This document shows positions 1 through 64,000 of a stretch of DNA of 64,000 bases, in pieces. How positions within the stretch are numbered: position 1 is the stretch's first letter; each line of letters starts with the position of its first letter. The DNA comes from Luteimonas deserti (lineage in GTDB: Bacteria > Pseudomonadota > Gammaproteobacteria > Xanthomonadales > Xanthomonadaceae). Made by a program: the position numbers and the translations under genes. Location of the stretch: positions 124,001 through 188,000 of the forward strand of contig NZ_JACCJZ010000010.1 in assembly GCF_013425765.1 (NCBI RefSeq), read 5' to 3'. The notes under the pieces were generated by a model. It was not told the origin of the DNA, made no database searches, and was given only the letters and a program-made list of their open reading frames with translations.

Positions 1-106
1 GCTGACTGCCGGCAGTGAACTAACCGCCACCGCGATCCTGGCCTTGCGCAACCACGTGGCGGCCCATGCCATCGCCGAGCCGCTGCGGGTCAGCTGCTCC
101 GGCTGA
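1..106 (+). CDS. C-terminal fragment of an unidentified protein (gene runs off the left edge)
   Basis: An open frame enters from the left edge (codons start at base 2) and ends at TGA 104-106, giving about 34 residues rich in Ala and Leu and ending LRVSCSG. There is no start codon inside the window. I do not recognise the family. It could be the tail of a real gene or a chance open frame, because stop codons are rare at this GC content. What follows (153-1557) is decayed mobile or accessory DNA, so this gene may lie at the edge of a rearranged segment. Confidence 0.35.
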   Translation, partial: LTAGSELTATAILALRNHVAAHAIAEPLRVSCSG

Positions 107-152
107 GGAACGGCGGAACGGCGCTATCGCCCGCGGAACAGCCACGCGATCG

Positions 153-317
153 TCAGGATCCACGCTTGCCGTCCTGGATCCAGTTCTCGATTTCCGCTGG
201 CGTCAGGTCGAATTGCCGGCTCGCCCGCGCCACCGTTGTCTTGCTCTGAATGATCTTCAGCACCAGCGCCGACTTGCGCCGGGCCATCCAGCGCCTGATC
301 TCTTCTTCTTCGCTCAT
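153..317 (-). pseudogene. Truncated IS-associated helix-turn-helix protein (transposase orfA/DUF1153-like)
   Basis: The start ATG at 317 is preceded by a clear AAGGAG Shine-Dalgarno, which fixes the start inside a longer open frame. The 54-residue product begins MSEEEEIRRWMARRKSALVL and carries an HTH-like stretch (TTVARASRQFDLTPAEIENW) resembling the N-terminal half of the small DNA-binding subunit that accompanies IS3-type transposases in Xanthomonas relatives. Proteins of that kind are usually about 90-110 residues. Here the frame ends right after DGKRGS, so the second half, expected to be a coiled-coil leading into the transposase, is missing. No orfB is visible nearby. Most likely a remnant left by an insertion or deletion; function is doubtful. 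Confidence 0.55.
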
Positions 318-545
318 CGGTGTCTCCTTGGTCGAAACGCAACATCTGCGCAGGAGTTCAGTGGGTCCTTCGGAAAGCTCCTCGTCAAGTTGGTCCGCTG
401 TTGGCCGAGGCTGTGGAAAACTCCCAGAGAGTTTGGGGGTGATCAAAGAATGATCAATCTCGTACCTTCTCCGCGAGTTTCGCGGAGGTTTTCTCGCGCC
501 CCGTGGCCTGAAACTCAAACTCGTGGCAAGTCGATTTGGGTTTTC

Positions 546-575
546 ACACAGCCTCGGCCAGAAGCGGACTTCGAT
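546..575. repeat. Dispersed repeat carrying GGCCAGAAGCGGAC
   Basis: The core GGCCAGAAGCGGAC closely matches a segment at about 63775-63792 (TTGGCCGGAAGCGGACC) at the other end of the window. Known from experience: this sequence, often mis-translated as GEVRFRPKAD, recurs in many proteobacterial genomes, commonly in intergenic or mobile DNA. The surrounding 318-718 stretch has no gene I can support. Confidence 0.45.
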
Positions 576-718
576 GCCTTGCTTGTTTGCTTCCGACCTG
601 GCTCGAAGACGGGGACCGGCACCATGCACAGTCAAGGGGCGATTTTCTGAGCTCAGGCGACTACCGGTCGCTGCGCAGGGGCAGCGCGGCCTGTACCGCA
701 CTGCCCCCGCAGCCTGTC

Positions 719-1171
719 TCAGTGCAGGCGCACGCCAGAGGCATCCGGGTTCGGGCGATGGGCTGCCAGACGTGCAGGCGTGCTGCCGTCGATGGTGCCG
801 TAGGCCGCAGGCATCTCCCGCACGCGTGAACCCCCGCCGGACTTTGCATCGAGTGTCTGACGGCTGATCTGCCGGATCATGTCCTTCATCTCCTCCGCGT
901 TATCGAAGATCGCTGAGCCGATCACGATGATCGTGCCGTCCGCAGAGTCACCGCCGCCCCCGGCCATCAACAGATCCCCTTGGGCACGTAGCAGATCGAG
1001 CAGGCGGTCGGCCTCGTCCATCTGATCCAGCGTCATACCGAAGGCCGGGGCCTTGTCGACCTTCGCGTCGGTGCAAGCGGGCGCGTCATCCTCGGATGCC
1101 GTCTCCTCGTCGGCGTCGTCTGCATCCTCGGTGTCATGTTCTACAGCCGCCGGCTTCCCTTTGATCTCCAA
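719..1171 (-). CDS. Hypothetical acidic protein, possibly a chimeric or decayed frame
   Basis: The open frame of about 150 codons starts with TTG; no ATG lies near the start. The N-terminal third is strikingly acidic (DTEDADDADEETASEDD), followed by a helical segment (MTLDQMDEADRLLDLLRAQG) and a short hydrophobic strand (GTIIVIGSAIFD). It overlaps the end of the truncated endonuclease gene in another frame, so its 5' end may be an artefact of a deletion joining two genes. I do not recognise the family. Internal ATG at MTLDQ is an alternative start, without an obvious ribosome-binding site. Confidence 0.3.
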   Translation of the reverse strand: MEIKGKPAAVEHDTEDADDADEETASEDDAPACTDAKVDKAPAFGMTLDQMDEADRLLDLLRAQGDLLMAGGGGDSADGTIIVIGSAIFDNAEEMKDMIRQISRQTLDAKSGGGSRVREMPAAYGTIDGSTPARLAAHRPNPDASGVRLH

Positions 1172-1557
1172 TCGCCATCCGGGCCGCCCAGGCCGGTTTC
1201 CGCGACGGCGTAGCCCTGCCGGCGGAAGGCTTCACCGACGAGCTGCTCGAACTCGCGCCAGCCGACGGCGGCCAGGCTCTCGAGGCCGGTGCGGGTGTCG
1301 AGCAGGCGGCGGCGGTTGCGGGCGTTGACGAACGCCACCAGCGAGGCGATGCAGCACACGGCCAGCACCATCCACGCGATGGGCGCCAGTGCGTCGCCCT
1401 GGGCAGCGAAGGCCTGTGCGAACGGCCCGTCAAGGCGCGCGAAGACCACGGGAATGCCATGCCGGATGCCGGCATAGCCCAGCAGGCCGACCGTCAGACC
1501 CACCGGCCACGGCAATGCCGCCAGATCCTCGAGCGTGCTGCGTCGTCCGCGTCCCAT
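1141..1557 (-). pseudogene. Truncated membrane-anchored Mrr-like restriction endonuclease
   Basis: ATG at 1557. The N-terminus has two hydrophobic segments (about residues 18-35 and 60-78) and then the start of a restriction-endonuclease-like fold: SLAAVGWREFEQLVGEAFRR followed by QGYAVAETGLGGPDG. In Mrr-cat relatives GGPDGGIDL is followed by a strand ending in QCK, which supplies the catalytic D...ExK-type residues. Here the match stops right after GGPDGD, and the frame ends 9 codons later in unrelated sequence, so the catalytic core is absent. The breakpoint near base 1180 suggests a deletion fusing this gene to the downstream acidic frame. Intact relatives are inner-membrane-anchored proteins of about 200 residues that act on foreign DNA. 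Confidence 0.5.
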
Positions 1558-1826
1558 GCGAATCCCCTGTCCCCTGCGCCGGACGATAACGCGAAGCCGG
1601 TTTGCGTGAAAGCGGTCACGTTCTCCGGGGTGCAGCCGGTATCGCAGGGCGCGCGCGGCTGCGTCGGACCGCGCGTCGGCGTGCGGCGGTCAGCTCGGCA
1701 GGCCCGCCATGCCCGCTGGGGTGGCGACGCACACGGCGGATGACGTTCCCGACGGTACCCGGGGCATGCCGCAGTGCGCAGCCCGCGCCACGCGAATGCG
1801 TGTGGCGCGGCAGCGGCTGCGTTGCA

Positions 1827-4028
1827 TCAGAACAACGCGCCCTGCGCCGGCGGTTCCGCTTCGACGGGCACCTCGCCAGGCGCGGGCGGGGGCGCAGGCA
1901 TCGCGCCCAGACGCCAGGCGAGGCCCGACCACCGTCCCGCATGCCGTCCGAGGGCGGCGCGCAGAATCGCGTCGCTCGCGGCCACATGCAACGCACTGCG
2001 CGCGCGGGTGAGGCCCGTGTAGACCAGCTCGCGCGAGAGCACGCGGTTGTCGCGCTCGGGCAGCACCAGCCACGCCTCGTCGAACTCCGAGCCCTGGGCC
2101 TTGTGCACCGTCATGGCGAACGCGCTGTCGTGGGCCGGCAAGGCGGCGGGATGGAAGGGACGGGGACGCTGCGGATCGTCGCCCGGGAACCAGGCCGTGA
2201 TCGCGCCGCCGTCGTCCGCAAGACAGATGCCGATGTCGCCGTTGAACAGCCGGTGCCGATAGCTGTTCTCGGTGATCAGCAACAGCCGACCGTGGAAATA
2301 ACCGGGACCGGCGCCGCGTCGCATGCTGCCGCCGAGCAACGCTTCGATCCGCGCATTGAGCCCGCGTGCGCCCTGGGGCCCGTCGCGCACGGCGGTGAGG
2401 ATGCGCAGGCGACCGGCACGGGCCAGGGCTTCGGCGGGATCGGTGGTCTCGGCGAGTGCGGTCCAATGCGCGAGCAGCCCATCGCGTTGCGCGGAGAGCG
2501 GATCGGCCTGGCCCTCATGGAACTGCACGCCGGCGAGATCTCCCGTGCGGAGCAGCGACAGTGCGGTAGCGGCATCGCCCTCGCGCACGGCGGCGGCGAG
2601 CGGCGCGAGATCGAGCGCGGCGCTCTGACGGTAACCGCGTTGCAGGTGGATGCGGCGGCCGGGGAACCCCGTCGCGTCGTGGCGATGACCACCCTCCGCC
2701 CCGCGGATGTCGACAGACGCATGTCGGGTCGGGCGGGCGCTGCGCTCCGACAGCGCGTCGCGCGGGTCATCGATGAATGTCGCTTCTGCCTGGCCGGAGC
2801 TCCCTGGATGACCAGCGCCGTGCGCCCTTGAACCGCGTGTCCCGCCGGCGCGGAAATGAAGGCCTGGGGCAGTGGACGCGGACGGCGCCACGTCCGCGCC
2901 GGTGCCAGAACGCTGATCGTCCTGGGATACGGCACCTGCCGCCACGGACGCGGCAGGTGTCGCGCGCATCCGCCACGCGGGGTCACCGGACAGACGCCTC
3001 GACACTGCGGCATCGTCACTGGATCCACCCGAGCCGTCGCCGGCCGCGCGCAGGATGCCGCTGAGCACGTCGCCGGCTTCGACCGAGGGCAGCTGGTCGG
3101 GATCGCCCAGCAGCACGAGGCGCGCGCCGTCGGCGACGGCGTCGACCAGTTTGGTCATCAGCGGCAGATCGATCATCGAGGCTTCGTCGACGACGACGAC
3201 ATCGAACGGCACCGGATTGTCGGCGTAGTGGCGGAAACGCGGGCTGTCGGGAATCGTGCCGAGCAGGCGGTGCAGCGTGGTGCCGGCGGTGGGCAGGGTG
3301 TCGAGCAATGCGGGCTCGACGCCGGCTGCGGCCAGCGCCTGCACGGCCTTGCGCACGCTCTCGGCCATGCGCTCGGCGGCGCGACCGGTGGGCGCAGCGA
3401 GCGCGATGCGCGGTGCGGGGTGCCGGCCGTGCAGCGCCTGCGCGGCGAGCAATGCCAGCAGACGGGTGATCGTGGTGGTCTTGCCGGTGCCGGGACCGCC
3501 GGTCACCAGCACCAGGGTGTGGCGGAGCGCGACCGCGGCGGCGAGGGCCTGCCGATCGCCGCCGGTGCGGGCATCGGGAAACAAGTGCGCGAACAGCGAC
3601 GCCAGTGCCTCCGTGTCGCCGGGCTCCGGTGCGTGCGCGCCGATACGGCGCAGGCCGAGTGCGAGGCGGCGTTCGTACTCGCGGTAGCGGCGCAGATAGA
3701 GCAGGCCGTGCTCGAACACCAGTGGCGCATCGGCGTCGGATTCGGCCTCGCCGTCGGCGGGTCGCGACACCCAAGGCGAGGCATCGAGATCGGCGCGCCA
3801 GGATTCGGCCGCGGGCCAGTCGATGTCGGCGTCGACGAGACGTTGCGGCGCGGCGGGATCGAAACCGGCATGCCCGTTGGCGACGGCGAGCGACGCGAGG
3901 GCGGCGGCAGCGAGCACGGTGTCGGGCGTGGCGGGATCGAGGCGCCGCAGCGACTGCGCGAGCGCATTGTCGAGCGTACGCAGCGCGCCGGCGTCGCGAA
4001 GGCTCGGGAGAAGGGCGCGGGTGCTCAT
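1827..4028 (-). CDS. recD: RecBCD exonuclease V subunit RecD (helicase), with an in-frame repeat insertion
   Basis: Alpha subunit of exonuclease V, a 5'-3' superfamily 1 helicase that works with RecB and RecC on double-strand ends. Walker A is VTGGPGTGKTTT near residue 180, motif II VVVDEASMIDLP, motif III LLGDPDQLPSVEAG, and near the C-terminus FAMTVHKAQGSEF and VYTGLTRARSAL, all in the expected order. At 733 residues it is longer than usual because about 128 low-complexity residues (roughly 330-458, bases 2655-3040) sit between the GDPDQLPS segment and the IHLQRGYRQS segment that normally follows within a few dozen residues. It is the last gene of recC-recB-recD, 322 bp after recB. The frame is intact, so a functional protein with a long loop is possible. 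Confidence 0.93.
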   Translation of the reverse strand: MSTRALLPSLRDAGALRTLDNALAQSLRRLDPATPDTVLAAAALASLAVANGHAGFDPAAPQRLVDADIDWPAAESWRADLDASPWVSRPADGEAESDADAPLVFEHGLLYLRRYREYERRLALGLRRIGAHAPEPGDTEALASLFAHLFPDARTGGDRQALAAAVALRHTLVLVTGGPGTGKTTTITRLLALLAAQALHGRHPAPRIALAAPTGRAAERMAESVRKAVQALAAAGVEPALLDTLPTAGTTLHRLLGTIPDSPRFRHYADNPVPFDVVVVDEASMIDLPLMTKLVDAVADGARLVLLGDPDQLPSVEAGDVLSGILRAAGDGSGGSSDDAAVSRRLSGDPAWRMRATPAASVAAGAVSQDDQRSGTGADVAPSASTAPGLHFRAGGTRGSRAHGAGHPGSSGQAEATFIDDPRDALSERSARPTRHASVDIRGAEGGHRHDATGFPGRRIHLQRGYRQSAALDLAPLAAAVREGDAATALSLLRTGDLAGVQFHEGQADPLSAQRDGLLAHWTALAETTDPAEALARAGRLRILTAVRDGPQGARGLNARIEALLGGSMRRGAGPGYFHGRLLLITENSYRHRLFNGDIGICLADDGGAITAWFPGDDPQRPRPFHPAALPAHDSAFAMTVHKAQGSEFDEAWLVLPERDNRVLSRELVYTGLTRARSALHVAASDAILRAALGRHAGRWSGLAWRLGAMPAPPPAPGEVPVEAEPPAQGALF
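2655..3040. repeat. Repeat-type insertion lying in frame within recD
   Basis: These about 385 bases encode the extra low-complexity segment of RecD. They include TCCCGCCGGCGCGGAAATGA (2840-2859), the type of TCCCGC...GCGGGA palindrome-plus-ATGA found in dispersed intergenic repeats of this family; a similar palindrome lies at 53112-53128. The translation has no resemblance to helicase sequence, although no stop codon interrupts it. Boundaries are estimated from where recognisable RecD sequence stops and resumes. Confidence 0.6.
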
Positions 4029-4350
4029 CGTGCCCGGGCTTCCAGTGATCGGTTTCCCTTACCCCGACCCGCGTTCGGCGCTGCTGCACTCGCCTTGCCC
4101 CGAAGGCGTTCACCGGCGCGTGAGCCGGTGGCACGCAGGCAGCCTTCATTACCCCAAGGGAAGAGAGGCTCGAATCGAGCAGGCGCGAGCAGTGCGGGAG
4201 TGCCGCATCGCCTTCCTCGGCCCTGCAACGCTCCGCTGCCCCGGGTAGAGCGGCATGGGCAAGGGTGGACGCGCGCGTAAACGCGGCATCCACGCGCCAC
4301 CTCGACTTCCGAACGGGCTCCGCAGCCGGACAGGTGGTTGTCTACGCACT
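4029..4350. other. Intergenic region between recB and recD
   Basis: 322 bp without a gene I can support. It includes CCCTTACCCCGACCC (about 4057-4071) and TTACCCCAAGGGAAGAGAGG (about 4149-4168), resembling the CCCTCTCCC...GGGAGAGGG family of intergenic repeats common in Xanthomonas relatives. It separates recD from recB, which in related genomes are usually adjacent, so it may be another repeat insertion or may hold a separate recD promoter. Confidence 0.4.
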
Positions 4351-7300
4351 TCACGCCGCCACCTCCGCATTTCGCCCGGCGAACAGCCCATCCAGCGCAT
4401 CCACCAGTTCAGGCGAGAACCGCCATGCCTGCACACCCGGCGCATCTTCGCGCGTGGCATCCAGGCCGCGGCAGAACAGATACCGCACGCCGCCGAAATC
4501 ACGCGTGTAGTCGTAGCCGTCGCCCAGACGGAAGCGCAGCCAGCGATGCAGGGCCATGGTGTAGATCAGCGCCTGCAGGTCGTACTCGCTGTGCGCCATC
4601 GCGGCCTCGAGCTGCGCGGGGCCGTAGCCGGGCAGGCGGTTGGTCTTGTAGTCCAGCACGTACCAGCGGCCCTCGTGGATGTAGGTCAGGTCGATCAGGC
4701 CGGTCATCAGCCCTTCGAGCTGGCGACGCGTGCCGAAGCCGCTGCGGGTGCGCAGCACGTCGTGGCGATGCAGCAGGGCGAGCAGGGCGTCGATGCGCGT
4801 GGGTGCGAGGGCGAACTGGAACTCGATTTCCGGACGACGCGCATCCGCCGGCACGTCGGCGAGGCGCACGCCTTCGGGCAGGGTGACGGTCAGCGTCTGG
4901 CCGACGAGCGGGGTCAGCACGGCGATGCCGTCGTCGAGATCGGCGTCGGCGTAACCAGCGGCGCGCAGGCGCTCAACGATGACGTCCGCATCGGCCTCCG
5001 GTGCGGGCGCATCGGGCGTCCACGTGGACCACTGCGCGAAGTCGCTGCGTTCGAGCACGTCGTGCAGCACCACGCCAAAGCGCGCGCCGGCGAAGCGCGG
5101 GTCGTAGACATCGCTCTCGACCGCAGCGTCCGGCGCGGCATCGGGATCGACAGCCGGCTCGTCCAGCCCACCGGGCGCGGCCTGCGTGGATGCGCTCGAA
5201 GCGTCGTGGCCGGACTCGGCATTCGCCAGCTGGGTGAAGCTGTAGACCCACCAGTCGCTGAGCAGCGAGCGCGTGGCGACGCGCGCGGCCGGCACGACGT
5301 CCTCGGATTCGGGCGGCAGCCACGGCAGTGATGCCGGCGGCGCCTGAGTGTCGATGCGGATGGCACTGCCTAGTGCTTCGGCGAGCGCGTCTGGCGTCGC
5401 GATCATGTGCGCGATCGCGGCCTTGTCATGGCCGAAGAATTTGCCACTGGCGATCCACAGTGCATGGCGCGCGCGGGTCAGGCCGACGTAGAGCAGGCGC
5501 GCGTCTTCGGCGCGTTGACTGTCCTGCCAACGCTGCTTCGCCGCGTCCCAGCCCGAGCGCGACGGCAACAGCTTCCAGTGCAGGGCGCGGCCGGCGTCGT
5601 CGGCCACGGTGACGTGGCGGGCGGCGTCGCGCGGCTTGCCGCCGATACCGGCGAACGGCAGGAACACCAGCGGATATTCGAGCCCCTTGCTCTTGTGCAG
5701 CGTGACCACCTGCACCCGGCGCGCGTCGGATTCGAGGCGCAGCAACTGGCTGTCGTCGTCGCTGCTGGCGGATGCGATCGCGCGCGACAGCCAGTCGACC
5801 AGGCCGTGCAGACCCAGCGCATGCGCCTGCGCTTCCTGCAGCAGTTCGGCGAGCTGCAGATAGTTGGTCAGGCGACGCTCGCCATCGAGCAGGCCGAGCA
5901 GGCGGCCCGCGTGCGCAGCGCAGAGATCGGTGATCAGGGCGAGCGGGCCGCCGCGTTGCAGGCGATCGCGCCAGCCGAGCGCGGCGAGTTGCCAGGTGCG
6001 CAGCGCGTCGCCGTCCTCGTCGAGTGCGGCGACCTGCGTCGCGTCCTCACCGATCAGCACCGTCGACAGCGCCATGCGCAGGCGGCCGTCATCGGCGCCG
6101 TGCAGCAGCGCGAGCAGCAGCGCATGCACATCGCGTGTCTCCGCGGTCGCGAACAGGCTCTGCTTTCCGGCCGCGACCGCGGGAATACCGACCATCGCCA
6201 GCGCGGCGCGGATGCGCGTGGCCTCACTGTGCGAGCGCACCAGCACCGCGACGTCGCCGGGCTGCACCGGGCGGCCCTCGATCAGCGCGCGGCCTTCGCG
6301 CGCATCGGACAGCACGCGATGGATTTCGGCCACACAGGCCTGCGTCGCGAGTTCGCGCGAACGGCCGGCGCTCCAGGGTTTCAGCTTGCCCTTGTGGTCC
6401 GGCGGCGGATCGGGTGCCTGCCACAGCGTGAGCGCGGGCGCAGGCACGCCGCCCTGCAGATAGTCGTCGTCGCGCCGCACGCCGCCGGGTGCGACTTCGC
6501 GAAACGCAATGCGGGCATCGACGAACGGCGGATGTCCCGACGCATCGGCCTGTGCGTACAGCGCCGCGACCGCGCGCAGCACACCGGGGCGCGAACGGAA
6601 GTTCAGCGCAAGTGGCGGTGCCAGTTCGGCCGAGGCCTGCGCGGCGAGATAGGTTTCGACGTCGCCGCCGCGAAAACCATAGATCGCCTGCTTGGGATCG
6701 CCGATGACGAACAGCGCCGGCGCGCAGCTGGCGGCGCCGAACACGCGTTCGAAGATGCGCCACTGGCGCGGATCGGTGTCCTGGAATTCGTCGACCAGCG
6801 CGACCCGGTATTGCGCGCGCAGCTGCGCGACCAGCGCGTCGGCCTGTGGGCCATCGACGGCATCGGCAACACGGTCGATCAGATCGTCGTAGGTCTGCAC
6901 GCGCTGCTGCTGCTTGAAACGATCGACGCGGGCACGCGCGTCATCGCGCAGGCGGTGCAGCAGCTCGACGCGGCGCGCGTCCTGCCATTCGGCGATTTCG
7001 TCGAGCGCATCGAGATACGCGGGAATCGCATCGCACACGGGCGAGTCCGGCGTCGGGCCCTTGGCGGTCTTGTTGGTCTTCTCGATCAACCGGTCGCGAC
7101 GCAGATTCGCCAGCTTGGCGTGCTGGAACGGCGCGTCGTGATCGCCGGTCGCGCACCAGGTGCGCAGATCGGCGAACAGCGCGGTGATCCAGTCGGCCTT
7201 GTAGCTGGCGCCGTGCAGGATCTTGCTGTCGACGGCCTCGATCAGCGACGCGCGGAGATCGTCGCCGTGCGCCTGGAACGCGTGCGCGAGCGCGCCGCCC

Positions 7301-7968
7301 GCAGTGCGCAGACGCGGCGCCGGGTCGTCGGGCAGGTCGGCCAGTGCGGGCCGCAGCACGCGTTCGCGCACCAGCGGCGACAGATCGCCGGCGAGCGCGA
7401 GCGGGCCGCCGGACCACAAGCTCAGCAGATCGTCGGCGGCATCGGGCTCGACGCCGTGCGAGCGCCACAGATCGGCGGCGATGGCTTCGCGAAGCGCGGT
7501 GTCGCTGGCCATCAGTTCGGGCGCGTCGAAACCCTGCCCGGCTTCCAGCGCGTGTTCGCGCAGCACGCGCGCGCAGAAGCCGTGGATGGTGAAGATCGCG
7601 GCGAGATCGATCTCGTCGGCCGCGGCGCGCAGGCGGCGCCGCAAGGCGTCGGCGCTTTCCTCGCCACGTGCGAGATGCTGCACGAGCACGGCACTGGTCA
7701 GCGCGGCTTCGGGAGGCGCGTCATCGCCGATGTCGGCCTCGACTAGCGCCTCGGCCATCTTGAGGCGTTTGTGGATGCGGCTGCGCAGTTCCTGGGTCGC
7801 GGCTTCGGTGAAGGTCACCGCGAGAATTTCGCCGACGCGCAGGCCACCTTCGACGACGAGCCGCACGACCAGCGTCGCCAGCGTGAACGTCTTGCCGGTG
7901 CCGGCCGAGGCCTCGATGGCGCGCACGCCGTCGAGCGGCAGCAGCAGGTAGGGATCGGTGCTGCTCAT
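4351..7968 (-). CDS. recB: RecBCD exonuclease V subunit RecB (helicase-nuclease)
   Basis: Beta subunit, 1205 residues, normal for RecB. A 3'-5' helicase-nuclease that unwinds and resects double-strand ends until a Chi site. Walker A IEASAGTGKTF is at residues 18-28; motif II VALVDEFQDTDPRQW, motif III FVIGDPKQAIYGFRGGD, motif V VVTLHKSKGLEYPLVFLP and motif VI LLYVGLTRARHAL are all in order. The C-terminal nuclease domain is present with GLIDLTYIHEGRWYVLDYKT, including the D...DxK metal residues. The start overlaps the recC stop by 4 bp (ATGA type), so the two are translationally coupled. Confidence 0.96.
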   Translation of the reverse strand: MSSTDPYLLLPLDGVRAIEASAGTGKTFTLATLVVRLVVEGGLRVGEILAVTFTEAATQELRSRIHKRLKMAEALVEADIGDDAPPEAALTSAVLVQHLARGEESADALRRRLRAAADEIDLAAIFTIHGFCARVLREHALEAGQGFDAPELMASDTALREAIAADLWRSHGVEPDAADDLLSLWSGGPLALAGDLSPLVRERVLRPALADLPDDPAPRLRTAGGALAHAFQAHGDDLRASLIEAVDSKILHGASYKADWITALFADLRTWCATGDHDAPFQHAKLANLRRDRLIEKTNKTAKGPTPDSPVCDAIPAYLDALDEIAEWQDARRVELLHRLRDDARARVDRFKQQQRVQTYDDLIDRVADAVDGPQADALVAQLRAQYRVALVDEFQDTDPRQWRIFERVFGAASCAPALFVIGDPKQAIYGFRGGDVETYLAAQASAELAPPLALNFRSRPGVLRAVAALYAQADASGHPPFVDARIAFREVAPGGVRRDDDYLQGGVPAPALTLWQAPDPPPDHKGKLKPWSAGRSRELATQACVAEIHRVLSDAREGRALIEGRPVQPGDVAVLVRSHSEATRIRAALAMVGIPAVAAGKQSLFATAETRDVHALLLALLHGADDGRLRMALSTVLIGEDATQVAALDEDGDALRTWQLAALGWRDRLQRGGPLALITDLCAAHAGRLLGLLDGERRLTNYLQLAELLQEAQAHALGLHGLVDWLSRAIASASSDDDSQLLRLESDARRVQVVTLHKSKGLEYPLVFLPFAGIGGKPRDAARHVTVADDAGRALHWKLLPSRSGWDAAKQRWQDSQRAEDARLLYVGLTRARHALWIASGKFFGHDKAAIAHMIATPDALAEALGSAIRIDTQAPPASLPWLPPESEDVVPAARVATRSLLSDWWVYSFTQLANAESGHDASSASTQAAPGGLDEPAVDPDAAPDAAVESDVYDPRFAGARFGVVLHDVLERSDFAQWSTWTPDAPAPEADADVIVERLRAAGYADADLDDGIAVLTPLVGQTLTVTLPEGVRLADVPADARRPEIEFQFALAPTRIDALLALLHRHDVLRTRSGFGTRRQLEGLMTGLIDLTYIHEGRWYVLDYKTNRLPGYGPAQLEAAMAHSEYDLQALIYTMALHRWLRFRLGDGYDYTRDFGGVRYLFCRGLDATREDAPGVQAWRFSPELVDALDGLFAGRNAEVAA

Positions 7969-10900
7969 TCCGATTCCTCCACGTCAAGTTCCGCGGCGAT
8001 CGTGCGCAGCGCATCCAGATCGGTGCCGCCGTAGACCAGACCCTTCACCACCGCGCCGAACACCGTCATCGCCTGGTCGACGAACGCGATCTGCGTGGCG
8101 GCGTCGGTAAACGGATCGCGCCCGCGCAGCGCGAGACGCAGCGCTTCGGTATTGCCCTCGCCCCAGCTGCGGTCGCTGCCGTGCCATTTCTTCGCTGCGT
8201 TCTGGAGACCGCGTTCGAGCGTCGGCGCGTTGAACAGTTCCCAGCCGCTATAGGGCGCGAAGGGCAGCGGCGCGCGCAGACCCTGGGCGCGCAGTGCGAT
8301 CAGATGCGCGAGCAGCGCGCGGGCCTCGTGCGGTGCGAGCGTGGCGCGCGTATGCGGACCGGCACCCGCATCGCCGCCGTCGTGGAACTGCACCAGCGGC
8401 GTCTCAAGTCCGGCGGCGCTGGCGAGCAGCCAGTCGAGGCCGTCGCGGATCGCGGAATTGCCATTCGGCGCATCGAAGCGGACGCGCGCGATGCCATGCG
8501 GATACACGTCGCCGAGTCGGCCGTGCAGGCGCACAGCCTGTCCCGGACCTGATCCGGGGACGTTGATGTCGGCCTCGATCCGCGGTGATTCGGCGATCGC
8601 ATCGCCACGCCATGCGCGGAACGCCTCGGCGTAACCGTCGACTTCGCGGCGCACCGCATCGAGTGTGCGACGCCCCAGCGGGCCGGACGGCAACAGGCCG
8701 CGTGCGCGCAGCAGGGCCTGCGTGGTCGCATCGTCGTCGCCGCGCAGACGCGCCTCGAACACCGCACGCTGCAGCTGTTGTTTCGCGAGGCCGCGGCCGG
8801 GCGCGAGCAACGGTTCGACATCGCCTTCGAGCGTCTCGACGTCGGCCAGTCGCATGCCCAGCCGCTGGCGCAGGAAGGTCTCGGCCGGCGCCTGCAGAAA
8901 GCGGCGCAGCGTATCGAGCGACAACGCGTCCTCTGCCTCTTCGATCGGCGGCAGCGCCGTGCCGTCGAACCACGCCGGCAAGGCGATGCGCCGCTGCACC
9001 GGCTGCGATGCGGCCTGCCACCACTGCTGGCGATACGAGAAACGACGCGGCTCGTCGCCGGCGCCGAACGCGGCGGGCGCGAACGGCTGCAGCGGGTGAT
9101 GCACGACGAGGTCGTCCGCCGCGTGCGCGTCCGGCGCGTGCTGCGCATCGGCGGCGGCCAGCAGTTCGGTCACCAGCACCGAAGGCTCGCGCACGCTGCC
9201 GTCGCGCGGGTCCGCGCCCTGGTAGCTGACGTAGAACACGTCCTGCGCGGCGGCGAACAATTGCAGGAAGAGGAACCGGTCGTCGTCGCGCGTGCTGCGG
9301 TCGCCGACCTGGCGACGATCGGTGCCGAGTTCGGCGGTCAGACGGTTGAGTCCGGCCGCGGAATCGCGACGCGGGAAGTCGCCGTCGTCCATGCCGAGCA
9401 GGCAGATCGCGCGGAACGGCAGCAGGCGCATCGGCACCATGCGGCCGACGCTGACGCCACCGGTCAGCAGCGGCGCGCGCGTGTCGGCCTCGCCGAGCAC
9501 ACCAGCAAAATGCGCGCGTACGGCTTCCGACGGCACCGGCGCATCGAAGCCGGCGCGCGTGGCATCGGCGGCGAAGGCGTCGATCAGGCTGCGCAAACGG
9601 TCGAGCGCGCGCTGGGTCGCGGGCGCGGACGGCGGCTTCGGCAGCAACGCGTCGAGCAGGCGCAGCAGGCGATCGCGCCAGGCCTCGGGCGGCATCGCCT
9701 CGCCGAGCAGATCGGCATGGCGCGCGAGTACGCGCAGCAGGCGGACCAGCGTGTCGAGCGCATCGAGCGCGCTGCCTTCGAGTTCGGGCAATGGTGCGAT
9801 CAGGTGACCGGATGCCGTCGCGATCGGCGCATCGCTGCCGCTGGCGTGACCGAGCAGCAGGCGGTCGAGCGCGAAGGCCCAGGTGTAGGCGTCGTCGGCC
9901 GGCGCGTCGAGGCGCGCGCGATGGGCGGCGTCGATGCCCCAGCGCGCGCCGGCCGCGAACAGCCACGCATGCAGCCGCGCGAACGCACCGGCATCCAGCC
10001 CGGCGGATTCGGCGAGCGGCGGGCTCGCCAGCAGATCCAGCGTTTCTTCCAGCCCGAACCGCGCGACCGGCAGCGCGAGCAGACGCAGGAACACGTCGGC
10101 CAGCGGCTCACCGGCGAGCGGGCTGGCATCGGCCAGCGCGTAGGGAATGTGCTCGTGCGCGGCCTGCCCCTCACGCCCGCGACCGCCGAACACCGCATCC
10201 AGATACGGGATATAGGGATCGATGTCGGGCGCCAGCACCGCGACGTCGCGCGGCTGCAGCGGCGGGTCGAAACGCGGATCCTCGAACAGGGCGCGCAACT
10301 GGTCGTGCAGCACCTGCAGTTCGCGCAGGCGCGTGTGGCAGGCGTGCACCTGCAGGCTGGGATCGTCGCGCCGCAATGCCGGCAGACGCGTGCGTGGATC
10401 GATCGCGGTCGGCGTCAGCGGCGGTGACGGCAGGCGCTGGAACAGGTCCGACTGCAGCCGACGCAGCAGGCTGCCGTGCAGCGCGCCGCCGCCCTCGCCG
10501 GGATCGGCATCGCTGCGCAGTTCGATATCGGGATGCACGACTTCGTAGCTGCCGAGCACGGCCATGAAATCGCGACCGGCGTGGCCCCAGGCCTGCAGCA
10601 GCGGATTCTCGGTGCGCGCGGCCTCGGCGCCGCCGGCGCGCACGCGTTGCAGATCGCCCCAGTAATCGCGACTGGGCGAGGGCACGTAGAAATGCAGCGT
10701 GCCCACCCGTGCCTGCGTGGCCAGCACGCGCAGCACGTCGGGCGAGACGTTGAGCGTGGCGAACGCGAACAGCCGCGGCGGCAGACCGACCGGCAACGGC
10801 GCGTCGGGGCTTTCGAAGCGGTCGAGATACTGCTGGATGCGCCGCGCGCGATGCTGGCGGCCGCGCGCGATGCGCCGCCACAGGATCGCCTGCGGATCGT

Positions 10901-11387
10901 CGGTATCCGCGCCCGCTTCCCAGCGCAGCAGCCAGTCGCGGCGCCAGGCCTGGTACTTCTCGAACACCGAGGCGAGTTCGCCGGCCAGCGCCCACGGCCG
11001 CAGCGGATCATTGCTGTCGACATGCGCGCGTAGTGCGGCGAGCGCCGTCTGGGCGAGGAAGGCCGGATCGGTCAGCGCGGCGTAGAGATGCCAGCGCAGC
11101 GCGGCCGCGTCGGGTTCGTCGGTCGGCGGGCCGAGATTCGCCGACAGCGCCTTGCCGACGAATTCGCCCGGCGTCACGAATTCCAGGTTCGCGGCGACGC
11201 CGTGTTCGGCAGCGAGCGTCGCCTGCAGCCAGCGTCGCATCGCGACCTGCGGAATCAGCACCACATCCGGCGCCAGCAGCGACTGCCCCGGCGCCGGCGT
11301 GCGCAGCGCGTGCGCCATCAGGCCCGCCAGCACCTCCAGCGCATTGGAGTGATAGAGGCGGAAGTCGGGCGTGGGCGCGGCAGGCAT
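7965..11387 (-). CDS. recC: RecBCD exonuclease V subunit RecC (Chi recognition)
   Basis: Gamma subunit, 1140 residues. RecC is a catalytically dead helicase/nuclease homologue that splits the DNA strands and reads Chi. Recognised from its N-terminus (FRLYHSNALEVLAGLMA), the VLAPDIDPYIPYLDAVFG region and the CLLGMDDGDFPR segment typical of RecC, plus its position directly before recB. Around bases 8541-8560 the reading frame runs through a TCCCGGA/TCCGGGG palindrome encoding a GSGPGQ-like loop, probably a short repeat tolerated in frame. The upstream gap to the next gene is 123 bp, which likely holds the operon promoter. Confidence 0.95.
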   Translation of the reverse strand: MPAAPTPDFRLYHSNALEVLAGLMAHALRTPAPGQSLLAPDVVLIPQVAMRRWLQATLAAEHGVAANLEFVTPGEFVGKALSANLGPPTDEPDAAALRWHLYAALTDPAFLAQTALAALRAHVDSNDPLRPWALAGELASVFEKYQAWRRDWLLRWEAGADTDDPQAILWRRIARGRQHRARRIQQYLDRFESPDAPLPVGLPPRLFAFATLNVSPDVLRVLATQARVGTLHFYVPSPSRDYWGDLQRVRAGGAEAARTENPLLQAWGHAGRDFMAVLGSYEVVHPDIELRSDADPGEGGGALHGSLLRRLQSDLFQRLPSPPLTPTAIDPRTRLPALRRDDPSLQVHACHTRLRELQVLHDQLRALFEDPRFDPPLQPRDVAVLAPDIDPYIPYLDAVFGGRGREGQAAHEHIPYALADASPLAGEPLADVFLRLLALPVARFGLEETLDLLASPPLAESAGLDAGAFARLHAWLFAAGARWGIDAAHRARLDAPADDAYTWAFALDRLLLGHASGSDAPIATASGHLIAPLPELEGSALDALDTLVRLLRVLARHADLLGEAMPPEAWRDRLLRLLDALLPKPPSAPATQRALDRLRSLIDAFAADATRAGFDAPVPSEAVRAHFAGVLGEADTRAPLLTGGVSVGRMVPMRLLPFRAICLLGMDDGDFPRRDSAAGLNRLTAELGTDRRQVGDRSTRDDDRFLFLQLFAAAQDVFYVSYQGADPRDGSVREPSVLVTELLAAADAQHAPDAHAADDLVVHHPLQPFAPAAFGAGDEPRRFSYRQQWWQAASQPVQRRIALPAWFDGTALPPIEEAEDALSLDTLRRFLQAPAETFLRQRLGMRLADVETLEGDVEPLLAPGRGLAKQQLQRAVFEARLRGDDDATTQALLRARGLLPSGPLGRRTLDAVRREVDGYAEAFRAWRGDAIAESPRIEADINVPGSGPGQAVRLHGRLGDVYPHGIARVRFDAPNGNSAIRDGLDWLLASAAGLETPLVQFHDGGDAGAGPHTRATLAPHEARALLAHLIALRAQGLRAPLPFAPYSGWELFNAPTLERGLQNAAKKWHGSDRSWGEGNTEALRLALRGRDPFTDAATQIAFVDQAMTVFGAVVKGLVYGGTDLDALRTIAAELDVEESE
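8541..8560. repeat. Short palindromic repeat inside recC
   Basis: TCCCGGA, a 5-base loop, then TCCGGGGA, located inside the recC coding frame. The motif (CCCGGA-N5-TCCGGG) is typical of small palindromic elements dispersed in GC-rich genomes. In recC it encodes a flexible Gly/Ser/Pro stretch. Confidence 0.45.
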
Positions 11388-11510
11388 CCGGCGATTGTGC
11401 CGCAGTGCGTCGCAGCGCCTGCGATCCGCGAGGTCACCCGGCTACGACGATGTGCAGCTGCGCCTGCAGCCAGGCCGATTCGGCGGACGCAGACTCGGCG
11501 ACGCAGGACG

Positions 11511-12794
11511 TCAGTCTGCGGGCGTCTCGCCGGGCAGCGGACCGGCGGCCGCCGGAAATCGCAGCCGGGCGACGGTGCCGCGCGTCGGGTCCGAGTCGAT
11601 ATCGAGCTGCCAGCCCAGGTGCTCGCTGAGCCTGGCGATCAGCGCCAAGCCAATGCCGGCACTGCGCTCGCCGCCGCGTGCCAGGCGCGCATAGAGCGCG
11701 CTGATCTCCTCGGGCGTCATGCCGTGTCCGGGATCGCGGATCACCACGCGTCCGCCGGGTTCGAGACTGATGTGGATCGTGCCGCGGTCGCTATGCTCGA
11801 TCGCGTTGCGCACCAGGTTGCCGATCGCGATGCGGACCACCGCCTCGGGCGCGACCAGGGTGGCCGGCGCCAGCGCGTCGACGACGAGCTGCAGATCCTT
11901 GCCGGCTGCGAGCGGTCGGTGATCGTCGACGATCCGCGGCAGCAAGGCGTCGAGATGCAGGCGTTCCGCGCCGGCCAGCGCGCGCGCCGGATCCTTGGCC
12001 AGCACCAGCAGGACGGAGATCAGCTGTTCGACCTCCTGCGTGGTGCGCGCGATCCGCGAAAGCTGCGTCGCCATCGCCTCGGGCGTGCGCGGCCCGGACA
12101 ACGCGATCTGGCTGGCGCTGCGGATCACCGACAGCGGCGTGCGCAGTTCATGGCTGGCAGTGTCGATGAACGCACGTTCGCGATCGACGAATTGCTCGTT
12201 GCGTTCGAGGTAGTCGTCGAGTGCGCCGGTGATGATCGCCAGTTCCGAACTCGACCGCGGCGGCAGGCCGACACGCTGGCCGCGGCGGTCGGGCGCAGCG
12301 CAGCGATGCGCGCGGCGAGGTCGCGCAGCGGCCGGGTCAGCAGGCGCGCACCGAAGTAGGCGGCAACGCCCAGCAACAGCAGCAGAAGCGCGGACGAGGC
12401 GACCACCGGCCGCATCAGCACCCGCTCCTGGTCTTCGAAGCCGTCGATGTCCAGCACCAGAGCAAGGCGACCTGCGTCGCCGGCCCGTACCAGCACCGCC
12501 CACTCGTTGCCGCCGTAGACCATGCTGTCGTGAAAACCCGGCGCCAACCGGCGCAGCGCCTCTGGCACATCCCCCGGCGCGTCGAGTGCGTAGAGGTCGA
12601 AGCGGCCGTTGTTGCGCCATTCGTAGCCGGGCTGCGTGTGCTGCCGCTCGAGGATCTCGGTCAGCTGGGTGTCGAGCAGGGTCTTCCAGACCATGCGCTC
12701 GGCGGTCTCGTTGACCAGTACGCCGTGCACGAACAGCGCGATGCTCAGCAGCACCGCATAGGCGACCACCGCGAGGGTGATCTGCCGCGCGAGG

Positions 12795-12811
<17 letters not shown>
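11511..12811 (-). pseudogene. Two-component sensor histidine kinase, frameshifted
   Basis: The N-terminal frame from ATG 12811 encodes a transmembrane helix (ITLAVVAYAVLLSIALFVHG), a periplasmic sensor of about 115 residues, a second helix and the start of HAMP-like sequence (DLAARIAALRP). Homology then jumps to another frame at about 12287-12293: the continuation (GLPPRSSSELAIITGALDDY) and the H-box ASHELRTPLSVIRSA, N-box NLVRNAIEHSD and G-box RDPGHGMTPEE, up to the TGA at 11511, all lie in that second frame. One missing base in a short G/C run explains it. The gene starts 17 bp inside the adjacent regulator gene, which also carries a lesion. A sequencing error is possible, but two lesions in one operon favour real decay. 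Confidence 0.75.
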
Positions 12812-13484
<673 letters not shown>

Positions 13485-13662
13485 GGCGGTCCGTGCAGGG
13501 CGATCGCGACCTAGCATGCCCGCGGCAGCGCGCTGCCGCCAGACGAACCCGCGGCGTCCGCGCGGACTTAATGCGCCGCGAAGGAATCTCCGACCGCGTT
13601 CCGACAGCGCGCCCGCGACGCTGCGGGCTGCGCCGGCGCCCCTCCGCCGGCCGGAGCCTGCG

Positions 13663-14037
13663 ATGTCGATGTCCACTTCCACCGGGCCTGCTGCGACCGG
13701 CGTGTCGCGCCTGATCGCGGCGCTGGGCCATTCGCGCCGCGGCCTGCACGAGACCTGGCGCAGCGAAGCAGCGTTCCGGCAGGAAGCGCTGCTGGCGCTG
13801 GTCGTGGCGCCGGCGATCTGGCTGCTGGTGCCCGCGCCGCTATGGCGCGCGCTGCTGCTGGTGACGCTGGGCCTGGTGTTCGTGGTCGAACTGCTCAACA
13901 CCGCGGTGGAAGCGGCGATCGACCGCATCGGCGCCGAGCGGCATCCGCTGTCGGGCAAGGCCAAGGACGCGGGCTCGGCCGCGGTGACGGTGAGCCTGCT
14001 GCTGCACGGCGCGGTCTGGGCCTGCGTGCCGTGGTGA
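13663..14037 (+). CDS. dgkA: Diacylglycerol kinase
   Basis: Small integral membrane kinase, about 124 residues, that phosphorylates diacylglycerol to phosphatidic acid, recycling the lipid released when membrane-derived glucans or lipid A are decorated. The signature ELLNTAVEAAIDRIG is present, as are EAAFRQEALLALVVAP and HPLSGKAKDAGSAAV, with three hydrophobic helices. The start ATGTCGATG at 13663 follows a CCGGAG ribosome-binding site; the longer open frame upstream is not supported. The stop overlaps the start of the PAP2 gene. Located beside lipid A-modification genes, which fits a phospholipid turnover role. Confidence 0.92.
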   Translation: MSMSTSTGPAATGVSRLIAALGHSRRGLHETWRSEAAFRQEALLALVVAPAIWLLVPAPLWRALLLVTLGLVFVVELLNTAVEAAIDRIGAERHPLSGKAKDAGSAAVTVSLLLHGAVWACVPW

Positions 14038-14747
14038 GCGTGCGCGCCACCGGCTGGCCGGCCGCCTGGCGTCTCGATGGCTGGCCCGCGATCACAGCGA
14101 TGCTGCTTGTGGCGCTCGCGCTGACGGTGCCGCTGCAGGGGCTCGGCGTCGATGCGTGGCTGGCGGACCGGTTCTATGCCTGGGAAGGCGGCCGCTGGGC
14201 CTGGCGCGAGGCGTGGTGGACGTCGCGCCTGCTGCACGACGGCGGTCGTCTGCTCACCGTGCTGGCGGGCGCGACGCTGGCCGCGGCGCTGCTGCTCGAC
14301 CGGCGCCTGCACGTGCTGTCCGCGCGCTGGCGCAGCGCGGCCGGCTATCTGCTGGTCACCGTGGGGCTGTGCGCGGTGCTGATCGCCGTGCTCAAGCGCA
14401 TCACCGGCGTCGACTGCCCGTGGGATCTGCTGCGCTACGGCGGCACGCGCGACTGGGCGCTGCCGTTCGCCGGCGCGGGCGCCTGTTTTCCGGCCGGCCA
14501 TGCCGGCGCCGGCTATGCCTGGATCGGCTTGCATTTCGCGCTCGGCCACGCCGCGCCGCGCTGGCGCTGTTGGGGTCTGGCCGTCGGCCTGATCCTGGGC
14601 ACGGTGTTCGGCGCGGCCCAGCAGCTGCGCGGCGCGCATTTCCTGTCCCACGACGTGTGGGCGCTCGCGGTGTGCGCCAGCGTGGCCACCGGCGTCGCCC
14701 GGTACTGGCCGGGCTGGACGGCGCTCAGCGCGCACGCGCGGCGCTGA
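14034..14747 (+). CDS. PAP2-family membrane phosphatase (lipid phosphatase)
   Basis: About 237 residues. GTG start at 14034 overlaps the dgkA stop, indicating coupling. All three parts of the PAP2 phosphatase signature are visible: KRITGVDCP, then PAGHAGAGYAW (variant of PSGH) and RGAHFLSHDVWA with the catalytic His and Asp, set among about six membrane helices. Such enzymes remove phosphates from lipid A, undecaprenyl pyrophosphate or phosphatidylglycerophosphate; the substrate cannot be chosen from sequence alone. Its neighbours (dgkA, a phosphoethanolamine transferase) make lipid A or phospholipid dephosphorylation plausible. Confidence 0.85.
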   Translation: MSVRATGWPAAWRLDGWPAITAMLLVALALTVPLQGLGVDAWLADRFYAWEGGRWAWREAWWTSRLLHDGGRLLTVLAGATLAAALLLDRRLHVLSARWRSAAGYLLVTVGLCAVLIAVLKRITGVDCPWDLLRYGGTRDWALPFAGAGACFPAGHAGAGYAWIGLHFALGHAAPRWRCWGLAVGLILGTVFGAAQQLRGAHFLSHDVWALAVCASVATGVARYWPGWTALSAHARR

Positions 14748-16719
14748 GTACGCGTCCCGCCCCGGCATCGGCGCGCGCGTCGGGCAGGCTGTGCCAGCCG
14801 TGCTCGTAGGCCAGCGTGCCCCAGAGGGCATGCATCGTGGCATCGCGGACCAGGCCCGGCGGCGCGGTGGCCTGCGGCTGCAGCGCGCCGTCGGCGCGGC
14901 GCACGAACGCGAGCGGCGCCTGCGACGGCTGCAGCACCACCATCGCGTCGTCGGTCATGTAGGCGAAGGTCTGGTCGTACTGCATCAGCGCGCGGCCCGG
15001 GCCGCCTGGACGCGTGAGGTCGACGCCGATCATCGGCGTGGGATCGTCGATGCCGGCCAGCGACAGCAGCGTCGGCCCCAGATCGATCTGGCTCACCAGA
15101 CGCTCGTCGCGCCGCGGCGCGAGGCCGGGCGCGACGATGAGCCCGGGAATGTGGAAGTTGTCGACCGGCACCAGCGTGCGGCCGAACGCGCGCGAGTCGT
15201 GGTCGGCGACGATCAGGAACACCGTGTCGTCGCGGTAAGACGACGCCATCGCCTGGTCCATGAAGCGGCCCAGCGCGTAGTCGGCGTACTTGGCGGCGTT
15301 GTTGCGCGTGGCCTTCTGCGCATCGTGCAGCTCGATGCGACCGTCGGGAAACTCGAACGGGTCGTGGTTGCTCGAGGTGAACACGAAGCCGAGAAACGGC
15401 GTGCCCGCCGCGTGCAGCCGGGTGAACTCGGCATGCGCGTGATCGAACAGATCTTCGTCCGACACGCCCCACGAGCCGACGAACGCCGGCGCGTCGTAAT
15501 CCTTGCGGTCGACGATGCGCGAAAAGCCATTCGACAGCAGGAAGCCGCGCATATTGTCGAAGTGGCTTTCACCGCCGTAGTAGAACGTGGTGTCGTAGCC
15601 GTGGCGTGCGAGCACGCTGGCCAGGGTGAAGAACTGCCCCTGCGCACGCGGACGCTTGACCGTCGCCTGCGACGGCGTCGGCGTGTAGCCGCTGATGACG
15701 GCCTCGATGCCGCGCACCGAGCGCGTACCGGTCGCGTAGAGCCGGTCGAACGCCCAGCCCTGCGCGGCGAGGCGGTCGTAGTTCGGCGTGAGCGGCAGGC
15801 CGCCGAGGCTGCCGACGAACTGCGCGCCCAGGCTTTCCTCGAGCACGATCACCAGGTTGCGCGGCCGCCCGGTATAGGCCGGCGCGTGGTCGACCAGCAC
15901 CGGCGCGGATGTCGACGCCGCGAGCGACGTGCCGGTGCGCGCATGCATGTAGGCGGCCACCGCGGCATCCGGCGTGGCGGTGTCGTAGAGCCGCGCGCCG
16001 GGATCGTCGCGCAGCAGGTCGCGGATCGAGAACGCGACCGAATAGAACGAGTTCAATGGCAGCGTGTTGACCGTGGCGTCGCTGGAGAACGCGAGCAGCG
16101 CCGGATTCATCGGCCGGTGACCGAGCGTGGAACGGATGCCCATTGCCGACAGCGCCACCACCAGCACGGCGAGACCCAAGCGCAGCGTCCAGCCGCTGTC
16201 GGCGCTCCCGGCGCGCGCGAGCGCGCGGCGGATCACGCGGTAGCCCAGCAGCGCGGCGGCCATGCTCAACGCGAGCGTCAACAGGCTGCTCGCCAGATGG
16301 CCCTTGCCCAGCGTCGACGCGATCTCCTGCGGATACAGCAGGTATTCGACGAACACGCGGTTGGGCCGCAGGCCGTACTCGTGCATGAAGGCGGGCGTGG
16401 CCAGTTCCAGCGTCAGCGGCAGCACGAGCGCCAGCGTCAGCCAGCCGGCGAACACCGCGCGGACCCATCGACGCGTGCGCAGGCCGACGGGCAGCAGCAG
16501 GTAGAGCGCGGCGGCCACCCCGAGCAACATGCACATCGTCGCCACGTCGACACGCAGGCCCTGCAGCAGGACGGGGGCCCAGCCGTCCACGGCCTCGACC
16601 GCGCCGGCGTGCCACAGCGACAGGCCGAGGCGCGAGGCGGACAGCAGCGCCAGGCCGGCTACGAACACCAGTAGGAAGGGCGCAAGACCGGACACCGGGC
16701 GCGGAAAGGAACGGGACAT
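14725..16719 (-). CDS. LTA-synthase-family membrane sulfatase/phosphoglycerol transferase
   Basis: 664 residues. ATG at 16719 has a GGAGG ribosome-binding site (the open frame upstream does not). Five N-terminal membrane helices are followed by a periplasmic alkaline-phosphatase/sulfatase domain: metal-binding VIVLEESLGAQFVG, nucleophile region TGTRSVRGIEAVISG and metal site LIVADHDSRAFG. Family members transfer phosphoglycerol or phosphoethanolamine head groups to envelope glycans. In this family of bacteria the acceptor is unknown; osmoregulated glucan or lipopolysaccharide is possible. It runs convergent to the PAP2 gene (23-bp overlap) and divergent from the EptA-like gene, with which it may share a regulatory region. 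Confidence 0.85.
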   Translation of the reverse strand: MSRSFPRPVSGLAPFLLVFVAGLALLSASRLGLSLWHAGAVEAVDGWAPVLLQGLRVDVATMCMLLGVAAALYLLLPVGLRTRRWVRAVFAGWLTLALVLPLTLELATPAFMHEYGLRPNRVFVEYLLYPQEIASTLGKGHLASSLLTLALSMAAALLGYRVIRRALARAGSADSGWTLRLGLAVLVVALSAMGIRSTLGHRPMNPALLAFSSDATVNTLPLNSFYSVAFSIRDLLRDDPGARLYDTATPDAAVAAYMHARTGTSLAASTSAPVLVDHAPAYTGRPRNLVIVLEESLGAQFVGSLGGLPLTPNYDRLAAQGWAFDRLYATGTRSVRGIEAVISGYTPTPSQATVKRPRAQGQFFTLASVLARHGYDTTFYYGGESHFDNMRGFLLSNGFSRIVDRKDYDAPAFVGSWGVSDEDLFDHAHAEFTRLHAAGTPFLGFVFTSSNHDPFEFPDGRIELHDAQKATRNNAAKYADYALGRFMDQAMASSYRDDTVFLIVADHDSRAFGRTLVPVDNFHIPGLIVAPGLAPRRDERLVSQIDLGPTLLSLAGIDDPTPMIGVDLTRPGGPGRALMQYDQTFAYMTDDAMVVLQPSQAPLAFVRRADGALQPQATAPPGLVRDATMHALWGTLAYEHGWHSLPDARADAGAGRVLSAARAR

Positions 16720-16932
16720 CGTCAGGCCTCCTGATGGACGCACACCGGCGCGCTCTGGGCCGGTGATGCGCTGCGCAGGCTGGGCGCGGTGATGTCGGAG
16801 AACTGTCGGAACGCGGGCAGGCCGGTGCCCACGGGTTAAGGTTTGGGCAACGGCGTTCCCACGGCTTTCCGACGCGATCGCCGCGAGCCTGCGCACGCCG
16901 GGACGTTCCGGCATGACGCGGGCGCTTTGGCG

Positions 16933-18714
16933 ATGCAGGGACAGGGACGGACACCGGGCGTGCGGCACGTGCCGCGCACGCCGGCGCAGGAACGCGGCGC
17001 CACCACGCCATCGCTGTCGCCCAGAACCTTGGCGGGGCCCGTCGCGCCCGCCAGCGAACGTGGCCACAACGGCCTGACGGACATTGCGTCAGGTGCGTGG
17101 CCCCGCCTGTGTGCAGCCCTGCAGCGGCCCTGCCCGCCCGAAGGGCTGCTCATCGCGGTGTCGGCCTGGTGCATCGTCAGCGCCAACGCGCCGTTCTGGC
17201 ACGACTTGCACGTGGCCGGTGCGGCGCCGGGCGTGCAGGTCGCATTCGGCGTGGCGCTGGTGGCGCTGCACGCATTGCTGTTCGGTCTGTTCGCATTCGG
17301 TCGCGCGCTGAAGCCGGTGCTGTGCGCGCTGCTGGTGGTCACCGCGTTGGCATCGTTCTTCGCGACGCATTACGCGGTGCTGTTCGATGTGGAGATGATC
17401 CACAACGTGCTGCGCACCAATCCGGCAGAAAGCCGGGAGCTGCTGTCGGCGGGCCTGCTGCTGCACGTGCTGCTGCGGGGCGTCGCACCGGCCGTGCTGC
17501 TGGCGCTGGTGCCGGTGCGGCGGGATGCGATCGGGCGCGCTGCGGTGCGCCGCGTGGCGTTCCTGCTGGCGATGGCGCTGCTGGCCGCGGGCGCGCTCGG
17601 CAGTGCGTCGCAGGGCATCTTCTCGCTGGTCCGCGCCGACCATGCGCTGCGCTACCGGATCACGCCGGGCAACGTGCTGGTATCGGCAGTGCGCGCCGCG
17701 GGTGAGCGCGACGAGGTGCCGCCGGGCGAACGCCAGCCGGTGGCCACCGATGCCCGGCAGACGACGACACCCGTGATGCGCCGGCCGCGCCTGCTGGTGC
17801 TGGTGATCGGCGAAACCGTGCGCGCCGACCACTGGGGCCTCAACGGCTATGCACGCGACACGACGCCGCAGCTGCGTGCGCGCGGCGTGGTCAATTTCCC
17901 CGACGTCAGTGCCTGCGGCAGCAGCACCGAGGTCTCGCTGCCGTGCATGTTCTCCGCGCTCGGCCGCGCGCACTACGATCGCGATGCGATCCGCGCGCAG
18001 CAGAGTCTGCTCGACGTCGTCGCCCGCACCGGCGTCACCGTCGACTGGCTGGACAACCAGTCCGGCTGCAAGGGCGTCTGCGCGGGGACCGGCATGGAGA
18101 CGATGACCGCGGCGATCGATCCGGCCGCCTGCCGTGACGGCCGCTGTCTGGACGCCGTGCTCGTGACCGCGTTGCGCCAGCGTCTGGACACCGCGCAGGG
18201 CGATACGCTGCTGGTGCTGCACATGCTCGGCAACCACGGGCCGGCGTATTTCGAGCGCTATCCCGAGACGTTCGCGCGCTACCGGCCCACCTGCACCAGC
18301 GCGGATCTGGCGCGCTGCGCGCAGCCGGCGATCGTCAACGCCTACGACAACGCGATCCTCTACGCCGACGCCGTGCTCGGCCAGCTGATCGACCTGCTGG
18401 CCGCACGGACCGACCGCGACAGCGCGCTGCTGTACGTGTCCGACCACGGCGAATCGCTGGGCGAATACGGCCTGTTCCTGCACGGCGCGCCGTACGCGAT
18501 CGCGCCGGCGCAGCAACTGCAGGTGCCGATGGTGCTGTGGACCGCGGCCGACTCGGCACGCTCGATGGGCGTCGACCTCGCTTGTGTCGCCACCGCCGCG
18601 CAGGCGCCGCACAGCCACGACGACCTGTTTGCCACCGTGCTCGGCTTCTTCGACATTGCCACGCGCGCCTACGACCGCCGCCGCGACATCGCGGGCGGGT
18701 GCCGCACCGGCTGA
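16933..18714 (+). CDS. eptA: EptA-like lipid A phosphoethanolamine transferase
   Basis: Adds phosphoethanolamine to lipid A at the periplasmic face, which lowers affinity for cationic peptides such as polymyxin. Five N-terminal helices (e.g. LLIAVSAWCIVSANAPFW) precede the catalytic domain with LLVLVIGETVRADHWGLNGY, the nucleophile segment GSSTEVSLPCMFSALG, HMLGNHGPAYFERYP and YVSDHGESLGEYGLFLHG. Several paired cysteines typical of the family are visible. The start is uncertain: the frame is open from 16843, ATG at 16933 gives 593 residues, and family members are usually about 540-560, so a GTG nearer 17158 or another internal start is possible. Confidence 0.85.
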   Translation: MQGQGRTPGVRHVPRTPAQERGATTPSLSPRTLAGPVAPASERGHNGLTDIASGAWPRLCAALQRPCPPEGLLIAVSAWCIVSANAPFWHDLHVAGAAPGVQVAFGVALVALHALLFGLFAFGRALKPVLCALLVVTALASFFATHYAVLFDVEMIHNVLRTNPAESRELLSAGLLLHVLLRGVAPAVLLALVPVRRDAIGRAAVRRVAFLLAMALLAAGALGSASQGIFSLVRADHALRYRITPGNVLVSAVRAAGERDEVPPGERQPVATDARQTTTPVMRRPRLLVLVIGETVRADHWGLNGYARDTTPQLRARGVVNFPDVSACGSSTEVSLPCMFSALGRAHYDRDAIRAQQSLLDVVARTGVTVDWLDNQSGCKGVCAGTGMETMTAAIDPAACRDGRCLDAVLVTALRQRLDTAQGDTLLVLHMLGNHGPAYFERYPETFARYRPTCTSADLARCAQPAIVNAYDNAILYADAVLGQLIDLLAARTDRDSALLYVSDHGESLGEYGLFLHGAPYAIAPAQQLQVPMVLWTAADSARSMGVDLACVATAAQAPHSHDDLFATVLGFFDIATRAYDRRRDIAGGCRTG

Positions 18715-18756
18715 GCGCGCGTGCCGCGCCCTGGCATGCAGGACGCGCGAGGTGGG

Positions 18757-19821
18757 TCAGGCGGCGCGGCCGAACCAGCGGCGCTGCATCCACAGCGCCA
18801 CATGCACCAGCAGTATCAGCACCGGCACCTCGACCAGCGGCCCGATGACGGCCGCGAACGCGACCGGCGAGGCCAGGCCGAAGGCCGCGATGGCGACCGC
18901 GATCGCCAGCTCGAAGTTGTTGCCGGCGGCCGTGAACGCGATCGCCGTCGTGCGCGGATAGTCCTTGGCGATCAGCCGGCCCATCCAGAAGCTCAGGACG
19001 AACTGCATCAGGAAGTACAGCGTCAGCGGGATCGCGATGCGCACCACGTCCATCGGAATCCGCACCACGTCGCCGCCCTTGAGGCTGAACATCGCGACGA
19101 TGGTGAACAGCAGCGCGGCCAGCGTGATCGGGCTGATCTTCGGGAGGAAGCGCGTCTCGTACCAGGCTTCGCCCTTGGATTTCACCAGCCAGCGCCGGGT
19201 CAGATAGCCGGCCAGGAACGGAATGCCGAGGTAGATCAGCACCGCCTGCGCGATGGTCCAGATGCTGACGTCGATGACGCTGCCTTCCAGCCCGAACACC
19301 GGCGGCAGCCAGCTCAGGAAGAACCAGGCGTACGCGCTGAAGAACAGGATCTGGAACACCGAGTTGAACGCGACCAGCCCGGCGACGTACTGGTTGTCGC
19401 CGCGCGCGAGCTGGTTCCACACCAGCACCATCGCGATGCAGCGGGCGAGGCCGATCAGGATCAGGCCGGTCATGTACTCGGGGTAGTCGCGCAGGAACAG
19501 CACCGCCAGCCCGAACATCAGGAACGGCCCGATCAGCCAGTTCTGCACCAGCGACAGCGCCAGCACGCGCTTGTCGCGGAACACGTTGGGCAGTTCCGCA
19601 TAGCGCACCTTGGCCAGCGGCGGATACATCATCAGGATCAGGCCGATCGCGATCGGGATGTTGGTGGTGCCCCAGCTCATCGCGTTCAGCGCGTCCGGCA
19701 GGCCGTCGAACAGCGTGCCCAGCGCGATGCCCAGCGCCATCGCCGCGAAGATCCACAGCGTCAGCCAGCGGTCGAGAAAGGACAGGCGGCCCGGCGCGGG
19801 TGCAGGCGCGGGCGTGCTCAT
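18757..19821 (-). CDS. acr3: Arsenite efflux permease of the ACR3 family
   Basis: 354 residues with about ten membrane helices. Exports arsenite produced by ArsC. Recognised from [20 protein letters not shown] near the N-terminus, [20 protein letters not shown] (with the conserved Cys) and [20 protein letters not shown]. The start overlaps the arsC stop by 4 bp; last gene of arsR-arsC-acr3 on the minus strand. Confidence 0.95.
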
Positions 19822-20309
19822 TCGACGTCGGCGATCGGTTCGAGCAGCGCCTTGACTGCGGCCTTGTCGGCCCAGACGTCATCGCGGATGTCGAGAAACG
19901 CGCGCAGGCGCTTCTGGATGATCGCGTGCGCCTCGGCAAAGGCGGCGCGCTTGTCGGCGTCGCTGCCGGTGACCGCGGCGGGGTCGAACAGGCCCCAGTG
20001 CACGCGGACGAAGTCACCGTGGACGATCGGGCAGCTTTCGCCGGCAGCACTGTCGCAGACGGTGACGATCAGGTCCATCGGCGCGGCGGTCTCGGCCGAG
20101 AACTCGTCCCAGGACTTGCTGCGCAGGTTGTCGGTGGGGAAACCTTCCCGCTGCAGCTGCTCGATCGCGAACGGGTTCACCTGGCCGGCCGGCTGGCTGC
20201 CGGCGCTGTAGGCATCAAAGCGGCCCACGCCCCAGGCGCGCAAGGTGGCTTCGGCCAGCACGCTGCGGGCGGAATTGCCGGTGCACAGGAACAGGACGCG
20301 TCGGGTCAT
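19818..20309 (-). CDS. arsC: Arsenate reductase, low-molecular-weight phosphatase type
   Basis: 163 residues from ATG 20309 (the upstream extension is low-complexity and unsupported). Reduces arsenate to arsenite. The anion-binding loop [10 protein letters not shown] at residues 7-16 has the CX5R signature of LMW tyrosine phosphatase-like ArsC, and the remaining motifs ([17 protein letters not shown]) include the later cysteines used to relay the disulfide. Lies between arsR and acr3. Confidence 0.93.
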
Positions 20310-20361
20310 GGGATGGCTCGCTGAGGGAATGAGTGATGGGGAGACGCAGTGCGGAACCGGT

Positions 20362-20685
20362 TCAGGGCGCGCAGCCGGCGGCCGGCGGGCACGCGCCCTC
20401 GTCGCCCGCACAACAGTTTTCGGTGAGGTAGCCGACCAGTGCGTTCATCGCGTCGAAGTCGGCGCGGTAGCAGATGGTCCGGCCGCGCTGCTCGCCGGTG
20501 ATGAGTCCGGCGCTGGCCAGTTCCTTGAGGTGGAACGACAGCGTCGCGCCCGGCAGGTCCAGCGCGGTGGCGATATCGCCGGCCAGACGCCCGCTGCGGC
20601 CGGCCTGCACCAGCAGGCGGAAGACGGCGAGCCGGGTGCTGTGGCCGAGCGCCGAAAGCGCGCCGGTTGCGGTTTCATGTTCCAT
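20362..20685 (-). CDS. arsR: ArsR-family transcriptional repressor
   Basis: 107 residues. ATG at 20685 (MEHETATGALSALGHSTRL) chosen over an upstream ATG at 20706 because the conserved domain begins there. The winged helix includes LDLPGATLSFHLKELASAGL. The arsenite-binding cysteines are probably the C-terminal pair NCCAGDEGACPPAAGCAP, an arrangement that differs from the helix-3 site of E. coli ArsR and recalls the C-terminal sites seen in other ArsR proteins. It should repress its own operon and arsH, which diverges 43 bp away. Confidence 0.9.
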   Translation of the reverse strand: MEHETATGALSALGHSTRLAVFRLLVQAGRSGRLAGDIATALDLPGATLSFHLKELASAGLITGEQRGRTICYRADFDAMNALVGYLTENCCAGDEGACPPAAGCAP

Positions 20686-20728
20686 ATTTCTAGAATAGTC
20701 GAACATTTATGACCGCAACAAGTCGCCG
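20686..20728. promoter_or_regulatory. arsR-arsH divergent promoter/operator
   Basis: The 43-bp gap between the divergent starts is markedly AT-rich compared with its surroundings and contains the perfect palindrome TTCTAGAA at 20688-20695. A shared ArsR operator here would allow co-induction of both units by arsenite. Inferred from position and symmetry only. Confidence 0.5.
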
Positions 20729-21463
20729 ATGACCTCCGATCTGCCCAATCTCGTGCCCGCCGCGTTCAAGCCCGTCGACCCGGTGGCCCTCGGCGCGCCG
20801 GCCGGCGGCCATCGGCCGCGCATCCTGATCCTCTACGGCTCGCTGCGCCCCGAGTCCTACAGCCGCAAGCTCGCGCTCGAGGCGCAGCGGCTGCTCGAGC
20901 TGTTCGGCGCGGAGACGCGGCTGTTCGATCCCAGCGAGCTGCCGATGCTCGATTCGGTGCCGGCCATGCACCCGAAGGTGCAGGAGCTGCGTGCGCTTTC
21001 GATGTGGTCGGAAGGCCAGGTCTGGGTGAGCCCCGAACGCCACGGCGCGCCGACGGCGGTGTTCAAGAACCAGATCGACTGGCTGCCGCTGGAAAGCGGC
21101 GGCATGCGTCCCACCCAGGGCCGCACGCTGGCGGTGATGCAGGTCTGCGGTGGCTCGCAGTCGTTCAACGTGGTCAATGCGCTGCGCCTGCTGGGCCGCT
21201 GGATGCGCATGGTCACCATCCCCAACCAGTCCTCGGTGCCCAAGGCCTGGCAGGAATTCGACGAGGCCGGGCGGATGAAGCCGTCGGCGTACTACGACCG
21301 CGTGGTCGACGTGATGGAGGAGCTGGTGCGCTTCACCTGGCTGGTGCGCGACCGCAGCGAGCTGCTGACCGACCGCTACAGCGAGCGGGTCGGCGATGTG
21401 GCGGCCGCGATGCTGGCCGCGCGCTCGGGTGCGCAGGTCGCGTCCGCATCGGCTGCGGACTAG
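20729..21463 (+). CDS. arsH: Arsenical resistance protein ArsH (NADPH-dependent FMN reductase)
   Basis: 244 residues, flavodoxin-like fold. Contains [20 protein letters not shown], the FMN phosphate-binding segment, and the ArsH-specific [20 protein letters not shown]. ArsH oxidises trivalent organoarsenicals or acts as a quinone/azo reductase, broadening resistance. Divergent from arsRC-acr3. Confidence 0.94.
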
Positions 21464-21627
21464 GCATTACGGCGCGCGAAGCCGGGATGCTCCTGCCCGG
21501 TTGCGGGACAATTTCTGTACTCGCCAGTTCACTGGCTGGGTTAAGATTCAGTGTGTTCTCGCCATGCTCTTCGGGTTGCGCGCCTGCCGCACCTGCGCGA
21601 ACCGCTTCCGCCCTTTCGTTGGATTCC

Positions 21628-22425
21628 ATGCCCGATTCCCAGGCTCCTGCCGTGCTGCTGCGTGACGTCCGCCTCGAGCGGGGCGGGCGCACCGTGCTGT
21701 CGGGCATCGATCTCTCGGTGCCACGCGGCAGCGTGACCGCGGTTCTCGGGCCGTCGGGAAGCGGCAAGTCGACGCTGTTGTCGGCGCTGACCGGCGAGCT
21801 GGTGCCGGCCGCCGGCACGGTCGAGGTCTTCGGTCAGCGCGTGCCGACACGCACCCGTGACCTGCTCGAACTGCGCAAGCGGATCGGCGTGCTGCTGCAG
21901 GGCAACGGCCTGCTCACCGATCTCACCGCGGGCGACAACATCGCGCTGCCGTTGCGGCTGCACACCAAGTTGCCGAAGCCGGTGATCGCGCGCCTCGTGG
22001 CGATGAAGCTGCAGGCGGTGGGCCTGCGCGCCGCGGCCGGCCTGTTCCCGCGCGAGCTGTCGGGCGGCATGGCGCGCCGCGTGGCGCTGGCGCGCGCGCT
22101 GGCGCTCGATCCGCCGCTGATGATCTACGACGAGCCGCTGACCGGGCTGGACCCGATCGCCTCGGGCGTGATCATGAGCCTGATCGGCCGCCTCAACGCC
22201 TCGCTCGGGCTGACCAGCATCATCGTCACCCACCACGTGCACGAGACGCTGCCGGTGGCCGACCACGCGATCGTGATCGCCAACGGTCGCATCGTGTTCC
22301 AGGGCACGCCGGCTGCGCTCGAGGCCAGCGAGGATCCGCTGGTGCGCCAGTTCCTGCGCGGCGAGCCCGACGGGCCCATCGCATTCGACCGCGGCGATCT
22401 CGCCCCCACGGAGGCCGCGCGATGA
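21628..22425 (+). CDS. mlaF: Mla phospholipid transport ATP-binding protein MlaF
   Basis: 265 residues. ATPase of the Mla complex that moves phospholipids between the outer and inner membrane and maintains outer-membrane asymmetry. Walker A GPSGSGKST at 41-49, signature LSGGMARRVALARAL, Walker B LMIYDEPLTGLD and a switch His in IVTHHVHETLPV. Start ATG 21628 (MPDSQAPAVLLRDVRLERGG) matches family length. First gene of mlaFEDCB-A; stop and mlaE start overlap by 4 bp. Confidence 0.95.
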   Translation: MPDSQAPAVLLRDVRLERGGRTVLSGIDLSVPRGSVTAVLGPSGSGKSTLLSALTGELVPAAGTVEVFGQRVPTRTRDLLELRKRIGVLLQGNGLLTDLTAGDNIALPLRLHTKLPKPVIARLVAMKLQAVGLRAAAGLFPRELSGGMARRVALARALALDPPLMIYDEPLTGLDPIASGVIMSLIGRLNASLGLTSIIVTHHVHETLPVADHAIVIANGRIVFQGTPAALEASEDPLVRQFLRGEPDGPIAFDRGDLAPTEAAR

Positions 22426-23165
22426 CCGCTGCGATCCGCTCGCTCGGCCGCGCCGGGTTGTTCTCGCTGTCGGTGCTGCGCGCGTCGAAGCCGACCGCCG
22501 ATTTCTTCTCCGAGCTGCTGCGCGAGATCTACAAGATCGGCGGCCGCTCCCTGCCGATCATCGCCGTTGGCGGTGCCTTCGTCGGGCTGTCGCTGACCCT
22601 GCTGGGCTACCGCGCGCTGGAAACCTACGGCGCCAGCAACCAGGTCAGCGTGCTGATCGGCCTGGGCCTGTATCGCGAACTGGCGCCGGTGCTGACCGCG
22701 CTGCTGTTCGTCGGGCGCGCCGGCAGTTCGATCGCCGCCGAACTCGGCCTGATGCGTGCGACCGACCAGATCACCGCGCTCGGCCTGATGGCGATCGATC
22801 CGGTGGCCAAGGCGGTGGCGCCGCGGTTCTGGGCCGCGGTGATCTGCGTGCCGCTGCTGACCGCGTTCTTCTGCAGCCTCGCGCTGTCGGCGAGCTGGTT
22901 CCAGGCGGTGCAGATCCTCGGCATCGACAACGGCATGTTCTGGCAGGCGATGCAGGACGCGGTCGACTTCCGCGGCGATTTCCTGATCGCGTTCGTGAAA
23001 TCGGCGGTGTTCGGCGGCATCGCGGCGCTGGTCGCCTCGTATGTGGGCTTCCACGCCGAGCCGACGATCGAGGGCACCTCGGTGGCTACGACGCGTGCGG
23101 TGGTCAATGCCTCGCTGCTGGTGCTGATGTTCAATTTCGTGATGTCGGCCTTCCTGTTCCGCTGA
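22422..23165 (+). CDS. mlaE: Mla permease MlaE
   Basis: 247 residues, inner-membrane permease with the family hallmarks ALLFVGRAGSSIAAELGLMR and TDQITALGLMAIDPVAKAVA. Pairs with MlaF; binds phospholipid from MlaD. Followed by a 73-bp gap to mlaD. Confidence 0.95.
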   Translation: MTAAIRSLGRAGLFSLSVLRASKPTADFFSELLREIYKIGGRSLPIIAVGGAFVGLSLTLLGYRALETYGASNQVSVLIGLGLYRELAPVLTALLFVGRAGSSIAAELGLMRATDQITALGLMAIDPVAKAVAPRFWAAVICVPLLTAFFCSLALSASWFQAVQILGIDNGMFWQAMQDAVDFRGDFLIAFVKSAVFGGIAALVASYVGFHAEPTIEGTSVATTRAVVNASLLVLMFNFVMSAFLFR

Positions 23166-23238
23166 CCGCCAGGTCGCGGCTGAACCGCCTCCATTCCATT
23201 CACCGCCCTGTCGGCGGTCTGCTGCAAAGGTGATTCCC

Positions 23239-23793
23239 ATGACAAGCGCCCGTGGTCCCCGTCTCGAGTTCGCCGTCGGTGCGTTTCTGCTGCTGGCGCT
23301 CGCGTCGCTGCTGGTGCTGGCGATGGCCTCGACCAACGGCCAGTTCGGGTTCGTCCGTGGCGGCACCTACGAGCTCAGTGCGCGCTTCAGCAACCTCGGC
23401 CAGCTGCGCCCCAATGCGCCGGTGAAGATCGGTGGCGTGACCATCGGCCGGGTGTCGAAGATCGATCTGGATCCGGTGCGCTTCGATTCGATCGTGACCC
23501 TGGCGGTGCAGGAGCGCTTCAACGAGATTCCTGCCGACACGTCCGCGGCGATCCTCACCGGCGGCCTGCTCGGCGAGAGCTATGTCGGCCTGTCCCCGGG
23601 CGGCGATCTCGAAGCGCTGCAGCCGGGCGAGGAGATCGCGTTCACCTCCCCGGCGGTGGACCTGATCCAGATGGTCGGCAAGTACATGTTCAGCGGTGGC
23701 GGCGCAGACGCCGGCGCCGCACCGTCGACGGACGATCCGTACGACACCGCGTCCCCCGACGCGTCCCCCCGTGACGAAGGAGTGCTTCCATGA
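23239..23793 (+). CDS. mlaD: Mla MCE-domain protein MlaD
   Basis: 184 residues. ATG 23239 is preceded by AAAGG at a good distance, better than the GTG at 23230. A single N-terminal helix (FAVGAFLLLALASLLVLAMA) anchors it, followed by the MCE domain (YELSARFSNLGQLRPNAPVK; ILTGGLLGESYVGLSPGGD). MlaD forms a hexameric ring in the periplasm that receives lipid from MlaC. The last 30 residues are low-complexity acidic/Ala. Its stop overlaps mlaC. Confidence 0.94.
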   Translation: MTSARGPRLEFAVGAFLLLALASLLVLAMASTNGQFGFVRGGTYELSARFSNLGQLRPNAPVKIGGVTIGRVSKIDLDPVRFDSIVTLAVQERFNEIPADTSAAILTGGLLGESYVGLSPGGDLEALQPGEEIAFTSPAVDLIQMVGKYMFSGGGADAGAAPSTDDPYDTASPDASPRDEGVLP

Positions 23794-24461
23794 TCCGCAT
23801 GACCCTGATCCGCCGCGCGCTGCCGCTGGCGCTCGCCGCCGCCTTGTCCCTGCCCGCCATCGCCTTCGCCCAGCAGGCCGCGCCGGCCACCGCGCAGGCC
23901 GCCAATGCGCAGGCCGGGGCGCCCAGCCGCCTGGTGCTGGCCAACAGCGAGCGCGTGCTCAAGACCCTGGAATCGCGCCGTGCCGAGTTCACCCGGGACC
24001 GTGCCGCGCTGCAGCGGTTCATCACGGGCGAGTTCGACACGATGTTCGACCGCGACTACGCCGCCCGCCAGGTGCTGGGCCGGCATGCGCGCGGCGCCTC
24101 GGATGCCGACGTCAAGATCTTCGGCGACGCGTTGGCCGAGAACCTGATGCGCCGCTACGGCTCGTCGCTGCTCGACTTCAACACCCAGCTGCGCGTGCGC
24201 ATCAAGTCCGAGACGCCGTTGCCGCGCGGTCTGGGCGTGCGCGTGTCGAGCGAACTGCTGCGCAGCGGCGGCGAGCCGATCCCCGTGGACTACCTGATGC
24301 GCCAGAGCGGTGGCGGCTGGAAGGTATTCGACGTGATGGTCGAAGGCGTCTCCTTCGTCCGTACGTTCCGTGACCAGTTCGACCCGCAGCTGCAGCGCAA
24401 GTCGATCCCCGAAGTCGCGCGCGAGCTGCGCAGCGGCCAGATCCAGGCCACCGCCGAGTGA
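23790..24461 (+). CDS. mlaC: Mla periplasmic lipid-binding protein MlaC
   Basis: 223 residues. Signal peptide ending IAFA-QQAAPA around residue 28. MlaC/Ttg2D fold with FITGEFDTMFDRDYAARQVL and the conserved VFDVMVEGVSFV near the C-terminus. Shuttles phospholipid between the outer-membrane MlaA and inner-membrane MlaD. Overlaps both neighbours by 4 bp. Confidence 0.93.
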   Translation: MIRMTLIRRALPLALAAALSLPAIAFAQQAAPATAQAANAQAGAPSRLVLANSERVLKTLESRRAEFTRDRAALQRFITGEFDTMFDRDYAARQVLGRHARGASDADVKIFGDALAENLMRRYGSSLLDFNTQLRVRIKSETPLPRGLGVRVSSELLRSGGEPIPVDYLMRQSGGGWKVFDVMVEGVSFVRTFRDQFDPQLQRKSIPEVARELRSGQIQATAE

Positions 24462-24748
24462 GTCACGCGCCTGCGGCCTCGGTGCGGCGTGACGGCGACG
24501 CGCTGGCCGTCTCCGGCGTGGTTGCGGCTGCGTCCGTGCCCGCGTTGTGGGCGCAGGCGGCGCCGCTGCGGGCCGGGGCGACGCGTCTCGACCTGCACGC
24601 CGTCAGCGCGGTCGACAGCGCCGGGCTCGCCCTGTTGGCCGAGCTGGCCGATGCCGGCGGGCTGACGGTGGACGGTTCGCCGCCGGGACTGGCCGACCTG
24701 TGCGGCGCGTACCGTCTGACTCCGGCGTTGGGCTTCGTGTCGGCCTGA
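24458..24748 (+). CDS. mlaB: Mla STAS-domain protein MlaB
   Basis: 96 residues, single STAS domain (ATRLDLHAVSAVDSAGLALL contains the conserved DSAGL). Binds MlaF and stabilises the transporter. Overlaps mlaC by 4 bp; 50 bp upstream of mlaA. Confidence 0.9.
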   Translation: MSHAPAASVRRDGDALAVSGVVAAASVPALWAQAAPLRAGATRLDLHAVSAVDSAGLALLAELADAGGLTVDGSPPGLADLCGAYRLTPALGFVSA

Positions 24749-24798
24749 GCCGTCGCCCGTCGCCCGCTATCGCCCCCATCGTTCCACTGGACCCTCCC

Positions 24799-25917
24799 AT
24801 GGCGACGCCTTCCCAGATCCGCCTGATCGCGCCGCTGCTCGCGGCCGCCGTGTTGTCCGCCTGCGCCGGTACGGGCACGCCGCGTGATCGTGTGCCGCCG
24901 CCCAGTGCCGCGATCGACGACGCGGAAACCCGTGTGTCGCCCGCGCCGGGTGACGTGCCGACCGTGGCCGATGCCGAAGGCGCCGATGTGCCGGCCGCGC
25001 CGGACACCGGCGAGGTCATCGCCGCGTTCGACGAAGCGGCCCGCGTTGCCGGCGACGCCACGCCGGCCGGCGGCACGCCGGTTGACGGCCTGCCCGCGAA
25101 CGGCACGCCGACCGAGGCCGAGCTCGACTACGCGGCGCTGTATGGCGAGCCCGTTTACGACCCGGTGGCCGATCCCACGCTGCCCGATGCGGCGCAGATG
25201 CCGCGCAGCTACGACCCCTGGGAGCCGCTCAACCGGCGCGTGTTCGCGTTCAACAGCGCCATCGATCGCGGCATCGCGACGCCGCTGGCGCGCGCCTACG
25301 TGGCCGTGGTGCCACGACCGGTGCGCCTGGGCGTGGGCAATTTCTTCAGCAATCTCGGTCAGCCGGTCAGCGCGGTCAATGCACTGCTGCAGGGCAGGCC
25401 CAAGGCGGCCGGGCAGTCGCTGGGGCGGTTCCTGATCAACAGTACGCTGGGCATCGGCGGCATCTTCGACCCGGCATCGGATGCGGACATTCCGCACCGT
25501 GACGCCGATTTCGGGCAGACGCTCGGCGTGTGGGGCTGGCGTAATTCGCGCTACGTCGAACTGCCGCTGTTCGGTCCGCGCACGCTGCGCGACGGTTTCG
25601 GCCTCGTGGGCGATGCGCCGCTTTCGCCCATGCGACAGATCGGCGACGACACCGTTCGCTTCGGCCTGCAGGGCCTGCAGCTGGTGGACCTGCGCACGCG
25701 CCTGTTCGCATTGGACAGCATGCGGCTGGGTGCCACCGACGAGTACGCATTGATCCGCGATGCCTGGATGCAGCGGCGCGCCTACCAGATCGAATCGGTC
25801 CGGCGCAGCCGCGACGAGCAGGACGATCTGCCGGACTATCTCTACGAGGACGACGCCATGCCCACTGTGCCGGTGGACGTGATGCCGGTGATCCCCGGCG
25901 TGCCGACCCCCCCCTGA
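24799..25917 (+). CDS. mlaA: Mla outer-membrane lipoprotein MlaA (VacJ)
   Basis: 372 residues. Lipoprotein signal peptide with lipobox LSAC at residues 19-22. About 110 residues of Ala/Pro/Asp-rich linker precede the VacJ domain (DPWEPLNRRVFAFNSAIDRG; RFLINSTLGIGGIFDPASD; GVWGWRNSRYVELPLFGPRT), and a Pro/Val tail follows. Removes phospholipid from the outer leaflet and hands it to MlaC. Inclusion of mlaA in the same operon as mlaFEDCB is typical of this family, unlike E. coli. Terminator directly behind. Confidence 0.94.
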   Translation: MATPSQIRLIAPLLAAAVLSACAGTGTPRDRVPPPSAAIDDAETRVSPAPGDVPTVADAEGADVPAAPDTGEVIAAFDEAARVAGDATPAGGTPVDGLPANGTPTEAELDYAALYGEPVYDPVADPTLPDAAQMPRSYDPWEPLNRRVFAFNSAIDRGIATPLARAYVAVVPRPVRLGVGNFFSNLGQPVSAVNALLQGRPKAAGQSLGRFLINSTLGIGGIFDPASDADIPHRDADFGQTLGVWGWRNSRYVELPLFGPRTLRDGFGLVGDAPLSPMRQIGDDTVRFGLQGLQLVDLRTRLFALDSMRLGATDEYALIRDAWMQRRAYQIESVRRSRDEQDDLPDYLYEDDAMPTVPVDVMPVIPGVPTPP

Positions 25918-25936
25918 GTCCGGCTCCTCCGATCGA

Positions 25937-25963
25937 AGCCCCGCTGATGCGGGGCTTTTTTTT
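25937..25963 (+). terminator. Intrinsic terminator of the mla operon
   Basis: AGCCCCGC, loop TGAT, GCGGGGCT, then eight T residues, 20 bp after the mlaA stop. Textbook Rho-independent terminator. Confidence 0.95.
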
Positions 25964-26056
25964 GCGTCGGTCGGGTGAGGCCGGCCACACGCGGCGGTTC
26001 TCAGGCGTGCCGCCCGCTCCGGATGCCGCTTATTTATGAACAGTAGATTAACAAAA

Positions 26057-26128
26057 TGTCGGGTTTTGCCTGACATGACCTCTGGCAGGGTGGTGTTATC
26101 GAACGGTGGTGTTGTAGTCTACCAACAC
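26057..26128 (+). promoter_or_regulatory. AT-rich promoter/operator region of the five-peptide array
   Basis: The stretch from about 26030 is far more AT-rich than the flanks. Visible elements: an imperfect inverted repeat TGTCGGG-TTTTG-CCTGACA (26057-26075); a candidate -35 CTGACA (26070-26075) and -10 TGTTAT (26094-26099) with 18-bp spacing; a 9-bp direct repeat GGTGGTGTT at 26089-26097 and 26105-26113; and an inverted repeat GTGTTG...CAACAC (26109-26114/26123-26128). The first peptide gene starts 31 bp later after a CGGAG ribosome-binding site. Repeats straddling the predicted start of transcription suggest control by a dimeric regulator. Inferred, not proven. Confidence 0.5.
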
Positions 26129-26158
26129 ACCAGATCACAACCACACGGAGCAACCGCC

Positions 26159-26314
26159 ATGCAGACCCAGACCACCCCCCAGATCCCCGCCCGCAGCTTC
26201 GACCTCGGCGCCCGTAGCCGCGCGTTCGGCACCGGTTACGGCCGCAGCAGCGGGTACGGCACCCCGCGCACCTACAGCCAGCCTTCCGTGCCGGCCCGCT
26301 TCCGCGTCGTCTGA
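26159..26314 (+). CDS. Array peptide 1 (Gly/Tyr/Arg/Ser-rich small protein)
   Basis: 51 residues, with a CGGAG ribosome-binding site 5-9 bases before the ATG. First of five consecutive tiny genes. The N-terminus (MQTQTTPQIPARSFDLGARS) is unique to this copy; the second half contains GYGRSSGYGTPRTYS and ends VPARFRVV, shared with copies 2 and 3. Strongly basic, no hydrophobic segment, no Cys. I do not recognise the family. It is too short for routine gene callers; the case for coding rests on paralogy with its neighbours. Confidence 0.75.
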   Translation: MQTQTTPQIPARSFDLGARSRAFGTGYGRSSGYGTPRTYSQPSVPARFRVV

Positions 26315-26343
26315 CCCTCGACCCCCACGACGAGACCACCGCC

Positions 26344-26475
26344 ATGAACCGCATCCACGCCACCCGTTCCGCCTCCCCCCGTCCCTTCGGCGCCAGCTAC
26401 GGCCGCAGCAGCGGGTACGGCACTCCGCGCAGCTACGGCCAGGCCTCGGTGCCGGCCCGCTTCCGCGTCGTCTGA
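26344..26475 (+). CDS. Array peptide 2
   Basis: 43 residues, start MNRIHATRSASPRPFG, core ASYGRSSGYGTPRSYG, end VPARFRVV. Thirty bases after the stop of copy 1; the leader CACGACGAGACCACCGCC before the ATG is repeated before copy 3. Only weak purine-rich ribosome-binding sequence (GACGAGA) is present, so translation could be coupled to the preceding gene. Predicted pI is very basic from Arg residues. Function unknown. Confidence 0.78.
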   Translation: MNRIHATRSASPRPFGASYGRSSGYGTPRSYGQASVPARFRVV

Positions 26476-26503
26476 CCCCCGACCCCACGACGAGACCACC
26501 GCC

Positions 26504-26635
26504 ATGAATCGCATCCACGCCAGCCGTCCCACCGTCCCCCGTCCGTTCGGCGCCAGCTACGGCCGCAGCAGCGGGTACGGCACCCCGCGCAGCTACGGCC
26601 GGACCTCGGTGCCGGCCCGCTTCCGCGTCGTCTGA
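26504..26635 (+). CDS. Array peptide 3
   Basis: 43 residues, start MNRIHASRPTVPRPFG, core ASYGRSSGYGTPRSYG, end VPARFRVV. The period from copy 2 is 160 bp. Near-identical to copy 2 at DNA level over the core, with changes concentrated in the N-terminal third and the residues before the C-terminal motif. Recent duplication or gene conversion is likely. Confidence 0.78.
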   Translation: MNRIHASRPTVPRPFGASYGRSSGYGTPRSYGRTSVPARFRVV

Positions 26636-26661
26636 CCTGCGCTCCCCTCGAGACCACCGTC

Positions 26662-26793
26662 ATGAACCGCATCCACGCCAGCCGTTCCGCCTCACCCCGT
26701 CCCTTCGGCGCCAGCTATGGCCGCAGCAGTGGTTATGGCACCCCGCGCAGCTACAGCCAGGCCCCTGTGCCCAGCCGCTTTCGCATCGCCTGA
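26662..26793 (+). CDS. Array peptide 4
   Basis: 43 residues, start MNRIHASRSASPRPFG, core ASYGRSSGYGTPRSYS, end VPSRFRIA. Within YGRSSGYG the codons differ from copy 3 almost only at third positions (TAC/TAT, AGC/AGT, GGG/GGT, TAC/TAT) while the peptide is unchanged. That pattern is what selection on the protein, rather than on DNA or RNA, would leave. The C-terminus varies conservatively (A to S, V to I). Confidence 0.8.
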   Translation: MNRIHASRSASPRPFGASYGRSSGYGTPRSYSQAPVPSRFRIA

Positions 26794-26830
26794 TCTTCCG
26801 CTGGCGATCCATCCTCCGTCAGGACCCGCC

Positions 26831-27001
26831 ATGAACCGCAATCACGCCATCGTGCACGCCGCCGCCCAGCAATCCGTGGCCGAGGACCTTCCGGCCGTCC
26901 CGACCGCCCGCAGCGCGATCCCTGCGGCCATCTGCGACACGCGTCGCCTGCCGCCCCGCCGCAGCCCGCGCGCACTGCCGAGCCGCTTCCGCATCCTCTG
27001 A
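26831..27001 (+). CDS. Array peptide 5 (divergent member)
   Basis: 56 residues. Shares the MNRNHA start and the LPSRFRIL end with copies 2-4, but the YGRSSGYG core is replaced by an Ala/Val/Pro-rich segment (HAAAQQSVAEDLPAVPTARS) with one Cys. Conservation of only the two termini suggests these are the functional or recognition parts, with a variable middle. Preceded by CAGGAC as a possible ribosome-binding site. Followed at 27002-27016 by the inverted repeat GGCCGGC-T-GCCGGCC. Confidence 0.65.
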   Translation: MNRNHAIVHAAAQQSVAEDLPAVPTARSAIPAAICDTRRLPPRRSPRALPSRFRIL

Positions 27002-27333
27002 GGCCGGCTGCCGGCCGACGCTGCCGTGCCTTTCCGGACCGCCACGCGCCCGTGCCGCGCTCCTCACCGTCGAGCCTCGAAGCGGGCCGCACCCCCGTCA
27101 ACGGGCGACGCATCGCGCCATGCGGACACCGCGCCGCCTTCGAATCCACGCCGAGGTCGTCCCGGCGACCCCATCGGCAGGCGCCGCTGGCGCTGCCGAT
27201 GTGCCTGCCGGCCCCCCGCCCACACGGACGACGCGGCCGCCTTTCCGTCACGGCGCCGCGCGAACCGGACCTGCGGATAGGCCAGTCGGCGCCTGCGCCG
27301 TAAGCTGCCCGTCTCCCCACCGCGGATGCGTCC
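27002..27333. other. Gene-free stretch between the peptide array and the thioesterase gene
   Basis: 332 bp. Starts with the GGCCGGC/GCCGGCC inverted repeat, which lacks a T tract. No ORF with a plausible start, ribosome-binding site and recognisable product; GC-rich, with several GGCGCC-type short palindromes. May contain the thioesterase promoter. Confidence 0.4.
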
Positions 27334-27750
27334 ATGTTCCGAAAGACCACCACGGTCGACCAGCTCAACGCGATGTCGGCCGGCACCGCCATCGCCACCC
27401 TCGGCATCGTGTTCACCGAGATCGGCGAGGATCTGCTGCGTGCCACGATGCCGGTCGATGCACGCACCCATCAGCCGTACGGCCTGCTGCACGGCGGTGC
27501 ATCCGCACTGCTGGCGGAAACGCTCGGCAGTTCCGCCGGCGGCCTGGCTGCGCCCGAAGGCTTCGGTGTCGTCGGCATCGAGATCAACGCCAACCATCTG
27601 CGCGCGGTGCGCAGCGGCAGCGTCACCGGTACGGCGCGCCCGCTGCACGTCGGTCGGACCACCCAGGTCTGGGACATCCGCATCGACGATGCCGACGGGC
27701 GCCCGGTGTGCGTGTCGCGGCTGACGCTCGCGGTGATCCCGACACCGTGA
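27334..27750 (+). CDS. Hotdog-fold acyl-CoA thioesterase (PaaI/MenI-YdiI type)
   Basis: 138 residues, single hotdog domain. Contains YGLLHGGASALLAETLGSSA with the catalytic HGG and Glu positions of the YdiI/EntH group, and VGIEINANHLRAVRSGSVTG. Likely hydrolyses aromatic or medium-chain acyl-CoA, such as 1,4-dihydroxy-2-naphthoyl-CoA, but the substrate is unassigned. Stands alone, 55 bp before the acyltransferase gene. Confidence 0.85.
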   Translation: MFRKTTTVDQLNAMSAGTAIATLGIVFTEIGEDLLRATMPVDARTHQPYGLLHGGASALLAETLGSSAGGLAAPEGFGVVGIEINANHLRAVRSGSVTGTARPLHVGRTTQVWDIRIDDADGRPVCVSRLTLAVIPTP

Positions 27751-27805
27751 TCGCACGCATTCATCCCGCTAGCCGGCGTGGCCCGGCTTTGGGTATCGTG
27801 CCCGC

Positions 27806-28609
27806 ATGACGTCCCCCCCCATGCCCGCACGCGCCGGCGGCCTGCCTGCGCGCGCACTGCGCTATGCGGTCCGCGTGCCCCTGTTGCTGTGGCACGTGTT
27901 CGTGCACCTGCCGGTGGTGCTGCTGCTCGGTGCGCCGCCATTGGCGCGTCGTCGCTGGGCAAGCGGAGATCCGCCCGGGCATCGCGCGATCCGCTGGTGG
28001 CAGGGCGGCCTGATGCGGCTCTTCGGTTTCCGCCTGCGCCGGATCGGGACGCCTCTGCCCGGTGCGGTGCTGTTCGTCGCCAACCACGTGAGCTGGATCG
28101 ACATATCCGCGTTGCACAGCCAACGCATGATGGGATTCGTCGCCAAGCGCGAGATCGCCGGCTGGCCTGTGGTGGGCTGGCTGGCCGCGCGCGGCGACAC
28201 CATCTTCCACCAGCGCGGCAACCAGGAATCCCTCGGCGGCGTGCTCGAGGCGATGCTCGGCCGCCTGCGTGCCGGGCAGGCCGTGGGTGTCTTTCCCGAG
28301 GGGCGCACCCGCGGCGGGGACCGCGTCGGCCCGTTCCACGCGCGGATCTTCCAGGCCGCGGTGCAGGGCAACGTCGCGGTGCAGCCGGTGGCGCTGCGCT
28401 ACGGCGCCGGTGGCTGCGCGCAGACCATCGTCGCCTTCGGCGAACGCGAGTCGTTCTTCGCCAATTTCATGCGCCTGCTCGGCGAGCCGGCGCGCGAGGC
28501 CGAGGTCGTGTTCCTCGAGCCGATCCTGCCGGGCAATACCGAAGGCCGGCGGCGTATGGCCGAGCTGTCGCGCGAGCGCATCGTGGCCGCGCTGGGTCCG
28601 GTGGGATGA
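27806..28609 (+). CDS. 1-acyl-sn-glycerol-3-phosphate acyltransferase (PlsC family)
   Basis: 267 residues. An N-terminal membrane helix (PLLLWHVFVHLPVVLLLG), catalytic HX4D in FVANHVSWIDIS, and substrate motif VGVFPEGRTRGGD. Converts lysophosphatidate to phosphatidate or acylates a related lipid. Its stop overlaps the YheT-like start (ATGA), implying a two-gene operon in lipid metabolism. Confidence 0.88.
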   Translation: MTSPPMPARAGGLPARALRYAVRVPLLLWHVFVHLPVVLLLGAPPLARRRWASGDPPGHRAIRWWQGGLMRLFGFRLRRIGTPLPGAVLFVANHVSWIDISALHSQRMMGFVAKREIAGWPVVGWLAARGDTIFHQRGNQESLGGVLEAMLGRLRAGQAVGVFPEGRTRGGDRVGPFHARIFQAAVQGNVAVQPVALRYGAGGCAQTIVAFGERESFFANFMRLLGEPAREAEVVFLEPILPGNTEGRRRMAELSRERIVAALGPVG

Positions 28610-29715
28610 CCTCGCAGGCGCTGCTGCCCGCGCTTGTCGCGCCCGGGGAGAACGGGCGCATCGCGGGCAGCGACTACACGCCGCCGCACTGGCTGCGCAG
28701 TCCGCACGTGCAGACGGTGCTGGCGAGCAGTCCTTGGCGGCGCAAGCGCGGCGCGCAGCGTCTGGCCGCGACCGGTGCGGTGACCACGGCGCATCTGGTC
28801 GACGGCGGCGACGGCGTGCGCCTGCAGGGCCTGCACAGCGCGCTGCCGGGCCGGCGCTCGCGTGGCCTGGCTCTGCTGCTGCACGGCTGGGAAGGCAGTA
28901 CCGAGTCGAGTTACATGCGGCTCACCGCGGCGCGCCTGCTCGAATGCGGCTTCGAGGTGTTCCGGCTGAATTTCCGTGACCACGGCGGCAGCCATCACCT
29001 CAACGAGGCGATCTTCCATTCCAATCGCATCGACGAGGTGGTGCACGCCGCGCTCGATGTCGCGCAGCGCTTTCCCGCGCGACCGATGGTCGCCGCGGGG
29101 TATTCGCTGGGCGGCAACTTCGCGCTGCGACTGGGCTTGCGCGCGCCGGGCGCGGGACTGCAGCTGGCCGGTGTGGCTTCGGTCTGTCCGGTGATCGACC
29201 CGGCCCGCACCATGCTCTACATGGAGCGCGGGCACCGCCTGTACCTGCGCCATTTCGAGCGGACCTGGCGCGCCTCGCTGCGGCGCAAGCGCGAGCTGTT
29301 TCCGCACCACCACGCCTTCGACGATGCCACCCTCGGCCTCGGCATGCGCGAGCTGACCGACTGGCTGGTCCAGACCCATACCGATTTCGATTCGATCGAC
29401 GCGTACTTCGACGGCTATTCGGTCGCCGGCGACAGGCTGTCCGGCCTGCAGGTGCCGGCCGACATCCTGATGGCCGCGGACGATCCGGTGATTCCGCTCG
29501 ACGCCTTCCACGCCCTGGCCCTGCCGGCGCACGCGCGGCTGGAACTGAGCCGCTGGGGCGGCCATTGCGGTTTCCTGCTCGATCGTCGCCTGGACGGCTT
29601 CGCCGAAGGCTGGGTCACCGCGCGGCTGGCCGCGCACGCGGACGCCGCGGGGGGCGAAGGCGGCCTGCGCACCCGTCTGGCCGCCGCCGTGCACGCGCAC
29701 GCCCCGGGCGGCTGA
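28606..29715 (+). CDS. YheT-family alpha/beta hydrolase
   Basis: 369 residues. ATG 28606 overlaps the plsC-like stop. N-terminal PHWLRSPHVQTVLASSPW is characteristic of YheT/ABHD1-3 proteins; oxyanion region ALLLHGWEGSTES, nucleophile elbow VAAGYSLGGNFAL (GxSxG), conserved NFRDHGGSHHLNE and the catalytic His in WGGHCGFLLD. Probably an esterase acting on lipids or small esters. Confidence 0.9.
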   Translation: MTSQALLPALVAPGENGRIAGSDYTPPHWLRSPHVQTVLASSPWRRKRGAQRLAATGAVTTAHLVDGGDGVRLQGLHSALPGRRSRGLALLLHGWEGSTESSYMRLTAARLLECGFEVFRLNFRDHGGSHHLNEAIFHSNRIDEVVHAALDVAQRFPARPMVAAGYSLGGNFALRLGLRAPGAGLQLAGVASVCPVIDPARTMLYMERGHRLYLRHFERTWRASLRRKRELFPHHHAFDDATLGLGMRELTDWLVQTHTDFDSIDAYFDGYSVAGDRLSGLQVPADILMAADDPVIPLDAFHALALPAHARLELSRWGGHCGFLLDRRLDGFAEGWVTARLAAHADAAGGEGGLRTRLAAAVHAHAPGG

Positions 29716-29733
29716 GTGCGAGCCGTCGAACGC

Positions 29734-29767
29734 GCCCGTCGGGCGCGCCGACGGGCCTCGCTACAAT
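29734..29767 (+). promoter_or_regulatory. GC-rich stem-loop followed by a TACAAT -10 box
   Basis: GCCCGTCGG-GCGCG-CCGACGGGC (29734-29756) forms a perfect 9-bp stem with a 5-base loop, terminator-like but without a T tract. It is followed at 29762-29767 by TACAAT within CGCTACAATGG, the usual -10 context in this family. It probably ends the preceding transcript and starts the TPR-sulfotransferase gene at 29812. Confidence 0.5.
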
Positions 29768-29811
29768 GGCCGGCCATTCCGACGGACGGCCGCGTGCCGG
29801 CAGCAGACACC

Positions 29812-31881
29812 ATGCAGGACAGGATTCTCGACGCACTGCGCCGCGGCGCCAACGACGAGGCGCTCGACCTCGCCCGCCAGGCCGCCGCAGACGCGCCGCA
29901 GGACGCGGACGTCCAGCGCCTGCTGGCCCTCGCCCTGCGCGCGACCGGCGACCAGCCCGCCGCCCTGGCCGCGCTCGATGCCGCACTCGCGCTCGCGCCC
30001 GACGATGCGGAACTGCATTTCCAGCGTGCGGGCATGCTGCTCGGCGCCCGTGACGTCGAGGCGGCACTGGCGGCGCTGTCGCAGACGGTCGCACTGGATC
30101 CCAACCAGTTCGGTGCGTACGTCATGCAGGCCCAGCTCGCGATCGGCCGCGGCGACCTCGACGAGGCCGAGCGCCAGCACAAGCTCGCCGCCCGGGTGGC
30201 GCCGGACCATCCGTGGACGACGATGGTCGAGGGCACGCTCGCCTCGCGCCGCGGCGAGCACGACCGCGCGCTGGCGCTGTTGTCCGCGGCCGCCGAGCGG
30301 GCCCCCGACGACCTGCAGATCCTCAATGCGCTGGCCTTCGCCTATCTCGCGCGCGGCCATCTGGCGTTCGCCGAACAGTCGTTCCGCCGGGTGCTCGAGT
30401 CGACCGGCCAGGTCCAGCTACGTGGCCTGCTCGCGCGCATCATGCTCGAGCAGGGCCGTCCGGCCGAGGCCGCGGACCTGATCACCGAGCTGCTGGCCGA
30501 TCCGGCCCAGGCCACGCCGGCGTGGCAGACCATCGCCGGTGAACTCGAAATCCACGCCGGACGTCCCGAGCGGGCCCTGCCGCTGCTGCAGGCCGCGTTC
30601 GAGGCAATGCCATGGTCGCCGCGTACCACCGACGCCCTCGTCCGCCTGTGGAGCGCGGACGACGCGGTCGACACCGCCCGCGAGACCCTCGACCGCGGCC
30701 TCGTCACAGCCCCGGACGCCGATCACCTGTGGGTCGCGCGACTCGCTTTCGAAGCCTTCGGCGGCGAGGGCGCAGGCGCAGTGGTCGAGCGCTGGAACGC
30801 CGCACGCCCGGATCACGTGCCGGCATTGCAGGCGAGGCTGACCCATCACGCCGCGACCGGCGACCTCGACGCTGCCGAGGCGGCCTCGCGCGTGATCACC
30901 GCGCTGCAGCCCGGGCATGCGGTCGCCAACGAGTTCCAGTTCAACCGCCTGCTCGAGCGCGATCCCGATGCCGCGATCGCGTTCGCCGAAGATCTGCTGC
31001 CGACGGCCCACGACGCGGCCCGAACCATGCTCCGGCGCTGGATCGGCCTCGCCCAGGATGCCGCCGGCCGCTACACCGACGCGGTCGCGACCTGGGCCTC
31101 GGTGAGCGTCGAGGCGACCGAAGGCACCGGGCATGCGCCTGAGCCGACCGCGCCGCCGCGCGAGTGGCCCCCGCGTCCCGAACGCGACGACGCCCAGCCG
31201 CCGGCGGTCTTCCTGTACGGCGGACCGGGCGCCAATGCCGATCGCATCGGCGCGGTGCTGCAGCGCATGATCCCGGCGTTCCGCAGCGACCGCTTCGCGC
31301 GCGGCGTGTCGGATGCGTTCCAGGACACCACCGCGCCCGCGCGCTTCGCCGCCGGCGAGTTCACCGCCGAGCAGGTGGCATCGGGCTGGCGCGCGCAGCT
31401 GCCGGCGCGCGGCATCGCCGACGGCGCCATCGTCGACTGGTTGCCGTGGTGGGACAACGCGTGGGTTGCGGTATTCCGCGCGCAGCTGCCCAGCGCCCGC
31501 CTGCTGATCGCGCTGCGCGATCCGCGCGACATGCTGGTGGACTGGCTCGCCTTCGGTACGCTGTTGACCCTGCGCATCGAGGACATCGACCGCGCGGCGC
31601 AGTGGCTGGCCCGGCACCTCGGACAGCTCGCCGATCTCGTCGAGCGTGACCTGGTGCCGCATGCCATCGTGCACACCGACGCCCCGGCCGCGGATCCCGC
31701 GACACTGGCCACCGAGCTCGGCCGCGCGCTCGAAATCGCCGACTACCCGGCGCCGCCGCTCGAAGCGCTCGGGCCGGATCGTTTTCCGATGGGTCACTGG
31801 CGCCAGTACATCCAGGCGATGCCGGCTGCGATCGGCGCGCTGACCCCGGTCGCGGTTCGCCTGGGCTACCCGCGCGACTGA
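29812..31881 (+). CDS. Tetratricopeptide-repeat protein with C-terminal sulfotransferase-like domain
   Basis: 689 residues from ATG 29812 (the open frame upstream covers the promoter and is rejected). Residues ~1-400 are Ala-rich helical TPR repeats (ALAALDAALALAPDDAELHF; LNALAFAYLARGHLAFAEQ). The C-terminal 220 residues resemble TPR-sulfotransferases: PPAVFLYGGPGANADRIGAV in place of the PAPS-binding P-loop, and SARLLIALRDPRDMLVDWL resembling the 3'-phosphate-binding motif, ending FPMGHWRQYIQAM. Substrate unknown; secreted or surface sulfated glycans are possible. The P-loop is atypical (GGPGAN rather than SxRSGT/S), so activity is not certain. Confidence 0.8.
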   Translation: MQDRILDALRRGANDEALDLARQAAADAPQDADVQRLLALALRATGDQPAALAALDAALALAPDDAELHFQRAGMLLGARDVEAALAALSQTVALDPNQFGAYVMQAQLAIGRGDLDEAERQHKLAARVAPDHPWTTMVEGTLASRRGEHDRALALLSAAAERAPDDLQILNALAFAYLARGHLAFAEQSFRRVLESTGQVQLRGLLARIMLEQGRPAEAADLITELLADPAQATPAWQTIAGELEIHAGRPERALPLLQAAFEAMPWSPRTTDALVRLWSADDAVDTARETLDRGLVTAPDADHLWVARLAFEAFGGEGAGAVVERWNAARPDHVPALQARLTHHAATGDLDAAEAASRVITALQPGHAVANEFQFNRLLERDPDAAIAFAEDLLPTAHDAARTMLRRWIGLAQDAAGRYTDAVATWASVSVEATEGTGHAPEPTAPPREWPPRPERDDAQPPAVFLYGGPGANADRIGAVLQRMIPAFRSDRFARGVSDAFQDTTAPARFAAGEFTAEQVASGWRAQLPARGIADGAIVDWLPWWDNAWVAVFRAQLPSARLLIALRDPRDMLVDWLAFGTLLTLRIEDIDRAAQWLARHLGQLADLVERDLVPHAIVHTDAPAADPATLATELGRALEIADYPAPPLEALGPDRFPMGHWRQYIQAMPAAIGALTPVAVRLGYPRD

Positions 31882-31907
31882 CACGTCCATCCGCCAACGG
31901 AGGTTCC

Positions 31908-32525
31908 ATGCGCATCCACAGCGAGAGTTTCGAACAGGGCGGGCCGATTCCGGCCGCCTTCGCCGCCGGCACACCGGCCGGCTTCGGTGGCAACCGCAAT
32001 CCGCATCTGGCCTGGGACGAGGTGCCCGCTGGCACGCAGTCCCTGGCGTTGCTGTGCATCGACCCGGATGCCCCCACCGATCCATCGCTTGCCGGCAAGG
32101 AAGGCGTGGAGATTCCCGTCGAACACCCGCGCGGGCCGTTCGTGCACTGGGCGATGGCCGACATCCCGCCGGACCTGCGCGAGATCGCCGCCGGCAGCGC
32201 CAGCGATGGCGTGCAGGCCGGCGGCAAGCGCACGCCGCCCGGTCCCGCGGGCGCGCGCCAGGGACTCAACGACTACACCGGCTGGTTCGCCGGCGACCCG
32301 GACATGGCGGGTGACTGGGTCGGCTACGACGGCCCGTACCCGCCGCCGAACGATCTGCGCACGCACCGGTACTTCTTCCGCCTCTTCGCCCTGGATGTCG
32401 CGCGCCTGGACCTGCCCGAGCGCTTCACGGCGGCCGACATCCAGCGCGCGATGCAGGGCCACGTACTCGCCGAGGCGTGTACTTGGGGCACCTACGCCTT
32501 GCACCCGGAGGCCGTCCCGGCCTGA
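31908..32525 (+). CDS. PEBP-family protein (YbhB/YbcL type)
   Basis: 205 residues. AACGGAGGTTCC ribosome-binding site before ATG 31908. Family motifs ALLCIDPDAPTDPS and HPRGPFVHWAMADIPPDLRE form the phosphate/anion-binding pocket of phosphatidylethanolamine-binding proteins; YDGPYPPPNDLRTHRYFFRL is also conserved. The bacterial role is poorly defined. Confidence 0.9.
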   Translation: MRIHSESFEQGGPIPAAFAAGTPAGFGGNRNPHLAWDEVPAGTQSLALLCIDPDAPTDPSLAGKEGVEIPVEHPRGPFVHWAMADIPPDLREIAAGSASDGVQAGGKRTPPGPAGARQGLNDYTGWFAGDPDMAGDWVGYDGPYPPPNDLRTHRYFFRLFALDVARLDLPERFTAADIQRAMQGHVLAEACTWGTYALHPEAVPA

Positions 32526-33546
32526 TCGCGGGTTCGGCGCGTCCGAGCGCGTGTCGGCGCCCGGCATCCTAGGATCGATCGCCATGGTCCAGCCCCCAGG
32601 CCTGCGAAGACGCGTCCGCCGGGCGGGTCGGGGTGTCGGGGCAGCGGACGCGCCCCCCCGTGCGCGCGTCCGCTTCGTCTTCGAACCGCGTCAGCGCCCG
32701 ATGCAGCTGGACTCACCGGGCGTTCTCAGGCCGGCGGAGACCGCGGTGTCGTCACCCACGGGCAGGCCTGCAGCCATGCTCCGGACCCCGAGGTACGCGG
32801 CAGGCACCGCGCGCCCGGGGCTCTCCAGGAAGGTCGACTCGCCGGCGCTGCCGTACCGGGTGGGGCGGGCGGCGCTGCAAAGGCGAAGCCCGCTACGTCG
32901 CGCGCAGTGTCGTTCCGCACCCGATCGCGGATGGACGGTCTGTCCAGCAACTGCTGCACTATCCCACGCGGCAGCGCGGCCAGCCGCGCCTTCGGGCGCG
33001 CTTTCCGGGTCGTGACCGGCGCGCCGAGCGCGAAGCACTGTCCGCAGCCACTCCCGCGCCGGTCCGGTTGCAGGCATTCACCGGCGATCGACTCGCGCCG
33101 CGCGTGCTCCGGCGCGACCGGACGGCCATCTGCTCGGGGGCCGGGTGTCCATGGGCACGCTGCGCATGCGGACATCCCCGGTGCGATGCGCGCGCGGCGC
33201 GCCGCCCTCGCCCAACTCCCGTTGCAACGGGCGGCGCGTTCGGGGAACAGCGCGGCGATGGGCACCGGCAGCGTGGCGGGTTCGGACGTCGAGGCTTTCG
33301 GCCAGTCGGGTCGGCGACGGCTGGGCACGGACCGGCGACGCGGTCGAAGCGCAGGCGCTGGGCGCGATGGGATGCGGCCTTGGGGCAGGGTCGACGCGCG
33401 GGGTGTCCTCACGGATACGGAATGGGAGCGTGGAGGGGCCGCGACGAATGCCGATCCCATCCGGGACACCCCGTGTGTCGATTCGGGGCCCACGACTTCG
33501 TCGTACTCCCGAGACCGCCCATCCGGGCGCACCGCGGAGCCGAGAC
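32526..33546. other. 1-kb stretch with no supportable gene
   Basis: Open frames exist on both strands, as everywhere at this GC content, but none has a ribosome-binding site, recognisable product or plausible composition; all are Arg/Ala/Pro-rich. Unusual homopolymers occur (e.g. CGCCCCCCCGTG near 32650). It may hold a fully decayed gene or an unannotated RNA. This is the longest gene-free stretch in the chromosomal part of the window. Confidence 0.45.
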
Positions 33547-33981
33547 ATGCGCATCGATCCCTACCTCTATTTCGACGGCAGTTGCGCCGAGGCTTTCGCC
33601 GCGTATGCGGCGATCCTCGGCGCACCCGCCCCGCAGCTGATGGCGTACGCCGAGAGCCCCGACGGTGACTGCGGCGGCCCCGATGCGGCCGGCCGGATCA
33701 TGCACGCCTGGCTCGACCTCGGTGCATTCGCGCTGATGGGCTCCGACGTACCGCCCGGCATGCCGTTGCCCGCCGGGCCGCACGCCTTCGTCAGCCTGGG
33801 CGTGGACGACGACGCCCAGGCCGAGCGCATTTTCGCCGCGCTGGCCGACGGCGGCGCCGTGCGCATGCCGATGGAATCCACCTTCTTCGCCCACCGCTTC
33901 GGGATGCTGGTCGACCGCTTCGGCACCGGCTGGATGGTGCTGCACGCCCGCGCCTGCGGCGACATGGAGACCGCGGCATGA
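33547..33981 (+). CDS. VOC-superfamily protein, PhnB-like
   Basis: 144 residues, ATG 33547. Starts MRIDPYLYFDGSCAEAFAAY, typical of PhnB/DUF1338-type VOC proteins; also MHAWLDLGAFALMGSDVPPG, SLGVDDDAQAERIFAALADG and the closing FGMLVDRFGTGWMVLH. Metal-binding or demethylase-like fold, substrate unknown. Overlaps the next VOC gene by 4 bp, and a sigma factor follows, a gene set seen repeatedly together in proteobacteria and actinobacteria. Confidence 0.88.
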   Translation: MRIDPYLYFDGSCAEAFAAYAAILGAPAPQLMAYAESPDGDCGGPDAAGRIMHAWLDLGAFALMGSDVPPGMPLPAGPHAFVSLGVDDDAQAERIFAALADGGAVRMPMESTFFAHRFGMLVDRFGTGWMVLHARACGDMETAA

Positions 33982-34382
33982 GTGCGGCGCAGATCTACGT
34001 GAACCTCCCGGTGGCCGATCTCGATCGCAGCGTGCGGTTCTTCAGCGCGCTCGGCTTCGCTTTCGATCCGCGGTTCACCGACGACAAGGCGACCTGCATG
34101 ATCGTCGGTGACGGCATCTTCGTGATGCTGCTGGTGCGGTCGTTCTTCCAGACCTTCACCACCCGGCCGGTCTGCGCCGGCGACTGCACCGAGGCGATCC
34201 TGTGCCTGTCGCGCGAGAGCCGGGCGGCCGTCGACACGATGGTCGACCGCGCCCGCGCCGCCGGCGCGCGCGTGCCGGCGGAGGCGATCGACCACGGTTT
34301 CATGTACCAGCACGGCTTCGAGGACCCGGACGGGCATCTGTGGGAACTGATGGTCATGGACGCGGCGTGCCCGGTCGCGTGA
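33978..34382 (+). CDS. VOC-superfamily (glyoxalase/extradiol dioxygenase-like) protein
   Basis: 134 residues. MSAAQIYVNLPVADLDRSVR at the N-terminus and GFEDPDGHLWELMVMD at the C-terminus carry the two half-motifs of a single-domain lactoylglutathione lyase-like protein. ATGA overlap with the preceding VOC gene. Confidence 0.88.
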   Translation: MSAAQIYVNLPVADLDRSVRFFSALGFAFDPRFTDDKATCMIVGDGIFVMLLVRSFFQTFTTRPVCAGDCTEAILCLSRESRAAVDTMVDRARAAGARVPAEAIDHGFMYQHGFEDPDGHLWELMVMDAACPVA

Positions 34383-34480
34383 GCGCGGCCCCATGTCCCG
34401 CGCCATGCCCGTCGCTCCTGCGCAGACCGCCGCCGGGCCGGGCTTGCCGGCCGCGTCGCGCGATGGTGTCATCGTCCGCG

Positions 34481-35767
34481 ATGCCCAGCTCGGACACCCA
34501 TCGCACCATCGAAGCGCTGTGGCGCGAGGAGATGCCGCGCATCGTCGGCGGCCTCATGCGCGTGGTGCGCGATCTTGATCTGGCCGAGGAACTCGCCCAG
34601 GACGCCCTGGTCGCGGCCCTCGAGACCTGGCCCCGGTCCGGCGTGCCCGACGCACCCGGCGCATGGCTGATGACCACCGCGCGGCGCCGCGGGATCGACC
34701 GGCTCCGGCATAGCCGCATGGCCGACGCCCGCCACGCCGAACTGGCCCGACTGATGGAGCAGGCGCAGCGCGAGGCCGATGCCCGTGCGCAGGACGCCCT
34801 CGACCTGGCGATCGACGACGACGTGCTGCGCCTGGTCTTCGTCGCCTGCCATCCCGTGCTGCCGGACGAGGCGCGGGTGGCCTTGACCCTGCGGCTGGTC
34901 GGCGGGCTGACCACGGCCGAGATCGCCCGGGCTTATCTGGTGCCGGAGGCCACGGTGGCGCAGCGCATCGTCCGTGCCAAGCGCGCCCTGGCCCAGCGCG
35001 GGGTGCCCTTCGAGGTGCCACCGCGCGATGCCCTGCAGTCGCGTCTGCAGGCCGTGCTGCAGGTGCTCTACCTGATCTTCAACGAAGGCTACGCCGCGAG
35101 CAGTGGCGAGACCTGGGCGCGCCACGACCTGTGCACCGAGGCGATGCGCCTGGCCGGGGTGCTCGCCGCGCTGCTGCCGCAGGCCCCGGAGGTCCACGGG
35201 CTGCGTGCACTGATCGCGCTGCAGGCCTCGCGGCTGCCGGCACGCACCGGCGCCGACGGCCAGCCGGTACTGCTGCCCGAGCAGGACCGCGCGCGCTGGG
35301 ACCGCGCGCTGATCGCGGCGGGGCTGGCATCGCTCGACCGTGCACGGGCCGCCCGTGGCCGCGCACCGGCGGGCGCCTACGAGCTGCAGGCCGCGATCGC
35401 CGCCTGCCACGCCACCGCGCCCGCGGCGGCGGACACCGACTGGCCGCGCATCGCCGCGCTGTACACCCGGCTGCTCGCCCGGACCGGCTCGCCGGTGGTG
35501 GCGCTCAACCGCGCGGTCGCCGTGGGCATGGCCGAGGGGCCCGCCGCCGCCCTGCCGCTGGTGGAAACGCTGGCCGGCGACGCGGCGCTGGCGGACTACC
35601 ACCTGCTGCCGGCAGTGCGCGGCGATCTGCTGGCGAAGCTCGGGCGCGACGACGAGGCGGGCCGGGCCTATGCCGGCGCGGCGGATCTGGCGCCCACGGC
35701 ACGCGAGCGCGACTGGCTGCTGGCGCGCGCAGCAGCGTGCCGGGCCGCCCCGTCGTCGCCCGGATGA
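34481..35767 (+). CDS. ECF-type RNA polymerase sigma factor with C-terminal extension (ECF42/DUF6596 type)
   Basis: About 428 residues. Sigma region 2: IEALWREEMPRIVGGLMRVV ... LAEELAQDALVAALETWP; GAWLMTTARRRGIDRLR. Region 4: LTLRLVGGLTTAEIARAYLV PEATVAQRIVRAKRAL. A 220-residue helical C-terminal domain (VLQVLYLIFNEGYAASSGET; SPVVALNRAVAVGMAEGPA) replaces an anti-sigma factor, as in ECF42. Such sigma factors are usually encoded beside small YCII or VOC proteins they co-express, as here. ATG 34481 or 34463 are both possible; no strong ribosome-binding site. Confidence 0.88.
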   Translation: MPSSDTHRTIEALWREEMPRIVGGLMRVVRDLDLAEELAQDALVAALETWPRSGVPDAPGAWLMTTARRRGIDRLRHSRMADARHAELARLMEQAQREADARAQDALDLAIDDDVLRLVFVACHPVLPDEARVALTLRLVGGLTTAEIARAYLVPEATVAQRIVRAKRALAQRGVPFEVPPRDALQSRLQAVLQVLYLIFNEGYAASSGETWARHDLCTEAMRLAGVLAALLPQAPEVHGLRALIALQASRLPARTGADGQPVLLPEQDRARWDRALIAAGLASLDRARAARGRAPAGAYELQAAIAACHATAPAAADTDWPRIAALYTRLLARTGSPVVALNRAVAVGMAEGPAAALPLVETLAGDAALADYHLLPAVRGDLLAKLGRDDEAGRAYAGAADLAPTARERDWLLARAAACRAAPSSPG

Positions 35768-35785
35768 GCCGCGCCTCGGGCGCCG

Positions 35786-36580
35786 TCAGGTGCCGGACGG
35801 CATCAAGAGCAGCAGGCCCGCGCCGAGCGCGATGCGATACAGCGCGAAGCCGGTGAACCGGTGCTGCTTGATGAATCCGAGCAGCCATTTGACGACGATG
35901 AAACCGGTGACCATGGCCGCGACGAAGGCCAGAGCGACGTCGCCCCAGGCCTCCTCGCCGAGGCCCTGGTCCAGCCACAGTTCGAGAAAGGCGTAGGCGC
36001 TGGCCGCGAACATGGTCGGAATGCCGACCAGGAACACGAATTCGGTGGCCGCCGAGCGCTTGCTCAGACCCGCGAGCATCGCGATGAAGATCGCCGCGGC
36101 CGAGCGCGAGGTGCCGGGAAACACGCCGGCGACCACCTGGGCCACGCCGACCAGCAGGGCCACCGTCCAGGTCACCTCGGCGACGCCCGTGCGGCGCTCG
36201 GACAGCCGTTCGGCCACGATCATCCAGATGCCGCCGATGATCAGCGCCCAGGCGACCGGGCTGACGGTTTCCGGCAGCTCCCAGCCGGCCATGCGCACCG
36301 GCAGGCCGAGCAGGGCGGTCGTCAGGAACGCCGCGGCGATCTTCATCGCGTAGTCGCGGTTCTCGCGCTGGCGCAGCCCGGTGGTCAGGCCCCAGATGCG
36401 CTGGCGGAACACCAGGGTGATCGCGACGATCGCACCGGCCTGGATCACGATGTTGAAGAAGTCCGAGCGCGCTCCCAGCCAGTGCTGGGCGATCAGCAGA
36501 TGTCCCGTACTCGACACGGGCAGGAACTCGGTCAGCCCTTCGATGATGCCGAGCAGCAGGGCGGAAATCGGATCGGACAC
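35786..36580 (-). CDS. uppP: Undecaprenyl-diphosphatase UppP (BacA)
   Basis: 264 residues, eight helices. IIEGLTEFLPVSSTGHLLIA and GVFPGTSRSAAAIFIAMLAG are the two conserved active-site segments. Recycles undecaprenyl pyrophosphate for cell-wall synthesis; confers bacitracin resistance when amplified. Convergent to the sigma factor gene 19 bp away. Confidence 0.95.
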   Translation of the reverse strand: MSDPISALLLGIIEGLTEFLPVSSTGHLLIAQHWLGARSDFFNIVIQAGAIVAITLVFRQRIWGLTTGLRQRENRDYAMKIAAAFLTTALLGLPVRMAGWELPETVSPVAWALIIGGIWMIVAERLSERRTGVAEVTWTVALLVGVAQVVAGVFPGTSRSAAAIFIAMLAGLSKRSAATEFVFLVGIPTMFAASAYAFLELWLDQGLGEEAWGDVALAFVAAMVTGFIVVKWLLGFIKQHRFTGFALYRIALGAGLLLLMPSGT

Positions 36581-37220
36581 GAGACCTCGGAAGCGGCGGC
36601 GCGGCGGGCAAGGATACGTGGCCGCTGCGGCGCGACCAAACCCGCGCCGCCCGAGCGCACCTGCCGCCGTGCGGAAAACCGCGCCGCCGCGACCGGGTCC
36701 GGGTGGGTCCGGACCGGCGAAGACCGGCGGCCGCGCGACGGGTCACGGCCGGTCGCAGGGCCGGCGGACGACGCGATCCGTGCCATCCGTCTCGCGGGTA
36801 GGCCCGACCGCCTCGGCGACACCAGACCGGCAGGTCGCTTCGACTGCAGCGGGCTGATCGACCATGTGCTTCGCGACCTGCGTGATCGCCTGCGCCGGCC
36901 GTGCCGCCGGCAGTGGCGCCCCCGCCGTGTTCCGGTGGCCGTGGAAGCTGGGGGCGGGGCGGCCGGAGTGCCGCCAGGGTCGGGCTGCGCCCCGATGTTT
37001 TTTTTCCCGGGGGAGGGCGCAACGCGCGTAGACCGGGGGGCAGACGCTGGATCGGGGACCAAGCCCCGTGTGTCGCAGGCCGGCGCCGGGGCCTGCCGCG
37101 GCAGGGACAGGCCCGATGCGCGGTTGCCCGGTGCACGAGGCCCGCCTTTTTGCTCCTTGCCCGGCCGTGCCTTCTGGCGCGGCCCACTGCTCGGCCTGCC
37201 GGAAGGTCCGCGCCGGCGGC
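36581..37220. other. 640-bp stretch with no supportable protein gene
   Basis: No ORF with a credible start or product on either strand. Contains an intrinsic-terminator-like structure on the + strand (36980-37005) that no annotated gene explains, and a GGGGGAGGG run. Candidate location of a small RNA. Confidence 0.5.
36980..37005 (+). terminator. Orphan intrinsic terminator-like structure
   Basis: TCGGG (36980-36984), loop CTGCGC, CCCGA (36991-36995), then TG and eight T residues (36998-37005). The orientation fits a + strand transcript, but no + strand gene lies within 1.2 kb upstream: uppP and the next gene are both on the minus strand. T8 is very rare in this GC-rich window. Confidence 0.5.
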
Positions 37221-37859
37221 TCAGTCGCGCGAGGCGGTCTGCTTGAGTTCGCGGTATCGGGTCAGCGCGGCCTGCAGGTCGCCGTCGAGCGCCGCCTGGT
37301 CGCCGAGCTGCTGGTCGAGCACGGCGAGCTGGCGCAGCAGGTCGGCGCGCTGGCTCTGGATGCGGTCGCGCAGCGCCTTGCCCACCGGCTGGGCGTGGAG
37401 TTCCAGTTCGCCGGCCTGCCGCAGCTGGGACAGCAGGCTCGTGCGCAGGTTGGCCACGCCCATACGCGAGGTCTTGATCGCTTCCTCGACCAGCACGATG
37501 CGTTCACCGTAGGCGCGGCGCAGGTCGGTCTCGGTGGCGTAGGACTCGACCATCGCCAGCTCGCGGCGGCGGGCGGCCGCCTCGGCCTCGGCCGCGAGAC
37601 GGGTCTCGCGCTGCACGGCTTCGGCGGCGCTGCGCTCGGCCGCGGTCGGCGCGCGCGCGAGTTCGGCCGTGGTCAGGCCGCTGCGCGTGCTGATCTCGGT
37701 GCGCGGGGCGTTGACCGCGGATCCGGGCAGGGCGTCGCCGCAGACCCGGCGGCCGCCTTCGTCCCAGCAGTAGACCTTGCGGTCGGGCGCATTCTGCGCC
37801 GCCGCGGCGGTGGCCATGACGAGCAGCGTGGCTGCGGCCAGTCGTGCGTGGAATGTCAT
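37221..37859 (-). CDS. Periplasmic DUF4124-like coiled-coil protein
   Basis: 212 residues. Signal peptide MTFHARLAAATLLVMATAAA-AQ. A short N-terminal DUF4124-like domain (DRKVYCWDEGGRRVCGDALP, two Cys) precedes about 140 residues of Ala/Glu/Arg-rich coiled coil (TELARAP... TETDLRRAYGERIVLVEEAI). Function unknown; possibly cell-envelope associated. 46 bp behind pyrE on the same strand. Confidence 0.75.
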   Translation of the reverse strand: MTFHARLAAATLLVMATAAAAQNAPDRKVYCWDEGGRRVCGDALPGSAVNAPRTEISTRSGLTTAELARAPTAAERSAAEAVQRETRLAAEAEAAARRRELAMVESYATETDLRRAYGERIVLVEEAIKTSRMGVANLRTSLLSQLRQAGELELHAQPVGKALRDRIQSQRADLLRQLAVLDQQLGDQAALDGDLQAALTRYRELKQTASRD

Positions 37860-37904
37860 CTCGTCCGTCCCCCTGAGCGGCCGAAGTGGCGCGACCCGGC
37901 GGGG

Positions 37905-38564
37905 TCAGCCTGTGGATGCACTGCCATGACGCTCACGGTAGGCGAGCAGGCGGTCGCGTTCTGCTGCAAGTGTCGCGTTTTCGCCGGCGAACGCAAGCAG
38001 GTCCGACAGCCCGGCGATCGCGATCACCGGCACGCCCTGCGCGCGTGCGACGCGCTGGGCCGCGGAGGCCGGGTCGGCGTCGTCGAGACGTTCCTGGCGG
38101 TCGAGCGCGATCACGATGCCGGCCACGTGGCCGCCGGCGTCGGCGATCAGGCCGAGTGCCTCTCGGATCGCGGTACCGGCGGTGATCACATCGTCCACGA
38201 CCAGTACCCGGCGGCCGGCCAGCGGCGCGCCGATCAGCGTGCCGCCTTCGCCGTGGGCCTTGGCCTCCTTGCGGTTGAACGCCACCGGCAGGTCGCGGCC
38301 ACGCCGTGCGTATTCGCAGGCCAGCGCCGTCGCCAGCGGAATGCCCTTGTAGGCCGGGCCGAAGAGCAGGTCGAAGCCGAGTCCGGCCGCATCGATGGCG
38401 TCGGCGTAACAGGCGGCCAGCGACGCGATCGCCGCGCCGGTGTCGAAGCGTCCGGCGTTGAAGAAATAGGGGCTGATCCGGCCCGATTTCAGGGTGAATT
38501 CGCCAAAACGCAGCGCCTCGGCATCGAGGGCGAGCTGCAGGAACCGGGTGCGGTGGTCGCTCAT
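37905..38564 (-). CDS. pyrE: Orotate phosphoribosyltransferase
   Basis: 219 residues from ATG 38564. PRPP-binding motif RRVLVVDDVITAGTAIREAL, catalytic loop NRKEAKAHGEGG and N-terminal FTLKSGRISPYFFNAGRFD. Forms OMP in pyrimidine synthesis. Overlaps the GNAT gene stop by 4 bp. Confidence 0.96.
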   Translation of the reverse strand: MSDHRTRFLQLALDAEALRFGEFTLKSGRISPYFFNAGRFDTGAAIASLAACYADAIDAAGLGFDLLFGPAYKGIPLATALACEYARRGRDLPVAFNRKEAKAHGEGGTLIGAPLAGRRVLVVDDVITAGTAIREALGLIADAGGHVAGIVIALDRQERLDDADPASAAQRVARAQGVPVIAIAGLSDLLAFAGENATLAAERDRLLAYRERHGSASTG

Positions 38565-39070
38565 GGCGGGCATTGTCCCATGCCCAGCGCGCGCAGCAGC
38601 AGACGCTGCGGGCCGCCCGCACCTCCGGGGAGGATCTCGCCGTTGTCCACGAAGCCCGTGCCACGGTACAGCCGCCAGGCCACGTGATTGCGCATGTGCA
38701 CGTTGAGCGCGAGCAGGCGTCGTGCCGGGTGGCGCCGGGCGAGGTCCGCGCAGCAGGCCGTGATCACCGCGCGTGCGAGTCCGCGGCCCTGCCACGCCGC
38801 ATCGAGTACGAGCCCGCGCAGGGTCAGCGTGCGGGGGTCGAGCGCGTGCCGGGTGACCGCCGTGGCCAGATGATCGACCCGGTAGAAGCCGATCACCGCG
38901 CCTGCGTGGACGACGACCATCGCGTCGGCGTCGGGCGCGGCGCAGGCCAGTTCGACATTGAGCGCCACGTCACCCACCCACGCGGCCTGGCCGGGCGCGA
39001 GCGTGATCCGCCGCGCAGCGTCGGCCTGGCCTGCGGTGGCGGGCATCACACGGAGCCGGGTCGGCGACAT
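38561..39070 (-). CDS. GNAT-family N-acetyltransferase
   Basis: 169 residues. Motif A LVLDAAWQGRGLARAVITAC (R/Q-x-x-G-x-G/A type) and C-terminal NVHMRNHVAWRLYRGTGFVD. Acetylates an unknown substrate. Translationally coupled to pyrE. Confidence 0.85.
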   Translation of the reverse strand: MSPTRLRVMPATAGQADAARRITLAPGQAAWVGDVALNVELACAAPDADAMVVVHAGAVIGFYRVDHLATAVTRHALDPRTLTLRGLVLDAAWQGRGLARAVITACCADLARRHPARRLLALNVHMRNHVAWRLYRGTGFVDNGEILPGGAGGPQRLLLRALGMGQCPP

Positions 39071-39153
39071 CCATCCAGACTAGCCTGACGCCCGGCGAAG
39101 CAGGCAGGTGAATCCGGTAGGCTGGGCGCCGGTTTATGTCCCCCCGGGCCTGC

Positions 39154-39972
39154 ATGAGAATCGTCAGCTTCAACGCCAACGGCGTGCGCTCCGCCGCGAA
39201 AAAGGGCTTCTTCGACTGGTTCGTCGCCCAGGACGCCGACGTGCTGTGCATGCAGGAGACCAAGGCGCAGGAGCACCAGCTGCTCGTCGAAGGCGGGCTG
39301 CACGCCGATTTCCTGCCGGCCGGCTACAAGGCCTGGTTCCGCGACGCGACGACCAAGAAGGGCTACAGCGGCGTGGCGATCTATGCGAAGCGCGAGCCCG
39401 ACGAGATCCGCACGTCGCTCGGCTGGGCGCCGTTCGACGACGAGGGCCGCTACATCGAGGCGCGCTTCGGCAACCTCAGCGTGGTGTCGTTCTACATTCC
39501 GTCCGGCTCGTCGGGCGAGCTGCGCCAGGGCTTCAAGTTCGAGGTCATGGCCTGGCTCAAGCCCATCCTCGACGACTGGCTGGCCAGCGGCCGCGACTAC
39601 GTGCTATGCGGCGACTGGAACATCGTGCGTGCGCGCCACGACATCAGGAACTGGACCAGCAACCAGAAGAATTCCGGCTGCACGCCGCCCGAACGCGCCT
39701 GGCTCAACGGCATGATCGCCGACGGTTGCGGTGACGGTCTCGTCGAGCCACCCGCGAGCGGCTGGCTCGACGCGCTGCGCGTGCTGCGCCCCGACGCGCC
39801 CGAATACACCTGGTGGAGCAACCGCGGCGCCGCCCGCGCGAACGACGTGGGCTGGCGGATCGACTACCAGTTCATCACCCCCTCGCTGCGCGACCGGGTG
39901 CTCGCCTGCGCGGTCCATGCCGAGCCGCGCTTCTCCGACCACGCGCCGCTGGTCGTGGATTACCGCGCGTGA
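39154..39972 (+). CDS. xthA: Exodeoxyribonuclease III
   Basis: 272 residues. Start ATG 39154 (MRIVSFNANGVRSAAKKGFF) preferred over ATG 39136, which adds six non-conserved residues. AP endonuclease/3' exonuclease of base-excision repair: DVLCMQETKAQE metal site, YSGVAIYAK, CGDWNIVRARHDI and the closing FSDHAPLVVDY with catalytic Asp-His. Stop overlaps the transporter start. Confidence 0.95.
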   Translation: MRIVSFNANGVRSAAKKGFFDWFVAQDADVLCMQETKAQEHQLLVEGGLHADFLPAGYKAWFRDATTKKGYSGVAIYAKREPDEIRTSLGWAPFDDEGRYIEARFGNLSVVSFYIPSGSSGELRQGFKFEVMAWLKPILDDWLASGRDYVLCGDWNIVRARHDIRNWTSNQKNSGCTPPERAWLNGMIADGCGDGLVEPPASGWLDALRVLRPDAPEYTWWSNRGAARANDVGWRIDYQFITPSLRDRVLACAVHAEPRFSDHAPLVVDYRA

Positions 39973-41369
39973 GCAGCGCCGCGCCGACCGAGCCGCCCAC
40001 CGCGCGCCCGGGCTGGCGCACCGTGCTGGCCAATCTGCGCCAGCGCAAGGTGCTGGCGATGGTGCTGCTGGGCTTCAGCTCGGGCGTGCCGATCTACCTG
40101 GTCGGCAATACGCTCGGCTTCTGGATGCGCGAGAACGGCATCGAGCTGTCGACGATCGGCTTCCTGTCCTGGGTGGGCCTGGCGTATTCGCTGAAGTTCC
40201 TGTGGGCGCCGCTGGTCGACAAGACCGACGCGCCGCTGTTCGGGCGCTGGCTCGGCCGCCGCCGCGGCTGGATGCTGCTGGCCCAGCTCGTGGTGGCGGC
40301 GGCCCTCGTGGGCATGGTGCTGATCCAGCCGCGCGAGGACGTGGTCACGATCGCCGGCATCGGGCTCGACCGGCTGCTGGTCTTCGGCGGCCTGGCGCTC
40401 GCGGTCGCCTTCGCCTCGGCCACCCAGGACATCGTGATCGACGCCTGGCGCATCGAGAGCGCGTCGAGCAACGAGCAGCAGGGCCTGCTGACCTCGAGCT
40501 CGACGCTCGGTTACCGCGGCGCGCTGCTGGTCACCGACGCCCTGATCCTGATCATGGCCGCGCACGTCGGCTGGTCGCTGTCGTACCTGTGGATGGCGGC
40601 GCTGATGGGCGTGGGGATGGTCGCTGTGATGATCGCCCGCGAGCCGGTGGCCAGCGGAGTGACGAGCGGGCTGCCGGCGACGCTGTGGACGCCGCGTGGC
40701 CTGTTCGACGCGATCGTCGGCCCGTTCATCGCGTTCTTCGCCCAGCACGGACGGTTCGCCTTCGTGATGCTGCTGGCGATCTGCCTGTACCGGATGCCGG
40801 ATTTCGTGATGGGGCCGATGGCCAACCCCTTCTACGCCGATCTGGGCATCGACAAGGAAACCGTCGGTGCCGTGCGCGGCTCGGTCGGGCTGATCGCCAC
40901 CATCGTCGGCATCGCCGCCGCCGGCCTGTCGGCCGTGCGTTTCGGCTTCATGCCGACGCTTCTGGCCGGCGCGGTGCTCGGTCCCGGTTCGAACCTGGCG
41001 TTCGCCTACCTCGCGTTGCACGGCTCGGATGCCGGCGTGTTCACCGCGGCGATGGTGATCGACAACTTCTGCAGCGGCTATGCCGGCGTGGCCCTGATCG
41101 GCTACATGTCGAGCCTGACCAGCCTGGGCTACACCGCCACCCAGTACGCGCTGCTCAGCTCGTTCTACGCGCTCGCCGGCAAGGTGCTCAAGGGCTTCTC
41201 CGGCGTCTGGGTGGAACAGCTGGCGGTGGGGCGGACCCTGCTCGAGGGCTATGCGCTGTTCTTCACCGGCACCGCGCTGATCGGCATCCCCGCCATCGTG
41301 CTGTGCATCGTGCTCTGGCGACGCCCGCCGGTGCAGCCGTCGGTGCGTGCCGCGGACGTCGTGGGCTAG
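39969..41369 (+). CDS. ampG: AmpG-like MFS muropeptide permease
   Basis: 466 residues; GTG start 39969 overlapping the xthA stop. Twelve helices with MVLLGFSSGVPIYLVGNTLG, GLAYSLKFLWAPLVDKTDAP, FASATQDIVIDAWRIE and SLTSLGYTATQYALLSSFYA, all characteristic of AmpG. Imports anhydro-muropeptides for recycling. anmK, which handles the anhydro sugar, lies 0.4 kb away, and the two act in one pathway. Confidence 0.9.
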   Translation: MSSAAPTEPPTARPGWRTVLANLRQRKVLAMVLLGFSSGVPIYLVGNTLGFWMRENGIELSTIGFLSWVGLAYSLKFLWAPLVDKTDAPLFGRWLGRRRGWMLLAQLVVAAALVGMVLIQPREDVVTIAGIGLDRLLVFGGLALAVAFASATQDIVIDAWRIESASSNEQQGLLTSSSTLGYRGALLVTDALILIMAAHVGWSLSYLWMAALMGVGMVAVMIAREPVASGVTSGLPATLWTPRGLFDAIVGPFIAFFAQHGRFAFVMLLAICLYRMPDFVMGPMANPFYADLGIDKETVGAVRGSVGLIATIVGIAAAGLSAVRFGFMPTLLAGAVLGPGSNLAFAYLALHGSDAGVFTAAMVIDNFCSGYAGVALIGYMSSLTSLGYTATQYALLSSFYALAGKVLKGFSGVWVEQLAVGRTLLEGYALFFTGTALIGIPAIVLCIVLWRRPPVQPSVRAADVVG

Positions 41370-41491
41370 GCGGGCAAGCCCGGCCCCATCGAATGTGAGC
41401 CGCCCTGCGCGGTGGCCGGCCGTCCATGTGTTTCGTGACCCAGGCCGTGGTCGCAGGCCCCGGATCTGTGTTCTTCTTGTGCGATCCCCCG

Positions 41492-41510
41492 GGCGCGTCT
41501 CCGACGCGCC
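41492..41510 (+). promoter_or_regulatory. Perfect stem-loop in the 5' region of the small gene at 41538
   Basis: GGCGCGTC-TCC-GACGCGCC, an 8-bp perfect stem with a 3-base loop, 13 bp before the GGAG ribosome-binding site of the next gene. No T tract, so an RNA or operator element rather than a terminator. Role unknown. Confidence 0.35.
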
Positions 41511-41537
41511 GATGATCTGCACCGGAGACGCCACGGA

Positions 41538-41822
41538 ATGACCGACCTCACCCTCAAGGATCTCGACGACGCCCTGGTCGAGCGCATCAACACCTTCGCC
41601 GCGGCCCAGGGCTGGGGTCAGGCCCGCACCCTGCGTTTCCTGCTCGAGCAGGGCCTGCGCGCGTGCACCGGCGACGAGCGTTCGAGCTTCGATCCCGAAG
41701 AAGACACGGTGCTGGCTGCTGCGATCTCCGCGCTGGAACAGGTGCCCGACGACACCTTCGCGCTGATCGGCCGTTCCGGTACGGCCGTCGATGCCCGCGC
41801 GCCCGGTGCTCAGGCGGGATAG
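41538..41822 (+). CDS. Small conserved-looking protein, possible ribbon-helix-helix
   Basis: 94 residues with CCGGAGACG ribosome-binding site. Begins [20 protein letters not shown], then [20 protein letters not shown], a pattern resembling RHH antitoxin-type DNA-binding domains (strand-helix-helix), followed by an acidic [20 protein letters not shown]. No partner toxin is adjacent. The 3' end overlaps anmK tail-to-tail by 13 bp. Confidence 0.7.
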
Positions 41823-42940
41823 ATACCGCCGAGTATCCGCGGCCCCGCCGCACCGGTCACCAACGGCAGGTTGCCGGGCATCCCGAGCAGCGTGCGCCGT
41901 GCCAGCCAGGCGAAGCCCATCGCTTCCATGTGGTCCGGGTCCAGCCCGTGCGCGGCACTGGACTCGACCTGCGTGCCCGGGAGCGCCGCGGCGAGTGCGC
42001 GCATCAATGCGCCGTTGTGCACGCCGCCGCCGCATGCGATCAACCGGGTCGTCGCCGGTTGCGCGGCGCGCAACGCATCGGTGATCGTCGCCACGCTCAG
42101 CGCCAGCAGCGTGGCCTGGACATCGGCCGGCGCCTCGCCGCCCTGCAGGGCGGCCTCCACCCATGCCAGATGGAACTGGTCGCGCCCGGAGGACTTCGGC
42201 GGCGGCAGCGCGAACCACGGGTCGTCGCGCAGCCGAGCGAGCAACGCGGCATCCACACGGCCGCCCGCGGCCATCGCGCCGTCGCGATCGAAGGCCGCGC
42301 CGGTATGGCGCAGGCACCAGGCATCCATCAGGCCGTTGGCCGGGCCGGTATCGAAGCCGCGGACATCGCCCCCTCCACCCGGCAACAGGGTCAGGTTGGC
42401 GATGCCGCCGAGGTTGAGGACCGCCCGCTGCTCGTGCGCGTCCTGCAACAAGGCCGCGTGGAGCGCCGGCAGCAGCGGCGCGCCGTGCCCGCCGGCAGCC
42501 ACATCGCGGCGGCGGAAGTCGGCCACCGTGGTGATGCCGGTGCGCTCGGCGATCCGCGAGGGATCGCCCAGCTGGAGGGTGAAGCCGTGCCGGCCATCGC
42601 CGCGGCATCCCTGCGGGCGGTGACGCAGGGTCTGGCCGTGCGATCCGATCGCCGCGATGTCGCCGGCGACGAGCCGGGCGTCGGCCAGGGCCCGGTTGGC
42701 GGCGTCGGCGAAGCCCTCGGCGACGCGGGTCTCGAGTTCCCCCAGCGCGTCCAGGCTCAGGTCCGCATCCTGCTGGCCGAGCGCGACCAGCCGGCTGCGC
42801 AGCGCCGCGTCCCAGGGGTAGGTCCGGCCGAACACGAGTTCTGCCCGCGCCCGGGGCCGGGCATCGTCGAAGCGCGCGATGGCCGCGTCGATGCCATCGG
42901 CACTGGTGCCCGAAATCAGGCCGAGAAACAGGTCGGACAT
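41810..42940 (-). CDS. anmK: Anhydro-N-acetylmuramic acid kinase
   Basis: 376 residues. ASKHA-type kinase: [20 protein letters not shown] (phosphate 1), [47 protein letters not shown] and [14 protein letters not shown]. Converts anhMurNAc to MurNAc-6-P in muropeptide recycling, in line with the nearby AmpG. Followed upstream by mepM and tyrS, the usual order in this family. Confidence 0.96.
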
Positions 42941-42993
42941 GGGTGCGGATCGCCGGAATGGAGAACGCCCGGATCAACCGGGCGTTCGAGGTG

Positions 42994-44463
42994 TCAGCCG
43001 CGCGTGCCGGGGCGTCCGCGAGGCGCTGCCGCCACCTGGCGATCTGGATCGGGCGTCGCCGACACGTCCGCGTAGATCAGATCCTCGACCTCGCGGATCC
43101 GGGCCAGCGCCGGTCCGGTCTGCTGGCGGAACTGCGCGAGCGCGGGGCCGGTCAGCGGATCGGGCTCGGGCATCGTGTGCTGCAGCGGGTTGCGGTGCAC
43201 GCCGTTGACGCGGAATTCGTAGTGCAGGTGCGGACCGGTCGACAGGCCCGTGGTGCCGACGTAGCCGATCACCGTGCCCTGCGACACACGCTGGCCCTGG
43301 CGGATGTTGCCGAAGCGCGACATGTGCGCGTAGAGGGTGGTGTGGCCGCGGCCGTGGTCGAGCACCACCGTATTGCCGTAGCCGCCCTGCACGCCGCGGA
43401 ACTGCACGCGCGCATCGCCCGCGGCCATGATCGGCGTGCCGGTCGGTGCCGCGTAGTCGACGCCCTTGTGCATGCGCATGGTACCGAGCACCGGGTGGCG
43501 ACGGCTGCCGAAGCGCGAGCTCAGGCGCGCGTACTGGATCGGCATGCGGATGAAGCTCTTCTTCAGCGGGCGGCCGTCGGCGTTGTAGTACTCGGCCTTG
43601 CCGTCCTGCTCGAAGCGGAACGCGGTGAACGGCTTGCCCTTGGCGGTGAACACCGCCGCCTGCACCGGGCCGCTGCGGATCAGCTCGCCCTCGCGCCAGA
43701 CCTGCTCGACGACCACGCTGAAGCGGTCGTTCTGGGTGACGTCGGTGTTGAAGTCGATGTCGTACTTGAAGACCTCGTCGGTCAGCGTGTTGATGTTTGC
43801 GCCCGACAGACCGAGCTTGCGCGCCGAATGGAACAGCGAGCGGCCGACCATGCCGCTGATCACCACGTTGCGGACCTCGACCGGGCGCTCGATGACCTGC
43901 TCGGCGACCGTGTCGCCGGTGACCGTCAACTCCACGCGCTCGGTGTCGCTGCGGTCGTAGCGCAGCTTGTTGAGGCTGCCGTCGGTGGCGAGCTCGAAGC
44001 CCAGCTCGGTGCCCGGACGCATGCGCGTCAACTTGGCCTTGGCGTCGGGCAGTTCGAGGATGCGGTGCATCGTCGAGGCGGGCAGATCGAGTTCGGCGAA
44101 GATCGAGCCCAGGGTCTGGCCGCGCTGGACGGTCACCAGCTGCCAGTCGTCGCGCACCTGCTGGGCCGTGCGCTGCGCGGTGGTCAGCGGCGGCAGGGCC
44201 AGCGACATGGTCACCAGCGCGCCGGCATCGTCGCCGCCATCGCGCATCGCGTGCGACAGGCCCGGGACCAGGGCCACCACCAGCGCGCCGACGGTGGCGA
44301 ACAGACTCACATGCGCCCAGTCGCGACGGGTCCAGCGGCCGGGATAGAGCTCGACACGCCGCGCCTGCTCGAGGGCGGTGTTGCGGGCGGCTGCCTCGAG
44401 ATTCTCGTGCAGCACCCGCTGGCGGTGCGCGTCGCCCTGCGGCGGCGGGACAGGTGTCGTCAT
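42994..44463 (-). CDS. mepM: M23 peptidoglycan DD-endopeptidase (MepM-like)
   Basis: 489 residues. One N-terminal helix (HVSLFATVGALVVALVPGL), a LysM/OapA-like region (VTVQRGQTLGSIFAELDLPA), then an intact LytM domain: SSRFGSRRHPVLGTMRMHKG with metal ligand His, VDYAAPTGTPIMAAGDA, and the HxH motif STGPHLHYEFRVNG. Cuts cross-links to allow wall growth. Divergent from tyrS across a 194-bp AT-richer gap. Confidence 0.92.
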   Translation of the reverse strand: MTTPVPPPQGDAHRQRVLHENLEAAARNTALEQARRVELYPGRWTRRDWAHVSLFATVGALVVALVPGLSHAMRDGGDDAGALVTMSLALPPLTTAQRTAQQVRDDWQLVTVQRGQTLGSIFAELDLPASTMHRILELPDAKAKLTRMRPGTELGFELATDGSLNKLRYDRSDTERVELTVTGDTVAEQVIERPVEVRNVVISGMVGRSLFHSARKLGLSGANINTLTDEVFKYDIDFNTDVTQNDRFSVVVEQVWREGELIRSGPVQAAVFTAKGKPFTAFRFEQDGKAEYYNADGRPLKKSFIRMPIQYARLSSRFGSRRHPVLGTMRMHKGVDYAAPTGTPIMAAGDARVQFRGVQGGYGNTVVLDHGRGHTTLYAHMSRFGNIRQGQRVSQGTVIGYVGTTGLSTGPHLHYEFRVNGVHRNPLQHTMPEPDPLTGPALAQFRQQTGPALARIREVEDLIYADVSATPDPDRQVAAAPRGRPGTRG

Positions 44464-44657
44464 CGTGGCGGGATCCCGGATGGCGTGAAAGACGTGTCAG
44501 CGGGGTAACATAGAGATGTGAGGTCCATGCGTCAAATCACTGACGGGATTGGGAATTTTTCCCCGCGAGCCTCCTAACGACCTGTTAACGCCTGGCTGTG
44601 GCGCGTTCACATGACCAACACGCCGGGCATCACACTCCGCCTGAACGAGCCGCCCCG

Positions 44658-45869
44658 ATGTCCGATGTCCCTACCGCCCTCGAGCTGATCGCACGCGGCA
44701 CCGATGAACTCCTCAAGCGCGACGAGCTGGAGGCCCGGCTCGCCCTCGGTCGGCCGTTGCGGATCAAGGCGGGGTTCGACCCCACGGCGCCCGACCTGCA
44801 TCTCGGGCACACGGTGCTGCTCAACAAGCTGCGCCAGTTCCAGGACCTCGGCCACACGGTGATCTTCCTGATCGGCGACTTCACCGGGATGATCGGCGAC
44901 CCCTCGGGCAAGAGCGCGACCCGCAAGTCGCTGAGCCGGGAGGACGTACTGGCCAACGCCGAGACCTACAAGGCGCAGGTGTTCAAGGTCCTGGACGCGT
45001 CGAAGACCGAAGTCCGGTTCAACTCCGAATGGTTCGGCACGATGGGTGCGGCCGACATGATCCGCCTGGCGTCCTCGCACACCGTGGCGCGGATGCTCGA
45101 GCGCGACGACTTCGCCAAGCGCTACGCCGGCCAGCAGCCCATCGCGATCCACGAGTTCCTGTATCCGCTGGTCCAGGGCTACGACTCCGTCGCGCTGCAG
45201 GCCGACGTCGAATGCGGCGGCACCGACCAGAAGTTCAATCTGCTGATGGGCCGCGGCCTGCAGGAGAGCCACGGTCAGGCGCCGCAGATCGTGCTGACGA
45301 TGCCGCTGCTGGTCGGGCTCGACGGCGTCAACAAGATGGGCAAGTCGCTCGGCAACTACATCGGCGTGACGGAAGCTCCGATCGACATGGTCAACAAGAC
45401 CATGAAGATCGGCGATGCGCTGATGTGGGACTGGATCGAGCTGCTGAGCTTCGAGATCGGCATCGCGGAGGCGAAGGCGCTGCGCGCCGAGGTCGAGGCG
45501 GGGACGTTGAATCCGCGCGACGTGAAGCTGCGACTGGCCCGGGAGATCGCGACTCGCTTCCACGACGCGGCCGCGGCCGAAACCGCGATCGCGGGGTGGA
45601 AGGTGGCGATCTCCGGCGAGGGCGACGTGGCGCTGCTGCCGCTCCAGGACGTGATCGTACCGGTCGAGGGCCTGCGCATCGGGGCGCTGCTGACCGCGGC
45701 CGGCATCACCCCCAGCAACTCGGAGGCCACCCGCAAGCTCAAGGAGCGCGCGGTGCGGATCGACGGCGCCGTGGTCGAGGATGCCGGCACCGTGTTCGCG
45801 CCCGGGTTCGAGGGCGTGGTCCAGGTCGGCAAGCGCAACTTCGCCCGGGTGCGTCTCGTCGCGGGCTGA
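44658..45869 (+). CDS. tyrS: Tyrosyl-tRNA synthetase
   Basis: 403 residues, class Ic. HIGH-like motif [18 protein letters not shown]-like [14 protein letters not shown], tyrosine pocket [20 protein letters not shown], and C-terminal S4 domain ([19 protein letters not shown]). ATG 44658 gives the family start [14 protein letters not shown]. In relatives the rRNA operon often follows tyrS; here there is none. Confidence 0.97.
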
Positions 45870-45879
45870 GCCGCGACGC

Positions 45880-46179
45880 TCAGGCGTTCGCCAGCGCCAG
45901 CAGCACATCGGCGTGGCAGGGGCCGTCCAGGCTGCACCAGCACGCCAGGTTGAAGCCGCGGAGTGCCGTCGGGTCGAGGCCCGGCGGGGCGCTGGCCATC
46001 CACGCCGCGAACAGGGCCACGCACTCCGCGCGGTCGCCGTGGACGCCGATGCGGAACGGATTGCCCCAGCGCGAAGGCCGGGCCACGACACGGGCCGCCA
46101 GGGCATTGCGGTCACGCGATGCCGCCTGCAGGTCGAACCCGCGCCGCCGCGACAACTGCAGCCGTACCGGCGGACTCAC
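45880..46179 (-). CDS. DUF4326-domain protein
   Basis: 99 residues from GTG 46179, which overlaps the HAD gene stop (GTGA). Sequence VRLQLSRRRGFDL ... VVARPSRWGNPFRIGVHGDR and LRGFNLACWCSLDGPCHADV is the DUF4326 pattern (WGNPF, CWC, CHADVL), a small Cys/His-containing domain also found in phages. Biochemical role unknown; the clustered Cys/His might bind metal. Last of M28-MAPEG-HAD-DUF4326 on the minus strand, 10 bp from the convergent tyrS stop. Confidence 0.8.
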   Translation of the reverse strand: MSPPVRLQLSRRRGFDLQAASRDRNALAARVVARPSRWGNPFRIGVHGDRAECVALFAAWMASAPPGLDPTALRGFNLACWCSLDGPCHADVLLALANA

Positions 46180-46814
46180 GCCGGCGCGGGCCCCGGCCAG
46201 GGCGCGCCGCGCCAGGTCGCATGCTGGGCCAGCGCCAGCAGCGCGAAATCCTCGTGGGTATCGCCGTAGGCGTGGATGGCGGAAGACGTATCGAGGGCAT
46301 AGCGGGCACGCACACGCCGCGCCTTCTCGTCCGCGACGCATTGCGCGCCGGCGTAGCGACCGGTCAACCGGCCGTCGCGCGCCTCGAGCGACGAGCACAG
46401 CCAGTCCAGGCCCTGCGCTTCGCACCACGGCGCGAGATACGCATCGAAGCCGCCCGACACCACGACGACCGTATCGCCACGGGCGCGATGCCAGGCGATG
46501 CGCTCGCGCATCTCCGGGCGCACCAGGCCGGGCAGCACGTCGCTCGCGAGTCGCGCGCCGGCTGCGTCGACGGCGTCATGCGGCAGGCCGGTGAACGCGT
46601 AACGCACCAGCACCGTGCGCAGTAGACGCACCGGGACGAGTCCGAGCCGGTAGGCGACGAGCAGCGGCGCAAGCAGGAGACGGCCCACGACCAGCCGGGA
46701 CCGCGACACGGCGTGGGCGAGGAAATCGAGGAAGGTCTCGCGCGTGGTGATGGTGCCGTCGAAGTCGAACAGGGCGAGCGCCGGTCGAGGCGCAACCGGG
46801 GGCGCCGGATCCAC
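46176..46814 (-). CDS. HAD-superfamily subfamily IB phosphatase
   Basis: About 212 residues. Catalytic motif I ALFDFDGTITTRETF, motif II VVVVSGGFDAYLAP, motif III/IV IHAYGDTHEDFALLALA. Similar to the SerB/CicA-like group that dephosphorylates phosphoserine or phospholipid intermediates. Start is uncertain: GTG 46814, 2 bp past the MAPEG stop, gives a typical N-terminus; TTG 46844 is further upstream. Confidence 0.82.
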   Translation of the reverse strand: MDPAPPVAPRPALALFDFDGTITTRETFLDFLAHAVSRSRLVVGRLLLAPLLVAYRLGLVPVRLLRTVLVRYAFTGLPHDAVDAAGARLASDVLPGLVRPEMRERIAWHRARGDTVVVVSGGFDAYLAPWCEAQGLDWLCSSLEARDGRLTGRYAGAQCVADEKARRVRARYALDTSSAIHAYGDTHEDFALLALAQHATWRGAPWPGPAPA

Positions 46815-46815
46815 C

Positions 46816-47211
46816 TCAGGCCACCGCCAGCGCGGCACGGACAAGCAGCACGATCACGCACCCTAGGGCGCCGAACCAGGCCAGGCTGCGCAGCAGCGCG
46901 AGGTCGGCGACGTAGGCCAGGCCGTGCACCACGCGCAGGCTCACGAACCCGAGCGCCAGTGCCGCGATCGTCGACGGCGCCACGCCGGACAGCTGGGCCA
47001 GCGCCACGCCGGCGGCGAACGGCGCGAACGCCTCCAGTGCATTGAGATGGGCGTTGTAGGCGCGCTGCAGCCGGGGATTGTCCTGGCGGGCGACCCAGCC
47101 GCGCGGGTTGCGGTTGTCGTAGCGCGGCGCGGAGGCCTTGGCCACGGCCACCCACAGGTAGGGCAACAGCGCGGCGACGAGGACGCACCAGTACGCGGTG
47201 GCGAGGGTCAT
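46816..47211 (-). CDS. MAPEG-family membrane protein
   Basis: 131 residues, four helices. Contains PRLQRAYNAHLNALEAFAPF, the MAPEG signature (ERxxxAxxNxxE-like). Relatives include glutathione-dependent membrane enzymes; bacterial function unassigned. Confidence 0.88.
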   Translation of the reverse strand: MTLATAYWCVLVAALLPYLWVAVAKASAPRYDNRNPRGWVARQDNPRLQRAYNAHLNALEAFAPFAAGVALAQLSGVAPSTIAALALGFVSLRVVHGLAYVADLALLRSLAWFGALGCVIVLLVRAALAVA

Positions 47212-47239
47212 GGGGTTGCTCCTGTCTCGGGATGGACGA

Positions 47240-47261
47240 AGGGCGGCGTCGCCGCCGCCCT
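47240..47261. terminator. GC-rich stem-loop between the M28 and MAPEG genes
   Basis: AGGGCGGCG-TCGC-CGCCGCCCT, a perfect 9-bp stem with a 4-base loop, 27 bp after the M28 peptidase stop on the minus strand. No T tract on either side, so termination efficiency is doubtful; it could attenuate readthrough into the MAPEG gene. Confidence 0.4.
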
Positions 47262-47287
47262 CCGAGGGAACGATCAGGCGGACGCCG

Positions 47288-48994
<1,707 letters not shown>

Positions 48995-49202
48995 CCGGAA
49001 CGACCTCCAGAAAATCATGGAGGCCGCACTATACGACCGTTCCCGCGCCTGCGTTTCCGGCGATCCGTCTGCATCGCGGCACGACCTTGCGCGCGCAGGG
49101 CGCCCGGCTGCGAAACCCCGGAAGCGCGATCCGCGCCGCGCGCCTTCGCCACACATCCCGGCTGGCGCTGCTCGCCTGCTGCACGTACCGCCGGTGTAGG
49201 GC

Positions 49203-49946
49203 CTATTCCTGCGGGGCGCGCGCGCCGTCGTAGGACACCGCGGTCGCGCCGGTGATCGGGCCGGTGCGGGCGGTGGCGTGCACGTACAGCACCACCTCGC
49301 GCTTGAAGTCCAGCGGCCCTTCGACCACCGCGTCGGGACCGATGATCACGCGCGGGCTGCGCCGGTTGATGGTCACCGGGAACCAGTTGGACGAGGGCTT
49401 CTCGACCGTCAGGCCACCGCGCACCCGCGAGCCGGCACCGATGGTCACGTCGCCATTGACCGTGCGCACCTCGCCCACGACCTCGGTGCCGACCAGCCCG
49501 ATCGCACCGTTGACGGTGACCACGTTGCCGCCGATCCGGCCGCCGCGGTCGACGAAGATGCCGCCACTGACGCTCTCGACGTGGCGGCCCACCCGCGCGT
49601 CGGTGCCCAGGCGGACGCCGCCGTTGACGGTGGTTAGGGTTTCGAGCTGGGCGCGCGCACCGAGGGTGATGCCGCCGTTGACCGTTTCCAGGTCCTCCGC
49701 CTGGATGCCGTCTCCGCCGCGGATGCCGCCATTGACGGTTTCGGCATTGCGCAGACGTGCACCGTCGCCGATGCGGATGCCGCCGTTGACCGTGCTCAGG
49801 TCGCGGTAGGTCTGTCCGGCCTCGGCGCTGACGCCGCCGTTGACCTTGGAGATGTCCTCCTGGGCGAGCGTGGCGCCGGACGCCATGACGAGCGCGACGG
49901 CGAGCAGCAGGGGCGCGGGACGGAAGCGTGCAAGGGATGGCGACAT
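49203..49946 (-). CDS. Secreted VNGG-repeat protein (polymer-forming/DUF4097-like)
   Basis: 247 residues. Signal peptide (LLLAVALVMASGATLA-QED). Eight degenerate repeats of 17-20 residues, each carrying (T/S)VNGG(I/V) or a variant (KVNGGV, ETVNGGI, ESVSGGI, VTVNGAI, RTVNGDV), from about residue 33 to 180, followed by a non-repetitive C-terminal domain ending GATAVSYDGARAPQE. Such repeats usually stack as a right-handed beta-helix. Periplasmic or surface location; function unknown. Divergent from gpmI. Confidence 0.85.
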   Translation of the reverse strand: MSPSLARFRPAPLLLAVALVMASGATLAQEDISKVNGGVSAEAGQTYRDLSTVNGGIRIGDGARLRNAETVNGGIRGGDGIQAEDLETVNGGITLGARAQLETLTTVNGGVRLGTDARVGRHVESVSGGIFVDRGGRIGGNVVTVNGAIGLVGTEVVGEVRTVNGDVTIGAGSRVRGGLTVEKPSSNWFPVTINRRSPRVIIGPDAVVEGPLDFKREVVLYVHATARTGPITGATAVSYDGARAPQE

Positions 49947-50013
49947 GATCGGGACCTCGTGTAGGCGGGGCGGGCAGACCGCCCGCGTGCACCGTAGCTT
50001 GCGCGCGTGTCGC

Positions 50014-50019
50014 TACAAT
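50014..50019 (+). promoter_or_regulatory. gpmI: -10 box TACAAT for gpmI
   Basis: CGCTACAATCG matches the -10 context seen at 29762. It lies inside a longer open frame starting at 50007, which argues that the real gpmI start is downstream, at GTG 50052. A matching -35 is not obvious. Confidence 0.55.
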
Positions 50020-50051
50020 CGCATCTGTCTTTCGTCACTGGGCCGACCGTC

Positions 50052-51599
50052 GTGCCGCATGCCGCAAGTGCTTCCCGTCCCCGCCCGGTCGTCCTGCTGA
50101 TCCTCGACGGCTGGGGCCATCGTGACGACCCGCGCGACAACGCGATCGCGCTCGCCGATCTGCCGGTCTGGCGTGGTCTGCTCGCGGATCATCCGAGCAC
50201 GCTGATCCACACCGAGGGCCGGCATGTCGGCCTGCCGGACGGACAGATGGGCAACTCCGAAGTCGGGCACATGAACATCGGTGCCGGCCGGATCGTCTAC
50301 CAGGACCTGACCCGCATCGATGCCGCGATCGAGGACGCCAGCTTCTTCGACAACGCGGAACTCAATGCGGCCTGCGATGCGGCGATCGCCGCCGGCGGCA
50401 CCCTGCACGTGTTCGGCCTGCTGTCGCCGGGTGGCGTGCACAGCCACGAGGCCCATGTCCTGGCCATGCTGGATCTTGCCCACCGTCGCGGCGTGCCGCG
50501 CGTGGCGGTGCACGCGTTCACCGACGGCCGCGACACGCCGCCGCGCTCGGCCCGGGCCAGCCTGCAGGAGCTGCAGCTGCGCTGCGAGGCGCTCGGCAAT
50601 GCACGCATCGCGAGCGTCGGCGGCCGTTACTTCGCCATGGATCGCGACCGGCGCTGGGAGCGCGTGCGCAAGGCCTGGGATGCGATCGTCGATGCCAGTG
50701 GCGAACGCGCGCCCGACGCACTGGCCGCCCTGCAGATGGCCTATGCGCGCGACGAGAACGACGAGTTCGTGCTGCCGACGGTGATCGACGGCGCCGCGCC
50801 GATGGCGGACGGCGACGCGGTGGTGTTCATGAACTTCCGTGCCGATCGCGCGCGCCAGCTCACCGCTGCCTTCGTCGCGGCGGATTTCGACGGGTTCCAG
50901 GCACGTCGCCCGCAACTGTCGCGCTTCGTGTGCCTCACCGAATACGATGCCGCGCTACCGGCTCCGCTCGCGTTCGCGCCCGATACGCTGCCCAACACCC
51001 TGGGCGAAGTGCTCGGCGCGCATGGCCTGACCCAGCTGCGCATCGCCGAAACAGAAAAGTATGCGCACGTCACCTTCTTCCTCAGCGGTGGCCGCGAGGC
51101 TCCCTACCCGGGGGAAGACCGCATCCTGGTGCCGAGCCCGAAGGTGGCCACCTACGACCTGCAGCCCGAGATGAGCGCGCCCGAGGTCTGTGCGAAGCTG
51201 GTCGAGGCCGTGCGCGACGAGCGCTTCGACGTGATCCTGTGCAATTTCGCCAACCCCGACATGGTCGGCCACACCGGCGTGCTGGAGGCCGCGATCAAGG
51301 CCGTGGAGACGGTGGATCGCGCGGTCGGCGAGATCGTCGAGATCGTGCGCGCCAAGGGTGGCGAGCTGCTGGTCACTGCCGACCACGGCAATGTGGAGAT
51401 GATGCGCGATCCCGAAACCGGCGAGCCGCACACCGCGCACACCGTCGGGCCGGTGGACCTGGTCTACGTCGGCAGCCGCGCCGGCGGCCTGCGCCGCGGC
51501 GGCGCGCTGCGTGATCTGGCGCCGACCATCCTCGATCTCGTCGGCCTCGACGTGCCGGCCGACATGACCGGGCGCAGCCTGCTCCAGGCCGACGGTTGA
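50052..51599 (+). CDS. gpmI: 2,3-bisphosphoglycerate-independent phosphoglycerate mutase
   Basis: 515 residues from GTG 50052, the normal length. Manganese phosphatase-superfamily enzyme of glycolysis. Metal site [12 protein letters not shown], catalytic Ser in [45 protein letters not shown] and the second metal cluster [12 protein letters not shown] / [12 protein letters not shown]. First of gpmI-envC-ctpA, a common trio in this family. Confidence 0.95.
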
Positions 51600-51601
51600 G
51601 C

Positions 51602-52864
51602 ATGACGCGCGCGGCCTTCGCACGCGGGACCGCGCTGCTGCTGTCCGTGCTGCTGGCCGGCGTGCCGGTGCTCGACGCGGTTGCGCAATCGAGCCGCGAG
51701 ACCGAGCGCAGGCTCGAGCGCGTGCGCAAGGAGCTGCGCGACGTCGCCGCCGAGCGCCGGCGCCTCGAAGGTCAGCGCGGTGCCGCGGCGCGCGAACTGC
51801 GCCAGGTGGACGAACAGGTCGCCAGCTCGTCGAAAGCGCTGGCCGAGACCCGGCAGAAACTCGTCGACGAGCAGGCCGCGCTGGAGCGGCTGCAGGCGCG
51901 TCGCCAGGTCCTCGACGCCACGGTCGATTCCCGCCGCGCGGAGCTGGCCACGCTGCTGCGCTCGGCCTACACCATCGGCGACGACGCGGCGCTGAAGCTG
52001 ATGCTCGCCCAGGACCGGGTGGCCGACGCGGGGCGCCTGCTGGTCTATCACCGCTACCTGCAGCAGCAGCGCAGTGCCCGCATCGCGGTGCTGCGCGCGG
52101 AAATGGCCGAGCTCGACGGACTGGAAGCGCAGACGCACGAGCGCCGCGCCGCGCTCGAGGCCGCGCAGGCCGAGCAGCGGGCGCGCCTGGCCCAGGTGGA
52201 GCGCGATCGCCTCCGACGCGCCGAGGCGATCAAGGGGCTGGAAGCGCAGTTCAACGACCGCAGCGCCCGTGAGCAGGCCTTGGGCAGTGATGCGCGCGCG
52301 CTGGAACGGGTGCTCGCCCAGTTGCGCGAGGCCGCGCGCCGGGCCGAAGCCGAGCGCCGGGCCGCTGCGGCCGCGGCGCGCGAGCGCGCCGCACGCGAAG
52401 CGCGCGGAAGCGGCGGCGCCGCGCCGACACCGCGCACGCCCTCCCGGTCACGTCCGCAGGTCGCCAGCGCCCCTGCGCCGCAGGTAGGCGGGCTGGGCTG
52501 GCCGGTCAGCGGCAGCCTGCTGACGGCCTACGGCGGTCGCCTGCCCGATGGCCGCAGCAGCACCGGCGTCCTGATCGGTGCGCCGGCGGGCACGCCGGTC
52601 AAGGCGGTCGGCGACGGCACCGTCGTGTTCGCCGAATGGATGACCGGCTACGGGATGCTGATGATCGTCGACCACGGCAACGGCTATATGAGCCTCTATG
52701 CGCACAACGATGCGCTGCTCAAGAGCGTGGGTGCGCGGGTGGCGCGCGGCGACACCCTGGCCAGCGTCGGCAACTCGGGCGGCCAGGGCCGGTCGGGCCT
52801 GTACTTCGAACTTCGCCAGAACGGCACCCCGGTCAATCCCGCGAGCTGGCTGCAGCGCCGCTGA
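51602..52864 (+). CDS. envC: EnvC-like murein hydrolase activator
   Basis: 420 residues. Signal peptide ending around AVA-QSS, then a coiled coil of about 230 residues (ETERRLERVRKELRDVAAER), an Ala/Arg/Pro linker and a C-terminal LytM domain. The M23 metal ligands are missing: the HxxxD position reads RSSTGVLIG and the HxH position reads GRSGLYFELR. So, as for E. coli EnvC, this should be a non-catalytic activator of amidases during division. Starts 2 bp after the gpmI stop. Confidence 0.88.
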   Translation: MTRAAFARGTALLLSVLLAGVPVLDAVAQSSRETERRLERVRKELRDVAAERRRLEGQRGAAARELRQVDEQVASSSKALAETRQKLVDEQAALERLQARRQVLDATVDSRRAELATLLRSAYTIGDDAALKLMLAQDRVADAGRLLVYHRYLQQQRSARIAVLRAEMAELDGLEAQTHERRAALEAAQAEQRARLAQVERDRLRRAEAIKGLEAQFNDRSAREQALGSDARALERVLAQLREAARRAEAERRAAAAAARERAAREARGSGGAAPTPRTPSRSRPQVASAPAPQVGGLGWPVSGSLLTAYGGRLPDGRSSTGVLIGAPAGTPVKAVGDGTVVFAEWMTGYGMLMIVDHGNGYMSLYAHNDALLKSVGARVARGDTLASVGNSGGQGRSGLYFELRQNGTPVNPASWLQRR

Positions 52865-53175
52865 CGCGCCACGCGGGCCGGCGGCGCCCGCGACCTGCCT
52901 GCGCCGGGGGTCCCGGCGCACCGGAAGGCCCGCTGCCGGAGGCCGCGGGCAACGCGGTCCATCGGATACCGGGATTCCGCAGGTGGGCGTCATGCGCGGC
53001 GGATGCACATGCGCATCGGGCTCGGGCCTCGGCTGCCGCGGCGACCCCGGACGCGGCGCGCGGCGCGTCGAAGGGCGCATCGCAGCATCCGATGACGCGC
53101 GATTCGGAGTTTCCCGCTTCGCGCGGGACATGCCCCGGCGCACCGTGTGTGCGGCAAGGACGCTGGAGCACATGG
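52865..53175. other. Intergenic stretch with a TCCCGC/GCGGGA palindrome
   Basis: 311 bp without a supportable gene. Contains TCCCGC-TTCGC-GCGGGA at 53112-53128, followed by CATGCC, a motif like the repeat embedded in recD (2840-2859). Confidence 0.45.
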
Positions 53176-53541
53176 ATGTGCACGACGACGCCCCATCGCC
53201 TGGCGCGGACATGGCGCCGTGAATCGATCGATGCCGAACGCCTGCTCTGGTTCCACCTGCGCGACGGTCGCCTCGCCGGGCTCGAGGTGCATCGTGGACA
53301 CCCGATCGGACCCTTCGTCGCTCCCTTTCTCGTGCTCGACCCCCGCCTTGTGGTCGAAACGGTCGAGCGCCTGCAAGCGGCCCGCGCCGATGACGCACGT
53401 GTCCGGTTCATGGCCCGCCGCGGCTTCTCGCTGCTGTCCGTGAGTCAGCACGATGTGCTGGTCCGCACCGATCAGGTGCTCGAGCGCATCCTCGAGGCGG
53501 CCCTGCCGGCAGGGTCGGCCCGTCGCGCGATTGCCCGTTGA
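53176..53541 (+). CDS. Small hypothetical protein
   Basis: 121 residues if ATG 53176 is used (GGAG at 53164-53167, 8 bp before). After a short unlikely leader the body looks protein-like: AERLLWFHLRDGRLAGLEVH, FLVLDPRLVVETVERLQAAR and SLLSVSQHDVLVRTDQVLER. I do not recognise the family. Sits between envC and ctpA, where the usual operon has them adjacent, so it could be a late insertion. Confidence 0.5.
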   Translation: MCTTTPHRLARTWRRESIDAERLLWFHLRDGRLAGLEVHRGHPIGPFVAPFLVLDPRLVVETVERLQAARADDARVRFMARRGFSLLSVSQHDVLVRTDQVLERILEAALPAGSARRAIAR

Positions 53542-53613
53542 GGCGCGCCCTGCGCAGACGGGACGCACCCGCGATGTCCGCCGGGACGCGGAACTGAACA
53601 TCGCGCGGAGGGC

Positions 53614-53644
53614 TTAACGCTTCCCGGCAGGTGCGCCGCATAAT
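53614..53644 (+). promoter_or_regulatory. ctpA: Candidate ctpA promoter
   Basis: CATAAT at 53639-53644 as -10 and TTAACG at 53614-53619 as a weak -35, 19-bp spacing, 49 bp before the ctpA ATG. Would give ctpA a promoter separate from gpmI-envC. Confidence 0.4.
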
Positions 53645-53693
53645 CGGTCCGCGCGCACGCCCGTGCCGCATTCCTGTTCTGCCGGAGTCCTGC

Positions 53694-55124
53694 ATGCGCG
53701 TTCGTTCCCTGACGTTGGCCGTGTCCCTGCTGCTGTCGCCCGTGGCCTTTGCCCAGGAGCCCGTGCCGCCGGCGACCGCGCCCGATGCGCCCGCGACGCA
53801 GGAGCCGACGGGAACGGATGCGCCGTCCGCCGCAGACGATGCCGAGCCGGGGGCTGCGCCCGACGATGCCCAGGCCGCACGCGAAGTGGCCGCCAGCGAT
53901 GATCCGGACGCGATCGAGCATGCATCCAACCGGGTGCCGCTGGAGGAGATCCGCCGCTATGTCGGTGTCTTCAACGCCGTGCGCCAGGCGTATGTCGAGC
54001 CGGTCGAGGACCGCAAGCTGATGTCGTCGGCGATCCGCGGGCTGCTGCTGGATCTGGATCCGCACAGCGTGTACCTGGAAAAGGCCGATGCCACGGCGTT
54101 CGACGAAGGCACCGCGGGCGCCTACGACGGCATCGGCGTCGAGGTGATGTACCTGCCCGACGGCAGCATGCGGGTGATCGCCCCGATCGACGGCACCCCC
54201 GCCGACACGGCCGGCGTGCGCGCGGGCGATGTCATCGTCACGGTCGACGGACGCACGCTCGCGCCGGCCGACCACGAAGGCCCGGGGCCGCTGCGCGGCG
54301 CACCGGGTACGGCGGTCACGTTGGGCGTCCTGCGCGACGGCGAGCGCGCACCGCTCGAGATCCGCGTCGAGCGCGAGACCATCCGCGTGGTCAGCGTGCG
54401 CGGCCGGATGCTCGAGCCGGGGTACGGCTACGTGCGCGTGAGCCAGTTCCAGACGGATACCGCGGCGGAGTTCACCCGGGTGGTCGGCGAGCTGAAGAGC
54501 GGCGCCGGCGGCCGGCTGCGTGGCCTGGTCCTCGATCTGCGCAGCAATCCGGGTGGCCTGCTGACCACGGCGGTGCAGATCGCCGACGATCTGCTCGACC
54601 GCGGGCGCATCGTCAGCACCCGAGGCCGCATACCGATCAGCGAAGCGGAATTCAGTGCCACGCCGGGGGACGTGCTCGATGGCGCACCCGTCGTGGTGAT
54701 CGTCGATGTGGGTTCGGCCAGCGCCTCCGAAGTGCTGGCCGGGGCGCTGCGCGACAACGACCGTGCGCGCGTGATCGGCAGCCGCACCTTCGGCAAGGGC
54801 TCGGTGCAGACCGTGCTTCCGCTCGACAACGGCGACTCGGTCAAGCTGACCACCGCGCGCTACTACACCCCCAGCGGGCGCTCGATCCAGGCACGCGGCA
54901 TCGACCCGGACGTCGTGCTGCGCGCGGAAGGCGCGCCGGCGGACGACGCCCCCCGCGCGGCCACGGCCTATACGGAAGCGGCCCTGCCCGGGCACCTGCG
55001 TGGTGACGAGGAAGACGGCAGCACGGGCGGTGAAGCGCTGCCGGGAGACGCGCCGATCGCGGCCGCGCTCGCCGAGCTCAAGACGCCCGGCGGCGGCGCG
55101 GCGCCGGTCGCCACCGTCGACTGA
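53694..55124 (+). CDS. ctpA: S41-family C-terminal processing protease
   Basis: 476 residues with CCGGAG ribosome-binding site. Signal peptide (LTLAVSLLLSPVAFA-QEP), Pro/Ala/Asp-rich linker, PDZ domain (GIGVEVMYLPDGSMRVIAPI DGTPADTAGVRAGDVIVTVD), and protease domain with catalytic Ser in DVGSASASEVLAGAL and Lys in GSRTFGKGSVQTVLPLD. Periplasmic processing of envelope proteins, likely including regulation of murein hydrolases such as the EnvC-controlled system upstream. Confidence 0.94.
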   Translation: MRVRSLTLAVSLLLSPVAFAQEPVPPATAPDAPATQEPTGTDAPSAADDAEPGAAPDDAQAAREVAASDDPDAIEHASNRVPLEEIRRYVGVFNAVRQAYVEPVEDRKLMSSAIRGLLLDLDPHSVYLEKADATAFDEGTAGAYDGIGVEVMYLPDGSMRVIAPIDGTPADTAGVRAGDVIVTVDGRTLAPADHEGPGPLRGAPGTAVTLGVLRDGERAPLEIRVERETIRVVSVRGRMLEPGYGYVRVSQFQTDTAAEFTRVVGELKSGAGGRLRGLVLDLRSNPGGLLTTAVQIADDLLDRGRIVSTRGRIPISEAEFSATPGDVLDGAPVVVIVDVGSASASEVLAGALRDNDRARVIGSRTFGKGSVQTVLPLDNGDSVKLTTARYYTPSGRSIQARGIDPDVVLRAEGAPADDAPRAATAYTEAALPGHLRGDEEDGSTGGEALPGDAPIAAALAELKTPGGGAAPVATVD

Positions 55125-55669
55125 GGGCGCGTCCCGTCTCGCTGGCTGGCTGCGGTCGGCCAGTCCACCGGGCAGCCTGGCCGGAGTCCGCGCAGGTGGC
55201 GTCCTGGCGATCGCGGTACAGGCTCACCGGCCGGTTCGCAGCAGCGCTGCGCCGACGGCAGCGCCCGCCGCGTCGTGCGGCTGTTCGGCAGCGACGTCGA
55301 TAGCTGCGCCGACACGCGCCTGCTCTCGGAGCGGCACAGCCGCGATGGATACCGACGCTCGCAGGCCCGATTCGACGCGGGTGCCCGTCACCGGTGAACC
55401 CACCCTCGCGGTCGACCGCCGGCTCACCGCCCTGCGCGCCGCGGCCCGGCGGTCGCAACTCCGGGAATGGCACGCGCCGTCGCCCCGCGTGAGGCGACGC
55501 GCGCTGCGGGACGTCCGAGAGCACAGGGCGCACCGCCCATCTCCGTTGCGCGTGTGATTCCACATGGGCTGGCACGGCGCCTGCTGCAGCCCGTACATGG
55601 AAACCGCGTATTCACCCGCTTGCCTCTGCATCCGTGCGCTACTGGGCGCATATCGGACGAGGTGCTGTG
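55125..55669. other. 545-bp gap before the RsbRD histidine kinase
   Basis: No ORF with a credible start, ribosome-binding site or recognisable product on either strand. Holds the promoter region of the kinase at 55670; nothing else recognised. Confidence 0.4.
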
Positions 55670-56824
55670 ATGGACGACGACAGGATGCGGCTCGCGGACT
55701 ACATCACCGCACATGCGACACGGATCGTCGACGAGGCCGAACTGTTCGCCTCCACGCAGCTCGGCGACCGCGTCAAGCTCGACAGCGAGACGCTGCGCGA
55801 CCACCTGCCGCAGATCCTGGAGGTCGTCGTCGCCGAAATGCGCGCTGCGCAGACGCCGCGCAGCGAACGCCGCAAGGCGGAAGGGCGGAGCGATACCCCG
55901 GCATCGTCCCCGCTGTCGCCGGCCCAGTGGCACGGCAGGCTTCGCGCGAAATCCGGCTTCACCATCGATCTGCTGGTCGCCGAATACCGGGCGTTGCGCG
56001 CGTCCGTGCTGCGCCTCTGGGCAGCTGACCACGGCACGGAGGCCACCTCCTTCGACGACATGATGCGATTCAACCAGGCCGTCGACCAGGCGATCGCCGA
56101 ATCGGTTGCGCATTACGCGGCAGAGGCCGAGACCTGGCGCAACATCTTCCTCGGTGTCCTGGGCCACGACCTGCGCGGACCTCTGACCGCGATCCTGCTG
56201 ACATCGGCGCACATGGCGAGGATGGCCAACGATGCGCCCATGTCACGCCTGACCCGACGGCTGGTCATGAGTGGCGAGCGCATGGCGACCCTGCTCGACG
56301 ATCTTCTGGACTTCAGCCGTACATCGCTGGGCGTGGGTCTGCGGGTCAAGCGCGGCGATGCCGATCTCGTTCGCGAACTTCACGACGAGGTGGAGATGCT
56401 GCGCATGGCCTGGCCGGGCGCGCGGATCGAGTTCGCGGCACCGGGCGCCGTGACGGGCCACTTCGACGCATCGCGCATCCGTGAGGCGATCGCCAATCTG
56501 GTCAACAACGCGGTCAAGTACGGCGCCAGTCACGGCGACATCCGCGTTGTCCTCGGCCGGGACGCGGACGCCGTGGTGATCGAGGTGGGCAACCTGGGCA
56601 CGACGATTCCGGATGAACTCATCGCCACCATGTTCGATCCGCTGCGCCGCGGCAACGGCGGTGGCGACGCCATCGACGATGGCACCAGCCTCGGCCTCGG
56701 CCTGTTCGTCGTGCGCGAAGTGGCGCGTGCCCATGACGGCGAGATCACCGTGGCGTCCAGCACTGAAGGCACTGTCTTCACCATGCGCCTGCCCTGGCGG
56801 GCGCCGGTCGGCACTGGCGACTGA
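55670..56824 (+). CDS. Cytoplasmic sensor histidine kinase with RsbRD-like N-terminal domain
   Basis: 384 residues; ATG 55670 with GAGG 8 bp upstream (a GTG at 55634 is less likely). No membrane helix. Residues ~1-150 resemble RsbRD_N, a helical globin-like input domain (YITAHATRIVDEAELFASTQ; HGRLRAKSGFTIDLLVAEYR). HisKA has FLGVLGHDLRGPLTAILLTS with the phospho-His; HATPase has IANLVNNAVKYG, the N-box, and GTSLGLGLFVVREVARAHDG, the G2-box. No response regulator is adjacent, so it is an orphan kinase. Last host gene before the transposon. Confidence 0.88.
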   Translation: MDDDRMRLADYITAHATRIVDEAELFASTQLGDRVKLDSETLRDHLPQILEVVVAEMRAAQTPRSERRKAEGRSDTPASSPLSPAQWHGRLRAKSGFTIDLLVAEYRALRASVLRLWAADHGTEATSFDDMMRFNQAVDQAIAESVAHYAAEAETWRNIFLGVLGHDLRGPLTAILLTSAHMARMANDAPMSRLTRRLVMSGERMATLLDDLLDFSRTSLGVGLRVKRGDADLVRELHDEVEMLRMAWPGARIEFAAPGAVTGHFDASRIREAIANLVNNAVKYGASHGDIRVVLGRDADAVVIEVGNLGTTIPDELIATMFDPLRRGNGGGDAIDDGTSLGLGLFVVREVARAHDGEITVASSTEGTVFTMRLPWRAPVGTGD

Positions 56825-57082
56825 CGGCCCGGGGATGCAGGCGCCGGCGGCGATGGCGCTGCGGAAATCCGGCGCGAGACGCATCCACGATGCCCCGTGC
56901 GGCACCCGCGGGCACGGATGCGCGGCCCGTGCCGGGCCAGCTGACCAGCCAAACAGTTGCCGTGCTCATTTAAGCGCGACATTCCAAGCACTTAGAGTGC
57001 TGTGCTCGGTAACTGCTGGGAATTGCAGACTCGGCCGCGCAATTGGTGAAAGGGACGGCCGCCGTGACGCGCCGCGGTGCCG

Positions 57083-57518
57083 GCACTTGCAGAGCTACGA
57101 GCGGCGGCTCCAGCAAGTGCGCGCGTGGAAACCTGCCAACACGTCTATTCAGTATAAATCCCGCTCGCAGCCTTCGACAAGGAGGCTCATGGCCGCTGAT
57201 ATCCAGACGGCCCCGCGCGCAACAGCGGCGACGCCGCGAGGTCGGAACGTGGGTGTCAAGGACATATGGTGATTTCACACCCGTGGCGACGCGATCACGT
57301 TGACGCTGAGTGGTGGGATCGAAAACGGCCCTAGACGCTCCGCCTGTGAGGCCGGGCATGCGTGCAAAACCCAAAACCCGCGCCGCTGGCCTCGCGTGAC
57401 GCAAGGTTGGCATGTTTGATCCTGCGTCACTTTCATTGACTCATCAAATGCAAAAAAGCGAGCAGCCCAACTATTGTTGTTCTAATCTGATAAAAGCAGT
57501 TTAAATTCAGGCACTTGC
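57083..57518. repeat. Three copies of GCACTTGC (candidate transposase-binding repeats)
   Basis: GCACTTGC at 57083-57090 and 57511-57518, and its complement GCAAGTGC at 57113-57120. The first and last of these share GGCACTTGC; a shorter relative (AGCACTTAG) lies at 56987. Tn7-like ends carry several ~20-bp TnsB sites in such a region. Alternatively an operator of the small gene at 57611. Confidence 0.4.
57189..57272 (+). CDS. Possible 27-residue ORF with a strong ribosome-binding site
   Basis: AAGGAGG lies 3 bases before ATG 57189; product MAADIQTAPRATAATPRG plus 9 residues, stop TGA 57270-57272. TATAAAT occurs at about 57153. The composition is unremarkable and there are no paralogues in the window; could be the 5' stub of a gene truncated by the transposon insertion. 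Confidence 0.3.
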   Translation: MAADIQTAPRATAATPRGRNVGVKDIW

Positions 57519-57610
57519 GGAAACATCCGTTCTTTGTCAGATTGCCGATAGCCGCGTATCTCCGACAGCGGCCGACAGTACCGGACCACGGGCGATCGGA
57601 CAAAACGGAC

Positions 57611-57928
57611 ATGCAGGCAACTCAGCTAAGCGATCATCTGGAGCTGCGCTACGGCCTGGTCATCGACTCCGATACCGCTGCGCGCCTTTTAGGGTTCCGG
57701 ACTCCCGAGGGTTTGGCTAAGGCCCGCAAGACGGGCCGGCTGGAACTCGACATGTTCGAGATCCCCCGGCGGCGCGGTCTGTTCACTTCAGCGGGGCATC
57801 TGGCGCGAGTGCTGCTGCATACGTTGCCTCCGGCACATCTTCCAGAGCTGCCTCCCCTCGACAAGGTCCGGCGGCCCGACACATGCCCCGCCCATCCGGA
57901 TAAGGGAGGTCGCGTCATGAGCGGCTGA
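57611..57928 (+). CDS. Small regulator-like protein upstream of tnsAB
   Basis: 105 residues from ATG 57611; the frame is open from 57514 but the extension lacks a good start. Contains LELRYGLVIDSDTAARLLGF RTPEGLAKARKTGRLELDMF, which looks like a compact HTH resembling excisionase/AlpA-type or plasmid DNA-binding proteins, with RRRGLFTSAGHLARVL afterwards. Function inferred only: it may control the transposition operon that starts 166 bp downstream. CGGAC repeats in front of it could be its own operator. Weak ribosome-binding site. Confidence 0.6.
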   Translation: MQATQLSDHLELRYGLVIDSDTAARLLGFRTPEGLAKARKTGRLELDMFEIPRRRGLFTSAGHLARVLLHTLPPAHLPELPPLDKVRRPDTCPAHPDKGGRVMSG

Positions 57929-57944
57929 TCCCTAAAACGCGAAA

Positions 57945-57966
57945 CCCCCAGCCGAAGCCAGGGGGG
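57945..57966 (+). promoter_or_regulatory. Stem-loop in the leader of tnsAB
   Basis: CCCCC-AGCCGAAGCCA-GGGGGG, a 5-6-bp G/C stem with a loop that can pair further (GC-CGAA-GC), right after the stop of the small gene. No T tract. Might terminate or attenuate transcription into the transposase genes. Confidence 0.35.
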
Positions 57967-58094
57967 TGTATCTGCGCGAGCTGGACACTCCGCGCCGACG
58001 CTACACCCCTCCTAGCCCCATTGCAACCTGCCGAGATCGGCGGGCTGTGCCCTCGTGTGCGCCGTCCGGCGCGCAGGTACTAGGAGGCGCGACC

Positions 58095-60509
58095 ATGGCA
58101 CTTGATAGTGAAAAGCTGTTGGCAAAGCTAGAGCCGCTGGCCGGCTACACCCAGCTGAGCCTAAAGGGTAAGCAGCTGCTCCGAGCGATATGCGAGGGGG
58201 AGCCTGCCCGAACGGTGGGGCGACAGTCACTCATGGCGGTGCACGGCGAACTGTACTCAAAGGACGTCGATTCGACCGTTCAATTCGAGTCGATTGCCGA
58301 GCGGACGTTCGTGCTCGATTCGCTCTGTGACCCCGATACCCTTGGCGTCCTCTGTCAGCCGGCGCAGCTGCGGGTGCTGGCCCACGACAGGCGGGGTCGC
58401 CAGAGTCATCGCACCATCACGCCCGACTACATCGAGTTCAAGGCGGAGCGATTCTGTTTCATCGAGGTCAAGCCGCTCGATGTGGTCCGCAAGCTGGGCC
58501 AAGAATACCCGGCGGACTGGGTGCAGGACGCGGATACGTGGGCGTTTCTGCCCGGGCAGGTCGCAGCTCACGCGATGGGCTTTCACTTTCGTGTGCAGGT
58601 GAACGGTGATGAGGCGCGTGTCTGGCAGGCCAATGCTTTGATGCGCGTGCGCCTACGCTTGTCCAAAGTGGAGCCGATGAGCGGCGCGAAGCATGGTCGC
58701 ATTCTGACGCTGCTCAACAGTCGACCTCGCACGGTGCTGGAACTGTGCGAGCGCGTAGGTGGCGTCACGGCGGGCCAGCTACTGCAGGCGGTGGAGGCCG
58801 GCCTTCTGCATGGCATGCTGCAGTTACAGGTCTTTGATGACGGATTTCTACTGTTTGCCAACGCAATGGATGTCGAGCGGCATCTGGCAGAACTCAAGCG
58901 CCATGCCATCGTCGAGCTGCCGGCAGGCCCGATGCTTGCGCGCTACTTGCGCGCTTCCTCAACGGAACTGGCGCATGCCCTCTGTCGCCAAGAGACGTTC
59001 ATCAAGCGACAGGCTTCGCCAGAAAAGAAGAACTCCGCCTACTACGCTACGGTGCGACGCATCCGGCAGGCCACCTCGGAATCGGCGCCGGCGATAGCTG
59101 CGTTTGTGCCCAACTTCTCGGGCCGTGGTGGTAAGGGTCGCCCCGTCCCGGAAGACGCCAAGAATGCGTTTCTCCAGTTTGTCAAAGCAGATTATTTGCC
59201 AAGGGTCAAAGGCCGAGCCTCGCCGGGACGCGCAGTCGCCGCTTTCGAACGTGACTTGCCTCAGCATCGCGACGCGATGTCGGATGAGACCATGCGCAAG
59301 CTCTACCATCAGGCGTTCGCGCCGGAGATGGTGGCGCTGGCGACGCGTGGGCTACGGGGGTATCACGCGACGCGGGCACGCACTGACGGCTCCAAGGTCA
59401 ACGTGCGAGCAGCAATCTGCGGCTTCAACACGCATCTCGATGGCGTGCGCGTGGACACGCGCTCAGACGAATCGAGCGATGGCGTGGTGCTGATCTATTA
59501 CCCGCTGGTAGATGATTCCAATTCCTACGTCCTCTCGCGCGGCATCAGCATTAATCGTCCACACCAGTTCGGCGTCAATCTTGCCCTGCGCGACTGCGTC
59601 GCGCGCCACGGATTCCTGCCTGCCACCATCCTGCGAGACACCGGTAGCGAGAACAACAACCGGGCAGAGCCTGAAAAAGTGGCATTGCTTGGAGTGACGT
59701 TCCAACACCGTCCAGTGTCGGCGCCGCGCCATGGCGGCGCGGACGAGGGCTTCCATGGCAAGCTCAACGAGTACGCCTCCTCCCTTCCGGGCAGCACGTA
59801 TCACGACGCCGCAGGGCGTGCAGCGGACGGAGCGAAGAAATCGCGGCGGCATGCGCGGTTTACGGTTGAGGAGTTGATCGCCAAGCTCGATCACTGGTGC
59901 TTCGAAGTCTGGAACAAAACGCCTACGGGCGCGGACGGCCTATCGCGAGAAGACGCGTTTAAGGATCAGCTCAAGCGCTACGATGATCTGTTGGTGCGCC
60001 ATTCGGTCACGCCGCTGCTGGCCTACGCCACGGGTTACCCGATCGACATCCGCGACCCAAACCCCAGGCGGGGTATCCGCACCCATGGTCAGGTATTCAG
60101 TTCGCAGGCGTTGACCACGATGCTGCAGCAGGGCGCGCGCCCCAAACAGGCGCGCCTGGACTGCGTGGATCCTTCGATTCTTTGGTTCGATAACGGCTCG
60201 GAATACGTGCCAGCCTACTCGTTCGACAACGCAAAGCTTCAGGCGATGGGGATCCCTCAGCGTGTGCTGTACATCGAGGACATGCTCAACGATGCCAGAG
60301 ACCGGAAGGCGGTGGCCAAAACGCGCCGTCGGCGGGACACCGAACTTGAGCAATGTGTTGCCACCGCAACGACGCCTGCGCCCGCAGTGGACCCGTGTGT
60401 GGCTGCCGCGGCCGCGCCCGCACCGGCGCCGATAGAGCCGGCCGACGAGGCGCCCGCGCGCAAACGGGTGACGCCAGCACCCATCCAGCGACTGGGGGCC
60501 ACGCCATGA
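58095..60509 (+). CDS. tnsAB: Tn7-like TnsA-TnsB fusion transposase
   Basis: 804 residues. ATG 58095 is set by a TAGGAGG ribosome-binding site, although the frame is open from 57966. Residues 1-~200 are a TnsA-type endonuclease: Glu in QFESIAERTF (65/69), Asp111 in TITPDY and Glu124-x-Lys126 in CFIEVKP. The TnsB part has a DDE integrase core: candidate first Asp in HLDGVRVD (448/454), Asp515 in ILRDTGSENNN and Glu551 in GADEGFHGKLNEY. The 515-551 gap leaves 35 residues between the acids, the classic DD35E spacing. TnsA cuts the 5' ends and TnsB joins the 3' ends, giving cut-and-paste movement. Fusions of the two are known in some Tn7-like lineages. Confidence 0.9.
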   Translation: MALDSEKLLAKLEPLAGYTQLSLKGKQLLRAICEGEPARTVGRQSLMAVHGELYSKDVDSTVQFESIAERTFVLDSLCDPDTLGVLCQPAQLRVLAHDRRGRQSHRTITPDYIEFKAERFCFIEVKPLDVVRKLGQEYPADWVQDADTWAFLPGQVAAHAMGFHFRVQVNGDEARVWQANALMRVRLRLSKVEPMSGAKHGRILTLLNSRPRTVLELCERVGGVTAGQLLQAVEAGLLHGMLQLQVFDDGFLLFANAMDVERHLAELKRHAIVELPAGPMLARYLRASSTELAHALCRQETFIKRQASPEKKNSAYYATVRRIRQATSESAPAIAAFVPNFSGRGGKGRPVPEDAKNAFLQFVKADYLPRVKGRASPGRAVAAFERDLPQHRDAMSDETMRKLYHQAFAPEMVALATRGLRGYHATRARTDGSKVNVRAAICGFNTHLDGVRVDTRSDESSDGVVLIYYPLVDDSNSYVLSRGISINRPHQFGVNLALRDCVARHGFLPATILRDTGSENNNRAEPEKVALLGVTFQHRPVSAPRHGGADEGFHGKLNEYASSLPGSTYHDAAGRAADGAKKSRRHARFTVEELIAKLDHWCFEVWNKTPTGADGLSREDAFKDQLKRYDDLLVRHSVTPLLAYATGYPIDIRDPNPRRGIRTHGQVFSSQALTTMLQQGARPKQARLDCVDPSILWFDNGSEYVPAYSFDNAKLQAMGIPQRVLYIEDMLNDARDRKAVAKTRRRRDTELEQCVATATTPAPAVDPCVAAAAAPAPAPIEPADEAPARKRVTPAPIQRLGATP

Positions 60510-61567
60510 TCCATCCAGACGCATTCAAGCCCTTATCCCGCAACGTGCGGCCGCTCGCTGACCTAATCGTCCATTCGAAGCTCGATCTGCCGCTGCGCAT
60601 GCTCTGCGCAACCAACCTGAGTCTGGTCCCGGGCTCCATCATTTACGTCGTGGGAGCCGGGGGCGCGGGCAAGACCAGCTTACTGCGGGCGTTTATGCAG
60701 AACTGCTTTGGCGACCAAAGTGGGTGGCCCACCGGCGTCATCCCCTATGCCTACGCTGCGGCGATCAATTCGGATCGAACCTATTTTAGCCCCGACTCGC
60801 TGGCAGATGATCTGCTGGTCGAGCTAGGGGATCCATTCGCCCGCCGCTCGATTGGCCTGCCGACGGATGAGCGTGCCGAAGCGATCGAGCGTGCGTATTT
60901 GAAGATTGGCAAGGCACGGCGGACAGTCAAAGAGAAGTTCGAGGCGGTGGAGGATCTTGGCTTGCGCGCCAAGCTGCGCTATCTCGTTGTCGACGAGGCC
61001 AACCTCATGGTGATGGTGCAGCGCAATCACGTGGCCACGGACTACATCGAGTTCCTGCGCTCTCTGGCCACGCGTACGCAATGCATTCTCCTCATCGCGG
61101 GCACCTTCGAGATGGTTGATGTCATGGATTTCAGCGCGCAGATAAATCGCCGCGTCTTCAACATTCATCTGGAGCGTCTTGGCATCAAAACCGACGCGGA
61201 CGCGGCGATGTTTGCTGCCGTGGCGCAGGGGATTGCCGCCGACTACAAGGTCGATGGAGCGCTTGTTTTGGATAATCTGGACTGGTTCTACGAGGCGAGC
61301 TACGGGTTGACCGGAGAACTCGACGGTCTGTTCATGCGCGCGCGTGTGGAGGCGTTGGTGCATGAGCGGGAGGTTCCCAACTGGACGGATATTCGCAACG
61401 CCCTACAAGCGCCGCGCCTGCAACGGCGCATGCGGATCGAAGCCGACCTCGTAGAGGCCGCGTTCGCCGAAGAGATGACACCAAGGCAAAAGACTTACCT
61501 GCGCGCCGCCCGCACACGTAGCGTGGGGCGCCGCGACGCCAAGCGACACACGGTGGCACACGCATGA
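60506..61567 (+). CDS. tnsC: Transposition AAA+ ATPase TnsC/TniB-like
   Basis: 353 residues; ATGA overlap with tnsAB. Walker A VVGAGGAGKTSLL (50-60), Walker B LRYLVVDEANLMVM around 156-167, sensor region QCILLIAGTFEMVDV. TnsC polymerises on DNA next to the site chosen by TniQ and recruits the transposase. Its stop overlaps the tniQ start by 4 bp. Confidence 0.92.
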   Translation: MIHPDAFKPLSRNVRPLADLIVHSKLDLPLRMLCATNLSLVPGSIIYVVGAGGAGKTSLLRAFMQNCFGDQSGWPTGVIPYAYAAAINSDRTYFSPDSLADDLLVELGDPFARRSIGLPTDERAEAIERAYLKIGKARRTVKEKFEAVEDLGLRAKLRYLVVDEANLMVMVQRNHVATDYIEFLRSLATRTQCILLIAGTFEMVDVMDFSAQINRRVFNIHLERLGIKTDADAAMFAAVAQGIAADYKVDGALVLDNLDWFYEASYGLTGELDGLFMRARVEALVHEREVPNWTDIRNALQAPRLQRRMRIEADLVEAAFAEEMTPRQKTYLRAARTRSVGRRDAKRHTVAHA

Positions 61568-62931
61568 AGGCTGCGTTCGCTGTCGAAGGGCAGGGCGCGG
61601 GCACGCTGTATGTCGAGTCGTTCCACTCTATCCTGGCGCGCACCGCGCGCCTGCGGCGCGTAAATCTTCACTACTTGATTCGTTTTCTCGGAGCCACCGA
61701 GGCGGGCGGACCGGATCCCAAGGGCGTCAAAACGATCGGACAAATTCAGGGCGGATGTGAGACCACGCTGCGGCTCCTACGCCAGTTCGCTCGACTGGAC
61801 GGGAGCGAGCGATGCTATGGGCATACGTTTGCGAAGGTCTCGGAGAACCTTGGGTTCCACAAGCTGTTTCCGCTACGCATGCGTTGGTGCCCAGCGTGCC
61901 TCGATCCGGACACCGGGATGGGCTACTTCCTGCTCGCGCACACGCTGACAGATCTCGTCGCCTGCCCGCTTCACAAGTGCGCGTTGCGCGATCGGTGCCC
62001 GGCGTGTGGTGGGCAGGCGTCAACCTTGCTGTGGTCACCCGACAGGTCGGTCTGTGGAAAGTGCGGAGCCTCACTCGTGCAACCCTGCGCCGGCGACCAC
62101 GTGTCATCGGATCAGCTGCGTGCAGATGCTCAGTTCTACCGACTCATTACTTACGTGACCGATTCCGATCAACCGGCGCCGCCGACCGATTGGAGAGCGC
62201 AGCTGAACGCAGGCATTCAACACCTGCTCGCGCAGCACTATGACGCCTACGGGCCCACCGAGACGGCGCGGATGCGGGTCTTGAGCCGGGCGCGCGCACG
62301 GTTTGGATGGAAATCAGTTGTCCAGCTTGCGCAGATGCAGGCAGTTGACGTGGTGGATCTGCTGACCGCGCCGACCCAGGCGCTGTCACCGCGATTGCCG
62401 GGGATGTCGATCCATCTGAACGTGCACTCGCGCAGACGCCGCGTAGATCGCGACTTGGCGGTGTACTTCGAACGCACTGTGGAGGCACTGCTGGCATCGC
62501 CACCCAAGGTCGCGCTTCCTAGTCTGAAGCTGTTGGCCATCATCGTCGGCGTCAGCTACTCGTTCTTCTGGGAGCATCATCGCAAGCTGTGCGCCGTATA
62601 CGCCGAGGCACGACAGCTCAGACGTGTTTCCAACAACACTGCTCGGGAGCCTCGACTGCCCAGACCGGATGAGGAGATCAGCACCGCCGATCTTCTCGAC
62701 AGACTGCATCCAGGCGCCCGCGCCTTGTTCATGGTGCATCTCGGTCGCTACGTCGGCACCGATGGTCGCGTGGACTCCTATCCAGATGCCACATTGCCGC
62801 GACCGGTGCGCTGGTCGACTGCCAGAAAGCAGCTCAGGGCGTCAGAAACCCGGTCCACAACCGCATCTCCCGACGCGTGCGACGCGTTGCATGCCCGTGG
62901 CGGTCAAGGCGATCCCGGTGAGATCAAGTGA
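61564..62931 (+). CDS. tniQ: TniQ-family target-selection protein (TnsD-like)
   Basis: 455 residues. Starts MKAAFAVEGQGAGTLYVESF, then HSILARTARLRRVNLHYLIR as in TniQ domains. Cys/His clusters MRWCPACLDPDTGMGYFLLA, ACPLHKCALRDRCPACGGQ and VCGKCGASLV (about residues 100-180) form the zinc-binding region. The C-terminal half is helical with basic stretches (HLNVHSRRRRVDRDLAVYF) fit for sequence recognition. Its size and C-terminal extension resemble TnsD-type, site-specific TniQ rather than the short CRISPR-recruited type, but this is an inference. The 3' end overlaps the convergent exonuclease by 28 bp. Confidence 0.9.
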   Translation: MKAAFAVEGQGAGTLYVESFHSILARTARLRRVNLHYLIRFLGATEAGGPDPKGVKTIGQIQGGCETTLRLLRQFARLDGSERCYGHTFAKVSENLGFHKLFPLRMRWCPACLDPDTGMGYFLLAHTLTDLVACPLHKCALRDRCPACGGQASTLLWSPDRSVCGKCGASLVQPCAGDHVSSDQLRADAQFYRLITYVTDSDQPAPPTDWRAQLNAGIQHLLAQHYDAYGPTETARMRVLSRARARFGWKSVVQLAQMQAVDVVDLLTAPTQALSPRLPGMSIHLNVHSRRRRVDRDLAVYFERTVEALLASPPKVALPSLKLLAIIVGVSYSFFWEHHRKLCAVYAEARQLRRVSNNTAREPRLPRPDEEISTADLLDRLHPGARALFMVHLGRYVGTDGRVDSYPDATLPRPVRWSTARKQLRASETRSTTASPDACDALHARGGQGDPGEIK

Positions 62932-63434
62932 GGCGGGTGCCGCTGCACGGGCAAGCGGCCGGTCACTACGCACCACGCGTATCGCAAAGCTCTTGCGTCG
63001 TTGAGCGCGTGGTGTCGCGTGTGTGCACGCTCTGGAGAGCTTGCGAACCAAGCTTCGGTCAGTTGTTGCATGCGCTCGTCCTTGTGGCACCGGGTGAGGA
63101 TTAGGCCGCGGTCATGCAAACGGTCCAGCACCTCTGGGCCCAGAAAGCGGCGCAGTAGGCCAAGGTCATGATGATGATCGGCTAGCACGGCAGCACAGGG
63201 TGATGCGCTCAGAAAATTGAAGAGCTGTTGTCGAAGCTGTGCCGCCGGCAGTGCGCTCGAGCCTCCCTCAAGCAGTGGGTACACGACGTCGCGGGCAAAC
63301 GGCTTGGGGTCTGCTGGAGGTGGATCCAGCTCCAAGTAGAGCTCACGCTCGCCCTCTGCACTCACCAACGCAAGGCTCACGAGTCTCGTCGCGTGGGCGT
63401 CTGCCCACTCGGTGTCGAGGAAAAAGTAATGCAC
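62904..63434 (-). CDS. DEDDh 3'-5' exonuclease (Rv2179c/DUF5051-like)
   Basis: 176 residues; GTG 63434 with GAGGG 7 bp upstream. DEDDh motifs: VHYFFLDTEW (Asp7, Glu9), CAAVLADHHHDLGLLRRFLG (motif II Asp) and RHHALNDARALRYAW (His and Asp of motif III). Closest in style to the Rv2179c group of 3'-5' exoribonucleases, also found in phages and mobile elements. It starts 16 bases behind the 3' end of the tRNA-like gene on the same strand, so both may be in one transcript. Substrate unknown; RNA is likely. Confidence 0.8.
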   Translation of the reverse strand: MHYFFLDTEWADAHATRLVSLALVSAEGERELYLELDPPPADPKPFARDVVYPLLEGGSSALPAAQLRQQLFNFLSASPCAAVLADHHHDLGLLRRFLGPEVLDRLHDRGLILTRCHKDERMQQLTEAWFASSPERAHTRHHALNDARALRYAWCVVTGRLPVQRHPPHLISPGSP

Positions 63435-63450
63435 GACAGGCCCTCGTCAA

Positions 63451-63553
63451 TGGAGCCCCTGGTCGGAATCGAACCGACGTGGCCGCGCTTATCTGGCGCG
63501 TGCTTTCACCGGAGTATAAGGCCGGCGCTTAAACCAACGTAAGCAGCAGGGGC
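63451..63553 (-). tRNA. tRNA-like gene with long variable arm, tentative anticodon UAU
   Basis: Reading the minus strand: acceptor GCCCCTG pairs perfectly with CAGGGGC before an encoded TCCA end (discriminator T + CCA); D-arm GCTT-ACGTTGGTTT-AAGC; anticodon arm CCGGC-CTTATAC-TCCGG with one C-T mismatch, giving UAU (Ile, AUA) at 34-36 with U33 and A37; about 30-nt variable region with stem CGCGC-CAGATAA-GCGCG; T-arm GTCGG-TTCGATT-CCGAC. Oddities: position 8 is C instead of U, and a 30-nt variable arm is normal only for Leu, Ser and Tyr tRNAs. May be a divergent mobile-element tRNA or a tRNA-like RNA. Confidence 0.6.
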
Positions 63554-63576
63554 GTGATCGTCCTAAACGATCACGC
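63552..63576. promoter_or_regulatory. Perfect 10-bp inverted repeat at the 5' side of the tRNA-like gene
   Basis: GCGTGATCGT-CCTAA-ACGATCACGC, two perfect 10-bp arms with a 5-bp spacer, starting at the first bases of the tRNA-like gene (minus strand). It contains GATC twice. Possible operator for a dimeric repressor over the tRNA-exonuclease promoter, or a recombination site. No T tract, so not a terminator. Confidence 0.5.
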
Positions 63577-64000
63577 GCATATTCGATGCTGTGCCAAGTA
63601 GGCAATGCCATGCATGGGGAGATGATGGCATCTAAGCAGGCGCCTGTCCAAGCTCTTCGTTGACCTGAAAAATGGCGCCGGAGGCGATGCTTCGTCGGAT
63701 CAGTGGTGCTTGGTCTTCGGCAGGCCCTTCGAGTCCGCACTGAGCCATTCCAGTGCCCAGGGTCGGTGTCTGCTTTTGGCCGGAAGCGGACCTCGCCAGT
63801 CGGTGCTGCTTGGCAGTAAGCCACAGCTGGAATGGTGATGGCGCACCAACGCACGCAGTTGCAGTGCGAGCTTGGAATCTAGACAGCACGCGGCATACAC
63901 TGGCCGCGGCGCCCGCCCTGCTTGCACACGAGCAAAAACAGGCTGTATCCCCTAATCGACTTTTCTTCTGGCCAGCTGCCGGGGTCTTAAACGTGTGCGC
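63577..64000. other. Right-edge stretch with no supportable gene
   Basis: 424 bp. Short open frames exist on the minus strand but none has a ribosome-binding site or recognisable product. Holds the TTGGCCGGAAGCGGACC copy of the dispersed repeat (about 63775-63792; often mis-called as protein with GEVRFRPKAD), matching 546-575 at the left end of the window. Confidence 0.45.

What the first reader, a model, noticed from the sequence alone, without database searches (positions are those of the whole stretch)
26159..27001. Tandem array of five tiny genes encoding a new-looking family of Gly/Tyr/Arg/Ser-rich peptides
Five consecutive ORFs (51, 43, 43, 43 and 56 codons) share a pattern: an MNRIHA-type N-terminus in copies 2-5, a core YGRSSGYGTPRSY in copies 1-4 and a (V/L)P(A/S)RFR(V/I)x C-terminus in all five. 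Between copies 3 and 4 most changes in the core are synonymous (TAC/TAT, AGC/AGT, GGG/GGT), which is evidence for selection on the peptide. None has a transmembrane segment or signal peptide; they are strongly basic. The Tyr/Gly/Ser-Arg core resembles low-complexity RNA-binding or condensate-forming segments, while the fixed C-terminus resembles a recognition tag. I know of no described family with this layout. Options: nucleic-acid-binding peptides, precursors of modified peptides, or dual-function RNAs.
Basis: seen in the sequence. Interest (0 to 1): 0.88.

Follow-up and report, generated by a model that had tools for sequence, protein, structure and literature searches.

The report
Tandem genes for detached protein tails
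Luteimonas, Lysobacter and related bacteria carry tiny genes, here repeated side by side, for short arginine-, tyrosine- and glycine-rich peptides whose sequence also forms the tail of a larger conserved protein, and these free peptides are predicted to work by binding whatever that tail binds.

Summary
The array is real: five tandem ORFs, four with the core YGRSSGYGTPR-Y, all five ending in RFR plus two residues. They belong to a large uncatalogued family (no Pfam or NCBIfam hit; 2146 protein clusters in a profile search), seen almost only in Lysobacterales.

First, the same module, RxRDFGxGYGxSSGYA...Y...F-x-F, is the C-terminal tail of a ~203-aa YkvA/DUF1232 protein often encoded next to the peptides (profile-profile E 8e-20). 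This Luteimonas genome has four free tails and no detectable DUF1232 gene. Free peptides also occur in four genomes of two other families of the order whose DUF1232 lacks the motif, so the free peptide may be the older form. Second, many of the genes share a ~55-nt upstream element: of 86 block-2 sites in 149 family genomes, 75 lie 18-129 nt upstream of a listed peptide match.

Core and C-terminus are under purifying selection (pooled dN/dS 0.29-0.50), the linker hardly (0.69-0.89). AlphaFold gives the peptide no fold.

Best explanation: disordered tail modules that act in trans on the partner of the DUF1232 tail. The partner is unknown and the mechanism inferred; family, element and shared tail are shown.

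The parts
26076..26086 (+). Upstream element, block 1 (TGACCTCTGGC here; TGACTTCCGGCcCAT in many relatives), in the position of a class II activator site
   Evidence: Block 1 pattern found in 59 of 64 distinct upstream regions, starting 33-37 nt before the TGTA of block 2; exact form TGACTTCCGGCNCATG at 30 sites in 149 family genomes, reversed control 2; not in the window's own genome, whose block 1 is a variant. Activator role inferred.
26108..26131 (+). Upstream element, block 2 GGTGTTGTAGTCTACCAACACACC, with a -10-like TAGTCT at 26115-26120; likely core promoter/operator of the array
   Evidence: 86 sites (up to one mismatch) in 79 of 149 genomes, reversed control 0; 75 sites 18-129 nt upstream of a listed peptide match. 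Only such site in own genome (with 3 mismatches shows nothing above control). Promoter function inferred.
26159..26314 (+). Copy 1, 51 aa, MQTQTT... N-terminus, full core
   Evidence: profile E 5.9e-20 in the window
26344..26475 (+). Copy 2, 43 aa
26504..26635 (+). Copy 3, 43 aa
26662..26793 (+). Copy 4, 43 aa; AlphaFold model without fold (pTM 0.18, mean pLDDT 63)
26831..27001 (+). Copy 5, 56 aa, coreless relative with N-terminus MNRNHA and C-terminus PSRFRIL
   Evidence: coreless relatives in L009-L011, L014, L017, L018, with pN below pS in the seven pairs tested among them
25935..25958 (+). Terminator-like hairpin plus T run after mlaA, likely separating the array from the mla genes
   Evidence: 1 found, 0.6 expected in shuffles
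24643..25917 (+). Upstream neighbour: MlaA lipoprotein gene
   Evidence: PF04333 E 2.1e-69
27334..27750 (+). Downstream neighbour: hotdog thioesterase; in relatives with DUF1232 at this locus that gene usually lies just before it
   Evidence: PF03061 E 6.9e-18; gene order
27806..28609 (+). Downstream neighbour: PlsC-like acyltransferase
   Evidence: PF01553 E 4.3e-22

Best explanation
The array encodes free copies of a short, predicted-disordered Arg/Tyr/Gly module that in related bacteria also forms the C-terminal tail of a YkvA/DUF1232 protein, and these free tails likely act in trans by occupying the partner which that tail binds. Shown: the four cored copies, the shared module, the dedicated upstream element, the selection on core and C-terminus, and that no DUF1232 gene is detectable in this (draft, 20-contig) genome. 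Inferred: the element is a regulated promoter that sets the dose of the peptides (a class II activator site plus a -10 overlapped by an inverted repeat). The peptides would bind the tail's partner through R/Y/F contacts with GYGxSSGY and the terminal F-x-F/RFR. Where DUF1232 is present they would compete with or supplement its tail; where it is lost, as here, free copies would keep the partner supplied. The partner is most likely an anionic surface such as RNA, ribosome or membrane, or a protein; nothing here decides which.
For: Tail identity: read directly in 17 DUF1232 proteins (three have MG for FG), hhalign probability 99.2, E 8.1e-20 over 34 columns for 15 tails against 18 free peptides; all 7 same-genus DUF1232 genes beside the thioesterase have the tail (at least two of these genomes are also). 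Domain PF06803 in 4 of 4 tested. Neighbourhood: a listed free peptide 95-827 nt upstream of DUF1232 in 13 of 65 genomes with a strong ortholog. Persistence without the body: own genome has no PF06803 hit at E<=0.01 and no body hit (completeness 100); of 149 family genomes, 44 have listed free peptides and no strong DUF1232 ortholog, 39 have both, 26 only the ortholog, 40 neither. Promoter. The frame differs between genomes while the DNA element stays (VVVYQHT in the window, WCCSLPAH in L020), so it is conserved as DNA, not as peptide. Selection: 50 nearest pairs, core 0.29, C-terminus 0.37, linker 0.69 (some DUF1232 tails included); 50 looser pairs of free peptides only, 0.45 (0.34-0.58), 0.50 (0.34-0.71), 0.89 (0.77-1.02). 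Disorder: tail residues 171-190 pLDDT 43-56 against 77-89 for most body blocks, peptide pTM 0.18.
Against: No partner is known and none was found. Free peptides also live in genomes whose fetched DUF1232 lacks the motif (L204, L206, L207, L208), so the peptide has a function that does not need the tailed DUF1232; the tail may have been borrowed from the peptide rather than the reverse. Outside the lipid-gene locus the peptides sit beside unrelated genes, so the neighbours give no function. The two forms are not mutually exclusive (39 genomes have both), and copy number gives little support: among genomes with at least one listed free peptide the mean is 1.66 without and 1.36 (53 copies in 39 genomes) with the ortholog. 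Whole-peptide dN/dS is only 0.72, and 1.01 in unscreened pairs. No transcript or peptide was observed by any tool.
Confidence: 0.4

Rival explanations
1. Autonomous RNA- or DNA-binding, condensate-forming peptides: the Arg and Tyr of [G/S]Y[G/S] units bind nucleic acid and phase separate, and the DUF1232 tail is just one more carrier of this activity.
For: pI 11.6-12.0, charge +5.5 to +7.6; no fold; GYG and SGY or SGW units beside Arg-rich flanks, also in the outgroup-family copies. Outgroup DUF1232 tails are mostly basic and Gly/Ser/Arg-rich too.
Against: The core is more conserved than low-complexity binding needs: in FGxGYGxSSGY of 40 free peptides seven letters are invariant and two more at least 90%. 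No nucleic-acid assay or neighbour supports it.
Confidence: 0.22
2. Cationic peptides of the cell envelope that bind phospholipid or a lipid enzyme and tune phospholipid turnover together with their neighbours (PLD-like or MlaA, thioesterase, PlsC-like acyltransferase).
For: Thioesterase next to the motif in 87 of 105 loci examined (several loci are the same genome fetched twice); an ORF cluster whose L049 member is PLD-like lies upstream in 52 of 76 loci (cluster 2; only the L049 member was tested).
Against: 16 loci with the peptide have no mlaA, thioesterase or acyltransferase match; in six of them ten flanking ORFs were tested, nine had Pfam hits and all nine are unrelated. The array here is set off from mlaA by a terminator-like site and ends 332 nt before the thioesterase.
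Confidence: 0.14
3. Precursor peptides of a modified natural product: the GYGxSSGY core is modified and cleaved.
For: Tandem copies, conserved core, more variable N-terminal part.
Against: No modification or export gene among the tested neighbours; the same core stands near the end of a 203-aa protein; the part C-terminal to the core is also conserved.
Confidence: 0.05
4. The transcript, not the peptide, is the functional molecule: the conserved upstream blocks are part of a regulatory RNA and the ORFs are passengers.
For: The upstream element is more conserved than the peptides' linkers.
Against: Core and C-terminus keep their amino acids, with changes concentrated at codon position 3 (83/75/173 in the core); the only Rfam match is a tRNA; the spacing of the two blocks stays within 33-37 nt, as expected of DNA sites; a -10-like TANNNT lies inside block 2.
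Confidence: 0.06

Closest known systems
YkvA/DUF1232 proteins (Pfam PF06803)
   Same: Members in the Luteimonas-Lysobacter family carry the very same module as their C-terminal tail.
   Different: The free peptides lack the DUF1232 domain (no Pfam hit at E<=1). Two literature searches found 3 papers with 'DUF1232' and 2 with 'YkvA' (search listings only); none by its title is about the function of this family in bacteria.
DUF1127 small proteins (YjiS and relatives)
   Same: Often under 50 aa; Arg-rich; A. tumefaciens has three small ones; they act through protein-protein contacts, e.g. with PhoR (PMC12501420, abstract and outline seen). YjiS is 54 aa and inner-membrane associated (PMC11707872, abstract and outline seen).
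   Different: No Pfam match of any kind (DUF1127 is PF06568 from memory); motif GYGxSSGY and an RFR end instead.
microProteins (single-module proteins related to part of a larger protein, acting by competition; concept recalled)
   Same: Short, share one module with a larger protein, may compete for its partner.
   Different: The shared module is a predicted-disordered tail, not a dimerisation domain; tandem copies with a private promoter element; retained where the larger protein is absent.
FUS/RGG-type low-complexity segments (recalled)
   Same: [G/S]Y[G/S] units near Arg.
   Different: Short, position-specific, nearly invariant core; no repeat expansion except double-core variants (P0005, P0020, P0025).

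Membership tests
YkvA/DUF1232 (PF06803) | DUF1232 domain in the protein | tested here: not met
   No Pfam match for any of the five peptides at E<=1
YkvA/DUF1232 (PF06803) | Shares the C-terminal tail of the family members at this locus | tested here: met
   hhalign 99.2, E 8.1e-20; direct reading
DUF1127 / YjiS | Match to the DUF1127 domain model | tested here: not met
   no family at E<=1 for the five peptides
microProtein | Small protein related by sequence to part of a larger protein | tested here: met
microProtein | Acts by competing with, or poisoning a complex of, the larger protein | not testable with these tools
   Needs binding and genetics
RiPP precursor | Modification or export gene in the neighbourhood | tested here: not met
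   Neighbours tested are Mla genes, thioesterase, acyltransferase, hydrolase; the rest of the window was not scanned with Pfam
Regulatory RNA | Match to a known RNA family | tested here: not met
   Whole window at gathering thresholds: only a tRNA
Condensate-forming RNA-binding peptide | Binds RNA / phase separates | not testable with these tools
   Only composition and lack of fold are known

The most novel reading that the evidence does not exclude
A free disordered peptide, driven by its own promoter found in three families of the order, was captured as the C-terminal tail of a YkvA/DUF1232 protein and in this Luteimonas has outlived and replaced it: a 'tail' that circulates as an independent, dose-controlled molecule and is shared in trans, so that a protein's tail is its functional part and its folded body is optional.
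Probability: 0.3. Interest if true: 0.82.

Novelty: new variant of a known kind. Interest (0 to 1): 0.66.

Why it matters
Small proteins are among the least charted parts of bacterial genomes. This is a family with listed free members in 83 of 149 sampled family genomes, no curated model in Pfam or NCBIfam, a recognisable private promoter element, and a link by sequence to an uncharacterised conserved protein (YkvA/DUF1232). The set-up makes a question directly testable: can a disordered tail work on its own, detached from its protein, and be supplied by tandem gene copies? It also gives a handle on YkvA: find the partner of the peptide and the partner of the YkvA tail is likely found too.

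Tried and rejected
Rejected: chance ORFs (controls; homologs with frame kept in many genomes). Rejected: conservation of the upstream block as an N-terminal extension of copy 1 (different reading frames in different genomes). Rejected: a genome-wide regulon of block 2 in this genome: apart from the array's own exact site, a shorter pattern with up to 3 mismatches gives only ten 3-mismatch sites, the same number as the reversed control. Rejected as a real member: L037 (G040), a weak hit that the profile does not confirm. Led nowhere: PDB sequence search of DUF1232 (best E 0.3); Foldseek against PDB (97 matches at E<=10, 0 at E<=0.001); sigma-70 scan (0 sites); a CRP/Clp-like reading of block 1 (mean 6.9 of 10 letters against 5.05 in shuffles, but the 64 sequences are related, so weak); literature searches for the family (search listings only; nothing on these peptides seen).

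Against my own reading: an all-pairs dN/dS gave median 1.01 (6410 pairs). I then took nearest independent pairs and split core, C-terminus and linker, because divergent GC-rich pairs are likely saturated at synonymous sites; this choice was made after seeing the first result. The 64 regions were collected with the pattern T[GT]TANNNTACCA[AG]CAC, so those letters are conserved by selection of the rows; the flanking GGTGT, ACC and CAC are not. Element exceptions: 11 of 86 sites were not near a listed match. Of the five fetched, L163 is a frameshifted peptide gene, L170 (G134) lies before an Arenimonas-type peptide that appears, L173 precedes another gene, L164 and L184 look like chance; six were not fetched. 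Exact block 1: 25 of 30 sites are at peptide genes; the others are L240, L241, L242, L244, L247; the reversed control gave 2 sites.

Full report
What is in the window. Five tandem ORFs on the + strand, 26159-27001; copies 1-4 repeat with a ~160-nt unit. Copies 1-4 carry the core YGRSSGYGTPR-Y; all five end in P-x-RFR plus two residues. The peptides are basic (pI 11.6-12.0) and match nothing in Pfam or NCBIfam at E<=1. A terminator-like hairpin at 25935-25958 separates them from mlaA; downstream follow a hotdog thioesterase, a PlsC-like acyltransferase and an alpha/beta hydrolase. No Rfam family other than a tRNA was found in the window. Chance is excluded by the internal repeats, by the profile controls and by the homologs.

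A large uncatalogued family. With copy 4 as query, 34 of 61 genomes had a match at E<=0.01: the window's own, 31 of 36 same-genus genomes and 2 of 24 from other families of the order (some matches are DUF1232 tails, and one of the two outgroup hits, G040, was not confirmed). A profile of 18 free peptides found 2146 protein clusters at E<=0.1; the taxon names in the 120 listed are Lysobacterales genera or higher ranks that include them, apart from one Cupriavidus and one Pseudomonas label. A scan of one genome per species gave 75 loci (free peptide or tailed DUF1232), nearly all in Lysobacter, Luteimonas, Thermomonas, Arenimonas, Vulcaniibacterium, Aquimonas and Chiayiivirga or in MAGs of that group; a few MAGs carry other labels, Cupriavidus, Rhizobium, or only a class or phylum name. 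In 149 genomes drawn evenly from the family, 113 match the profile at E<=1e-3, in 42 of 54 genera, and 36 do not (tails of DUF1232 are included). A search with an outgroup profile gave 369 clusters at E<=0.01; the names seen in the 120 listed are of Xanthomonadales. The approximate consensus is M-N-x(15-35)-R-x-R-D-F-G-x-G-Y-G-x-S-S-G-Y-A-x2-R-x-Y-x(6-9)-R-F-R-x-A. Free members run from about 40 to 85 aa; double-core variants exist (P0005, P0020, P0025).

The same module is a protein tail. Several short matches proved to be the C-terminus of a ~203-aa protein with a DUF1232 (PF06803) domain. All 17 such proteins read in the named loci carry the tail, three with MG for FG, and so do the 7 same-genus DUF1232 genes beside the thioesterase (at least two of these genomes are also). 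Profile-profile comparison of 15 tails and 18 free peptides gives probability 99.2, E 8.1e-20 over 34 columns. AlphaFold gives DUF1232 a seven-helix body and leaves residues 171-190 at pLDDT 43-56; window copy 4 has pTM 0.18, mean pLDDT 63 and no regular structure beyond three residues. Foldseek finds no solved relative of the body at E<=0.001.

Where body and free tail occur. In 105 loci (window, 29 G loci, 75 named loci; several are one genome fetched twice) the thioesterase is nearby in 87 and a DUF1232 body in 23. The commonest order is peptide(s), thioesterase, acyltransferase (55 loci). Where DUF1232 is present it lies between peptide and thioesterase in 12, before the thioesterase without a cored peptide in 9, and after the thioesterase in 2. 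An ORF cluster whose L049 member is PLD-like lies upstream in 52 of 76 loci. Sixteen loci have the peptide without a match to mlaA, thioesterase or acyltransferase; ten flanking ORFs in six of them were tested and nine had Pfam hits, all to unrelated genes. The window genome (20 contigs, completeness 100) has no DUF1232 hit by family model at E<=0.01 or by body sequence. Among 149 family genomes, 44 have listed free peptides and no strong DUF1232 ortholog (E<1e-45), 39 have both, 26 have only the ortholog and 40 show neither; among those with at least one listed free peptide the mean copy number is 1.66 without and 1.36 with the ortholog, a small difference. The printed match list was cut near E 4e-8, so weaker free peptides are not counted; free and tail were told apart by distance to the DUF1232 body.

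Which came first. Of 22 DUF1232-type proteins fetched from other families of the order, none has the GYG motif; most end in a basic Gly/Ser/Arg-rich tail, often FSLF, FSLW or FRFR. Yet four genomes of two of these families (G037, G048, G057, G049) have free peptides with block 1 or block 2, or a variant of them, upstream, while their own fetched DUF1232 lacks the motif. The simplest reading is that the free peptide is older and was captured by DUF1232 in the Luteimonas-Lysobacter family; loss of the motif from outgroup tails is not excluded, and no rooted tree was made. In the order-wide sample 22 of 250 genomes matched at E<=1e-4, 18 of them of the window's own family, so outgroup peptides are uncommon or too diverged for this profile.

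A private promoter element. Upstream of the first peptide gene lies a ~55-nt element: block 1 TGACTTCCGGCcCAT and, 33-37 nt after its start, block 2 tGGTGTTGTASWYTACCARCACACC, followed by CAC (64 distinct regions chosen by part of block 2; block 1 recognised in 59). Block 2 (one mismatch allowed) occurs at 86 sites in 79 of 149 genomes, with 0 for the reversed pattern; 75 of 86 lie 18-129 nt upstream of a listed peptide match on the same strand, and one more (G134) is accounted for. Exact block 1 occurs at 30 sites in 30 genomes, 25 of them at peptide genes, with 2 for the reversed pattern. In the window genome block 2 is unique. The frame in which the element would be translated differs between genomes, so it is conserved as DNA. 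Geometry suggests (inferred) a -10 TANNNT inside block 2, flanked by the inverted repeat GTGTTG...CAACAC, and an activator site at block 1. Block 2 was not found, under the strict pattern used, before the peptide in L054-L056, L076, L093, L094, L097 and L101, and 70 of 149 genomes have no block 2 site at all.

Selection. Nei-Gojobori on 50 nearest independent pairs gave pooled dN/dS of 0.29 (core, 947 codons), 0.37 (last five codons) and 0.69 (linker) (this set includes some DUF1232 tails). On 50 looser pairs of free peptides only: 0.45 (bootstrap 0.34-0.58), 0.50 (0.34-0.71), 0.89 (0.77-1.02), all sites 0.72. All cross-locus pairs with 0.1<dS<1 had a median of 1.01 (6410 pairs); I attribute this to saturation in GC-rich codons and to the free-running linker, which is an inference. 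Copy 5 belongs to a coreless class with relatives in at least six other loci; pN is below pS in all seven pairs tested among those relatives.

Mechanism. Shown: family, module shared with the DUF1232 tail, upstream element, selection on core and C-terminus, persistence without a detectable DUF1232. Inferred: the peptides act in trans at the partner of the tail, with dose set by promoter and copy number. Not shown: partner, expression, phenotype. Rivals are nucleic-acid or condensate peptides, envelope peptides tied to the lipid genes, modified-peptide precursors, and a functional RNA.

Comparison with the known. They resemble in size and basicity the DUF1127 proteins, for which protein-protein contact with PhoR has been reported (PMC12501420, abstract and outline), but do not match that family. 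They work, if the model is right, like microProteins, with the unusual feature that the shared part is a disordered tail and that it survives without the larger protein. Papers on DUF1232 or YkvA were few (3 and 2) and, by their listings, none deals with these peptides; these searches cover open-licence PMC papers only.

Noticed in passing
window 21610-25917: Complete-looking mla phospholipid transport cluster (ABC ATPase, MlaE, MlaD, MlaC, STAS protein, MlaA) directly upstream of the array.
   Followed up: partly
L163 about 1490-1770: A second peptide gene in genome G071 with intact upstream element but a frame break in the core: a decaying copy.
   Followed up: partly
L241 and L242 at 1501: Exact block 1 (TGACTTCCGGCACATG) about 60 nt before a signal-peptidase-like ORF (name recalled from its sequence) in two genomes of one genus: a possible second target of the same regulator.
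   Followed up: no
L244 at 1501 (- strand): Block 1 plus GGTGTTGTA in front of an unrelated membrane-protein-like ORF.
   Followed up: no
P0005, P0020, P0025: Free peptides of 83-84 aa with the core written twice in a row and an FRCR end.
   Followed up: no
L157 (genome G024): A diverged DUF1232 paralog whose C-terminus ends in AARFRVH, like the free peptides' end without the core.
   Followed up: no
window 19818-21463: ORFs that look like an arsenic-resistance set (ArsC-like, ArsR-like and ArsH-like), judged from sequence alone.
   Followed up: no
window 63451-63523: tRNA-Ile (GAT) on the - strand.
   Followed up: no
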